Shown piece by piece: positions 1-33,979 of a DNA stretch of 33,979 nucleotides; position 1 is the stretch's first letter, and the number at the start of each line of letters is the position of its first letter. The notes below the pieces were generated by a model. That model searched no databases and was not told where the DNA came from. It worked only from the letters and a program-made list of their open reading frames with translations. This stretch comes from an uncultured Archangium sp. (lineage in GTDB: Bacteria > Myxococcota > Myxococcia > Myxococcales > Myxococcaceae). The stretch lies in the NCBI GenBank assembly GCA_903905455.1, contig CAIVGN010000119.1, positions 1 through 33,979 on the forward strand. The letters are read 5' to 3'. Made by a program: the position numbers and the translations under genes.

Positions 1-1681
1 GCGCGCCGCCAGTGCCTTCGAGCGAGGTCTCGATCTCCGGGAGCTCCTCGAGGTCCTGGCTGCGCTCGGCGTCTTCGAGGAAGTCGCCCACCTTGTCGTC
101 GCGCCGGGTGGACGACGAGAAGAAGCGGAACCGCGTGGGCTCGCCGACGACCAGCCCGAACTCCTGAGGGGGCACGTCGGCCTGGGTGCCCTCTTCCATG
201 CCGAAGGGCGCGACGCACAGCGCCTTCACCGGGGGCGTGAAGCCGGGCACGGCGGGCATCGAAGACTCGACGCCCACGTAATACGAGCGCGCGGTGCCGC
301 CGCGAATGCGCAGCCCGTGGCCCGCCTTGACCCAGCCGTAATACGCAGCGCCGCGGGCCACGGCGAGGTCGAGATCCGCACCCGCGAGGTCGCGGGCCGC
401 CGGGGCGCCGTCGGTGGTGAGCCAGCCATTCAAGGTGTCCATCACGCGGGACCGCAGCGCGGTGGCCTTGAAGACACCGCCGTTGAAGAGCACCGCCGTG
501 GGGCGCGCGAAGCCGGTCTTCAGCGAGAGCGACGTGGCCTGGCGGGTGAGGAAGGCGCCGAGGTGCCGGGTGATGGCCGCGTCTTGCGCGTAGGGCAGGC
601 CGACCTGGGCCAGGCCCGAGCGTCGCGGCACCACCGGCGCCTCGCCGATGTTCGTCTTCGGGAAGAAGCCCTCGGTGAGCACCCGGTCGAGCTCTTCGCG
701 CAGCAGCTCGGTCTTGATCGAACCACCGATGAGCGACGAGCCACGCCCGGCGACGCTCAGGGGCGCCTTCTCTGGCTGCGGGTTCTCGTAGAGGTGTTCC
801 TTGGCCACGCGGCACGCCGAGGTGAGCGCCGAGAGCTGCCAGGCGTCGAGGTTCTTGCCCGCGGCCTTGAGCTTCTCGTTGAGCGTGTAGGCCAGCGCGA
901 GGTCCATGTTGTCGCCGCCCAGGAGGATGTGATCTCCCACGGCGAGGCGCTCGAGCTGCAGGTCTCCGTCGGCCTCGCTCACGCCGATCAACGAGAAGTC
1001 GCTGGTGCCGCCGCCCACGTCGACCACCAACAGCACGTCGCCGGGCCTGAGCTGCTTGCGCCAGCCCTCGCCCATGGCCTCGAGCCACGCGTAGAGCGCG
1101 GCCTGGGGCTCTTCGAGCAAGGTCACCCGGGGCAGGCCGGCCTGCTTGGCGGCCTCGAGGGTCAGGTCGCGGGCGGCCGCGTCGAACGAGGCGGGCACGG
1201 TGACCACCACCTCCTGCTGGTCGAGCGGGGCGCCTTCCCCGAGCTCCTGGTTCCACGCGAAGCGGAGGTGCTCGAGGTACTTGGCGCTGGCCTCGACGGG
1301 GGAGATCTTCGTCACCTCCGGGGGCGCGCCCCAGGGGAGGATCGCCGACCGGCGATCGACGGTGGGGTGACACAGCCACGACTTGGCCGACGACACCAGC
1401 CGCGTGGGCACCTTGCCGCCGTGCGTGCGCGCGAACTCGCCGACCACCAGGCCCAGCGTCTTGTTCCACGGCAACCCCAGCGAGCCAGGCGGGAACTCGG
1501 CTGCGGCGGCGAGGTAGAGGAACGAGGGGAGCAGCTGCTTCGACTCCACCGTGCCCGGCGCGGTCAGCTGCGGCACGGGCAACACGGCCTGGCCGGCGCC
1601 GCGACCCGCGGTCGCCTCCATCGACTGGAACGACAGGGCGCTGTGCGTGGTGCCGAGATCGATGCCGATGGCGTACTTCAC
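1..1681 (-). CDS. Hsp70 family (DnaK-like) protein, 3' end outside window
   Basis: Hsp70-type ATPase, probably a DnaK-like chaperone of the cytoplasm. The N-terminus reads VKYAIGIDLGTTHSAL, the phosphate-1 motif of the actin/Hsp70 fold, and a second phosphate motif VVDVGGGTSDFSL follows in mid-domain. The GTG start at 1681 overlaps the stop of the upstream DUF2760 gene as GTGA, which indicates translational coupling. About 560 codons are present and the gene runs off the left edge, so its C-terminus is not visible. It differs from canonical DnaK: the sequence is diverged, and grpE and dnaJ are not adjacent. Pairing of a divergent Hsp70 with a DUF2760 protein is known in myxobacteria, and the partner may be a dedicated client or cofactor (inference). 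Family assignment is secure; the specific function is unknown. Confidence 0.9.
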   Translation of the reverse strand, partial: MKYAIGIDLGTTHSALSFQSMEATAGRGAGQAVLPVPQLTAPGTVESKQLLPSFLYLAAAAEFPPGSLGLPWNKTLGLVVGEFARTHGGKVPTRLVSSAKSWLCHPTVDRRSAILPWGAPPEVTKISPVEASAKYLEHLRFAWNQELGEGAPLDQQEVVVTVPASFDAAARDLTLEAAKQAGLPRVTLLEEPQAALYAWLEAMGEGWRKQLRPGDVLLVVDVGGGTSDFSLIGVSEADGDLQLERLAVGDHILLGGDNMDLALAYTLNEKLKAAGKNLDAWQLSALTSACRVAKEHLYENPQPEKAPLSVAGRGSSLIGGSIKTELLREELDRVLTEGFFPKTNIGEAPVVPRRSGLAQVGLPYAQDAAITRHLGAFLTRQATSLSLKTGFARPTAVLFNGGVFKATALRSRVMDTLNGWLTTDGAPAARDLAGADLDLAVARGAAYYGWVKAGHGLRIRGGTARSYYVGVESSMPAVPGFTPPVKALCVAPFGMEEGTQADVPPQEFGLVVGEPTRFRFFSSSTRRDDKVGDFLEDAERSQDLEELPEIETSLEGTGGA

Positions 1682-2196
1682 GGGAGCTCCACCTCGGCCG
1701 GGGCCAGCACCTTCACGTCGACGGTGGTGGGCACGTCGGGCAGCGAGATCTTCGTGACCACCCAGCCGTGGTGCTTGAGGCTGCCCTTCCACGGCCCCGC
1801 GCCCGCGACGTTGCCGGTGAGGCGGAAGCGGTTGGCGTCGAAGCCCTGGGGGATCTCCATGGCCGCGCCTTCGCTCTCCTTCACCACCGGGACGATGGGC
1901 ACGTACTGCGCGAGCACCTTCTTGCAGCCCTCGTGCACCAGGCGCGCGGCCCCCCCGACGTCGGCGTCAGCGAAGCCGCTGATGTCTTCCTGGAGGAAGT
2001 CGAGCAGCCGGCCCTCGCGCTGCAACAGGCCGAGCAGGAACAGGGCCGCGGCGTGCTGCTGCTCAGGCGTGGGTGCCGGTGCCGGCGGGGGCAGGGCGGG
2101 CTTGACCGGTTCCGGGGTCGGCAACGCGGGCTGGCTGGGCAGCGCTCCGCCAAAGAGGAACGACAGCGCCAGTTTCAGTCGGGAAAAAAACGACAT
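1678..2196 (-). CDS. DUF2760 domain-containing protein
   Basis: A 172-residue protein of the DUF2760 family, function unknown. It begins MSFFSRLKLALSFLFGG, an amphipathic or hydrophobic N-terminus that could associate with the membrane. A Pro/Ala-rich linker follows (about residues 20-45), then the conserved domain. Its ATG at 2196 is the first start after the divergent intergenic region. Its stop overlaps the GTG of the Hsp70 gene by four bases, so the two are almost certainly one operon with DUF2760 first. The coupling suggests a functional link with the Hsp70 homologue, perhaps as cofactor or client, but no catalytic motif is visible. Confidence 0.8.
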   Translation of the reverse strand: MSFFSRLKLALSFLFGGALPSQPALPTPEPVKPALPPPAPAPTPEQQHAAALFLLGLLQREGRLLDFLQEDISGFADADVGGAARLVHEGCKKVLAQYVPIVPVVKESEGAAMEIPQGFDANRFRLTGNVAGAGPWKGSLKHHGWVVTKISLPDVPTTVDVKVLAPAEVELP

Positions 2197-2266
2197 GCCC
2201 TGTCCGTAAGCGAATTTCCCCCGGGTGCCAATGGTTCAGACAATGCACTATGTCCTCGTGTCCCCC

Positions 2267-2848
2267 ATGACCCGAACCCTCGTTGCCCTCTGCCTGTGGT
2301 CGCTGCCGGTGCTGGCCGCCGAGGTGTACGTCAACGGCGTCAACGTCGAGGGGCTGACCAACCACACCTTCGAGAAGGTCACCGTGCGCATCGACGAGAA
2401 GGGCAACGTGCAGATCGACGCGCCCGGCTACTCGGTGAAGAAGGTCACCATCGGCGGGGACAAGGCGAAGGAGCCCGAGGGCGTCATCACCCAGAAGTAC
2501 TTCCTCGTCACCGAGCAGAGCCCCCCGGGCGCCACGGAGTACGAGATCGACGTCTTCTTGAACGGCAAGTTCCTGCGCACGGTCAAGAGCGGCGACGAGC
2601 AGCTGGTCAACGACATCAGCAAGCAGCTCAAGCCCGGCAAGAACCAGGTGATCGTCCAGGCCAAGAAGCGCTACGCCGACCCCATGGTGCCCAGGAGCTC
2701 GTCTCGCAACCACGTCTTCCGGGTGATCATCGGCGAAGGCACCACCACCCAGGACCAGGTGACCATCGAGAAGCAGCTGGTCACCTTCACCCGCACCGCC
2801 GCCGACACCAACGACACCACGCAGGAATTCAGCTTCACCACGCGCTGA
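2267..2848 (+). CDS. secreted protein of unknown function
   Basis: I chose the ATG at 2267, giving MTRTLVALCLWSLPVLAAEV, a clean Sec signal peptide with cleavage after LAA. An in-frame ATG at 2225 would put fourteen residues in front of the signal and is less likely. The mature protein is about 175 residues, rich in beta-strand-like segments (VYVNGVNVEGLTNHTFEKV, VRIDEKGNVQIDAPGYSVKKV). It resembles small periplasmic PEGA-like or surface-domain proteins, but I cannot assign a family. It ends nine bases before the next gene and is likely first in a five-gene run ending with the PfkB kinase. It shares a short (about 70 bp) divergent intergenic region with DUF2760. Confidence 0.75.
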   Translation: MTRTLVALCLWSLPVLAAEVYVNGVNVEGLTNHTFEKVTVRIDEKGNVQIDAPGYSVKKVTIGGDKAKEPEGVITQKYFLVTEQSPPGATEYEIDVFLNGKFLRTVKSGDEQLVNDISKQLKPGKNQVIVQAKKRYADPMVPRSSSRNHVFRVIIGEGTTTQDQVTIEKQLVTFTRTAADTNDTTQEFSFTTR

Positions 2849-2857
2849 TGGGAACGC

Positions 2858-4069
2858 ATGTACTCCATTGATGAGCGGCTCCGCGGCTTGCCCGCGGTGA
2901 AGGACCAGGTCGTGCAGCTGTACCAGTCGCTGAACGCGCCGCACCTGGCGATCCCCGGGCGCAAGGCGGGGCCGGCGACGGCCTTCGTGCTCGGCCTGCG
3001 CGGGCCCTCGGGCTTCGCGGTCTTCGTGTACCTCTACCTGCAGCAGAGCGGCGAGAGCGCGGTCTACGTGCCCTCCAACGGCACCGTGCCCGCGGAGCAG
3101 TTCCAGGGCGAAGAGCTCGAGGCCCTGGGCTTCGTGGAGTCCATGGGCTTCATGATGGACAACTTGAACTTCCGCGGCCGCCCGCCCGACGAGCAGGACG
3201 CCATCATCCGCACCATGCCGGTCTTCATGCGCGACCCGCCGCCCCCCGCGCCCACGGGCTCTCCGCTCAACGGCAACAGCGCGGGCAAGCCCAGCACCGG
3301 CGCGCACGCGGGCGTGGTGCAGCTGGGCAAGCTCTTCTCGGCCTTCTGCCTCTCGTTGCTGGTCGCCGGCTGTGCCCACGTCAGCGAGAAGGACCTCGAG
3401 CAGTCGCGGCTGCACTACGAGCTGGCCGTCGACAACCTGGTCAAGTCGCCGCAGGTGGCGATGCAGGAGACCGACGAGTCGCTCACCTACGATCCCAACA
3501 ACGCCGACGCCTGGCACGTGAAGGCGCTGGTGCTGCACCACAGCTTCGGGCGGCTGGAGGAGGCCCACGTCGCGTACATGAAGGCGCTCGAGCTCAAGAA
3601 GCCCTTCTCCGAGGCGCGCACCAACCTCGGCAACCTGTACATGGACCAGAAGCGCTACGACGACGCCATCGCCTCGTACCAGCTGGCGCTCAACGACGTG
3701 CTCTACCCCACGCCCTTCATCCCGCAGGGGAACATGGGCTGGGCGTACTTCAAGAAGGGCGACACCCGGCAGGCCATCGACTTCCTCTCGTCGTCGGTGC
3801 GCGTCAACCCGCGCTACTGCCTGGGCTACCTCCAGTTGGGCCAGGTGTACGAGGCCCTGAGCAACGTGGGCGAATCGTGCAAGTACTTCTCGCGCTTCCG
3901 TGAGCACTGCCCCGACCGCCCCGACGCCTGGCAGCGCGACGGCATCTGCCTCGCCAACGTGGGCAACAAGGAAGGCGCCGGCAAGGCCTTCGACACCTGC
4001 GTGCTCAAGGCCGGCACCGACGACCAGCGCGACCTGTGCAAGCAGCTCAAGGAGCAGCTGCTGAAATGA
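2858..4069 (+). CDS. tgl: N-terminal soluble domain fused to Tgl-like TPR pilotin lipoprotein
   Basis: The C-terminal half (from about residue 155) is a TPR lipoprotein of the Tgl/PilF type. In Myxococcus, Tgl is the outer-membrane pilotin needed for PilQ secretin assembly and type IV pilus (S-) motility. A lipoprotein signal, LFSAFCLSLLVAGC, with lipobox Cys172, is followed by several TPR units (about 205-385). The odd point is that this signal is internal: residues 1-150 form a separate soluble domain (MYSIDERLRGLPAVKDQVVQ onward) ending in a Pro-rich stretch, in the same open frame and with no stop between. Either this is a true fusion, or Tgl is made from an internal start such as the tandem GTGs at 3314/3317, which lack a good ribosome site. 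The stop overlaps the next gene as ATGA. Tgl assignment is by TPR pattern and lipobox; the symbol applies only to the C-terminal part. Confidence 0.75.
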   Translation: MYSIDERLRGLPAVKDQVVQLYQSLNAPHLAIPGRKAGPATAFVLGLRGPSGFAVFVYLYLQQSGESAVYVPSNGTVPAEQFQGEELEALGFVESMGFMMDNLNFRGRPPDEQDAIIRTMPVFMRDPPPPAPTGSPLNGNSAGKPSTGAHAGVVQLGKLFSAFCLSLLVAGCAHVSEKDLEQSRLHYELAVDNLVKSPQVAMQETDESLTYDPNNADAWHVKALVLHHSFGRLEEAHVAYMKALELKKPFSEARTNLGNLYMDQKRYDDAIASYQLALNDVLYPTPFIPQGNMGWAYFKKGDTRQAIDFLSSSVRVNPRYCLGYLQLGQVYEALSNVGESCKYFSRFREHCPDRPDAWQRDGICLANVGNKEGAGKAFDTCVLKAGTDDQRDLCKQLKEQLLK

Positions 4070-4482
4070 GTGCGCCGCGGTCGCCCGACTACCTCGACTT
4101 CGGGCGATACCTGCAGCTGCAACGCGAGCTGCGGGGCCTGTCCGTGGACGACGTGGCAAGGCAGACGAAGATCTCCCCCACCCTGGTGAGCGCGCTCGAG
4201 TCCGGGCAGGCCGAGCGGTTCCCCGAGCGGGTGTTCGTCCTCAACTACGTGCGCAGCTACGCGCAGGCCGTGGGGCTGCAGCCCGACGAGGTGGTCTCCC
4301 GCTTTCACGAGATCCCCGAGGCCCCCCGGGCCGAACACTTCGACCCCGCGGAGCTCGAGGTGGTGCGCCGTGAGCGCGCCGGCACCGTGCTCTGGGCGAC
4401 CATCGCCGGGGTGGTGATCACCGTGGCCGCGGTGGGCTTCAACGCCATGTACGACGTCGCGCTCCGCTACACCCACCGGTAA
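4066..4482 (+). CDS. membrane-anchored helix-turn-helix protein (RodZ/HTH_25-like)
   Basis: A 138-residue protein starting MSAPRSPDYLDFGRYLQLQR. Residues about 10-75 form a Cro/C1-type HTH of the RodZ N-terminal kind (LRGLSVDDVARQTKISPTLV, then VFVLNYVRSYAQAVGL). One transmembrane helix follows near residues 106-128 (VLWATIAGVVITVAAVGF) and a short tail of about ten residues. RodZ binds MreB through this domain. The periplasmic part here is almost absent, so this is a minimal RodZ-like or membrane HTH protein rather than full RodZ. The ATG at 4066 overlaps the stop of the TPR gene, implying coupling. Location directly behind the tgl-like gene may point to a cell-pole or envelope role (inference). 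Confidence 0.75.
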   Translation: MSAPRSPDYLDFGRYLQLQRELRGLSVDDVARQTKISPTLVSALESGQAERFPERVFVLNYVRSYAQAVGLQPDEVVSRFHEIPEAPRAEHFDPAELEVVRRERAGTVLWATIAGVVITVAAVGFNAMYDVALRYTHR

Positions 4483-4489
4483 CGCAGGC

Positions 4490-5224
4490 GTGGAACGGTT
4501 CGCGGACGAGGCGTTGGTGCTGGGCACGGTCGACTTCGGCGACGCCGATCGCATCGTGACGCTCTTCACCCGGGGCCATGGCCGGCTCTCGGCCTTCGCT
4601 GCCGGGGCGCGCAAGTCGAAGAAGCGCTTCGCCGGCGCGCTCGAGGCGGGCACGCACCTCACCGCCCGGCTGGTCACCACCCACGGAGACACCTGCCGCC
4701 TCGACGGCGTCGACGTCATCCGCTCGTTCCACCACGTACGCGATGATCTCGCCCACATCGCCCGCGCGCTCTATTGCCTCGAGCTGTGCCGCGAGCTGTC
4801 CCGCGACAACCAGCCCAACGACGCGCTCTTCGACGCGCTGGTGCACTACCTGGGGCTGCTCGACGACAAGAAGGCCGGGCCCACCTCGCTCATCAAGTTC
4901 GAGCTCGATGCGCTGCAGTACACCGGCTTCATGCCGCACTTCTCGCCCTGCGCGCTGTGTGGCCAGCCCACCGGCGATCGCCCGCGCTTCGACCCCGAGC
5001 ACGGCGGCGTGGTGTGCGCGGCCTGTGCCCCCCGCGTGCCCCGTGGCGTGGCGGCGCGGCCCGAGGTGGTCGACGCCCTGGCAAGGCTCCAGGCGGGCGA
5101 ACGCAAGCCGCTGCCGCCCGAGCTCCGCGCGCGCAGCCGCGAGCTGCTCAACCTCTTCATCGCCCATCACCTGGGGCGGAAGCTCAAGTCGGTCGAATTC
5201 ATGGAACAAGTGGGGACGGACTGA
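4490..5224 (+). CDS. recO: DNA repair protein RecO
   Basis: RecO mediates RecFOR loading of RecA onto SSB-coated single-stranded DNA and anneals complementary strands. The 244-residue length is normal. The N-terminal OB fold reads VLGTVDFGDADRIVTLFT, followed by GRLSAFAAGARKSKKRF, the typical RecO start. The helical C-terminal domain carries a four-Cys zinc site, CALC at 154-157 and CAAC at 176-179. The start is a GTG at 4490, seven bases after the preceding stop. The ending TGATG overlaps the kinase start, so the gene is in a tight run with its neighbours. Identification is firm. Confidence 0.95.
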   Translation: MERFADEALVLGTVDFGDADRIVTLFTRGHGRLSAFAAGARKSKKRFAGALEAGTHLTARLVTTHGDTCRLDGVDVIRSFHHVRDDLAHIARALYCLELCRELSRDNQPNDALFDALVHYLGLLDDKKAGPTSLIKFELDALQYTGFMPHFSPCALCGQPTGDRPRFDPEHGGVVCAACAPRVPRGVAARPEVVDALARLQAGERKPLPPELRARSRELLNLFIAHHLGRKLKSVEFMEQVGTD

Positions 5225-6183
5225 TGATGGACGTCGTGTCGCTGGGCGAGGCGCTGGTCGATTTCCTTCCCAACCGCAGGGGCCAGCTGGTGCGGGAGGT
5301 CACGCAGTGGACCCCGTGTCTCGGCGGCGCCCCGGCCAACGTCGCGGTGGGCGTCTGTCGGCTGGGCGCGAAGTCGGGCCTGGTGGGCGTCACCGGTGAA
5401 GACGAGTTCGGCCACTTCTTGAAGCAGGGCCTGAAGAAGGAAGGCGTCGACGTGCGCCACCTGCGCCAGACGGCCGAGGGCAAGACGGGCCTGGGCTTCG
5501 TCTCCCTCACGAAGTCCGGTGAGCGCAGCTTCACCTTCTACCGGACGCGCGCCGCCGAGACGTTCCTCGACCGGCGCGACACGAGCGGCGCCCGCAAGTA
5601 CCTGCGCGCCACCAAGGTGCTCCATGTGGGCACCAACTCGCTCATTCACGCCGCCGCCCGGGCCGCCGTCAGCGACGCGGTGAAGGACGCCTTCGAGGCC
5701 GGGCAGATCACCTCCACCGATCCCAACCTGCGGCTCCACCTGTGGAAGGACCCCGCGGTGCTGCGCCGGCTGCTGGGCGTGCTCTTCAAGCGCTGCGCAG
5801 TGGTGAAGCTCTCGGACGAGGAGATCGAGTTCGTCACCGGCACCCGCGACGTCGAGACCGCGCTGCGCTGGCTCGAGGACAAGGGGGTGGTGGTGGGCCT
5901 GGTGACCCTGGGCGCGAAGGGCGCGGCCCTGCGCTTCGGCGGCGAGACCCGCTACGTGCAGGCGCGCAAGGTGAAGGTCATCGACACCACCGGCGCCGGC
6001 GACGGCTTCACCGCGGGCTTCCTCTACGGCGTCACCCAGCTCTACGGCACGCGGGCGGCGCTGGAGTCAGCGGACATCGACGCCCTCGAGGGCCACGCGC
6101 GCTTCGGCTGCCTGGTGGGCTCGCACGTGGTGACGAAGCTCGGCGCGGTGGCCGGCCTGCCGACGCGCAAGCAGCTCGGCTAG
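5224..6183 (+). CDS. PfkB-family carbohydrate kinase (fructokinase-like)
   Basis: A ribokinase/PfkB-family sugar kinase of 319 residues, phosphorylating a sugar or nucleoside hydroxyl with ATP in the cytoplasm. The N-terminal signature is GGAPANVAVGVCRLGAKSG and the C-terminal one DTTGAGDGFTAGF (near residue 255), containing the catalytic base Asp of GAGD and the anion hole. The first sixteen residues, MMDVVSLGEALVDFLP, resemble fructokinases, but substrate cannot be read reliably. The ATG at 5224 overlaps the recO stop (TGATG); a second ATG at 5227 is equally possible. The stop codon shares bases with the stop of the convergent barrel gene: the palindrome CTAG at 6180-6183 ends both. Confidence 0.9.
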   Translation: MMDVVSLGEALVDFLPNRRGQLVREVTQWTPCLGGAPANVAVGVCRLGAKSGLVGVTGEDEFGHFLKQGLKKEGVDVRHLRQTAEGKTGLGFVSLTKSGERSFTFYRTRAAETFLDRRDTSGARKYLRATKVLHVGTNSLIHAAARAAVSDAVKDAFEAGQITSTDPNLRLHLWKDPAVLRRLLGVLFKRCAVVKLSDEEIEFVTGTRDVETALRWLEDKGVVVGLVTLGAKGAALRFGGETRYVQARKVKVIDTTGAGDGFTAGFLYGVTQLYGTRAALESADIDALEGHARFGCLVGSHVVTKLGAVAGLPTRKQLG

Positions 6184-7451
6184 AAGTTGAAGGTCGCCGT
6201 GACCTGGATGCGGAACACGTACTGCTGCTCGATGCGGAAGCGGCGGCCCACGCGATCGGCCCGGAAGTCGTAGTTCGGGTTGATCTCCTCGGGGTGCGAG
6301 GTCACGTCCACCACGCCGTTGCCCGTGAGGTCCTTGCCGATGTTCTCGTTCGTGAGGAAGTGCTCGGTGTTGTAGGCGAACGAGGTGTACGCGCGCAGCT
6401 TGATGAAGTCCGCGGCCTGGCCCACGAAGCCGAACTGTGCGCCCACCTGCCCGTAGTCCGACGAGTAGAGGAGCTTGCCGAAGAGGTCGGACATCTCGTT
6501 GTAGTAGCGCCCCTCGGACACGTAGTTGAACCAGCCGCGGAAATCGAAGGCCACCCGCTGGTGCCGATCTTCTCGCTCGAAGACGGTGATCTCCGCGCCG
6601 AACACGGTGCCGCCGGTGTGCGCGGGCTTGATGCCGGTGTCGTCTCGCGTCCAGTTGGCGCCGCAGTTCCCGGGGTAGCTCAGGCGGCCACCCGAGGCGT
6701 CGTCGCAGTTCGAATAGAAGCCCGGCGCGCGCCACGGCAGCGTGTAGCTCAGCTGGAAGTAGGGCTCGACGTACTGGTTGATGCGCTTCGAGACCGCGGT
6801 GGTGAAGGTGTACTTGTGCACCTTCTCGCCGACGGCGCCGCGGTTGGAGTTGCTGGTGTAGACCGAGGGGTTCAAGACCGCCGCGGTCGGCGCCGTGTAG
6901 TCGAAGCGCAGGGTCCAGGTGGGCTTGCTGGGGTCCTTCTTCTGCACGAAGGGGTTCCAGGCGATGCCGAAGGTGAAGTCGCCCAGGCCGCTTCGGGAGC
7001 TGCTGTTGGGGACCTGGAAGAGCTGGTTGCTGCTGGTGCCGGCGATGGCCACGGCGGGGTCGCAGCCGTTCCCCGCGGCGTCGGCGGGGCAGTTGCGGTT
7101 GATGGTGCTGTTCGTCTCGTCCGTGCCGCCGGCGAAGAACCACTTTCGGTCCTGGGCGAAGATGATGGGCACGCCGACGTGGATCTCGAGGTCCTTGTAG
7201 ATGCCCAGGCTGACGTCGATGCCCATCTTCGACTCGTACTTCTGGTACCGCAGCTCGGTCACGTCCTGCAGACCGCCGTTCTGGTACCACTCACGCGTGA
7301 TCGTCCCGCGGTCCGCGGTGTGCTCGAACGTGAAGTCGAGGAACATGCCGAACGGGTCCTTCTCCTCGAAGGACGACGCGACGCGGGTCAGCTCTGCCCC
7401 GAAGGCGGTCATGCTGAGGAGGGCGGCAGTGAGAAAGCCGAGTCGCTTCAT
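6180..7451 (-). CDS. outer-membrane beta-barrel protein
   Basis: A 423-residue exported protein. The start MKRLGFLTAALLSMTAFGAE at 7451 is a typical signal peptide; longer in-frame starts up to 7505 would bury it. The mature part has alternating strands, aromatic girdles, Asn/Gly-rich turns and a terminal Phe (RIQVTATFNF), the usual signature of a barrel recognised by BamA. No close transporter family is recognised. It could be a transporter- or porin-like protein of the type common in myxobacteria. It follows the M23 peptidase gene on the same strand with a 46-base gap, so the two may be co-transcribed. Confidence 0.8.
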   Translation of the reverse strand: MKRLGFLTAALLSMTAFGAELTRVASSFEEKDPFGMFLDFTFEHTADRGTITREWYQNGGLQDVTELRYQKYESKMGIDVSLGIYKDLEIHVGVPIIFAQDRKWFFAGGTDETNSTINRNCPADAAGNGCDPAVAIAGTSSNQLFQVPNSSSRSGLGDFTFGIAWNPFVQKKDPSKPTWTLRFDYTAPTAAVLNPSVYTSNSNRGAVGEKVHKYTFTTAVSKRINQYVEPYFQLSYTLPWRAPGFYSNCDDASGGRLSYPGNCGANWTRDDTGIKPAHTGGTVFGAEITVFEREDRHQRVAFDFRGWFNYVSEGRYYNEMSDLFGKLLYSSDYGQVGAQFGFVGQAADFIKLRAYTSFAYNTEHFLTNENIGKDLTGNGVVDVTSHPEEINPNYDFRADRVGRRFRIEQQYVFRIQVTATFNF

Positions 7452-7497
7452 GGGGTTTCGAAGGTAGGTCGAAGGGGCACGCAACGCCAGTTCCGAC

Positions 7498-8607
7498 TTA
7501 CCCACCCGCCAGCGCGGTGGCCGGGAGCAGGGCGTCGAGCTCGGCCTTTTTATGCTCGAAGGGGCTGCGCTCGGAGGCCGGCAGCGAGATGCGCGTCGTC
7601 TTGTGCGAGACGAAGGGGTCGATGACCTTGTCGCCGTTCATCAGCTGGTAGTGGAGGTGGGGCGCGAAGCTGTGGCCGGTGTTGCCCGACTTGGCGAACG
7701 TCTCGCCCTTCTTGATGCGCTGGCCGACGCTGAGCGTCTTGGGCAGCTCCGAGAGGTGGAGGTAGAGCGCGCTGCGCCCCGCGCCGCCCGACTCGTGGAT
7801 CTCGACCGAGTTGCCGTTGCCGCGGAAGTTCCAGTTCTTGCGCGCCACCACGCCCTCGAAGGTGGCCTTCACCGGCGTGCCCACCGGGGCCTTGAAGTCG
7901 ACGCCCTTGTGCTTGCGGCCGTCGCGCAGCAGCGAGGTGACCTGCTCCCAGGACTCGAGGGGACAGTCCACGAGGCGCTCCTCGAGCTCCGAGCCGTCGG
8001 CCTGGTAGTAGCGGGCGAAGGAATCGGTGGCGGGCTTGAAGCGGTAGGTCTCGAAGGTGCGGCCCAGCTTGCGGCTGGTGAAGCGCACGGCGTGGACCAG
8101 CGGCTCCTGGCCGTCGCGGTTCTCGTAGACCGCCGAGAGCGTGTCGCCCTTCACGAGGTCTTGCGGCACGCGCAGCCACCACACCAGCGAGCGGTTGACG
8201 ACCTGGGTCAGCGCGGTGCCGACCTCCTTGCCCTCGGAGCCGACGATGGCCGACTCGAGCGGGCCGTTGATGCTCACGGTGAAGCCGTGCAGGCCGGACT
8301 TGTCGGCGACGGGCGCCGCGGGGGCGACAGGCGCAGCGGGGACCGGCGCGGTGCCCGGGGCCACGGCCGCGACGGCGGGCGCTGCAGCGGGGTCGACCGG
8401 CGCGGGGTTCGCCGCGGCTTCAGCGGACGGGGCGCCCGCGATCTCGGTGTCAGCGGCGGACGGAGGCGTGGGCGCGGGCGTCGGCTCGACCGGGCGCCTC
8501 AACCAGAAGAGCCCTCCCATCAAGACCCCCACCACGACGGCGGTGACGGCGAGGGGGATGACTTGGCTCTGCTTGGGCGGCGCTCCCAGCGTGGGCATTT
8601 CGGGCAT
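7498..8607 (-). CDS. membrane-anchored M23-family metallopeptidase
   Basis: A zinc endopeptidase of the LytM/M23 class, expected to cut peptidoglycan cross-bridges or stems in the periplasm. The start MPEMPTLGAPPKQ at 8607 is preceded by GGAGCC; the longer in-frame start is less likely. One transmembrane segment lies at 17-36 and a Pro/Ala-rich spacer at about 41-103. A beta-rich N-domain follows at about 105-215 (VNRSLVWWLRVPQDLVKGDT), then the catalytic domain from about 225. Zinc ligands are visible: H233 and D237 in KHKGVDF, and H319 with catalytic H317 in APHLHY. It therefore looks active, unlike the degenerate EnvC type. The architecture resembles M23 enzymes of the cell-elongation class. 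Confidence 0.9.
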   Translation of the reverse strand: MPEMPTLGAPPKQSQVIPLAVTAVVVGVLMGGLFWLRRPVEPTPAPTPPSAADTEIAGAPSAEAAANPAPVDPAAAPAVAAVAPGTAPVPAAPVAPAAPVADKSGLHGFTVSINGPLESAIVGSEGKEVGTALTQVVNRSLVWWLRVPQDLVKGDTLSAVYENRDGQEPLVHAVRFTSRKLGRTFETYRFKPATDSFARYYQADGSELEERLVDCPLESWEQVTSLLRDGRKHKGVDFKAPVGTPVKATFEGVVARKNWNFRGNGNSVEIHESGGAGRSALYLHLSELPKTLSVGQRIKKGETFAKSGNTGHSFAPHLHYQLMNGDKVIDPFVSHKTTRISLPASERSPFEHKKAELDALLPATALAGG

Positions 8608-8698
8608 CGGGTATGGCTCCTCACGACAGACGATCGGCCGCACCCTAGCGGCACCGTTCGTCCTTGCGAGTTTTCTGCCACAGACGTGTAGCGGACCG

Positions 8699-9402
8699 TT
8701 ACTCCACTGAAAGGGCGAGCAGTGCGGTGGCCTGGGTGTGCGGGTCGTCGCTGTGCGGCGCGGCCTCGACCAGGGACAGGAGCGAGGCGGCGTCGCGCCC
8801 GAGGAACCGCAGGCAGAAGGCCACTTCGCCGGCGAGATCGAGGTTCGGATTGCGGTGCAGCCAGGGCACGTACTCGGTCAGCGCGTCGGCCCATTCCGCG
8901 GCCTGCGCCGCGCTCACCGGTCGCGCGAAGTAGTCACTCGCGAGGAGCACCAGGTGCGTCACGAAGTACGCGTCATGGGTGCGCGAGACGCGGAGAAAGG
9001 GCCGCGGGCCGTCCATGGGGAGCCGCACGTCCACCCCGCAGCGCGCGGCGATCTCGCCCAGCAGCCACGCGTAGAGCAGCTGGTCGGCCGCGGCGAGCTC
9101 CCGGAGCGCGGCCTCCAGGGCCACACGTTCGGGCGGCGGGTGCGGCAGCCCGTGCAGGTGGCGGCAGAACCACGCGTCGATGCCCGCCTGCAGGAGATCG
9201 GGGTCCAGCGTGCCCGGAAACCCGTAGCCCACCCGGTGGCAGCGCTCGAGGGCGGCCTGGAGGTGCGGGGCGAGCCCGCGCTGCGCGAAGAGGCGCGGCG
9301 CCAGGGCCCGGAGCATCTGCAGGGTGAGGGTGCGCAGGGCGACGTCGGTCGGCGCGTCGCCTGCGGTGGCCGCGAGGAAGGTGTCGAGGCGGTCCAAGCG
9401 GT

Positions 9403-9406
<4 letters not shown>
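8699..9406 (-). CDS. conserved hypothetical protein (alpha-helical)
   Basis: A 235-residue protein I do not recognise. It is Leu/Ala-rich and probably all-helical, without signal peptide or membrane segments. It contains the motif SRTHDAYFVTHLVLLASDYF near residue 140, a likely conserved core resembling a DUF-type helical protein. The GTG start at 9406 overlaps the stop of the sigma-54 response-regulator gene as GTGA, with GAGGAG just upstream, so it is translationally coupled to that regulator. A role in the same signalling pathway is plausible but unproven. Confidence 0.7.
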
Positions 9407-10800
<1,394 letters not shown>

Positions 10801-10886
10801 GGCGCTGGTTTGGCGTGACGGTGGGGACAGGTCAAGGCGCGTCGCCTTGGCTTGCACTCGGCTCGAAGTTGTGGGGTTTGGGGGGC

Positions 10887-12638
10887 GTGAGAACCTTCGC
10901 GTGGCTCGGGGCCGTGGTGGTGCTGGCGTGTTCGTGCGGGCCGGCCGCAAAACCTGCCGTGCCCGAGCTCGAGGTGCAGCCCGCCTCGCTCGACTTCGGT
11001 GATGTGGCCCCGGGGGGCAGTGTCGAGCGCACGGTCACGCTGCTCAATCGCGGCACGGCGCTGCTGACCTTTTCCGGCCTTTCGGTGACGGGGACCGACG
11101 CGAGCGCGTTCTCGATCTCCGGGCTGACCCCGCCGTCGCTGGCCGAAGGGGTGTCAGGGCAGGTGAAGCTCGTGTTCCGGCCGACGCGAGTGGGGGCACA
11201 CACGGCGCAGTTCATCGTGAAGAGCGACGCGTCGAACGGCGCGGAGATGATCGTTCCGCTGGCCGGGACGTCCGGGCAGCCGGTGGTGGACGCGGGCTCC
11301 GTTGATGCGGGCACTGACGACGCAGGTGTCGTCGATGCGGGCGCTGACGATGCGGGTGTCTCCGATGCGGGTGTCTCCGATGCGGGTGTCTCCGATGCGG
11401 GTGTCGCCGATGCAGGCTCCTTCGATGCAGGCTCCTTCGACGCGGGCTCCGTCGATGCGGGTGCCTCCTGCAACGTCACCCCCTCGGGCTGGTCGACGCC
11501 GGTGACGCCGTGGGCGAACAACCCGGTGCTGCTCCCCGCGACGGGAAGCGCGATGCACGGCTCGGACAACGTCTACGCGCCTGACATCCAGCACGTGATG
11601 GGCCGCTACGTCATGTTCTACGGAGGGCAGGGCGGCGACGGGCACGACCGCATCTTCATGGCCTGGTCGAAGGACCGCGTTGAGTGGCGCAAGTGGCCGT
11701 CAGACACCGCGCCGACGCCGGTGCTCGATCGCGGCACCTCGAACCACGTCAACGATCCCAGCCTGGTCATCGTGAGCAGCGGCTCGTGGGCCATGTATTA
11801 CACCGACGCCGCCACGGGCACGGACGACCGCATCTGGCTGGCGCGCAACACCGTCGGCAACACCAACTCGCTCACGGCGTTCACCAAGGTGCAGCAGGTG
11901 CTCTCGGTGGGCGCGGCCGGCGCGTGGGACTCGGACAACGTCGGGCGCCCCAGCGTGCTGCTGGAGAACGGCGTCTACAAGATGTGGTTCGACGGCACGC
12001 ACGCCGGCCAGCGGCACGTCGGCTACGCGACCTCGACCGACGGCCTCACCTTCACCAAGCACGCCGCGAACCCCCTGGTGCTCAACGCTGGCGCGGTCGA
12101 CGTGAAGAAGATCGGCGGGGTGTATGTGATGGTCGCCGAGGGCCAGGACGGCACGTATTGGTACACCAGCCCCGACGGCGTGTGCTGGGCCTCGAAGGGC
12201 CGGCTCTTCGGCTTGAGCGGGCGCACCTATGACGCCTTCGGCCAGGTGACGCCCTTCCTCGAGGTCGAGAACGGGGCGCTGAGCGCGGTGTGGTTCGGAG
12301 GCGCCTCGGTGGTGACGTGGAACCGCAACCGGCTCGCCGTCGCTTTCCCGACCAACGTCTCCTTGCCCGCCGGCGGAGGGTGCACCGCGTGTGTCGGCGT
12401 CGGCCAGTCATGCCCCAGCGCGTGCATCAGCGGCGGAGCCGCCAGCTCTGGTACCTGTGGCGCGCCCGGGAGCACCTCGGCCGGCGTGTGTTGCGCCTGT
12501 CAGAGCGAAGGCTGCGATGCCTGCAAGGGCACCGCGGCCGACTGCAACGCGAAGTGCGTGGGTACCGGGAAGGCCGGCGGGTGGTGCAGCTTCCCCGGGA
12601 GCACCAACGTGGGCATGTGCTGCGGCTGCCTCGAGTGA
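10887..12638 (+). CDS. lipoprotein: choice-of-anchor-D, DAG linker, beta-propeller-like and duplicated 8-Cys modules
   Basis: A secreted lipoprotein of about 583 residues. A GTG at 10887 gives VRTFAWLGAVVVLAC, a short lipoprotein signal with lipobox Cys15; a GTG at 10815 is the alternative. Then come an Ig-like choice-of-anchor-D (ASPM/Hydin type) domain (LEVQPASLDFGDVAPGGSVE), twelve Asp-Ala-Gly repeats forming a linker, and a five-bladed-propeller-like module. The propeller has repeated strand-turns such as YVMFYGGQGGDGHDRIF, YKMWFDGTHAGQRHVGYA and YWYTSPDG, as in GH43/GH32-type folds. The tail is two tandem Cys-rich units of eight Cys each. Catalytic acids of GH43 are not confirmed, so sugar binding or hydrolysis is only a suggestion. 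It ends one base from the convergent HMG-CoA synthase stop. Confidence 0.8.
   Translation: MRTFAWLGAVVVLACSCGPAAKPAVPELEVQPASLDFGDVAPGGSVERTVTLLNRGTALLTFSGLSVTGTDASAFSISGLTPPSLAEGVSGQVKLVFRPTRVGAHTAQFIVKSDASNGAEMIVPLAGTSGQPVVDAGSVDAGTDDAGVVDAGADDAGVSDAGVSDAGVSDAGVADAGSFDAGSFDAGSVDAGASCNVTPSGWSTPVTPWANNPVLLPATGSAMHGSDNVYAPDIQHVMGRYVMFYGGQGGDGHDRIFMAWSKDRVEWRKWPSDTAPTPVLDRGTSNHVNDPSLVIVSSGSWAMYYTDAATGTDDRIWLARNTVGNTNSLTAFTKVQQVLSVGAAGAWDSDNVGRPSVLLENGVYKMWFDGTHAGQRHVGYATSTDGLTFTKHAANPLVLNAGAVDVKKIGGVYVMVAEGQDGTYWYTSPDGVCWASKGRLFGLSGRTYDAFGQVTPFLEVENGALSAVWFGGASVVTWNRNRLAVAFPTNVSLPAGGGCTACVGVGQSCPSACISGGAASSGTCGAPGSTSAGVCCACQSEGCDACKGTAADCNAKCVGTGKAGGWCSFPGSTNVGMCCGCLE
11289..11468 (+). repeat. 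12-copy 15-bp tandem repeat encoding X-X-DAG linker
   Basis: Twelve consecutive 15-base units, each coding a five-residue block ending Asp-Ala-Gly. The best-conserved copies (about 11348-11405) share GATGCGGGTGTCTCC almost exactly; the outer copies are diverged (GACGCGGGCTCC and similar). Being a multiple of three, unit gain or loss would change linker length without a frameshift. Confidence 0.9.
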
Positions 12639-12639
12639 C

Positions 12640-13824
12640 TCAGGAGTTCGGCGCGAGGTACGTGCGCCGGTGGGCGTCGACGCCGAGGTAGCGGAAGGTG
12701 TCGGCCGGGGCAGGCGCCGCCGGTCGCGTGTCGAGGCCATCGCGTTCGCGCATGATCGCCTCGTACTCCTCGATGCTCAGCACGCGGCGGTGGTCGAGCA
12801 GCGACTGCAGCCCGAGCTTCTTCACCCGGTCCTGCGCCCCGGGCGTCACGGTGCCCGCGAAGAACTCGGCGCAGGAGCCGCTGCCGTAGCTGAAGAGCCC
12901 GATGCGCTTGCCATCCAGCGACAGCGGCGACGTGGCCAGCGTCGAGGCGAGCGCGAGGTACAGCGAGCCGGTGTAGATGTTGCCCACCTGCGCGGGCAGG
13001 GTCAGCGAGGAGCCGACCAGCGCCTCGAAGCTCGCGTCGGGGGTGAGGTCGCCTTCCATCGCGCGCAGCTGCCGGTGGGCCTTGCGCGCCATCTTCCCGT
13101 ACGGCACGTGGTAGGCGATGGCCGCGAACGAGTCGGTGGTGACGCCCGGGTTGCGCTCCTGGAAGTGCTCGTAGGCGCCGGTCAACGCATCGAGGTAGCA
13201 CTGCACCGAGTAGGGCCCGTCCACGAAGGCGTCCTTCGAATAGAGCGGTCGCCAGAAGTCGTGCACGTCGGTGGAGCAGATGCCGGTGCGGTCGGGCTCC
13301 AGCGAGAGGATCTTCGGGTCGTCCGACACCAGCAAGGCGACGGCGCCGGCGCCCTGGGTGGGCTCGCCCGCGGTCTTCAGGCCGTAACGCGCGATGTCGC
13401 TGCAGATGACCAGGGCCTTCTTCCCGGCCGCGCTGCCCGAGCGGATCCAGTCGAGCGCCATTTGCAGCGCCGCGGTGCCGCCGTAGCAGGCGTGCTTGGT
13501 CTCGAAGACCCGACAGCGCCGGCCGACGCCCAACAGCGACTGCACGTAGGAGGCGACCGGCTTGGAGTGATCCACTGCGGTCTCGGTGCCCACCACCAAC
13601 AGCCCGATGTCGTTGGCCGGGACGCCCGCGGAAGTCAGCGCCATGTGCCCCGCCTGGGCCGCCAGGGTGACCGTGTCTTCGTCGTCCTGGGCGACCGACA
13701 TGCGCCAGGTGCCGATGCCGTCGAGGTACTTCGAGGGCTCCACGCCGCGGGCCCGGGCCAGGTCCTCCATCGCTACGCAGGTAGGGGGGACGGCCACGCC
13801 CAGCGCTTCAATACCGACTCGCAT
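12640..13824 (-). CDS. mvaS: hydroxymethylglutaryl-CoA synthase
   Basis: HMG-CoA synthase condenses acetyl-CoA with acetoacetyl-CoA, in the mevalonate route or, in myxobacteria, the alternative isovaleryl-CoA route. The catalytic triad is visible: general base E81 in VGTETAVDHSKP, nucleophile C113 in ETKHACYGGTAAL, and H239 in AYHVPYGKMA. The length of 394 residues is normal for bacterial MvaS. The start MRVGIEALGV at 13824 is preceded by GGAGAG at good spacing; an upstream in-frame extension is unlikely. It stands alone, with no other mevalonate genes in this window, which leaves open a secondary-metabolic HMGS of the polyketide beta-branching kind. The MvaS-like length and housekeeping neighbours favour mvaS. 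Confidence 0.88.
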   Translation of the reverse strand: MRVGIEALGVAVPPTCVAMEDLARARGVEPSKYLDGIGTWRMSVAQDDEDTVTLAAQAGHMALTSAGVPANDIGLLVVGTETAVDHSKPVASYVQSLLGVGRRCRVFETKHACYGGTAALQMALDWIRSGSAAGKKALVICSDIARYGLKTAGEPTQGAGAVALLVSDDPKILSLEPDRTGICSTDVHDFWRPLYSKDAFVDGPYSVQCYLDALTGAYEHFQERNPGVTTDSFAAIAYHVPYGKMARKAHRQLRAMEGDLTPDASFEALVGSSLTLPAQVGNIYTGSLYLALASTLATSPLSLDGKRIGLFSYGSGSCAEFFAGTVTPGAQDRVKKLGLQSLLDHRRVLSIEEYEAIMRERDGLDTRPAAPAPADTFRYLGVDAHRRTYLAPNS

Positions 13825-13833
13825 TCGGCTCTC

Positions 13834-13881
13834 CATTTGATGGTGCAGTGCAGCATTTGCGCCTCTAGCGCGCCGCATTTG
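13834..13881. promoter_or_regulatory. three helically phased CATTTG repeats upstream of mvaS
   Basis: CATTTG occurs at 13834-13839, 13854-13859 and 13876-13881, with starts 20 and 22 bases apart, about two helical turns. The last two share a longer GCATTTG. They sit directly upstream of the mvaS start on its non-coding side. Such spacing suits a regulator binding one face of DNA, but no known operator is recognised. Confidence 0.3.
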
Positions 13882-13974
13882 TCGAGGGAAGCACCGCAAT
13901 AACGGCCGTGTTGCAGCCGCACAATGCGGGGGTGAAATCGACTTGGCATTCCGCTCGCTTACATTCGCGGCGCC

Positions 13975-15612
13975 GTGACGCAGCCTGCCCAGAAGAGTGG
14001 TCGAAGTGCCGCACTCGTGGCCGCGGGGATCCTCCTGTCGCGGCTGGTCGGGTTGATCCGGCAGAAGCTGTTCGCGCATTACCTGGGCAACGGGCTCGAG
14101 GCGGCGGCCTTCGCGGCGGCGACGCGCATCCCCAACGTGCTGCAGAACCTGCTGGGGGAAGGCGTGCTCTCGGCGTCCCTCATCCCCGTGTACGCGGGGC
14201 TGCGCGCCAAGGGCGAAGGCGAAGAAGCGCGGCGCGTGGCGGGCGCGGTCTTCGGGCTGCTGGCGGTGCTGGTGGGCGGCATGGTGGCCCTGGGTGTGGT
14301 GGCGGCGCCGGTGCTCGTCGACCTCATCGCCCCCGGCTACGAGGGCGTGGCGCGGGAACTGACCATTCGCCTCGTGCGGTTGATCTTCCCGGGCACGGGC
14401 GTGCTGGTGCTCAGCGCGTGGTGCTTAGGCATCCTCAACAGCCACAAGAAGTTCTTCCTCTCGTACGCGGCGCCGGTGGTGTGGAACGGCTGCATCATCG
14501 TGGCCCTGGTGCTCGCGCGCGGTGAGTCGCAGGACGTGATCGTCACCTGGGCCGCGTGGGGCTCGGTGGCGGGTGGCGTGGCGCAATTCGTCGTGCAGCT
14601 GCCCAACGTGCTGCGGTTGCTCGGTGGGTTCTCGCCGGCGCCTTCGCTCTCGCTGCCCGCGGTGCGCCAGGTGGTGAAGGGCTTCGTGCCGGCGCTGCTC
14701 GCGCGCGGGGTGGTGCAGGTCAGCAGCTGGGTGGACATGGCCTACGCCTCGATGATCTCCGAGCGCGCGGTCTCGGCGCTCTCGTACACGCAGACCATCT
14801 CGTTGCTGCCGGTGAGCCTGTTCGGCATGGCGATCTCCGCGGCCGAGCTGCCCGAGATGAGCGCCGACGCCATGAAGTCGAAGGACGAGCGGGCGAAGGC
14901 GATCCTCGAGCGGTTGCGCGCCGGACTCGAGCGCATGTCGTTCTTCGTGGTGCCCAGCGCGGTGGCGTTCCTGCTGCTGGGCGATCTCATCGCCGCGGCG
15001 TTGCTCGAGTCGGGCCGCTTCACCGCCGCTGACTCGCGCTTCACCTGGTACATCCTCATCGGCTCGGGCATCGCGCTGTCGGCGCAGACCTCCGGGCGGC
15101 TCTATTCCTCGACGTTCTATGCGCTCAAGGACACCCGGACCCCGCTGCGCTTCGCGGTGATCCGCGTCTCGCTGGGCATCGCGCTCGGCTACTACGCGGT
15201 GCAGATCCTCCCCGGGCAGTTGGGGTTGCCGGCGCACCTCGGCGCGGTGTTCATCACCATGACCACCGGGCTCACCGCGTGGGTCGAGATGTTGCTGCTG
15301 CGCCGCGCGCTGAAGAAGGAGCTGGGCACCTTGCCCTCGGTCGGCCCGCAGCTGGCGAAGGTCTGGCCCGCGGCCCTCGTCGCCGGGGTCATCGCGCTCG
15401 GAGTGAAGGTGTGGCTGGGCACGCGCTTCGGCACGGTGGGCGCGGTCACCAGCGAGTGGGGTGGTTCCATGCTCGCGCCCGTCGATCTCCCGCGCATTCC
15501 GGTGAGCCTGGGGATCCTCGGGTTGTTCGGCGCGCTGTACGGGGTGGGGTGCGTGCTGCTGCGCGTGCCCCAGGCGACGGCGATCGTCCGGCGCGTGCTG
15601 CGTCGTAAGTAG
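13975..15612 (+). CDS. murJ: lipid II flippase MurJ
   Basis: MurJ flips undecaprenyl-linked lipid II across the inner membrane for peptidoglycan synthesis. The 545-residue protein is polytopic (about 14 helices) with MVF-family signatures: SRLVGLIRQKLFAHYLG, RIPNVLQNLLGEGVLSASLI and the mid-protein GFVPALLARGVVQVSSWVD. The start is a GTG at 13975 with no ribosome site seen upstream. A weak promoter-like pair (TCGACT, 16 bases, TACATT ending at 13965) would place transcription start almost on the GTG, so a leaderless mRNA is possible. The gene is divergent from mvaS and ends with a relic-bearing intergenic region. Confidence 0.92.
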   Translation: MTQPAQKSGRSAALVAAGILLSRLVGLIRQKLFAHYLGNGLEAAAFAAATRIPNVLQNLLGEGVLSASLIPVYAGLRAKGEGEEARRVAGAVFGLLAVLVGGMVALGVVAAPVLVDLIAPGYEGVARELTIRLVRLIFPGTGVLVLSAWCLGILNSHKKFFLSYAAPVVWNGCIIVALVLARGESQDVIVTWAAWGSVAGGVAQFVVQLPNVLRLLGGFSPAPSLSLPAVRQVVKGFVPALLARGVVQVSSWVDMAYASMISERAVSALSYTQTISLLPVSLFGMAISAAELPEMSADAMKSKDERAKAILERLRAGLERMSFFVVPSAVAFLLLGDLIAAALLESGRFTAADSRFTWYILIGSGIALSAQTSGRLYSSTFYALKDTRTPLRFAVIRVSLGIALGYYAVQILPGQLGLPAHLGAVFITMTTGLTAWVEMLLLRRALKKELGTLPSVGPQLAKVWPAALVAGVIALGVKVWLGTRFGTVGAVTSEWGGSMLAPVDLPRIPVSLGILGLFGALYGVGCVLLRVPQATAIVRRVLRRK

Positions 15613-15644
15613 CCCCACCGCGGCCCGCAGGCCCCGAATCGCCA

Positions 15645-15662
15645 GGCCCTCTTCACAGGGCC
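15645..15662 (+). terminator. possible terminator hairpin after murJ
   Basis: GGCCCT-CTTCAC-AGGGCC forms a perfect six-base-pair stem with a six-base loop, 33 bases after the murJ stop. No T-run follows, so intrinsic termination is uncertain. The 15613-16037 stretch as a whole carries no intact gene; besides this hairpin it holds only the two relics listed next. Confidence 0.35.
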
Positions 15663-15710
15663 GGTTCGGTTGACCAATTCCTGGTCGAAGGCCGAACGCC
15701 GCTGACGCGC

Positions 15711-15790
15711 GTGCTGCTGGACACCAACGCGTACTCGAGGCCGGCGGCGACGCTCATCACCTTCGACGCTGGCCGGGTCGCTGAACCGCG
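15711..15790 (+). pseudogene. relic of a PIN-domain (VapC-like) toxin gene
   Basis: A short open stretch reads VLLDTNAYSRPAATLITFDA. VLLDTNAYS matches the N-terminal strand of PIN-domain ribonucleases, with the first catalytic Asp. ATLITFDA matches their C-terminal ATLVTxD strand, but the roughly 100 residues between them are missing. Further on, another frame reads EVVPGPGIRG, similar to the terminal PGL segment of VapC proteins. I read this as an internally deleted, frameshifted remnant; a chance resemblance cannot be excluded at this length. A short inverted repeat, GACCA-ATTCC-TGGTC (about 15674-15688), lies just upstream and might be a relic operator. Confidence 0.45.
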
Positions 15791-15841
15791 AGGTCGTTCC
15801 AGGACCGGGCATCAGGGGTACGGTTGCGCCATGGCCCTCAA

Positions 15842-15982
15842 GCGCGCGACGCGCCCCTGCTGTTCCGCATGGCCGAGTCGCTCAGCACCATCCTCGTCCA
15901 TGAGCAGGTGAAAGCGGTCATCGAGGCCCACGGCATCGACACCCTGAAGTTCGTGCACCCGGACGACTTCGCCAACGTGTGA
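15842..15982 (+). pseudogene. C-terminal fragment of an Imm11-like immunity protein
   Basis: About 46 codons ending at a TGA at 15980-15982 read DAPLLFRMAESLSTILVHEQ then VKAVIEAHGIDTLKFVHPDD, ending FANV. This resembles the C-terminus of the Imm11/DUF1629 family common in myxobacteria, which ends with a VVKEALEA..I..LRF..P-type helix and strand. No start or upstream part of the domain is present in any frame, so it is a truncated remnant. It lies 60 bases from the PIN relic, giving a small graveyard of toxin/immunity genes between murJ and the next secreted-protein gene. Confidence 0.5.
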
Positions 15983-16037
15983 CCAGCAGCCTCCGCGAGG
16001 CGCATGCTTCGCCGGAGATGGCTACACTCCCCGCCCA

Positions 16038-16853
16038 ATGACCTTCCCGATCTTCGCGGCGCTCACGGTGCTCGCGGCCAACCCCTCGTTCCAGGACGTG
16101 GCGAAGAAGTTCAAGCCCGCCCCGCTGCCGCTGTCCTCGAAGGACGTCGCGGTGCCGAAGACGGGGCTCACGCCCGAGGAGATCTCCGCCCTCGGGTTCA
16201 TGAAGAGCACCTCGCCCCAGCTCGCACAGCTGCGGAAGTGGAAGGCGACCCCTGACCAGGACGAGACGCTGACCGTCTGGCCGGTGGCCTCCATCGCGCG
16301 CCCCGGGCTGACGCTGCTGCTGGTGCGCTTCGACCAGGAGATGCCGATGAGCTCCGACGCCGCGCTCTTCCTCCTCAGCTACGGGCCGCAGGGGGCGCTG
16401 ATCGACGGCGTGGGCTTCGCGGGCACCATGAGCAGCGAAGCGGGTGGGGCCGAGGACGTGGGGCGGCTGACCGCTGACGGCGCCCTCACGCGCAGCGGCA
16501 CGCTCTCGGTCCCCATGATGGAGGAGGGCTTGCCCGAGAAGCTGGTGATCACCTCGGAGCACCCGGTGAAGCTCACCGCGAGCGGCAAGTTCGAGGTGGC
16601 CGAGGAGCGCTTCACCACCCGCGACGGGGCGTTCATCGACCGCAAGTCGAAGGAAGAGCTGCGGATTTTCGGCGAGAAGGCCTTCTACCGGGGCAACGAC
16701 ACCAAGCCCTTCCAGGCCCTGACCCGCGAGGGTGACGCAGTGCGTTTCAAGAAGGGCGGCAAGCCCTACGGCCTGACCTGGGACGCCCGAAACGCGCTGA
16801 TCAACTGCAAGAACCCCGACGGTTCGGTGCAGGTGTTTACCCGCGAGTGGTGA
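16038..16853 (+). CDS. secreted protein of unknown function
   Basis: A 271-residue protein starting MTFPIFAALTVLAANPSFQD, a short signal-peptide-like N-terminus although its basic region is weak. The body is mixed alpha/beta: LTLLLVRFDQEMPMSSDAAL, then ALFLLSYGPQGALIDGVGF, with basic and aromatic strands toward the C-terminus. No family is recognised and no catalytic motif is evident. Its stop overlaps the first base of the Pho-box-like repeat that precedes the phosphatase operon, so it is upstream of that operon and probably separately expressed. Confidence 0.7.
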   Translation: MTFPIFAALTVLAANPSFQDVAKKFKPAPLPLSSKDVAVPKTGLTPEEISALGFMKSTSPQLAQLRKWKATPDQDETLTVWPVASIARPGLTLLLVRFDQEMPMSSDAALFLLSYGPQGALIDGVGFAGTMSSEAGGAEDVGRLTADGALTRSGTLSVPMMEEGLPEKLVITSEHPVKLTASGKFEVAEERFTTRDGAFIDRKSKEELRIFGEKAFYRGNDTKPFQALTREGDAVRFKKGGKPYGLTWDARNALINCKNPDGSVQVFTREW

Positions 16854-16870
16854 AGTCACTTTCTTGTCAC
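16853..16870 (+). promoter_or_regulatory. Pho-box-like 11-bp direct repeat
   Basis: AAGTCAC-TTTC-TTGTCAC places two (T/A)GTCAC half-sites exactly eleven bases apart, the geometry of the PhoB/PhoP Pho box (CTGTCAT, four A/T-rich bases, CTGTCAC). It is 34 bases upstream of the GTG of a PafA-like alkaline phosphatase that is followed by an OprO/OprP-like porin. Half-sites and spacing are seen; regulation by PhoP is inferred. Confidence 0.6.
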
Positions 16871-16904
16871 CTCGGGTCGGGGGAACGCGGGTAGAAGCCC
16901 GCCC

Positions 16905-18431
16905 GTGAACCGTCTCGTCGTCGTCCTCCTGCTCGCTGCGGTCCCGGCTCTCGCAGAGCGACCGCGCCTCGGCGTGGTCCTCGTCATCGATCAGCTCAGC
17001 GCCGACACGTTCAACGCGCGCCTCCCCAAGGTGACCGGCGGCATCAAGCGCCTGGTCAACGAGGGCTACGTGTTCCACGAGGGCCGCTACGAAGCCGCGC
17101 CGACCATCACCTCGGTGGGCCACGCGACGATCATGACCGGCGCGTACGGCGAGGTGCACGGCATCGTCGCCAACGATTGGATCGACGCGGAGACCGGCAA
17201 ACCCTGTCTCTCGACGCAGGACGCGGCGTACACCGTGCTCGGCCGCCCCGCGCAGGAGCGTGACGGCACGGCGCCCACCTGGTTGCGCGCCCCGACGCTC
17301 GCCGACGCCGTGCGTGCTTCCGACGACAAGGCCCTGGCGCTGAGCGTCTCGGCGAAGGATCGCTCGGCGATCCTCTGTGCCGGGCGAGCGGGCCTCGCGG
17401 TGTGGTTCGACGCCGAGGCGCCGATCTTCACCACCAGCACCTACTACGCGAAGGAGATCCCCTCCTTCGCCGTGCCCACCAACGAGAAGTTCGCGCAGAT
17501 GATCCTGAAGGGCACCTTCCAGTGGGGCCTGCCCGCGGGCGGCATCACCGGCAAGTCGCCGACGCTGCCTGCCGGTTCCGGGCGCGTGGGTGACAGCGAG
17601 CCCTTCGCCGAGCGCAAGGAGCTCCAGCCGATCCTCGACACCGCGGAGGTCGACGTGGCCCTGGAGGGCGTCAAGACCCTGGGCCTGGGCAAGGACGAGA
17701 TCCCCGACCTGTTGACCATCAGCTTCTCGGGCCACGATCGCCTCGGCCACGAGTTCGGGCCTGACTCGAAGGAGAGCCTCGACGACTTCCTCCACGTCGA
17801 CCAGGAGATCGGCCGCCTCTTGACCGCGCTCGACACGCTGGTCGGCAAGGGCCGCTACGTCGTGGCCTTCACCTCGGATCACGGCGTGGCGCCGGTGCCG
17901 GAGGTGGCGCAGAAGCGGGGCCTCGACGCGGGCCGCATCGACATGAAGAAGCTGCGCGAGGTGCTCGACGCCGACCTCGACGAGCAGCTCGGCCGCCAGG
18001 ACTGGTTCGCCGGATCGAAGACCCCGGGCCTCACCTTCACCCCGGCGCTGCGCGCGAAGGCGCTGCCCCAGCTGGCGCGGTTGCAGAAGCTCGCGAAGGC
18101 GCAGCCGGGGGTGATCGATCTCCTCTCGCTGCCTGATCTCCGCGGGCCGTTCGCGGCGCTGTTCGCCCGCGGCGCCTTCGTGGGCCGCTCGCCGGACCTC
18201 ATCGTGATCACCAAGCCGTACTGGACGTACAACTCGGTCGACCGCACCGGTCACGCGAGCCCGTACCTCTACGATCGCGCGGTGCCGGTGATCTTCTTCG
18301 GCGCCAACGTGAAGAAGGGGCAGGGCGGCACGGCGGAGATCATCCACGTCGCCCCCACCCTCTCGCGCCTCATGTCCGTTTCCCCGCCCGCCGCCGCCCA
18401 GGGCCGCGCGCTCGACGAAGTTTTCCGCTGA
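16905..18431 (+). CDS. PafA-like alkaline phosphatase, secreted
   Basis: An alkaline-phosphatase-superfamily phosphomonoesterase of 508 residues with a signal peptide (VNRLVVVLLLAAVPALAE). Metal and catalytic residues: D29 in VLVIDQLSAD, nucleophile T69 in ITSVGHATIMTG, N90 in VANDW, K151 and R153 in AKDRSAI, D278/H282 in SGHDRLGHEFG, D325/H326 in TSDHGVAP and H450 in DRTGHASP. The N and K-x-R set is what distinguishes PafA phosphate monoesterases from NPP diesterases. Known PafA enzymes are phosphate-insensitive periplasmic phosphatases that release phosphate from organic esters. The GTG start at 16905 suits the signal. The gene heads a five-gene run with gaps of at most 23 bases (counting the start chosen for the porin) and sits behind a Pho-box-like site. 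Confidence 0.88.
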   Translation: MNRLVVVLLLAAVPALAERPRLGVVLVIDQLSADTFNARLPKVTGGIKRLVNEGYVFHEGRYEAAPTITSVGHATIMTGAYGEVHGIVANDWIDAETGKPCLSTQDAAYTVLGRPAQERDGTAPTWLRAPTLADAVRASDDKALALSVSAKDRSAILCAGRAGLAVWFDAEAPIFTTSTYYAKEIPSFAVPTNEKFAQMILKGTFQWGLPAGGITGKSPTLPAGSGRVGDSEPFAERKELQPILDTAEVDVALEGVKTLGLGKDEIPDLLTISFSGHDRLGHEFGPDSKESLDDFLHVDQEIGRLLTALDTLVGKGRYVVAFTSDHGVAPVPEVAQKRGLDAGRIDMKKLREVLDADLDEQLGRQDWFAGSKTPGLTFTPALRAKALPQLARLQKLAKAQPGVIDLLSLPDLRGPFAALFARGAFVGRSPDLIVITKPYWTYNSVDRTGHASPYLYDRAVPVIFFGANVKKGQGGTAEIIHVAPTLSRLMSVSPPAAAQGRALDEVFR

Positions 18432-18454
18432 CCTAGAGAAGGATGCTCCCCGCC

Positions 18455-19603
18455 ATGTCGCTCGCCCTCGTGTTGTCCCTCGCGCTGTCCCAGGCCCCGG
18501 TTGAGGCCGCGCCGGCCGTCGCCGCGCCCGAGAAGTCCGCAGTCGTCGAAGTCGCCGCCCCCGTCGTCGCCGCGACGCCGGAAGTGCCGTGGTGGCAGCG
18601 CGTCACCCTCAGTGGCTTCGCGCGCGTGGGCCTTTTCTACACGTTCCCCTTCCGCGACGAGCAGCTGGTCGGTGGCAACGGCGGCTTTCGCCTCGCCGAC
18701 TTCCGCCTGAACCTCGACTTCCACCCCATCGAGAAGCTCACCATCTACACCTCGGTCGAGCTCGCCGCGCCGCTGGTCGACCCGACCGACCCGCTCACCG
18801 GGCGCCGCATCATCGACCTGCGTGACGCGTACGTGCAGTACGACGTGTGCGAGGGCTTCCGCGTGCGCGTGGGCCAGCAGCGCGCGCCGTATTACGCCGA
18901 GATGTTGATGTCGGACGGCGCGGTGCCCTTCGTGAGCCGCTCGGTGCTCGCCAACGGCATCAACCCGCCCGACGGCTTCGGTCCGCGCAACTACCTCGCG
19001 CCGGATCGCCAGCTGGGCGTGCAGTTCTTCAGCAAGCGCCTGGGCAGCGAGCTGCTCGGCTTCAAGTACGCGGTCGGCGTCTTCAACGGCAACGGCCAGA
19101 ACCAGCTCTTCAACGACAACAACTCGGTGCAGCCGGTGGCGCGCGTCGAGTTCGACGTGAAGCAGATCGTCACCCTCGGCCTCAACGGCTACTACAACCA
19201 GCGCACCGACGGCGTGCGGCCCAACCGCCTCACCAGCAACCAGATCGCCTACGGCGCGGACCTCACGGCCCAGAGCAACGGCTTCAGCGCGATGGTGGCG
19301 TTCCTCGGCAAGTCGTCCACCTACAGCTACGCGGGGCTCCCGCCGGACTCGTCGATGGGCGGCCTGGCGCAGGTGCGCTACTTCCACGAGGCGACGGGCC
19401 TCGAGGCCGCGGTGCGTGGCGCCCTCTACGATCCCTCGAGCGCGCAGACCGACGACCAGGTGATCGAGATCGCCGCGATGATCGGCTGGAAGCCCTTCAA
19501 GCTGCCGTTCCGCGTGCTCGCCCAGTACACGCACCGTGAAGAAGAGCCGCGCGCCTCGTACCCGAATGACAGCGTGGACGTCATGCTCCACGCGGTGTGG
19601 TGA
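18455..19603 (+). CDS. OprO/OprP-family phosphate-selective porin
   Basis: An outer-membrane porin of the OprO/OprP family, which admits phosphate or polyphosphate. After the signal (MSLALVLSLALSQAPVEA) and an Ala/Pro/Val-rich stretch, the barrel begins RVTLSGFARVGLFYTFPF. It includes FRLADFRLNLDFHPIEKLTI, the DAYVQYDVCEGFRVRVGQQR segment typical of the family, and ends DVMLHAVW with a terminal aromatic. I prefer the ATG at 18455, eleven bases from AGAAGGA; the ATG at 18443 abuts that site and is less likely. It lies 23 bases from the phosphatase stop and three bases before the next gene, which fits uptake of phosphate released by the upstream enzyme. Confidence 0.85.
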   Translation: MSLALVLSLALSQAPVEAAPAVAAPEKSAVVEVAAPVVAATPEVPWWQRVTLSGFARVGLFYTFPFRDEQLVGGNGGFRLADFRLNLDFHPIEKLTIYTSVELAAPLVDPTDPLTGRRIIDLRDAYVQYDVCEGFRVRVGQQRAPYYAEMLMSDGAVPFVSRSVLANGINPPDGFGPRNYLAPDRQLGVQFFSKRLGSELLGFKYAVGVFNGNGQNQLFNDNNSVQPVARVEFDVKQIVTLGLNGYYNQRTDGVRPNRLTSNQIAYGADLTAQSNGFSAMVAFLGKSSTYSYAGLPPDSSMGGLAQVRYFHEATGLEAAVRGALYDPSSAQTDDQVIEIAAMIGWKPFKLPFRVLAQYTHREEEPRASYPNDSVDVMLHAVW

Positions 19604-19606
19604 CCC

Positions 19607-22600
19607 ATGCGACGACTTCTCTTCCTCGCGCTCGCGGTCTCAAGCGCGTGCAGCAAGACGACGCCCCCGGCGCGCGCCTTTCAGATCACCACCCGCACCG
19701 AGTTGATCGGCGGCAAGCGCGGCCTGGGTGACGTCGAGGCGGCCCCGAGGGACGCGACCGACCTCATCGGTGGCAAGCGGGCCAGCGGCGCCGACGGCGA
19801 CTACAAGCTGACCAACGGGGTGGTGCACGCCATCATCCAGAACGTGGGCACCAGCCGCGGCTTCGGCAGCTTCGGTGGCTCGCTCATCGACATCGATCTC
19901 GTGCGCGGCGGCAACGCCAGCGCCACGAGCGGGGTGATGGGCAACGACTTCTTCACCGAGATGTTCCCTGCGTTCTTCCTCACCGCGCTCGAGCCCGCCC
20001 AGGTCTCGGTGCTCTCCGACGGCTCCGACGGGGGCGCCGCGGCGATTCGCGTCTCGGGCCGCAGCGGCGCGTTCATCTCGCTGGTCAAGGCGTTCACCGA
20101 GGTCGTCGACCCCAAGGTCGCCCTCGACTTCACCTGCGACTACATCCTCGAGCCGGGCAAGCAGTACCTGAAGATCGTCGTCACCGTGGCCAACAACACC
20201 GAGAGCCCCGTGTCGTGGGGTCTCAACGTGCCCTTCGGCTTCGTGACCCTGCTCGGTGAAGGCCAGCGGCTCTTCGTGCCCGGCGAGGCCGGCTTCGACA
20301 TGCGCTACCACCTCGAGGAGGTCTACAAGCGCCCGGCGTCCCTCGACGCGATCCCCGGTGAAGTGAGCTCCATGTGGGCCACCGAGGGTGACGGCGTGAG
20401 CTACGCCTTCGTCGCCGGCCAGCACCCCAACGGGAGCTACCTCGACAACAAGCCCGACTACTACCCATTGGCGAAGAAGGACTCGCTCCTCATCCCCATC
20501 GCCTCGTCGAGCTTCCTCGGCACGTACTTCGCGAAGGCGCCGCAGAACCTGCCCAAGGGCTCGAGCTACAGCTACACCGCGTACCTCGCGGTCGGCTCGG
20601 GTGACGTGGCCAGCGTGCAGAAGGTCGTCTACGACTTGCGCGACGTCACGGTGCGCGGCGGTGGCAAGGAGTTCGTCAACCACGAGGTCACGGTCTACGG
20701 GACGATCTCCGGCATGGTGCGCGAGGAGCGCACGCTGCAGCCGCTGGGCGGAGTCTCGGTGGTGCTGCGCGATGCCGCGGGCAACTACGTGACCCAGGCG
20801 ACGACGCTGAAGAACGGTGCGTGGACGGCGCCGGTGCCCCCCGGCAAGTACACGGGCTCGGCGCTGGATCGCACGCGCAGCGTGGCGCGGGTCACCGAGC
20901 CGGTGGAGGTCACCGAAACGACCTCGGGCCGCATGGACTTCACGCTGGAGATGGCCGGCGAGCTGCGCGCGGTGGTGCGCGACGACAAGGGCCGCGCGTT
21001 GCCCTCGAAGATCAGCGTGGTGGGCACCTACGAGAGCCCCGACGTGACGCTGCCTCCGCGCAAGTTCCTCTACGACCTGCCCATCGGCGAGCGCTACCGC
21101 ACGTCGGATCTCATCGACGACGCGTCCGATGACCCGGCCACGCGGCGCTACCTCGAGCGCGCGCTCTTCGCTCCCTCGGGCACCGCGGGCACGAGCCTGC
21201 GTCCCGGCAAGTACATCGTCTACGCCTCGCGTGGCCCGGAGTACGACCTCCAGCAGCAGGAGGTCGAGGTCAAGGCAGGCCAGACCACGAACGTCGGCTT
21301 CACGCTCACCCAGGTGGTGCCCACGCCCGGGTGGATCAGCGGCGACTTCCACGTGCACTCGGTGAAGTCCGTCGACAGCGACATGAACCTCGACGCGCGC
21401 GTCAGCAGCTACGCAGTGGAGGGCGTGGATCTCGTCACCTCGACGGATCACAACTACGTCGCCGACTACGCGCCCACCATCGACCAGCTGCAGCTCAACG
21501 ACTGGCTGGCGAGCACCGTGGGCCTCGAGCTCACCTCGCTCGAGATGGGTCACTTCAACGCCTTTCCCCTGATGCTCCAGCCGGGGCCCGTGCAGCACGG
21601 GAGCTTCCGCTGGTTCTTCCGCCCGCCCGGGGAACTCTTCGCCCAGCTGCGCGCGCTGGGAAAAGACCCGCAGACCACCGTGGTCCAGGTCAACCACCCG
21701 CGAGACACGATCCTCGGGTACTTCAACGCCTTCAACATCTCGAACTACACCGGCAACCCGTTGCCCGCGTATTCGTCGGTGTCGCTGGACGCCTCGCCGT
21801 TGCCTGACGGCTCGAAGTCTCCCTACGACGCCTCGAACTTCTCCACCGAGTTCGACGCCATGGAGGTCTTCAACGGCAAGCGCTTCGACATCATGTTCCC
21901 CTACCGCATGCCCACCGCGGCCAACGCGCCCCCCGGGGCCGAGCCGAACATCCGCAAGTGCGGCGCGGGCGAGCCCTCGACGGAAGACTGCCTGCCCCCC
22001 GCGGGCGAGGTGCTCAACCGGGTGGTGAAGGTCAGCAAGGCGGGCGAGGCCGATCGTTTCGAGCTCCAGCCCCTGCAGCCCGGCGCACAGAACGACTGGT
22101 TCGCGCTGCTCTCGAAGGGCTTCAAGACGGTGGCCACGGGCAACTCCGACTCGCACGGGGACAAGGCCGAAGCGGGCCTGCCGCGCACGTACATCAAGGT
22201 CGGCAAGACTGCGGATGGCACCATGCGCGGGCTCGACCAGGCCGCGGTCTACACGGCCATGAGCCAGGGCCGCGCGGTGGCCACCAACGGGCCGATCCTC
22301 GACCTGACGATCAACGGACAGGAGCTCGGCACCACGGTGATCGCCGGTGACGGGGAGATCGACGTGCACATCTCGGTGAAGGCCGCGCCGTGGGTGGACA
22401 TCAAGCGCGTCACCCTGCGCATCGGCAGCACCAGCGGGCCGGTGCGCGAACCCCGGGAGCTCGACGTGTTCGACCTCGGCCCCGGGCGCGACGTGAGCCG
22501 CCTGGAGATCGACAAGCACTACGCTAACATCCCCGACAACTCCTTCATCCTGCTCGAGGCCCGCGGCACCGAGTCGATGTGGCCGGTCTTCACCCCCTAC

Positions 22601-22870
22601 GAGATTCCCTCATTGGAGATCAGCGACGCGGTCGGCGTCATCGGCGCGTCGTTCGGCTTCGGCGCCACCTTCGGCAAGTACAAGCCCACGATGAAGCAGA
22701 CGGTGCAGCCCTACGGCTTCACCAACCCCATCTGGGTCAATCGCCAGGCGCGGCAGCCGCTCACGGTGCAGAAGCGGGTGATCGCGGTGTCCAACGACAA
22801 GGCCTTCGTGCCCCGCGTGCTGCCCGACGTGCGCAAGCTGTTCCATGCGTTCCACAGCGACCCGGAATAG
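19607..22870 (+). CDS. PHP-domain CehA/McbA-like metallohydrolase lipoprotein
   Basis: A large lipoprotein (1087 residues). The signal MRRLLFLALAVSSAC has its lipobox Cys at 15. A long N-terminal beta-rich region includes an Ig/carboxypeptidase-regulatory-like domain (GTISGMVREERTLQPLGGVS, about 365-430). The PHP phosphoesterase-type domain lies in the second half: DFHVHS (near 580), STDHN (near 611), NHPRD (near 700) and GNSDSH (near 845), the metal-binding motifs of PHP/CehA-McbA proteins. The family includes carbaryl hydrolase, but PHP members are mostly phosphoesterases. With a phosphatase and phosphate porin in the same run, a phosphoester substrate is the best guess. A C-terminal Ig-like region follows from about 900. 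Confidence 0.85.
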   Translation: MRRLLFLALAVSSACSKTTPPARAFQITTRTELIGGKRGLGDVEAAPRDATDLIGGKRASGADGDYKLTNGVVHAIIQNVGTSRGFGSFGGSLIDIDLVRGGNASATSGVMGNDFFTEMFPAFFLTALEPAQVSVLSDGSDGGAAAIRVSGRSGAFISLVKAFTEVVDPKVALDFTCDYILEPGKQYLKIVVTVANNTESPVSWGLNVPFGFVTLLGEGQRLFVPGEAGFDMRYHLEEVYKRPASLDAIPGEVSSMWATEGDGVSYAFVAGQHPNGSYLDNKPDYYPLAKKDSLLIPIASSSFLGTYFAKAPQNLPKGSSYSYTAYLAVGSGDVASVQKVVYDLRDVTVRGGGKEFVNHEVTVYGTISGMVREERTLQPLGGVSVVLRDAAGNYVTQATTLKNGAWTAPVPPGKYTGSALDRTRSVARVTEPVEVTETTSGRMDFTLEMAGELRAVVRDDKGRALPSKISVVGTYESPDVTLPPRKFLYDLPIGERYRTSDLIDDASDDPATRRYLERALFAPSGTAGTSLRPGKYIVYASRGPEYDLQQQEVEVKAGQTTNVGFTLTQVVPTPGWISGDFHVHSVKSVDSDMNLDARVSSYAVEGVDLVTSTDHNYVADYAPTIDQLQLNDWLASTVGLELTSLEMGHFNAFPLMLQPGPVQHGSFRWFFRPPGELFAQLRALGKDPQTTVVQVNHPRDTILGYFNAFNISNYTGNPLPAYSSVSLDASPLPDGSKSPYDASNFSTEFDAMEVFNGKRFDIMFPYRMPTAANAPPGAEPNIRKCGAGEPSTEDCLPPAGEVLNRVVKVSKAGEADRFELQPLQPGAQNDWFALLSKGFKTVATGNSDSHGDKAEAGLPRTYIKVGKTADGTMRGLDQAAVYTAMSQGRAVATNGPILDLTINGQELGTTVIAGDGEIDVHISVKAAPWVDIKRVTLRIGSTSGPVREPRELDVFDLGPGRDVSRLEIDKHYANIPDNSFILLEARGTESMWPVFTPYEIPSLEISDAVGVIGASFGFGATFGKYKPTMKQTVQPYGFTNPIWVNRQARQPLTVQKRVIAVSNDKAFVPRVLPDVRKLFHAFHSDPE

Positions 22871-23402
22871 CGCGCTGCTGCTCGCGCTCGTCGCGGGCGT
22901 GGCGTGGGGTCACCCCAAGGGCTTCCACAAGAAGCTCACCATCACCGTCACCCCCACCCGGGTGTCGGTGCTGGTGGTGATGGACGTGGACTCGGGGGAG
23001 CGGTGCTTGCTGCTCCGCGAGGCCGTCGACTCGAACCGCGACGGGGTGCTCAAGGGCGAAGAGGTGACGCGGCTCAAGGAGCGCCTGGTGAAGCTCGCCA
23101 CGCAACCGCTGAAGCTGGGCCTCTCGGGCGCGCCGCTGCCGGTGCAGGTCAAGGAGTCCAAGGTGTCGTTGCGGGACGACCCGCGGGCCAACGACTCGCC
23201 GCTCTCGGTGGCGCTGCTGCTGGAGATCGATCACCCCCACGCCGTCGCCGAGGGCATGGAGCTCGAGGTCACCGACACCGCGCCCGACACCTCGAGCATC
23301 GTGCTCCAGGTCTTCCAGGCAGGTTCCCTGGCGCCGCCCTTCGAGCAGGAAGTGCCGAGCGGCCAGAAGACGAAGATCCGCATGGGTGTGCTCAAGGAGT
23401 GA
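22845..23402 (+). CDS. secreted protein with one EF-hand-like loop
   Basis: A 185-residue protein with signal peptide MRSTATRNSALLLALVAGVAWG and mature start HPKGFHKKLTI. The 12-residue loop DSNRDGVLKGEE at 62-73 fits the EF-hand calcium site (ligands at 1, 3, 5, 9 or 12). The rest is beta-rich (ALLLEIDHPHAVAEGMELEV). The ATG at 22845 lies 26 bases inside the end of the PHP gene in another frame, so the genes overlap and are likely coupled. No family is recognised. A calcium-binding partner for the phosphatase/PHP enzymes is conceivable but unproven. Confidence 0.75.
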   Translation: MRSTATRNSALLLALVAGVAWGHPKGFHKKLTITVTPTRVSVLVVMDVDSGERCLLLREAVDSNRDGVLKGEEVTRLKERLVKLATQPLKLGLSGAPLPVQVKESKVSLRDDPRANDSPLSVALLLEIDHPHAVAEGMELEVTDTAPDTSSIVLQVFQAGSLAPPFEQEVPSGQKTKIRMGVLKE

Positions 23403-23405
23403 GCG

Positions 23406-23894
23406 ATGGCTGAAGTGACGCTGGAGCTGAAGTCCCTCCCCAAGGCCGAGGCCTACCGGCAGCTCGCCCAGCACGTGCGCGGGGTGCTCGACGGGGTCGA
23501 CGACGAGATCACCGCCATGGCGACCATGAGCTGCCTGGTGCACCACGCCTTTGGCCACCTGTGGACCGGGTTCTACCGGGTGGTGACGCCGGGCAGGCTG
23601 CTGCGGGTGGGCCCCTACCAGGGCACCCTGGGCTGCCTGGAGATCGCCTTTGGGCGGGGCGTGTGCGGGGCGGCGGCGGCCACCGGTTTGACGCAGGTGG
23701 TCGAAGACGTGCACGCCTTCCCCGGCCACATCGCCTGTGACGGCCGCAGCGCCTCGGAGATCGTGGTGCCGGTGTTCGACCGCCGGGGAGCGCTGATCGC
23801 GGTCTTCGACGTTGACAGCGAGCGCCAAGGCACCTTCGACGGGGTAGACCGGGACCACTTGGAGGCCCTGGTGGGGTGGTTTCGTGGCGCCTGA
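23406..23894 (+). CDS. msrC: free methionine-(R)-sulfoxide reductase (GAF fold)
   Basis: A GAF-fold enzyme reducing free methionine-R-sulfoxide, like E. coli YebR (MsrC). It has 162 residues. The three family cysteines are present at 77, 87 and 111, in LGCLEIAFGRGVCGAAAA and HAFPGHIACDGRSASEIVVP, with the same 10- and 24-residue spacings as YebR (84, 94, 118), so it should be active. The ATG at 23406 is three bases after the previous stop and ends the five-gene run. Its place with secreted phosphatase genes is unusual and may be coincidental to operon membership. Confidence 0.9.
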   Translation: MAEVTLELKSLPKAEAYRQLAQHVRGVLDGVDDEITAMATMSCLVHHAFGHLWTGFYRVVTPGRLLRVGPYQGTLGCLEIAFGRGVCGAAAATGLTQVVEDVHAFPGHIACDGRSASEIVVPVFDRRGALIAVFDVDSERQGTFDGVDRDHLEALVGWFRGA

Positions 23895-23958
23895 ACGCCT
23901 GATTCGGGTCGGGGCGTGACAGGGGTGGTTTCGGGCCCGGTGATCCGCTAGACCCGCG

Positions 23959-23978
23959 CCCCGTTCGGGGGGAACCCC
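23959..23978 (+). promoter_or_regulatory. overlapping alternative hairpins in the S1-protein leader
   Basis: Within the leader 30-50 bases upstream of the S1-protein start, CCCC-GTTC-GGGG and GGGG-GGAA-CCCC (or GTTC-GGGGG-GAAC) can pair but cannot coexist. This could be a simple GC-rich element or a switchable leader. No riboswitch class is recognised. Confidence 0.25.
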
Positions 23979-24007
23979 GCCTGTAGGCACTGAATTTCCG
24001 AGGAATC

Positions 24008-25801
24008 ATGACTGAGCAGAAGAAGCCGAAGGCAACGTTTGGAGACGTCATGCTGGGCCGCGCGTCGGGCCAGGGTGATGACCGCAAGAGCAGCCGCGAT
24101 GATCGCGGTGGTGATCGCAAGCCGCGCGAAGACCGCAAGCCGGGCCCGATGGTCGTGGTGAAGCGCGCCGGTGGCGCCGTCGAGACCAAGCCCCAGGGCG
24201 AGGCCACGGCCGAGGGCGCGGTCGCCGCTCCCGTCACCGTCAAGCCGACCCCGGTCGGTCCGTCGGTCGCCGACGACGTGCACGAGGCCGAGTCGTTCGC
24301 CTCGATGTTCGAGCAGCACGCGAAGGACGGCGGCGTGCCGACCCGCAAGCAGATGCCGCGCGTGGGTGAGAAGGTCACCGCGAAGATCTTCCAGCTGGGC
24401 GCCGAGGTGGTCTTCGCGACCATCGGCAAGCACGAGGCGATGATCGACCTCGACGAGCTGAAGGACGACGAGGGCATCCTGCGCCACGGCGTGGGCGACG
24501 AGATCGAAGCCTTCGTGATGGAGACGGGTGCCAAGGGCATCCAGCTCTCGCGCAAGCTCAGCAAGGGCGCCGCGTCGCTGTCGATGCTGGTGGATGCCCG
24601 CTCGTCGGGCCTGCCGGTCGATGGCCTGGTGCTCTCCGTGAACAAGGGCGGGCTCGAGGTCGCCGTCGGCGACGTGCGCGCCTTCTGCCCGTCGAGCCAG
24701 GTCGATGTGCGGCCGGTCAAGCTCGAGGACCTCGTGGGCCAGCGCCTCACCTTCCGCGTGACGGAGGTGAAGGAGAAGAACGTCGTCCTCTCGCGCCGCT
24801 CGCTGATGGAAGAGGGCAACAAGGCCAAGGCGGCCGAGCTCAAGAAGACGCTCGCCGTGGGCCAGATCCTCAAGGGTCGCGTGGTCAACGTGCAGGCGTT
24901 CGGCGCGTTCGTGGACCTCGGTGGTCTCGAGGGCCTGATCCCCGTGTCCGAGCTGTCGCACGTGCGCATCGGTCACCCGAGCGAAGTGGTGACGGCCGGT
25001 GACGAGGTCGAGGTCGAGCTGATCCGCCTCGAGGACGCCGAGCCGAACTCGCCTGACAAGAGCAAGCGCAAGGACCGCGTGACGCTCTCGATGCGCAAGC
25101 TCCTCGACGACCCCTTCAAGGCGATGCTGGACGTCGCCAAGGAAGGCGCGCTGCTCAAGGGCAAGGTCGTTCGCCTGCAGCCGTTCGGCGCGTTCGTCGA
25201 GCTGGCCCCCGGCGTCGACGGCCTGATCCACATCTCGGCGATGAGCGATCGCCGCATCGCGCACCCGCGCGACGTGCTCGAGGTTGGCCAGGAGATCGAG
25301 GTCAAGGTCGAGAAGGTCGACGAGATCGAGAAGCGCATTGGCCTGCGCCTGGTGAAGGACGGCGTGGCCGTGGGCGAGGGCGTGGCGTCGTCGGCCTCTG
25401 CCCCCACCGATGGCACCGCGGCCCCCTCGGGCCCCACCGACGTCAAGGTGGTGCGTGCCCCGAAGCCGCGCCGCGGCTCGGTGATCGTCGGCAAGGTGAC
25501 GCGCATCGAGCAGTACGGCGTGTTCGTCGAGTGGGACGGGCTCTCGGGCCTCATTCCTGCCAGCGAGACCGGCACCGAGCGTGGCACCGACTTCCGCCGC
25601 GTCTTCCCCATGGGCAAGGAGCTCAAGGCGGAAGTCATCGAGATCAACGGTGACAAGATCAAGCTGTCGATCACCGCGGCCGAGCGCACCGAAGAGCGCG
25701 CCGACCTGACCTCCTGGAAGGCCGAGCAGGCCAAGCAGGTCACTTCGTCGGGTGGCTTCAACTCGCCCTTCGCGAAGCTCAAGGGCCTGACGCTCAAGTA
25801 A
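24008..25801 (+). CDS. multi-S1-domain RNA-binding protein
   Basis: A 597-residue protein with an N-terminal low-complexity Asp/Arg/Lys tract (about 20-47, DDRKSSRDDRGGDRKPRE) and a Pro/Ala-rich stretch. Five S1 OB folds follow (about 119-183, 200-263, 284-364, 381-448 and 489-557). The third and fourth are the clearest, with KGRVVNVQAFGAFVDLGGLE and KGKVVRLQPFGAFVELAPGV. It resembles ribosomal protein S1-like or Tex-type RNA binders, with its own N- and C-terminal tails, so it may be a translation- or RNA-degradation-linked factor rather than RpsA itself (which usually has six S1 domains). Its ATG at 24008 follows GAGGAATC, a good ribosome site. It begins after a short GC-rich leader. Confidence 0.85.
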   Translation: MTEQKKPKATFGDVMLGRASGQGDDRKSSRDDRGGDRKPREDRKPGPMVVVKRAGGAVETKPQGEATAEGAVAAPVTVKPTPVGPSVADDVHEAESFASMFEQHAKDGGVPTRKQMPRVGEKVTAKIFQLGAEVVFATIGKHEAMIDLDELKDDEGILRHGVGDEIEAFVMETGAKGIQLSRKLSKGAASLSMLVDARSSGLPVDGLVLSVNKGGLEVAVGDVRAFCPSSQVDVRPVKLEDLVGQRLTFRVTEVKEKNVVLSRRSLMEEGNKAKAAELKKTLAVGQILKGRVVNVQAFGAFVDLGGLEGLIPVSELSHVRIGHPSEVVTAGDEVEVELIRLEDAEPNSPDKSKRKDRVTLSMRKLLDDPFKAMLDVAKEGALLKGKVVRLQPFGAFVELAPGVDGLIHISAMSDRRIAHPRDVLEVGQEIEVKVEKVDEIEKRIGLRLVKDGVAVGEGVASSASAPTDGTAAPSGPTDVKVVRAPKPRRGSVIVGKVTRIEQYGVFVEWDGLSGLIPASETGTERGTDFRRVFPMGKELKAEVIEINGDKIKLSITAAERTEERADLTSWKAEQAKQVTSSGGFNSPFAKLKGLTLK

Positions 25802-26728
25802 GTGGCTCCGTTTCTCGAGCCCGCCTCGTTCGCCCGCGTCTCTGGACGCGCCGCGCATGAAGGCGGGCTTTTTCATGCCCTGTGGGTGCCGGGCGCGGAG
25901 CTGGAGCACCTGCGCGGGTGGGTCGAGGCTGCGTGGCCGGGGCCGTTGCTGAAGCTCGCGCCGGGGGACGAGGGCAGCGTGCACCTCGCGCCGGAGCGCA
26001 TGCACGGCTGGCTCTCTCGTCACGAGGGGGTGTGTTGCCTGTCGTTTCACAGCCACGATGCGGGGTTTCTGCACGCGGTGGCGCTGCAGGTGGTGGCCGA
26101 CGGGTTCGGGGTGCTGGTGCAAGACGGCGAGGGGATCTTTGGTGAGGCGCCGTACGTCGCGTTCACGGAGTACCTGCCCGGGCAGGCGCCCGAGACGCGG
26201 TGGTTCGATCCGCTGCGCCCGGTGGCAGGGGCGCTGCCGGTGCCCTCGGAGTGGCTCGCGCGCTACCTCGGGGTGGAGGGCACGGTGGAGGCCCTCATGC
26301 TGGGGGAGATCGCGCCGATGACCATGCCCACGCAGTGTCTGCTGGTGATGCTCGACGGGCGGCTGCTGGAGGCCCCGCGGTGGTCGACGCCGAACGACCT
26401 GCACGAAGTGGAAGCGGAAGCGCGGCTCGACCTTGCGAGCCCAGTGGAGCGCACGGTGCGGGGGGCGACGGCGGTGGTGACGCTGGCGTTGGTGGCTCCG
26501 TGGGCGGTGATGGTGCCCGTGTTGGTCGTCTCGCTGGGGAAGCTCGACAGCGCGCAGGACGCGATGGTCGGCGTCGCGACGTCGATGGTGATGCAAGGGT
26601 GGCTGGCCGGGTTGCCACTGCGGTGGCCGACGGGGCGGCGGATCCCGACCCAGACGCGGGTGGCGTGGTTCCTGGCGTTGCCGGTGGTGCTGATCCTGGG
26701 CTCCGTGCTCTGGGGGAGCGTGTCGTGA
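25802..26728 (+). CDS. hypothetical protein with C-terminal membrane segments
   Basis: A 308-residue protein starting at a GTG immediately after the stop of the S1 gene (TAAGTG), so it is probably cotranscribed. The N-terminal 210 residues look soluble (FHALWVPGAELEHLRGWVEA, CCLSFHSHDAGFLHAVALQV, VAFTEYLPG). The C-terminus holds about three membrane helices (ATAVVTLALVAPWAVMVPVL, MVGVATSMVMQGWLAGLPL, VAWFLALPVVLILGSVLWG). Family not recognised. The stop overlaps the next gene as TGATG. Confidence 0.7.
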   Translation: MAPFLEPASFARVSGRAAHEGGLFHALWVPGAELEHLRGWVEAAWPGPLLKLAPGDEGSVHLAPERMHGWLSRHEGVCCLSFHSHDAGFLHAVALQVVADGFGVLVQDGEGIFGEAPYVAFTEYLPGQAPETRWFDPLRPVAGALPVPSEWLARYLGVEGTVEALMLGEIAPMTMPTQCLLVMLDGRLLEAPRWSTPNDLHEVEAEARLDLASPVERTVRGATAVVTLALVAPWAVMVPVLVVSLGKLDSAQDAMVGVATSMVMQGWLAGLPLRWPTGRRIPTQTRVAWFLALPVVLILGSVLWGSVS

Positions 26729-27069
26729 TGCGCCTGGTGCTCGTGCTCGCGGTGGTGTCCGGGGTGGCGTGGGCGGACATCGCGGATGGACCTCCGCCGA
26801 CGATGCCTGACGCGTCGTGCGTGGGGCAGGCGGAGGGCGCGGCGTGCGGGAGCGGTGGGCGCTGCGTGAAGGCCCGCGTGCGGCGGCCGGACTTCAACCA
26901 GGGCTCGCCTCCGACGTGGGCCTGGCAGGAGGTGCTGGTCTGCGAAGGGGGCGCGCCGTCGAACGTGGAGCGGTGGTTCTCTGCGCTGTTGGTGATGTTG
27001 CTGCTCGGCGCGGCCTACGTGGCGGCCTTCGGCGGGAGCGGGATGAAGCCGCTCGTGCGCCGCAGGTAG
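26728..27069 (+). CDS. small secreted Cys-containing protein with C-terminal transmembrane helix
   Basis: A 113-residue protein starting MRLVLVLAVVSGVAWADIAD (signal peptide). A Cys-rich stretch follows with four Cys (ASCVGQAEGAACGSGGRCVK, then VCEGG), and a C-terminal helix (ALLVMLLLGAAYVAAFGG) with a basic end. It resembles the small Cys-rich repeat proteins of myxobacteria, and the C-terminal helix may anchor it in the inner membrane. The start overlaps the preceding gene (TGATG). Its last 55 bases overlap the end of the convergent DUF1295 gene, so both stops sit inside coding sequence of the other. Confidence 0.7.
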   Translation: MRLVLVLAVVSGVAWADIADGPPPTMPDASCVGQAEGAACGSGGRCVKARVRRPDFNQGSPPTWAWQEVLVCEGGAPSNVERWFSALLVMLLLGAAYVAAFGGSGMKPLVRRR

Positions 27070-27770
27070 TCGTCGTAGCCCGGGCGCCCGCGCATGCCCT
27101 GCTCGAGGAGGTCCTTCCCCGAGACCTTGGTCAGCAGCACGCTCATCACCACGGGCCCGAGCAGCGTCCACCACGCGCCGGTGGCGAGCCCGAAGACGCC
27201 GAAGCCCCACCAGGTGACGAAGTCGCCGAAGTAGTTGGGGTGCCGGGTGTAGCGCCACAGCCCGCGGTCCATGATCTTCCCCTTGTTCGCGGGGTCGGCC
27301 TTGAAGCGCGCGAGCTGCAAGTCACCGAGCGACTCGAAGAGCACGCCGGTGAGCACCAGCGTGGTGCCCAGCACGTCGCTCAGTCCCCAGTCGCTCATCG
27401 GCGCGGTCGCGACGGCGCGCACGGGCAGCGACACCACCCACACCAGCACGCCCTGGAGGCCGAAGACGATGAACAGCGAGCGCCACCACCAGGCGGCTCC
27501 GTGCTTCGCGCGCATGGCGGTGTAGCGCTTGTCTTCGCCGTGCCCGAGGTTGCGCCACGCGAGGTACGCACCGAGCCGCACGCCCCACAGGGTGACGAGG
27601 CCCGCCACCAGCAGCGCGCGCGGGGGGGCGCCGTGCTGCAGCACTTCCGGCCAGAGGACCACGGCGAAGGCCGGGCCCCAGAAGAGGTCGATGAGGCTCG
27701 AGTCGTGGAGCTTCAAGGACAGCAACCACAACGCCACCAGACAGCCGGCCAACGCGAGCGGAGCGATCAT
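27015..27770 (-). CDS. DUF1295 / steroid 5-alpha-reductase-like membrane protein
   Basis: A 251-residue polytopic membrane protein (about seven helices) of the DUF1295 family. The C-terminal signature RGLWRYTRHPNYFGDFVTWW is the NADPH/lipid-handling region shared with steroid 5-alpha reductases and isoprenylcysteine methyltransferases, and IDLFWGP near the N-terminus is also typical. It probably reduces a lipid or isoprenoid double bond, but substrate is unknown. The ATG at 27770 directly abuts the stop of the PlsC-like gene (zero-base gap), indicating co-transcription, which supports a lipid-related role. The end overlaps the convergent small gene by 55 bases. Confidence 0.85.
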   Translation of the reverse strand: MIAPLALAGCLVALWLLSLKLHDSSLIDLFWGPAFAVVLWPEVLQHGAPPRALLVAGLVTLWGVRLGAYLAWRNLGHGEDKRYTAMRAKHGAAWWWRSLFIVFGLQGVLVWVVSLPVRAVATAPMSDWGLSDVLGTTLVLTGVLFESLGDLQLARFKADPANKGKIMDRGLWRYTRHPNYFGDFVTWWGFGVFGLATGAWWTLLGPVVMSVLLTKVSGKDLLEQGMRGRPGYDDYLRRTSGFIPLPPKAAT

Positions 27771-28751
27771 TCAGTCGAGGCCCTCGAGCCAGTCATCCAT
27801 GCGTTGCCACTTCGCGTCGAGCCAGGCGAGGCGGGCGTCGTCGCCGGAGGGCAGGGTGCTCGCGGGTTCGCGCCAGAAACGAATGGTGACGGTCTTGCCC
27901 ACCAGCGCGCCGCGCCAGATGTCGTGCAGGCGGGTGAAGCCCTCGAGGCCGTGGTGGCCGACGAAGAGCACGTCGGTCGAGGGGCTGGCGTCGAGGAGCG
28001 TGAGCGCGCCGCCGCGGCGCAGGGGGAGCAGGTGGCGCAGCTGTTCAGCGCGGGCCTTCGCGGGGCCCTCGAGCTTGGAGAGGATCGCCTGGCGCTTGCC
28101 GCGGCTGAAGCGCGTGCCCTCGGGGTAGATGAGCACGCCCTCGTTCGGGCCGAGGTTGGCCTTCAGGTCGCGCAGGGCGGCCAGCTCGGTCGCGGTGTCG
28201 CCTCCGCTGCGGTCGACGAAGCGGTTGGGGATCCAGTGGCCGGCGAGGTCGAGGCAGGGCTCGACGAGGAGCTCGCGCTTGAGCACGTAGCGGAGCTCGA
28301 AGTGGTGCACGTTGGCGATGAAGCCGCCGGGCACGAGCGAGTCGATGACGCTGGCGTGGCGCACGAAGACCAGCAGCGGGCCGGGGCTGACCTGATCGGC
28401 GCCGTCAACCACGAAGCGCAGCGAGAAGAGGCGGGTGACCGAGGCGAGGTGGCCCGCGGTGTACAGGCGTTGAATGGCGAAGGTGCGCGCGGCCCGGGCG
28501 CGGGTGCCGGCGCGGGTGGTGAGGAAGGTCCAGAAGAGGAGCAGCAGGCCGACGTTCTCGACCGCGAGGAAGCAGAAGAGGAAGCCGGTGAGGCGGGTGG
28601 TGCTGAAGGTGCGCTGGCCGCGGACGAGGTCGACGAACAGGGCGAGCACCAGCAAGGCGGGCAGGCTCGCGGTCACCACCCAGAGGGAGAGGACGATGCC
28701 GGGGATGGTGACCAGGCGCCGGGCGTAGCGGGCGCTGAGGGGCTCAGTCAC
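27771..28751 (-). CDS. 1-acyl-glycerol-phosphate acyltransferase-like protein (PlsC superfamily)
   Basis: A glycerolipid acyltransferase-like enzyme of 326 residues at the inner membrane. Two hydrophobic helices (about 15-45 and 55-78) precede the catalytic domain. The HX4D motif is H132-ASVI-D137 (VRHASVIDSLVPGG) and the glycerol-phosphate site is YPEGTRFSRGKR (209-220). It is longer than minimal PlsC (about 240) and resembles LCLAT/AGPAT-type proteins. It most likely acylates lysophosphatidate or a similar lysophospholipid. Its start at 28751 overlaps the preceding gene by eight bases and its stop abuts the DUF1295 gene, giving a three-gene membrane-lipid set. Catalytic motifs look intact. 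Confidence 0.87.
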   Translation of the reverse strand: MTEPLSARYARRLVTIPGIVLSLWVVTASLPALLVLALFVDLVRGQRTFSTTRLTGFLFCFLAVENVGLLLLFWTFLTTRAGTRARAARTFAIQRLYTAGHLASVTRLFSLRFVVDGADQVSPGPLLVFVRHASVIDSLVPGGFIANVHHFELRYVLKRELLVEPCLDLAGHWIPNRFVDRSGGDTATELAALRDLKANLGPNEGVLIYPEGTRFSRGKRQAILSKLEGPAKARAEQLRHLLPLRRGGALTLLDASPSTDVLFVGHHGLEGFTRLHDIWRGALVGKTVTIRFWREPASTLPSGDDARLAWLDAKWQRMDDWLEGLD

Positions 28752-29352
28752 GGCGGCTCCGGAGGAGGTGCACGGAGGCCCAGATCACCCAGCTCAGCCA
28801 CAGCGGGCCGGCGACGGCGAGCAGGCGGGCGAAGGTGTCGGAGGAGAACTGGAGCCCGACCGGGAGGCTCACCAGGCCGGCGACGAGGGCCAGCACGCGC
28901 AGGCCTTTGGGCCAGTCGGTGGGGAGGCCGTAGGCGATGAAGAGCAGGCCCAGTCCCAGCAGGCCGTTGAAGGCCGAGTCGAGGAGCAGGCTCATCCACA
29001 GCAGCGCGAGGCCGGCGGAGGCGTCGACGTGGAGGGCGGCGAGGGGGGCCATGGTGCCGGCGGCGTCGAGGAGGGCGCCGGCTCCGAAGAAGACGGCGCC
29101 GATGGTCACCCCGGAAGAACGGGCGGCGAAGGCGAGGCCGGCGGCGAACGCGGCGAGGGCCACGAGGCCGACAGTGAAGGCCCAGGCGCTGATCGTCGAG
29201 TTCGTGGGGGCGGCGAGGGTCTCCGCGAGCCACGCGGGGACGTCGGAGGGGCCGTAGGTGTGCGGGACGGGGCGCAGGGCGGCCACGGCGACGATGTTGA
29301 GCACCACCCCCAGGAAGCCAGCGAGGGCGGCGGGAAGGTGGGGGCGGCTCAC
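28744..29352 (-). CDS. hypothetical polytopic membrane protein
   Basis: I chose the GTG at 29352 (VSRPHLPAALAGFLGVVLNI). A longer in-frame start at 29433 overlaps the tRNA promoter and gives a poor N-terminus. The 202-residue protein has about six hydrophobic helices (LAGFLGVVLNIVAVAAL, WAFTVGLVALAAFAAGLAFA, GVTIGAVFFGAGALLDAAG, LALVAGLVSLPVGLQF) and no recognised family, though the pattern recalls DUF4386-type proteins. It overlaps the acyltransferase start by eight bases and is first in the three-gene set. Confidence 0.75.
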   Translation of the reverse strand: MSRPHLPAALAGFLGVVLNIVAVAALRPVPHTYGPSDVPAWLAETLAAPTNSTISAWAFTVGLVALAAFAAGLAFAARSSGVTIGAVFFGAGALLDAAGTMAPLAALHVDASAGLALLWMSLLLDSAFNGLLGLGLLFIAYGLPTDWPKGLRVLALVAGLVSLPVGLQFSSDTFARLLAVAGPLWLSWVIWASVHLLRSRRD

Positions 29353-29411
29353 GAACCGAGTGTACGGGCGGGGAGATTGTTGGTTTCGGGAGAGGTGAGG
29401 CGACAAGAGGC

Positions 29412-29440
29412 TTGACGTCTCGAGGTCGGCCACGTACTAG
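29412..29440 (+). promoter_or_regulatory. promoter of tRNA-fMet
   Basis: TTGACG at 29412-29417 and TACTAG at 29435-29440 are separated by exactly 17 bases and end 13 bases before the tRNA 5' end. This is a near-consensus housekeeping sigma promoter at the expected place. Confidence 0.85.
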
Positions 29441-29453
29441 CTGGGGCACATAG

Positions 29454-29528
<75 letters not shown>

Positions 29529-29536
29529 TCAATAAG

Positions 29537-29576
29537 ACGCCCGGTCAGCCGAGAGGTTGACCGGGCGTTGTTGTGT
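29537..29576 (+). terminator. rho-independent terminator of tRNA-fMet
   Basis: ACGCCCGGTCA and TGACCGGGCGT form a perfect eleven-base-pair stem with a ten-base loop (29537-29568), followed by TGTTGTGT. It starts ten bases after the tRNA, as expected for its transcript. Confidence 0.85.
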
Positions 29577-29695
29577 CTGTCCGTGCCTGCGCGAGTGGGT
29601 CCTTCTGCCGCAGGTCGCTGCCTTAGTGGTCGGTCCTTGGGGATGGGCGACCCCAATTCGGTGTCCTGACGAGATCGAAAGCGGCGCCGGATTCC

Positions 29696-30148
29696 CACCA
29701 CCGCGTCTCCAAAGCCCACATCGAGCTGCATCGAGGCGCGTGCAACCCCGAGCAGCCCGGTGAACTTCACGCGAATGCCGTGGTACTCGGCGGCCTCGTT
29801 GATGAGTGACCCGGCCGCGGTCGTCGGGTCGAACTGCATCCCGTCGGGCTCGACCTCCTCGGTGCAGACCTGCTGGACGATGGAGACCAGGTTCGCGACG
29901 GTGTTCTTCGTGCGCCCGAGCAGGTCGACGTCCTTCGTCGGGCGTGTCACCGGCGCCTTCCACACGCGCAGCATCAGGCCGCCCTTGAGCACGAAGTGCT
30001 TCGAGTGCCTGGACTTCGAGAGCCGATAGAGGAACCGCTCCATGGCGTAGCGCTGGAGCACCTCGGTGAACGGCCTGCCCGTCTGCTTGGCGAGCGTGAG
30101 GAGTCGGGTGTGCACCGACTTGGCCAGGTCTTTGATGGGCCGGGTCAC
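29696..30148 (-). pseudogene. abiEii: truncated AbiEii-family nucleotidyltransferase toxin
   Basis: The first 151 codons from the GTG at 30148 (overlapping the abiEi stop as GTGA) match AbiEii toxins. These type IV toxin nucleotidyltransferases block growth and can abort phage infection. Visible motifs: FVLKGGLMLRVW and RPTKDVDLLG (motif I with the acidic pair) and QLDVGFGD at 141-148. After DAVV the similarity stops and the reading frame wanders on through unrelated sequence, the terminator and the antisense of tRNA-fMet without a stop until 28748. The C-terminal part, including the Lys-containing catalytic motif and the helical domain of roughly 100-150 residues, is absent. The product is almost certainly inactive as a toxin. 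Confidence 0.75.
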
Positions 30149-30759
30149 AGGAGCGCCTGCAGGAAGGGGCGGATGACGTTCTCCACGCGAACGCTCCGGG
30201 CCGCCGCGAGCAGCTTGTCGGGGCGCGCGCCACGACGCTCCTTCCATGTGCGCAGGGCCTCGATGGCCAGGTCGAGCCCGAGCTGATTCCGGTACCTGAA
30301 CGCGTCCGCTACCGACCGCTCTGGGTTCGTCACCAGCACCTCGACGCCGCCGAACTTCCGCTTGTCGATCCCCTGCGCGAGGGCCGCGGCCGACCACCAG
30401 TAGACGTTGATGGGCGGATGGACGATGCGCGGGCGTCGTCGCCCCTGCTTGAGGGCAATGTCGACCGCGTGGGGGATCTGCGTGGTGAGCTCGTGGAGCG
30501 CGAGCGCGGAGATGAGGCAGACGACGGCCCCGGGGACCCGCCGTGTCACAGTCACGAGGTCCGGCTGCTCGAGTGGCTCGCCGCTGGTCAGTCGGTACAG
30601 GCCTCGGGAGACCTGCTCAACGAGACCCTGGTCGCGCATCGCGCGCAGCGTGTCGCGGTGAACACCGAGTTCGAGCACCTCGGAGAGGCGCACCAGCGCT
30701 CCCTTCCTTTTCAGGAGCGGGATTGCCTTCTTGATCAGGAGAGGGGAAGCGGCTGCCAT
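30145..30759 (-). CDS. abiEi: AbiEi-type antitoxin and transcriptional repressor
   Basis: AbiEi antitoxins of type IV systems repress their own promoter through a winged-helix domain and neutralise AbiEii. The 204-residue protein starts MAAASPLLIKKAIPLLKRKG (ATG at 30759), with the wHTH at about 8-65 (LSEVLELGVHRDTLRAMRDQ, then GLYRL). The AbiEi_4 C-terminal domain includes ICLISALALHELTTQIPHAV-like and WERSVADAFRYRN-like segments; in this protein they read VVCLISALALHELTTQIPHA and PERSVADAFRYRN. It is complete and overlaps the truncated toxin start by four bases. The longer in-frame start (30888) would cover its promoter and is rejected. An intact antitoxin beside a broken toxin is the oddity. 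Confidence 0.85.
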   Translation of the reverse strand: MAAASPLLIKKAIPLLKRKGALVRLSEVLELGVHRDTLRAMRDQGLVEQVSRGLYRLTSGEPLEQPDLVTVTRRVPGAVVCLISALALHELTTQIPHAVDIALKQGRRRPRIVHPPINVYWWSAAALAQGIDKRKFGGVEVLVTNPERSVADAFRYRNQLGLDLAIEALRTWKERRGARPDKLLAAARSVRVENVIRPFLQALL

Positions 30760-30801
30760 GGTGTGCGTCCAAGATGAATCAGAGTGTTGGCAACTAGATG
30801 C

Positions 30802-30830
30802 ATTATGGACGGACTTCACGCTGGTGTCGA
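30802..30830 (-). promoter_or_regulatory. promoter of the abiE locus
   Basis: Reading leftward, TCGACA (30830-30825), 17 bases, then CATAAT (30807-30802): each hexamer differs from consensus by one base. The -10 lies 42 bases upstream of the abiEi start. The 165 bases between abiEi and the DUF6209 gene hold nothing else I can name. Confidence 0.7.
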
Positions 30831-30924
30831 TGCGTGCGCGCGTCCAGGGACGCCCGGCCGGCCGAGAGCTGACGCGACTCGCGGCCATTGCCCGGTGTGC
30901 GCACCAGGCGTACAGCCCCTCTCC

Positions 30925-31740
30925 ATGAACCGGTTCCTGCTCTCGACGCTGGTGCTGTTCGCCGCCTGTGGCCCCGACTCCGTGAGCGCGGTCGCGGGGG
31001 AAGACGAGGGCGCGTCGCTGTCAGCGCAGGCCTCGGCGCTGGGCGGCGTGTCGAGCCTGTCCTTCCGGCGGGACTGGTCGATCGCCACGACGGGCGCGCT
31101 CGTCGTCGGAACCCAGCTCAAGCTCGAGTACGACACGGAGCGGCTCCCGGGCTGTCGCCTCGAGCGCGCGGGCCAGCCGCTGTGGACCATCACCGGCTTC
31201 TGGCGCCTGGCCGGCCGCGAGGGCTCCTTCTGGGCGGGCGGCCACTCCCCGGACGGCGTCACGGCCCAGCCGGTGCTCCCCCTCACGGCGGAGGGCGAGC
31301 TCGAGCTCTGGTTCCAGGTGACCAACGCGTCGGGCTGCGCCGCGTGGGACTCGAACTTCGGCCACAACTTCCGCTTCACCGTGCAGCGCCCCGGGCCCAC
31401 GGTGCGCTTCTTCGGGGACTGGCGGCAGGAGCAGACCGGCCCCACGCGCGGCGCGCGGAACGTCATCTTCGAGTACGAGTCGGCGCGGTTGCCACGCTGC
31501 CGCGCGGGCTACGGCGGCTTCGCCACCTGGGACATCCTCCTCTGGTACCGCTTCGATGGCGGCGCCGTGTCGTACTTCCCCACCACGCGCATGGAGGGCA
31601 TGGGCCGCGTGATGAACCCGGTGGTGCTGACCGTGCCCCAGGGCGCGCGCGAGCTCGAGGTCTGGTTCAGGAGCGGAGACCGCGCGGGCTGCTCGGAGTG
31701 GGACTCGCGCTTCGGCGAGAACTATCGCTTCGCGCTCTGA
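30925..31740 (+). CDS. DUF6209 family lipoprotein with two tandem repeats
   Basis: A 271-residue lipoprotein (ATG 30925; MNRFLLSTLVLFAAC, lipobox Cys15). The mature part is two copies of about 110 residues (about 50-158 and 160-271). The copies share: a Trp-containing opening (FRRDWSIATTGAL / FFGDWRQEQTGPT), an EYD..RLPGCR / EYESARLPRCR segment, a W-I/W-D strand, a W[SF]Q.T / WF.SGD strand and the closing WDSNFGHNFRF / WDSRFGENYRF. This is DUF6209, common in myxobacteria and of unknown function, probably extracellular. Its stop overlaps the convergent SRPBCC gene by 19 bases. Confidence 0.82.
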   Translation: MNRFLLSTLVLFAACGPDSVSAVAGEDEGASLSAQASALGGVSSLSFRRDWSIATTGALVVGTQLKLEYDTERLPGCRLERAGQPLWTITGFWRLAGREGSFWAGGHSPDGVTAQPVLPLTAEGELELWFQVTNASGCAAWDSNFGHNFRFTVQRPGPTVRFFGDWRQEQTGPTRGARNVIFEYESARLPRCRAGYGGFATWDILLWYRFDGGAVSYFPTTRMEGMGRVMNPVVLTVPQGARELEVWFRSGDRAGCSEWDSRFGENYRFAL

Positions 31741-32246
31741 TCACGCTCGAGGGTGACGAGGAGCTCCTCCAGTTGCTCGAAGGTCTCGCACATCCCCCCC
31801 GTGCTCCCGGAGGCGATGGCCGCGTCGAGCGCTTCCTTCGAGGGGTAGAGGTCGTGCACCGCGACCCGCGTCTGGCCCGCGGTCTCTTCGAAGGTCACCG
31901 TGGTGACCGCCCCCGAGTCACCCGCTTCCTCATTGGTCCAGGAGAGGCGCGCGTTCGGCACCACTTCGAGGTACCTCCCGAAGAACGCCATCGGCTCCGG
32001 TGACGCCGCGTGGCCGAAGACGAAGCGGTACGTGCCTCCGACCCGGACGTCGGCCTCGCAGGAGAGGAAGAACACGCCATACGTCTTCGGCGCCCACCAT
32101 CGCTTGAGGAGTTCGGGCTGGGTCCACGCCTCGAACACGATGCGCGCCGGGGCGTTGACGGTGCGCGTGACGACCAGTTCGCGGTCGGACCTCCGCTCCG
32201 TCGTCGTGGGGGGCTTCACGGGATCACGCTCGCTTGTTGCGTCCAC
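31722..32246 (-). CDS. SRPBCC/AHSA1 family protein
   Basis: A START-like hydrophobic-pocket protein of the AHSA1 (Aha1 C-terminal) type, about 174 residues. Diagnostic segments are VVTRTVNAPARIVFEAWTQP, LLKRWWAPKTYGVFFLSCEA, DVRVGGTYRFVF and PNARLSWTNEE. The GTG at 32246 follows AAAAGGAG and overlaps the end of the ArsR gene by 23 bases, so translation is coupled. Longer upstream starts lie inside ArsR and are rejected. In many bacteria an ArsR regulator and an AHSA1 protein are paired; here the pair is complete. The ligand is unknown. Confidence 0.88.
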   Translation of the reverse strand: MDATSERDPVKPPTTTERRSDRELVVTRTVNAPARIVFEAWTQPELLKRWWAPKTYGVFFLSCEADVRVGGTYRFVFGHAASPEPMAFFGRYLEVVPNARLSWTNEEAGDSGAVTTVTFEETAGQTRVAVHDLYPSKEALDAAIASGSTGGMCETFEQLEELLVTLERDQSAKR

Positions 32247-32589
32247 GGGTCTTCTCCTTTTGTTTGAGTTCCTCGACCACCTCGTCCAACGCATCGAAGC
32301 GTGAGGCCCAGCGCTCGCGGTACCGCTCGAGCCAGGCCGTCTCTGCATCCAGTGGGCGCGGGCCGAGCTTGCAGGTCCGCACGCGGCCGACCTTCTTCGT
32401 GGCCACGAGCCCGGCCTGCTCCAGGACGCCGACGTGCTTCTTCATGCCCGTGAGGGTCATGTCGAACTTCTCGGCCAGGGCGGTGATCGAAGCGTCGGCC
32501 CGCCCGAGCTGCTCCAGGATGCCGCGTCGGGTGGCGTCCGAGAGCGCGGCGAACGTGGCATCGAGGTGGGGGCCTGAATACTGAACCAT
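32224..32589 (-). CDS. ArsR-family winged-helix transcriptional regulator
   Basis: A 121-residue wHTH regulator: MVQYSGPHLDATFAALSDAT, then RRGILEQLGRADASITALAE and KFDMTLTGMKKHVGVLEQAG (recognition helix), then a wing with VGRVRTCKLGP. The metal-binding Cys pair of arsenic sensors (ELCVCDL) is absent, so this is the non-metal ArsR subfamily usually paired with SRPBCC proteins. It ends overlapping its partner. The start codon lies inside an 18-base palindrome, suggesting autorepression at the start itself. It is divergent from a secreted-protein gene. Confidence 0.9.
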   Translation of the reverse strand: MVQYSGPHLDATFAALSDATRRGILEQLGRADASITALAEKFDMTLTGMKKHVGVLEQAGLVATKKVGRVRTCKLGPRPLDAETAWLERYRERWASRFDALDEVVEELKQKEKTRGRNKRA

Positions 32590-32598
32590 ATGGTGCAG
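32581..32598. promoter_or_regulatory. palindromic operator overlapping the arsR start codon
   Basis: CTGAACCATATGGTGCAG is a palindrome with one mismatched pair and a perfect ACCATATGGT core. It contains the ATG of the ArsR gene (32589-32587). Position and symmetry fit an ArsR dimer site that would block transcription or initiation. It sits in the 68-base region between divergent genes and could act on both. Confidence 0.65.
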
Positions 32599-32657
32599 TA
32601 GTTAGCGCCTGGATGGATGGCACGCAAGGAGAGGCCGGGGCGGGTGTACACAGCCAC

Positions 32658-33749
32658 ATGACCTCGACCTCGCTGCGGTCCCTGCTCTTCGTCACCACCT
32701 TCGCGTTCCGCGCGCTCGCGCAGGATCCCGAGACGCCGCCCGTCGAGCTGAAGCTCGGCGACGACTTCTCTCGCCCCGTCGTGGTGCGCACGACCATCCC
32801 CGCGAGCGCCGAGGCCCAGAGCGTGCGCGTTCACTTCGTGCTGACGACCACCGCGCCGCACAAGGTGCTCGTGGCCGCGTTCGCGTCGGAGCCCACGAGG
32901 GTGAGCCTGCAAGACTTCGGCGCCGAGCATCAGTTCGAGCTGCGCGCGTCGGCACCGCTCAAGTTCTGGGTCTCGAGCAAGCCGAACACCGAGATCGTCG
33001 TCGTCGCCTTCTCGCCCATCGAAACGCAGCCTTCGAGCGAAGACGTCTTCTCGCGCCCGAGCGCCAGCGCGAAGGTGTCGGAGCGCACGCTGCGGCGCCA
33101 CTCCGTCATCCCGCTGCTGCAGCGCGCACACCTGGGCGGAGGCGTCAGTCACGCCTCCGCGACGCTCGCGCGAGACCTGTTCACCACCATCGACCGCTCG
33201 CTCGTCCTGTACGCCACGGACACCACGACCTCCCGGTGCGGGCTCGCGGTCGGTGAGCCGGTGTTGCTGCTCGACGTGCGCGTCATGCAGCCCAACGGGC
33301 GCGTCACGGAATGCGCGAGCAACGTGGAGGACTACTTGAGCACCACGCCGCCTTCGACCCTCGTGCTGCCCGCGCCGGAGCAGCCCGTGCTCCACACCTA
33401 CAACACCTGGGACGAGGAGGAGTTCGCCGGGCGCGCCGCCACCGATCCGCGCATCGCGAAGTACCTCGCGAAGAAGGCCATCGCGCGGGAGTGCGACATC
33501 AAGACCTGGGAGAAGCTCGACCCCAGCGGCCGCGCGAGCCACTACGACGTCATCAGCTACGACGCGAAGGGCAAGGTGAAGTCGGTCGAGGGCTACGGCG
33601 ACAAGCTCTCCAGGCAGGTCACCGCGCAGTGCCACGAAGACGCGCTCTTCAAGGAACGCGACCTGATTCGCGCCGCGGCCGCCAAGACCTTCGTCGCGGA
33701 GGAGAAGAAGCGGTTGGAGGAGATCAAGCGGCGGCTCGAGGCGCCGTGA
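32658..33749 (+). CDS. secreted protein of unknown function
   Basis: A 363-residue exported protein. I chose the ATG at 32658 (MTSTSLRSLLFVTTFAFRAL, cleaved near RALAQ) over the upstream ATG at 32613, which would precede the signal with an acidic/Gly-rich segment. The N-terminal half is beta-rich (VRTTIPASAEAQSVRVHFVL, KVLVAAFASEPTRVSLQDF). The middle has Cys-containing strands (SRCGLAVGEPVLLLDVRVMQ) and the C-terminus is charged and helical (VAEEKKRLEEIKRRLEAP), likely coiled coil. No family is recognised; it may be myxobacteria-specific. It is convergent with the small CxxC protein gene. Confidence 0.72.
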   Translation: MTSTSLRSLLFVTTFAFRALAQDPETPPVELKLGDDFSRPVVVRTTIPASAEAQSVRVHFVLTTTAPHKVLVAAFASEPTRVSLQDFGAEHQFELRASAPLKFWVSSKPNTEIVVVAFSPIETQPSSEDVFSRPSASAKVSERTLRRHSVIPLLQRAHLGGGVSHASATLARDLFTTIDRSLVLYATDTTTSRCGLAVGEPVLLLDVRVMQPNGRVTECASNVEDYLSTTPPSTLVLPAPEQPVLHTYNTWDEEEFAGRAATDPRIAKYLAKKAIARECDIKTWEKLDPSGRASHYDVISYDAKGKVKSVEGYGDKLSRQVTAQCHEDALFKERDLIRAAAAKTFVAEEKKRLEEIKRRLEAP

Positions 33750-33767
33750 GCGGGGCCGCGGCTGATT

Positions 33768-33787
33768 CCTGAACTCATGAGTTCAGG
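33768..33787. terminator. perfect 20-base palindrome between convergent genes
   Basis: CCTGAACTCATGAGTTCAGG is a perfect inverted repeat with no spacer. As RNA it can fold with a seven-base-pair stem and a six-base loop. It lies between the stops of two convergent genes and overlaps the stop codon of the small one. A bidirectional terminator or a protein-binding site is possible; the T-run of an intrinsic terminator is missing. Confidence 0.45.
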
Positions 33788-33959
33788 GTGATGGTCGGGG
33801 CGCGGTGCGGCAATCGGGTGGAGCGGCACCCTCGCGGAGTTCCCGTTCGAACGCCCGCTTCTCGCGTGCGCGCTCCGCGTTTCCGTTGATCTTGTGGGGC
33901 TTGCAGAGCAGGCAACCCGCTCGTCGGTTCTTCGCGCGTCTTCGTTTGTGGTGCGCCAT
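33783..33959 (-). CDS. small basic CxxC protein
   Basis: A 58-residue protein starting MAHHKRRRAKNRRAGCLLCK, then PHKINGNAERAREKRAFERE. The N-terminal part (K/R-rich, RRxGCLLCKPHKxNG) matches a small conserved protein seen in many proteobacteria, with a CxxC pair and a following His that could bind zinc or nucleic acid. The ATG at 33959 has GGGAGCC upstream. It is below usual length cut-offs, so it may be missed by gene callers. Function unknown; a ribosome- or RNA-associated zinc-ribbon protein is a guess. Confidence 0.7.
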   Translation of the reverse strand: MAHHKRRRAKNRRAGCLLCKPHKINGNAERAREKRAFERELREGAAPPDCRTAPRPSP

Positions 33960-33979
33960 GGGGCTCCCGTGAAGGGGGA

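Follow-up and report, generated by a model that had tools for sequence, protein, structure and literature searches.

The closest described counterpart of the gene reported here is Tgl of Myxococcus xanthus (NF033762), a pilotin of the PilF/PilW type for type IVa pili (T4aP). We take Tgl to be MXAN_3001 in M. xanthus. According to PMC10653833, M. xanthus Tgl stimulates the multimerization of PilQ in the outer membrane. In PMC3858216, MXAN_3003–3005 are homologues of AglRQS. The window analyzed here is a stretch of 33,979 nucleotides from an uncultured Archangium sp. It contains a gene at 2858–4069 on the forward strand, whose product resembles Tgl in being a TPR lipoprotein with a lipobox, in scoring above the family cut-off and in being encoded in a genome with PilQ. 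Unlike in M. xanthus Tgl, a second domain precedes the signal peptide, which comes only after 155 residues. The split relatives differ from this fused gene: they encode Tgl by itself, in most cases with an ATG a short way upstream of the lipobox.

Two other systems show partial likeness. FbcH of Bradyrhizobium is a cytochrome b/c1 precursor in which signal peptidase I separates two respiratory subunits. It may be the nearest working parallel for two proteins that are encoded by one gene and divided at an internal signal sequence. In contrast to FbcH, the signal in the window is of type II (lipoprotein), and part of it is the tail of the front protein itself. MinD and FtsA have C-terminal amphipathic membrane tails. 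The separate front proteins of relatives similarly end with a short conserved basic-hydrophobic tail behind a loose linker; their tail differs from those of MinD and FtsA in its mostly fixed terminal Phe, in that its membrane binding is putative, and in being part of a signal peptide in the fusions. No report of this fusion was found in the open-access texts searched, and a search of the literature on internal lipoprotein signals and polyproteins yielded nothing relevant.

Organization of the Fused Gene

The open reading frame at 2858–4069 starts with ATG, is free of stop codons throughout and encodes 403 amino acids; relatives have the same fusion. The front domain (aa 1–125, 2858–3232) carries the signature FxESMGF. 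It is followed by a variable linker rich in Pro, Ala and Gly (aa 126–155, 3233–3322), the sequence LGKLFSAF (aa 156–163, 3323–3346), the hydrophobic core of the signal peptide (aa 164–171, 3347–3370) and the mature Tgl, a TPR pilotin (3371–4066). The lipobox LVAGC (3359–3373; LLVAGC with the preceding residue) ends with Cys172, encoded by TGT at 3371–3373. All of these features are on the forward strand. The preliminary description had reported a lipobox with Cys172 in the middle of the protein in one continuous frame, and the open frame confirms this. Cys172 is invariant in all 21 aligned fused proteins, which indicates that the lipobox in mid-protein is not a chance occurrence. The full-length structural model consists of two confident parts, a loose linker (pLDDT mostly below 50) and one helix at residues 155–172, which covers the tail and the core.

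The upstream neighbor (2225–2848, forward strand) encodes a predicted exported protein with no family match, relatives of which are seen in 60 of the 80 loci described below; its stop is separated from the start of the fused gene by 9 bases. The downstream neighbor (4066–4482, forward strand) encodes an HTH_25 protein, and the sequence ATGA contains both its ATG and the overlapping stop of the fused gene. recO comes next. The fused gene of locus L104 (2701–3900) lies directly 3' of apparent ftsQ, ftsA and ftsZ, named from their translated starts, a neighborhood quite unlike that of the window.

The Tgl Half and the Front Domain

Residues 162–401 match NF033762 (social_mot_Tgl) with 272.7 bits, or 275.0 bits when the Tgl half alone is used, against a cut-off of 225 bits. 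Several Pfam TPR models match this half, and its helical repeats are modeled at pLDDT ~97. The lipoprotein signal is not N-terminal as it is in Tgl: the lipobox Cys is residue 172 and there is no conserved start nearer to it, so the gene is classified as a fused variant of Tgl. It is the only close Tgl of the genome, the next best match showing 45 bits and 26% identity. The same genome encodes PilQ (464.3 bits; cut-off of TIGR02515, 284.35) and has two LspA genes.

Neither Pfam nor NCBIfam has a model that matches residues 1–152. AlphaFold2 models residues 1–125 at pLDDT ~97, with strands followed by a helix that leads into the invariant FxESMGF, and a pN/pS of 0.31 reveals strong purifying selection. 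Two of the comparisons were made with sets of 70 and 60 chosen sequences. A profile of the front domain finds no match among the sequences of solved structures, and Foldseek gives no match at E < 0.001. VIA-align gives weak matches (best Z 5.7; DcrB, 4.7). The matches of Foldseek and VIA-align, to the WGR domain of PARP1/2, class IV cyclase, DcrB and PUR-alpha, are weak and no better than common arrangements yield; no fold name is given to the domain. A Pfam search with 40 members of the family gave two single weak matches, judged to be due to chance. The preliminary description had called this part an unrelated soluble domain. It is a soluble domain, but it is not unrelated, as it is the product of a conserved gene neighbor of tgl.

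Fused and Split Relatives

Among the 60 related genomes searched, some contain the one-frame arrangement and others two adjoining genes. Fifty-six loci were read closely: 16 are fused, 35 are split and five (L022, L036, L040, L055 and L056) are without one of the halves. A second, overlapping set contains 80 loci with the front domain on named contigs; L002 and L057, for example, are the same place, and the two sets of counts are not additive. A comparison of orthologous loci, proposed in the preliminary description, shows both states here, with separate genes in 59 loci (tgl directly downstream) and the same one-frame fusion in 20, while one locus is cut by the contig end. A Tgl-like gene or half is thus beside the front domain in 79 of the 80 loci. 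The front-domain family ranges from Myxococcota to Desulfuromonadales, plus one Bdellovibrionales MAG. All 12 genomes of the f7 family found with the front domain have it fused; for two of them, G083 and G084, the positions on the contigs identify the loci as L130 and L121.

The front domain is present in 158 of the 195 genomes of the phylum. In a tally that ignores kinship, a strong Tgl match (E < 1e-40) is seen in 150 of these 158 genomes and in 8 of the 37 genomes without the front domain. These last 8 genomes indicate that the pairing is usual, not obligatory. PilQ is found in 191 of the 195 genomes, and its co-occurrence is therefore uninformative. G120, a complete genome in one contig, is without Tgl and the front domain, which suggests a joint loss; PilQ is present. 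Its genus otherwise mostly has both genes. G024, G156 and G157 (2.1–2.7 Mb), which belong to the family of the window, retain Tgl and show no match to the front domain.

In L012, L014, L018 and L026, which are split, tgl is in the frame of the front gene and sometimes starts right after its stop. These loci may be intermediates that only a stop codon separates from the fused state.

Repeated Origin of the Fusion

A tree was built from the front domain and mature Tgl, with the linker and tail removed. It contains 92 rows: 78 of the 80 loci on named contigs, 13 chosen further loci and the window; two loci without a long enough Tgl were dropped. The tree requires four changes between the split and fused states, and all four are forced by well-supported branches. 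A single fused clade is rejected (p-AU 1.2e-6), and so is a clade uniting the two largest fused groups (p-AU 2.4e-4), in a tree made by a quick method with some long branches and with fused groups that had been named from the same data before the AU tests. Parsimony and the AU tests reject a single ancient fusion with later splits. Judging from these sequence comparisons, the two neighboring genes have become fused on at least four occasions, each time with the same joint.

The preliminary description had offered three options: a true fusion, an internal start at a GTG codon, or a sequencing error. The first is upheld. The last is contradicted by the presence of the same fusion in many independent assemblies from four lineages, and the internal GTG start is not conserved across the fusions. 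Nothing was found that favors an assembly error or gene decay. Given the number of assemblies and lineages and the pN/pS of the front domain, an error of assembly or sequencing, or a decayed gene, can practically be dismissed.

The Tail Motif at the Joint

The conserved tail of the free front protein is [LIV][AG]R[LF]L[AS]SF-stop, located behind a variable linker. A more general motif consists of a basic residue, a hydrophobic residue, two or three further residues and a hydrophobic residue at the very end. It closes the chain in 58 of the 59 separate front proteins and fits 1.9% of random 12-mers; this count covers the split loci apart from L131, whose linker is N-masked, and leaves out the fused ones. 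Arg is at position −6 in 55 of the 59 and Phe is the last residue in 49. The tails are amphipathic, with a mean hydrophobic moment of 0.53 and a median shuffle p of 0.03 (59 tails). Two split loci have odd tails. L122 has Leu where the basic residue is expected. The front gene of L131 (4001–4564) has a linker with repeated VPETR / YPKQE and some masked bases, and no recognizable tail.

The motif is retained in every fused protein examined, and the lipobox Cys follows 7–12 residues later. The joint in the window is LGKLFSAF-CLSLLVAG-C. In the other fused groups, it is VARLFAAF-SFLLLIS-C, IVKLFSSF-CWLVIFTLLG-C and LGRLLSTF-GWVVAMLAGGAG-C; all four groups are joined at the same place. The basic start of Tgl itself is absent from the fusions, and the front tail stands in its place. 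Because the tail directly adjoins the hydrophobic core and the lipobox, LGKLFSAF, formerly the C-terminal tail of the front protein, also serves as the beginning of the signal peptide. The window shows the features of a type II (LspA) signal: basic K158, a core at 159–171 and a small residue before the Cys (VAG-C172). Asn is unusual before a lipobox Cys; it is seen there in three fused loci (L005, L168 and L170), a point against the course proposed below.

Cys164 of the window is encoded by TGC (3347–3349), at the position of the stop codon in the split relatives, which is TGA in 43 of the 59. A change from TGA to TGC can be supposed. Comparison of these codons suggests that loss of the stop codon of the front gene was likely the first step toward fusion.

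Translation of the Fused Gene

Comparison supports the translation of the fused gene as one chain. The 16 fused loci of the clade of the window show nine linker lengths, all in frame (in the corresponding frame count of split loci, L131, L136 and L117 are left out). The distance from the tail to the Cys in these loci is eight residues in 15 and nine in one. Across 15 sequences, pN/pS is 0.31 for the front domain, 0.81 for the linker, 0.58 for the tail, 0.69 for the core and 0.67 for Tgl. As the linker evolves fast, the case for its translation rests on the keeping of the frame and not on conserved residues; all of its length changes preserve the frame.

The alternative is that Tgl starts at GTG 3314 or GTG 3317, alone or beside the long chain, in which case its signal peptide would be short and of the normal kind (MVQLGKLFSAFCLSLLVAGC). 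The preliminary description had listed these two codons (3314–3319, forward strand; Val153-Val154), and both are present in frame. Such a pair, 18–19 codons before the Cys, is shared by the window with L057, L058, L060, L062, L063, L064 and L068, and the resulting peptide would resemble a normal lipoprotein signal. GTG accounts for 40 of 52 valine codons near the joint and 255 of 486 elsewhere, as internal starts would favor. A Shine-Dalgarno (SD)-like stretch accompanies seven candidate starts in 4 of 21 fused loci; the window is not among them, and no such stretch precedes its GTGs. There is no GTG at 18–19 codons in L061, L065, L067, L069 and L081, while L104 and L110 offer only TTG as a candidate start. 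Of 58 split loci examined, 56 showed a lipobox, and in 50 of these tgl has an ATG 13–45 codons ahead of the Cys, whereas an ATG at 13–40 codons is seen in 3 of 21 fused loci (the window and the 20 on named contigs; further fused loci are not included). L065 has no ATG, GTG or TTG at all in this range. The scarcity of ATG and the lack of any start codon in L065 indicate that the fusions do not in general make Tgl by internal initiation. Furthermore, an independent start of Tgl would require neither a common frame nor read-through, yet all nine linker lengths are in frame. As a general explanation, the internal GTG start is rejected for its lack of conservation, and for the gene in the window it is unlikely. 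The surplus of GTG near the joint and the GTG pair common to several near relatives leave an additional internal start as a candidate for the subclade of the window.

Proposed Processing and Topology

The gene is a true fusion of the genes for a small cytoplasmic protein and the pilotin Tgl, which are neighbors in most relatives. It is probably read as one chain, which would be inserted with its N-terminus inside and processed by Lgt and LspA at Cys172, the front part keeping its membrane tail. Cleavage, topology and location are inferences here. In the proposed course, the front gene would have lost its stop, and the DNA from the tail up to the hydrophobic core of Tgl would have been removed, so that the tail (KLFSAF) may supply the basic residue and the initial half of this signal peptide. 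The chain would insert into the inner membrane, and its front domain would face the cytoplasm. Lgt would lipidate Cys172 and LspA would cut before it. Tgl would then move to the outer membrane and help PilQ to assemble, as in M. xanthus, while the front domain would stay on the cytoplasmic face through the leftover signal helix. Separate front proteins may likewise be held at the membrane by their tail. One gene would thus give both ancestral products at a fixed 1:1 ratio.

The preliminary description had objected that a cytoplasmic N-terminal domain conflicts with export. With an N-in signal anchor, whatever precedes the anchor is retained in the cytoplasm, while the sites of action of Lgt and LspA are across the membrane, at the other end of the helix. 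The objection is not compelling, since the front domain belongs to the part that is not exported. One chain with one hydrophobic helix would also suit a bitopic protein that stays uncut in the inner membrane, its front domain cytoplasmic and its TPR part periplasmic, so that the Tgl of this clade would act from the inner membrane. Against this, Cys172 is invariant in the 21 fused proteins while the rest of the core varies, and LspA genes are present. Moreover, the outer membrane is where Tgl acts on PilQ in M. xanthus (PMC10653833), by which a release of Tgl from the front domain is expected. An uncut protein is thus very improbable.

Biological Significance

A broader reading of the one-chain fusion can be put forward tentatively, at somewhat below an even chance. 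The gene could encode a polyprotein divided by LspA, in which the membrane tail is reused and one cut would yield a tail-anchored cytoplasmic pilus factor and an outer-membrane pilotin. That the same joint was reached at least four times could then mark the front protein as an unrecognized partner in T4aP assembly. By its position adjoining tgl from Myxococcota to Desulfuromonadales and in one Bdellovibrionales MAG, the front protein is likely such a partner. Its conserved tail is an unusually clear and testable short motif. The repeated fusion may serve as a natural experiment on the length of the cytoplasmic domain that can precede a lipoprotein signal peptide, and on the fate of a signal peptide to which a folded domain is attached.

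Follow-up and report, generated by a model that had tools for sequence, protein, structure and literature searches.

The window analyzed here, a stretch of DNA of 33,979 nucleotides, carries on its forward strand a Pho-box-like direct repeat (16853..16870), which overlaps the final base of the stop codon of the preceding gene, followed by five genes. These encode a secreted PafA-like alkaline phosphatase of 508 aa (16905..18431), a Porin_O_P-family outer-membrane porin of 386 aa (18443..19603), a CehA/McbA-family PHP metallohydrolase lipoprotein of 1087 aa (19607..22870), a secreted protein of 185 aa with an EF-hand-type loop (22845..23402), and the free Met-R-sulfoxide reductase fRMsr (23406..23894). 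The phosphatase and porin genes are 11 bases apart, or 23 with the second Met as start, the porin and PHP genes 3 bases; the EF-like gene overlaps the PHP gene by 26 bases and is followed after 3 bases by fRMsr. The gene order and gaps given in the original prediction hold. That prediction also counted fRMsr, recognizable by its GAF fold and its VCG and IACD cysteines, as a member of the unit, which we reject. In three genomes (G003, G005 and G022) fRMsr is separated from the operon by 2-3 kb and still adjoins rpsA, and other genomes, such as G009 and G030, retain the operon with no fRMsr there. Judged by gene order, fRMsr is a mere neighbor that belongs with rpsA.

The first gene was identified by profile and by structure-sequence match as PafA-like, in line with its earlier assignment. 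The product matches Elizabethkingia PafA (5TJ3) over its full length (E 1.7e-56) and keeps the nucleophile Thr, the Asn, the Lys-x-Arg and the Zn ligands, with D29, T67, N90, K151, R153, D278, H282, D325, H326 and H450 all invariant in the alignment. At 293.9 bits it lies below the NCBIfam NF042991 equivalog cut-off of 650 bits; we file it as PafA-like, from a divergent clade, and not as an equivalog. Unlike known PafA, it shares an operon with a porin, a PHP protein and an anglerase-like protein. Flavobacterium PafA is reported to be active at high and low phosphate alike (PMC8812569). The porin scores 27.6 bits against a Pfam Porin_O_P gathering cut-off of 20.9, with partial coverage, and single-sequence phmmer returned no PDB match to the solved OprP/OprO. 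Its earlier designation as an OprO/P porin stands at the level of the family, while "phosphate-selective" should be taken as a family label only. Apparent porin-PHP gene fusions in G006 and G014 were dismissed as artefacts of long alternative ORFs, the frames being different.

The PHP lipoprotein exceeds the NF038032 (CehA/McbA) cut-off of 80 with 115.8 bits, and its Cys15 is nearly invariant in orthologues. A Foldseek search with the whole 1087-aa model gave beta-rich chance rows only, and the domains were resolved by a second aligner. Residues ~20-360 (19664..20686) are predicted to form a galactose-mutarotase-like beta-supersandwich (VIA-align Z 12-14 to GH38, GalM and galactosaminidase domains, in a model partly of low confidence), followed by a transthyretin-like CarboxypepD_reg domain at residues 365-450 (20699..20956; Pfam 44.4 bits; 5aq0 Z 13.2, rmsd 1.7). 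The catalytic region (21002..22405) has 3E38 as the best fold match of its predicted model (residues 466-933, Z 15.5), the solved structure of a homologue of Sb-PDE, which is a zinc phosphodiesterase (PMC11656708). All nine metal ligands of the PHP set described there (H582, H584, D590, H615, E641, H649, H697, D848 and H850) are invariant across 18 diverse orthologues (alignment A2). Like Sb-PDE, No-PDE and 3E38 (PMC5460133, PMC11656708), the protein has a secreted PHP domain whose trinuclear site is built from the same nine ligands; it differs from them in being a 1087-aa lipoprotein that also carries mutarotase-like and transthyretin-like domains. Because CehA, the named member of this family, hydrolyzes carbamates, it is not certain that the substrate is a phosphoester.

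Across Myxococcota, a porin lies upstream of the PHP gene in 39 of 46 assessable loci, the seven exceptions forming a separate PHP clade, and an EF-like gene comes after the pair in many loci. From this gene order we take the ancestral unit to be porin, CehA/McbA-type PHP lipoprotein and "EF-hand" gene; we found no description of a porin, a PHP phosphoesterase and a small metal-binding protein traveling together across much of the phylum. PafA is confined to one lineage, and in genomes that lack it the module still occupies the same murJ-rpsA site. Where porin-PHP loci have no PafA, no consistent Pho box was seen ahead of the porin genes. The Pho box goes with PafA rather than with the other genes of the operon. 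Given those PafA-less loci, Pho control is not an ancestral defining feature of the module.

These observations would also fit a rival explanation in which the porin-PHP-anglerase core handles a non-phosphate substrate, such as a glycan-linked ester or a carbamate, or serves transition-metal uptake, PafA and its Pho box being no more than an upstream insertion in a single lineage. The carbohydrate-type domain of the PHP protein would fit such a role, as would two loci (L153 and L157) where the porin is directly preceded by a HupE/UreJ_2 metal permease gene; no stand-alone EF-like gene was found downstream in L153, and L157 was not assessable. Against it stand the PHP domain, whose trinuclear site is complete and whose nearest fold match is a phosphoesterase, and the joint retention of PafA and PHP-porin in 16 genomes. 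Furthermore, in one distant locus (L150) the gene pair sits between two organophosphate-type transporters, one of which passes the cut-off of the GlpT equivalog, and a HAD phosphatase. On balance, we regard a non-phosphate core as possible but doubtful.

The fourth gene had been described as a calcium-loop protein. Its canonical 12-residue loop, DSNRDGVLKGEE (residues 62-73; 23028..23063), lies between two helices and follows the pattern D62-x-N-x-D-G-x-L-x-x-x-E73; it is kept in orthologues, with D62, G67 and E73 invariant and D66 nearly so (alignment A1), and is present in four of seven Bradymonadales-type relatives. The main identity of the protein appears to lie elsewhere, in a predicted histidine-brace metal-binding domain. 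More specifically, the model (pLDDT 88) resembles the copper-binding "anglerase"-domain fold of HupE/UreJ-2, matching Ang-1 (9gce) with a Foldseek E of 7e-7 and a VIA Z of 11.3 (rmsd 3.2 over 137 residues, 15% identity), clearly above ZrgA (8.4) and unrelated sandwiches (~6.5). As in Ang-1 (PMC12537917), an immunoglobulin-like sandwich is predicted with helices between strands 2 and 3 and a His at the N-terminus after the signal peptide: His23 (22911..22913) is invariant after an AxA-type site (AxA|H; alignments A1 and A5) and would form the mature N-terminus. Unlike Ang-1, the protein stands alone behind a PHP enzyme and carries an EF loop. It may work like Ang-1; we do not file it as Ang-1 because the fused HupE/UreJ-2 permease is absent. 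Alignments A1 and A5 gave no hhalign match to single HupE proteins, and the likeness to the HupE ectodomain was seen only by fold search.

An ordinary EF-hand calcium-binding protein that stabilizes PafA or the PHP enzyme would account for the conserved loop and for the weak EF-hand profile matches, which cover the loop only. It is an improbable explanation, given that the loop is single and unpaired inside a beta-sandwich, that the fold matches the metal proteins Ang-1, ZrgA and PA4063, and that the N-terminal His is conserved more widely than the loop.

The repeat itself, AAGTCAC-TTTC-TTGTCAC, consists of two 7-mers identical at five of seven positions with an 11-bp period, and has the two 7-nt direct repeats with 11-nt period that define a Pho box (PMC4415409). 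A search of the 8.6 Mb assembly allowing up to three mismatches returned this site alone. With a scoring matrix built only from relatives' pst, pho and porin promoters, it reaches 19.3 against 9.5 for the runner-up site in the 34 kb window; top-scoring sites were also found in G002, G022, L137, L140 and L141. A putative -10 element, TAGAAG (16892..16897), lies 7 nt before the GTG start, at the same position in most PafA orthologues, and may give a near-leaderless transcript. The second half-site, TGTCAC, lies exactly 21 nt before TAGA, an arrangement kept in G002, G003, G005, G018 and G022 (AGTCAC in the last) and likewise in L137, L140 and L141. Gene order is kept in relatives. The full repeat is not found in all PafA orthologues: two promoters have one half-site only (G003 and G005) and two have none (G004 and G023). 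Genome-wide and with up to two mismatches allowed, TGTCAC-N21-TAGAAG was matched less often than the control, and it was therefore rejected as a general promoter class. Searches for sigma70 promoters and terminators on the operon strand returned none above chance.

Among 61 genomes of the order, TGTCAC-N5-TGTCAC is enriched, with 37 exact sites against two of the reversed pattern, and in relatives it precedes pstS, DUF47/PhoU_div (DUF47/PiT) and Porin_O_P genes. This enrichment and placement make it most likely that the repeat is a genuine Pho box, as originally proposed. The genome's own DUF47-PiT operon is preceded by three tandem half-sites in the same layout, with TTGAAG in the place of the window's TAGAAG; its pstS promoter has no clean repeat and was dropped as a reference site. 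A chance or unrelated repeat before a constitutive five-gene cluster would agree with the orthologues lacking it and with the near-chance number of sites in the genome at up to two mismatches (164 against 115 in the control), and is nonetheless unlikely in view of its score, the constant distance of the half-site in several genera whose flanks are otherwise unrelated, and the same motif at pst and pho genes of the order.

We therefore favor, at a probability of roughly 0.55, a phosphate-starvation operon in which an older module of three genes was recruited to Pho control together with PafA. This choice rests on the enriched Pho motif with its top-scoring site in the window, the intact PafA residues, the invariant PHP ligands and 3E38-like fold, the phylum-wide porin-PHP linkage often followed by the EF-like gene, the predicted match to copper-bound Ang-1, and the transporters and HAD phosphatase at L150. 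The gene set probably enables this relative of a soil myxobacterium to free phosphate from organic compounds in times of phosphate scarcity, as a metal-dependent organophosphate-scavenging module whose substrate, metal and phosphate response are predicted. At low phosphate, a PhoB/PhoP-type regulator would bind the 11-bp repeat and drive all four genes, from PafA to the anglerase-like protein. Tethered to a membrane through its lipid, the PHP lipoprotein would cut phosphodiesters, its mutarotase-like domain binding substrates that probably contain sugar; PafA would remove phosphate from the resulting monoesters, and the porin could offer an entry route for phosphate or small organophosphates. 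The anglerase-like protein may capture a transition metal with its N-terminal His and supply or shield the metal-dependent hydrolases, with the EF loop adding a calcium-stabilized element.

Counted against the phosphate-starvation operon were the incomplete repeat in some PafA orthologues, the 21-nt spacing, the PafA-less loci without a Pho box and the phosphate selectivity of the porin, a family label only, as well as an Ang-1 match that is a predicted fold at 15% identity, the absent HupE permease and the carbamate hydrolase activity of CehA.

A bolder and distinctly tentative extension is a phylum-wide outer-surface phosphorus module, in which a permease-free N-terminal-His metal "fisher" with a calcium loop serves specifically to load or protect the porin-linked PHP phosphodiesterase; in one lineage, the gain of PafA and a Pho box would have placed the whole module under phosphate control. 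If the phosphate-scavenging reading is true, predatory and soil Myxococcota would have a unit for phosphorus acquisition in which an outer-membrane pore is joined by a lipid-anchored phosphodiesterase and a metal-capturing protein, and the newly named anglerase fold would gain a concrete candidate partner enzyme.

The locus shares with classical Pho regulon units (PhoB box; OprP/OprO with phosphatases; PMC4415409) the two 7-mers of 11-bp period and the pairing of phosphatase and porin, and differs from them in its half-site TTGTCAC and its new partner genes. Unlike in several pst promoters, the box lies 21 nt rather than 10 nt, one 11-bp turn further, from the -10-like element. YTGTCAC-N4-YTGTCAC can serve as a working Pho-box consensus for this group, whose phosphate regulon is poorly mapped.

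The assembly (8.6 Mb in 251 contigs, 97.8% complete), of which the window is one entire contig (C119), has metagenome assemblies of Archangium and Myxococcaceae (Myxococcota) as its closest named relatives. The direct repeat AAGTCAC-TTTC-TTGTCAC (16853-16870) lies 34 bp upstream of the operon's first start codon, the GTG of PafA, and occurs once in the 8.6 Mb searched, even with up to three mismatches. The original prediction of this repeat followed by five genes in a row was reproduced in order and spacing. The first base of the repeat is the final stop-codon base of the gene preceding PafA (16038-16853). Its 271-aa product looks secreted and matches no known family; it is conserved in three relatives (G003, G004, and G005; 40-51%) but not in a fourth (G002).

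Based on motif enrichment, the presence of the motif at phosphate genes, the matrix score, and a half-site conserved at orthologous promoters, it is very probable that the repeat is a genuine Pho operator, whose first half-site would have decayed lineage by lineage. A short way upstream of pstS, members of the order have CTGTCACACGTTTGTCAC, CTGTCACACATCTGTCAC, CTGTCACCTCCCCGTCAC, and TCGTCACGGATCCGTCAC. Across 61 genomes, exact TGTCAC-N5-TGTCAC was found at 37 sites, compared with 2 for the backward-read pattern, and at least 7 of the 30 sites extracted as loci adjoin pstS/pst, PhoU_div (DUF47), or Porin_O_P genes. Within the genome itself, three tandem 11-bp half-sites (GGTCAC-N5-CGTCAC-N5-TGTAAC, followed by TTGAAG near the ATG) precede a DUF47-PiT phosphate-transporter operon (locus L054, about 5500-5560, contig C132) and form a putative complex Pho operator; the PafA promoter layout, TGTCAC-N21-TAGAAG-N7-GTG, matches this arrangement. 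With a matrix built solely from relatives' sites, the window repeat scores 19.3 and the second-best site in the window 9.5. The expected conservation in relatives was found in part: the second half-site (GTCAC) stands exactly 21 nt from TAGA at five orthologous PafA promoters (G002, G003, G005, G018, and G022), and the matrix scan returned strong paired sites at G002, G022, L137, L140, and L141, but a weak site or none at the PafA promoters of G004, G006, and G023.

The first gene (16905-18431) encodes a PafA-like protein with 5TJ3 as top solved match (E 1.7e-56). It scores under the PafA equivalog cut-off; catalytic Thr67, Asn90, Lys151, and Arg153, together with the zinc ligands, are invariant in 8 orthologues. 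The second (18443-19603) is a Porin_O_P-family porin (27.6 bits), and the third (19607-22870) a CehA/McbA-family PHP protein (115.8 bits, cut-off 80), in which Cys15 is almost invariant, as fits a lipoprotein. In the structure predicted for the PHP protein (mean pLDDT 73), residues 20-360 or so form a galactose-mutarotase-like supersandwich (Z 12-14 against a number of glycosidase and GalM domains) and residues 365-450 are transthyretin-like (Z 13.2, rmsd 1.7); the PHP region best matches 3E38 (Z 15.5, rmsd 3.0, 212 residues). Nine metal ligands (H582, H584, D590, H615, E641, H649, H697, D848, and H850), assigned by motif rather than residue-level superposition, are invariant in 18 orthologues with identity down to 35% and are counterparts of the nine listed for the Sb-PDE group of enzymes (PMC11656708). 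PHP phosphodiesterases are known but rare, and zinc is the main metal bound by Sb-PDE (PMC5460133, PMC11656708). The lineage has strongly expanded this CehA/McbA-type family, with 14 PHP-protein matches in the genome.

The fourth protein (22845-23402) gave no family match in profile searches. Its AlphaFold model (pLDDT 88), a beta-sandwich, comes closest among solved structures to 9GCE (Foldseek E 7e-7; VIA Z 11.3, rmsd 3.2, 137 residues), the Ang-1 domain from a HupE/UreJ-2 protein with copper bound. The zinc proteins ZrgA (Z 8.4) and PA4063 (Z 7.8) follow, with unrelated sandwiches lower. In 9GCE the N-terminal histidine holds copper (PMC12537917); here, invariant His23 directly follows an AxA-type signal-peptide end, and a second histidine lies in the succeeding 'GFH'. 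Ang-1 has helices between strands 2 and 3, and the EF loop of the fourth protein sits in helices at the same place. The loop that gave this protein its earlier name, EF-hand protein, is present, but the predicted fold is an Ang-1-like metal-binding sandwich. Lujinxingia and other Bradymonadales-type relatives encode a matching family downstream of their PHP genes (profile probability 97.7%, E 1.4e-12), in which the 'AH' start is kept and the loop often so.

Scanning the PHP alignment against GTDB genomes yielded 51 loci. A porin lies immediately upstream of PHP in 39 of 46 assessable loci (including three with slight overlap of the two matches), the seven porin-less loci forming a single separate PHP clade, and an EF-like gene lies downstream in 27/41, 7 of which also supplied sequences to the search model. 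The genome's own three PHP paralogue loci have neither porin nor EF-like gene. PafA is confined to a single lineage (16 genomes), where it sits at the murJ-rpsA locus, and the module occurs without it at L143, L144, L148, and L159. The ancestral core is porin-PHP-anglerase-like; since no consistent Pho box precedes the porin gene where PafA is missing, Pho control most likely arrived together with PafA. The predicted gene order is conserved for porin-PHP and often the EF-like gene, but not for PafA beyond that lineage, and fRMsr (23406-23894) falls outside the operon: it is a neighbour of rpsA and is set apart from the operon by 2-3 kb in G003, G005, and G022. The position before fRMsr-rpsA is a variable spot: in three relatives a distinct 2-3 kb insert separates fRMsr from the EF-like gene (L033 2076-4553, L034 11348-13576, and L036 1142-4230).

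HupE/UreJ_2 metal permease genes occur near porin-PHP in L183 (4968-5915) and directly upstream of the porin in L153 (6677-7750) and L157 (1-507), which suggests that permease-bound and stand-alone anglerase domains have been exchanged for one another. No stand-alone anglerase-like gene was found downstream in L153; the L157 sequence ends early.

In the proposed mechanism, the PHP lipoprotein would most likely hydrolyse phosphodiesters, which its mutarotase-like domain suggests may belong to sugar-bearing polymers, PafA would remove phosphate from monoesters, and the porin would pass phosphate or organophosphates. The anglerase-like protein would capture transition metal, either for or away from the metal-dependent enzymes. 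In the main rival reading, the core acts on another substrate or in metal uptake and was joined to phosphate control only later. The organophosphate reading is supported by one distant locus, L150 (5839-14573), where an OPA-like MFS gene is followed in succession by genes for a porin, a PHP protein, a HAD phosphatase, and a transporter that scores above the cut-off of the GlpT equivalog. The literature searched, which did not extend to subscription papers, describes PafA, PHP diesterases, anglerases, and Pho boxes each on their own and gives no account of their combination.

A second Porin_O_P-family gene, divergent from pstS (L053 7295-8509, contig C173), may be the actual phosphate porin; the intergenic region there has no clean Pho box. 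The genome's sole exact TGTCAC-N5-TGTCAC (position 2502 of L055, G000:C224:47500-52500) separates a divergent OPA-like MFS transporter gene from that of a family-less 552-aa protein. Such a site is retained before the same protein in several relatives (L111, L113-L115, L126, and L132), and the protein is likely an uncharacterised member of the Pho regulon.
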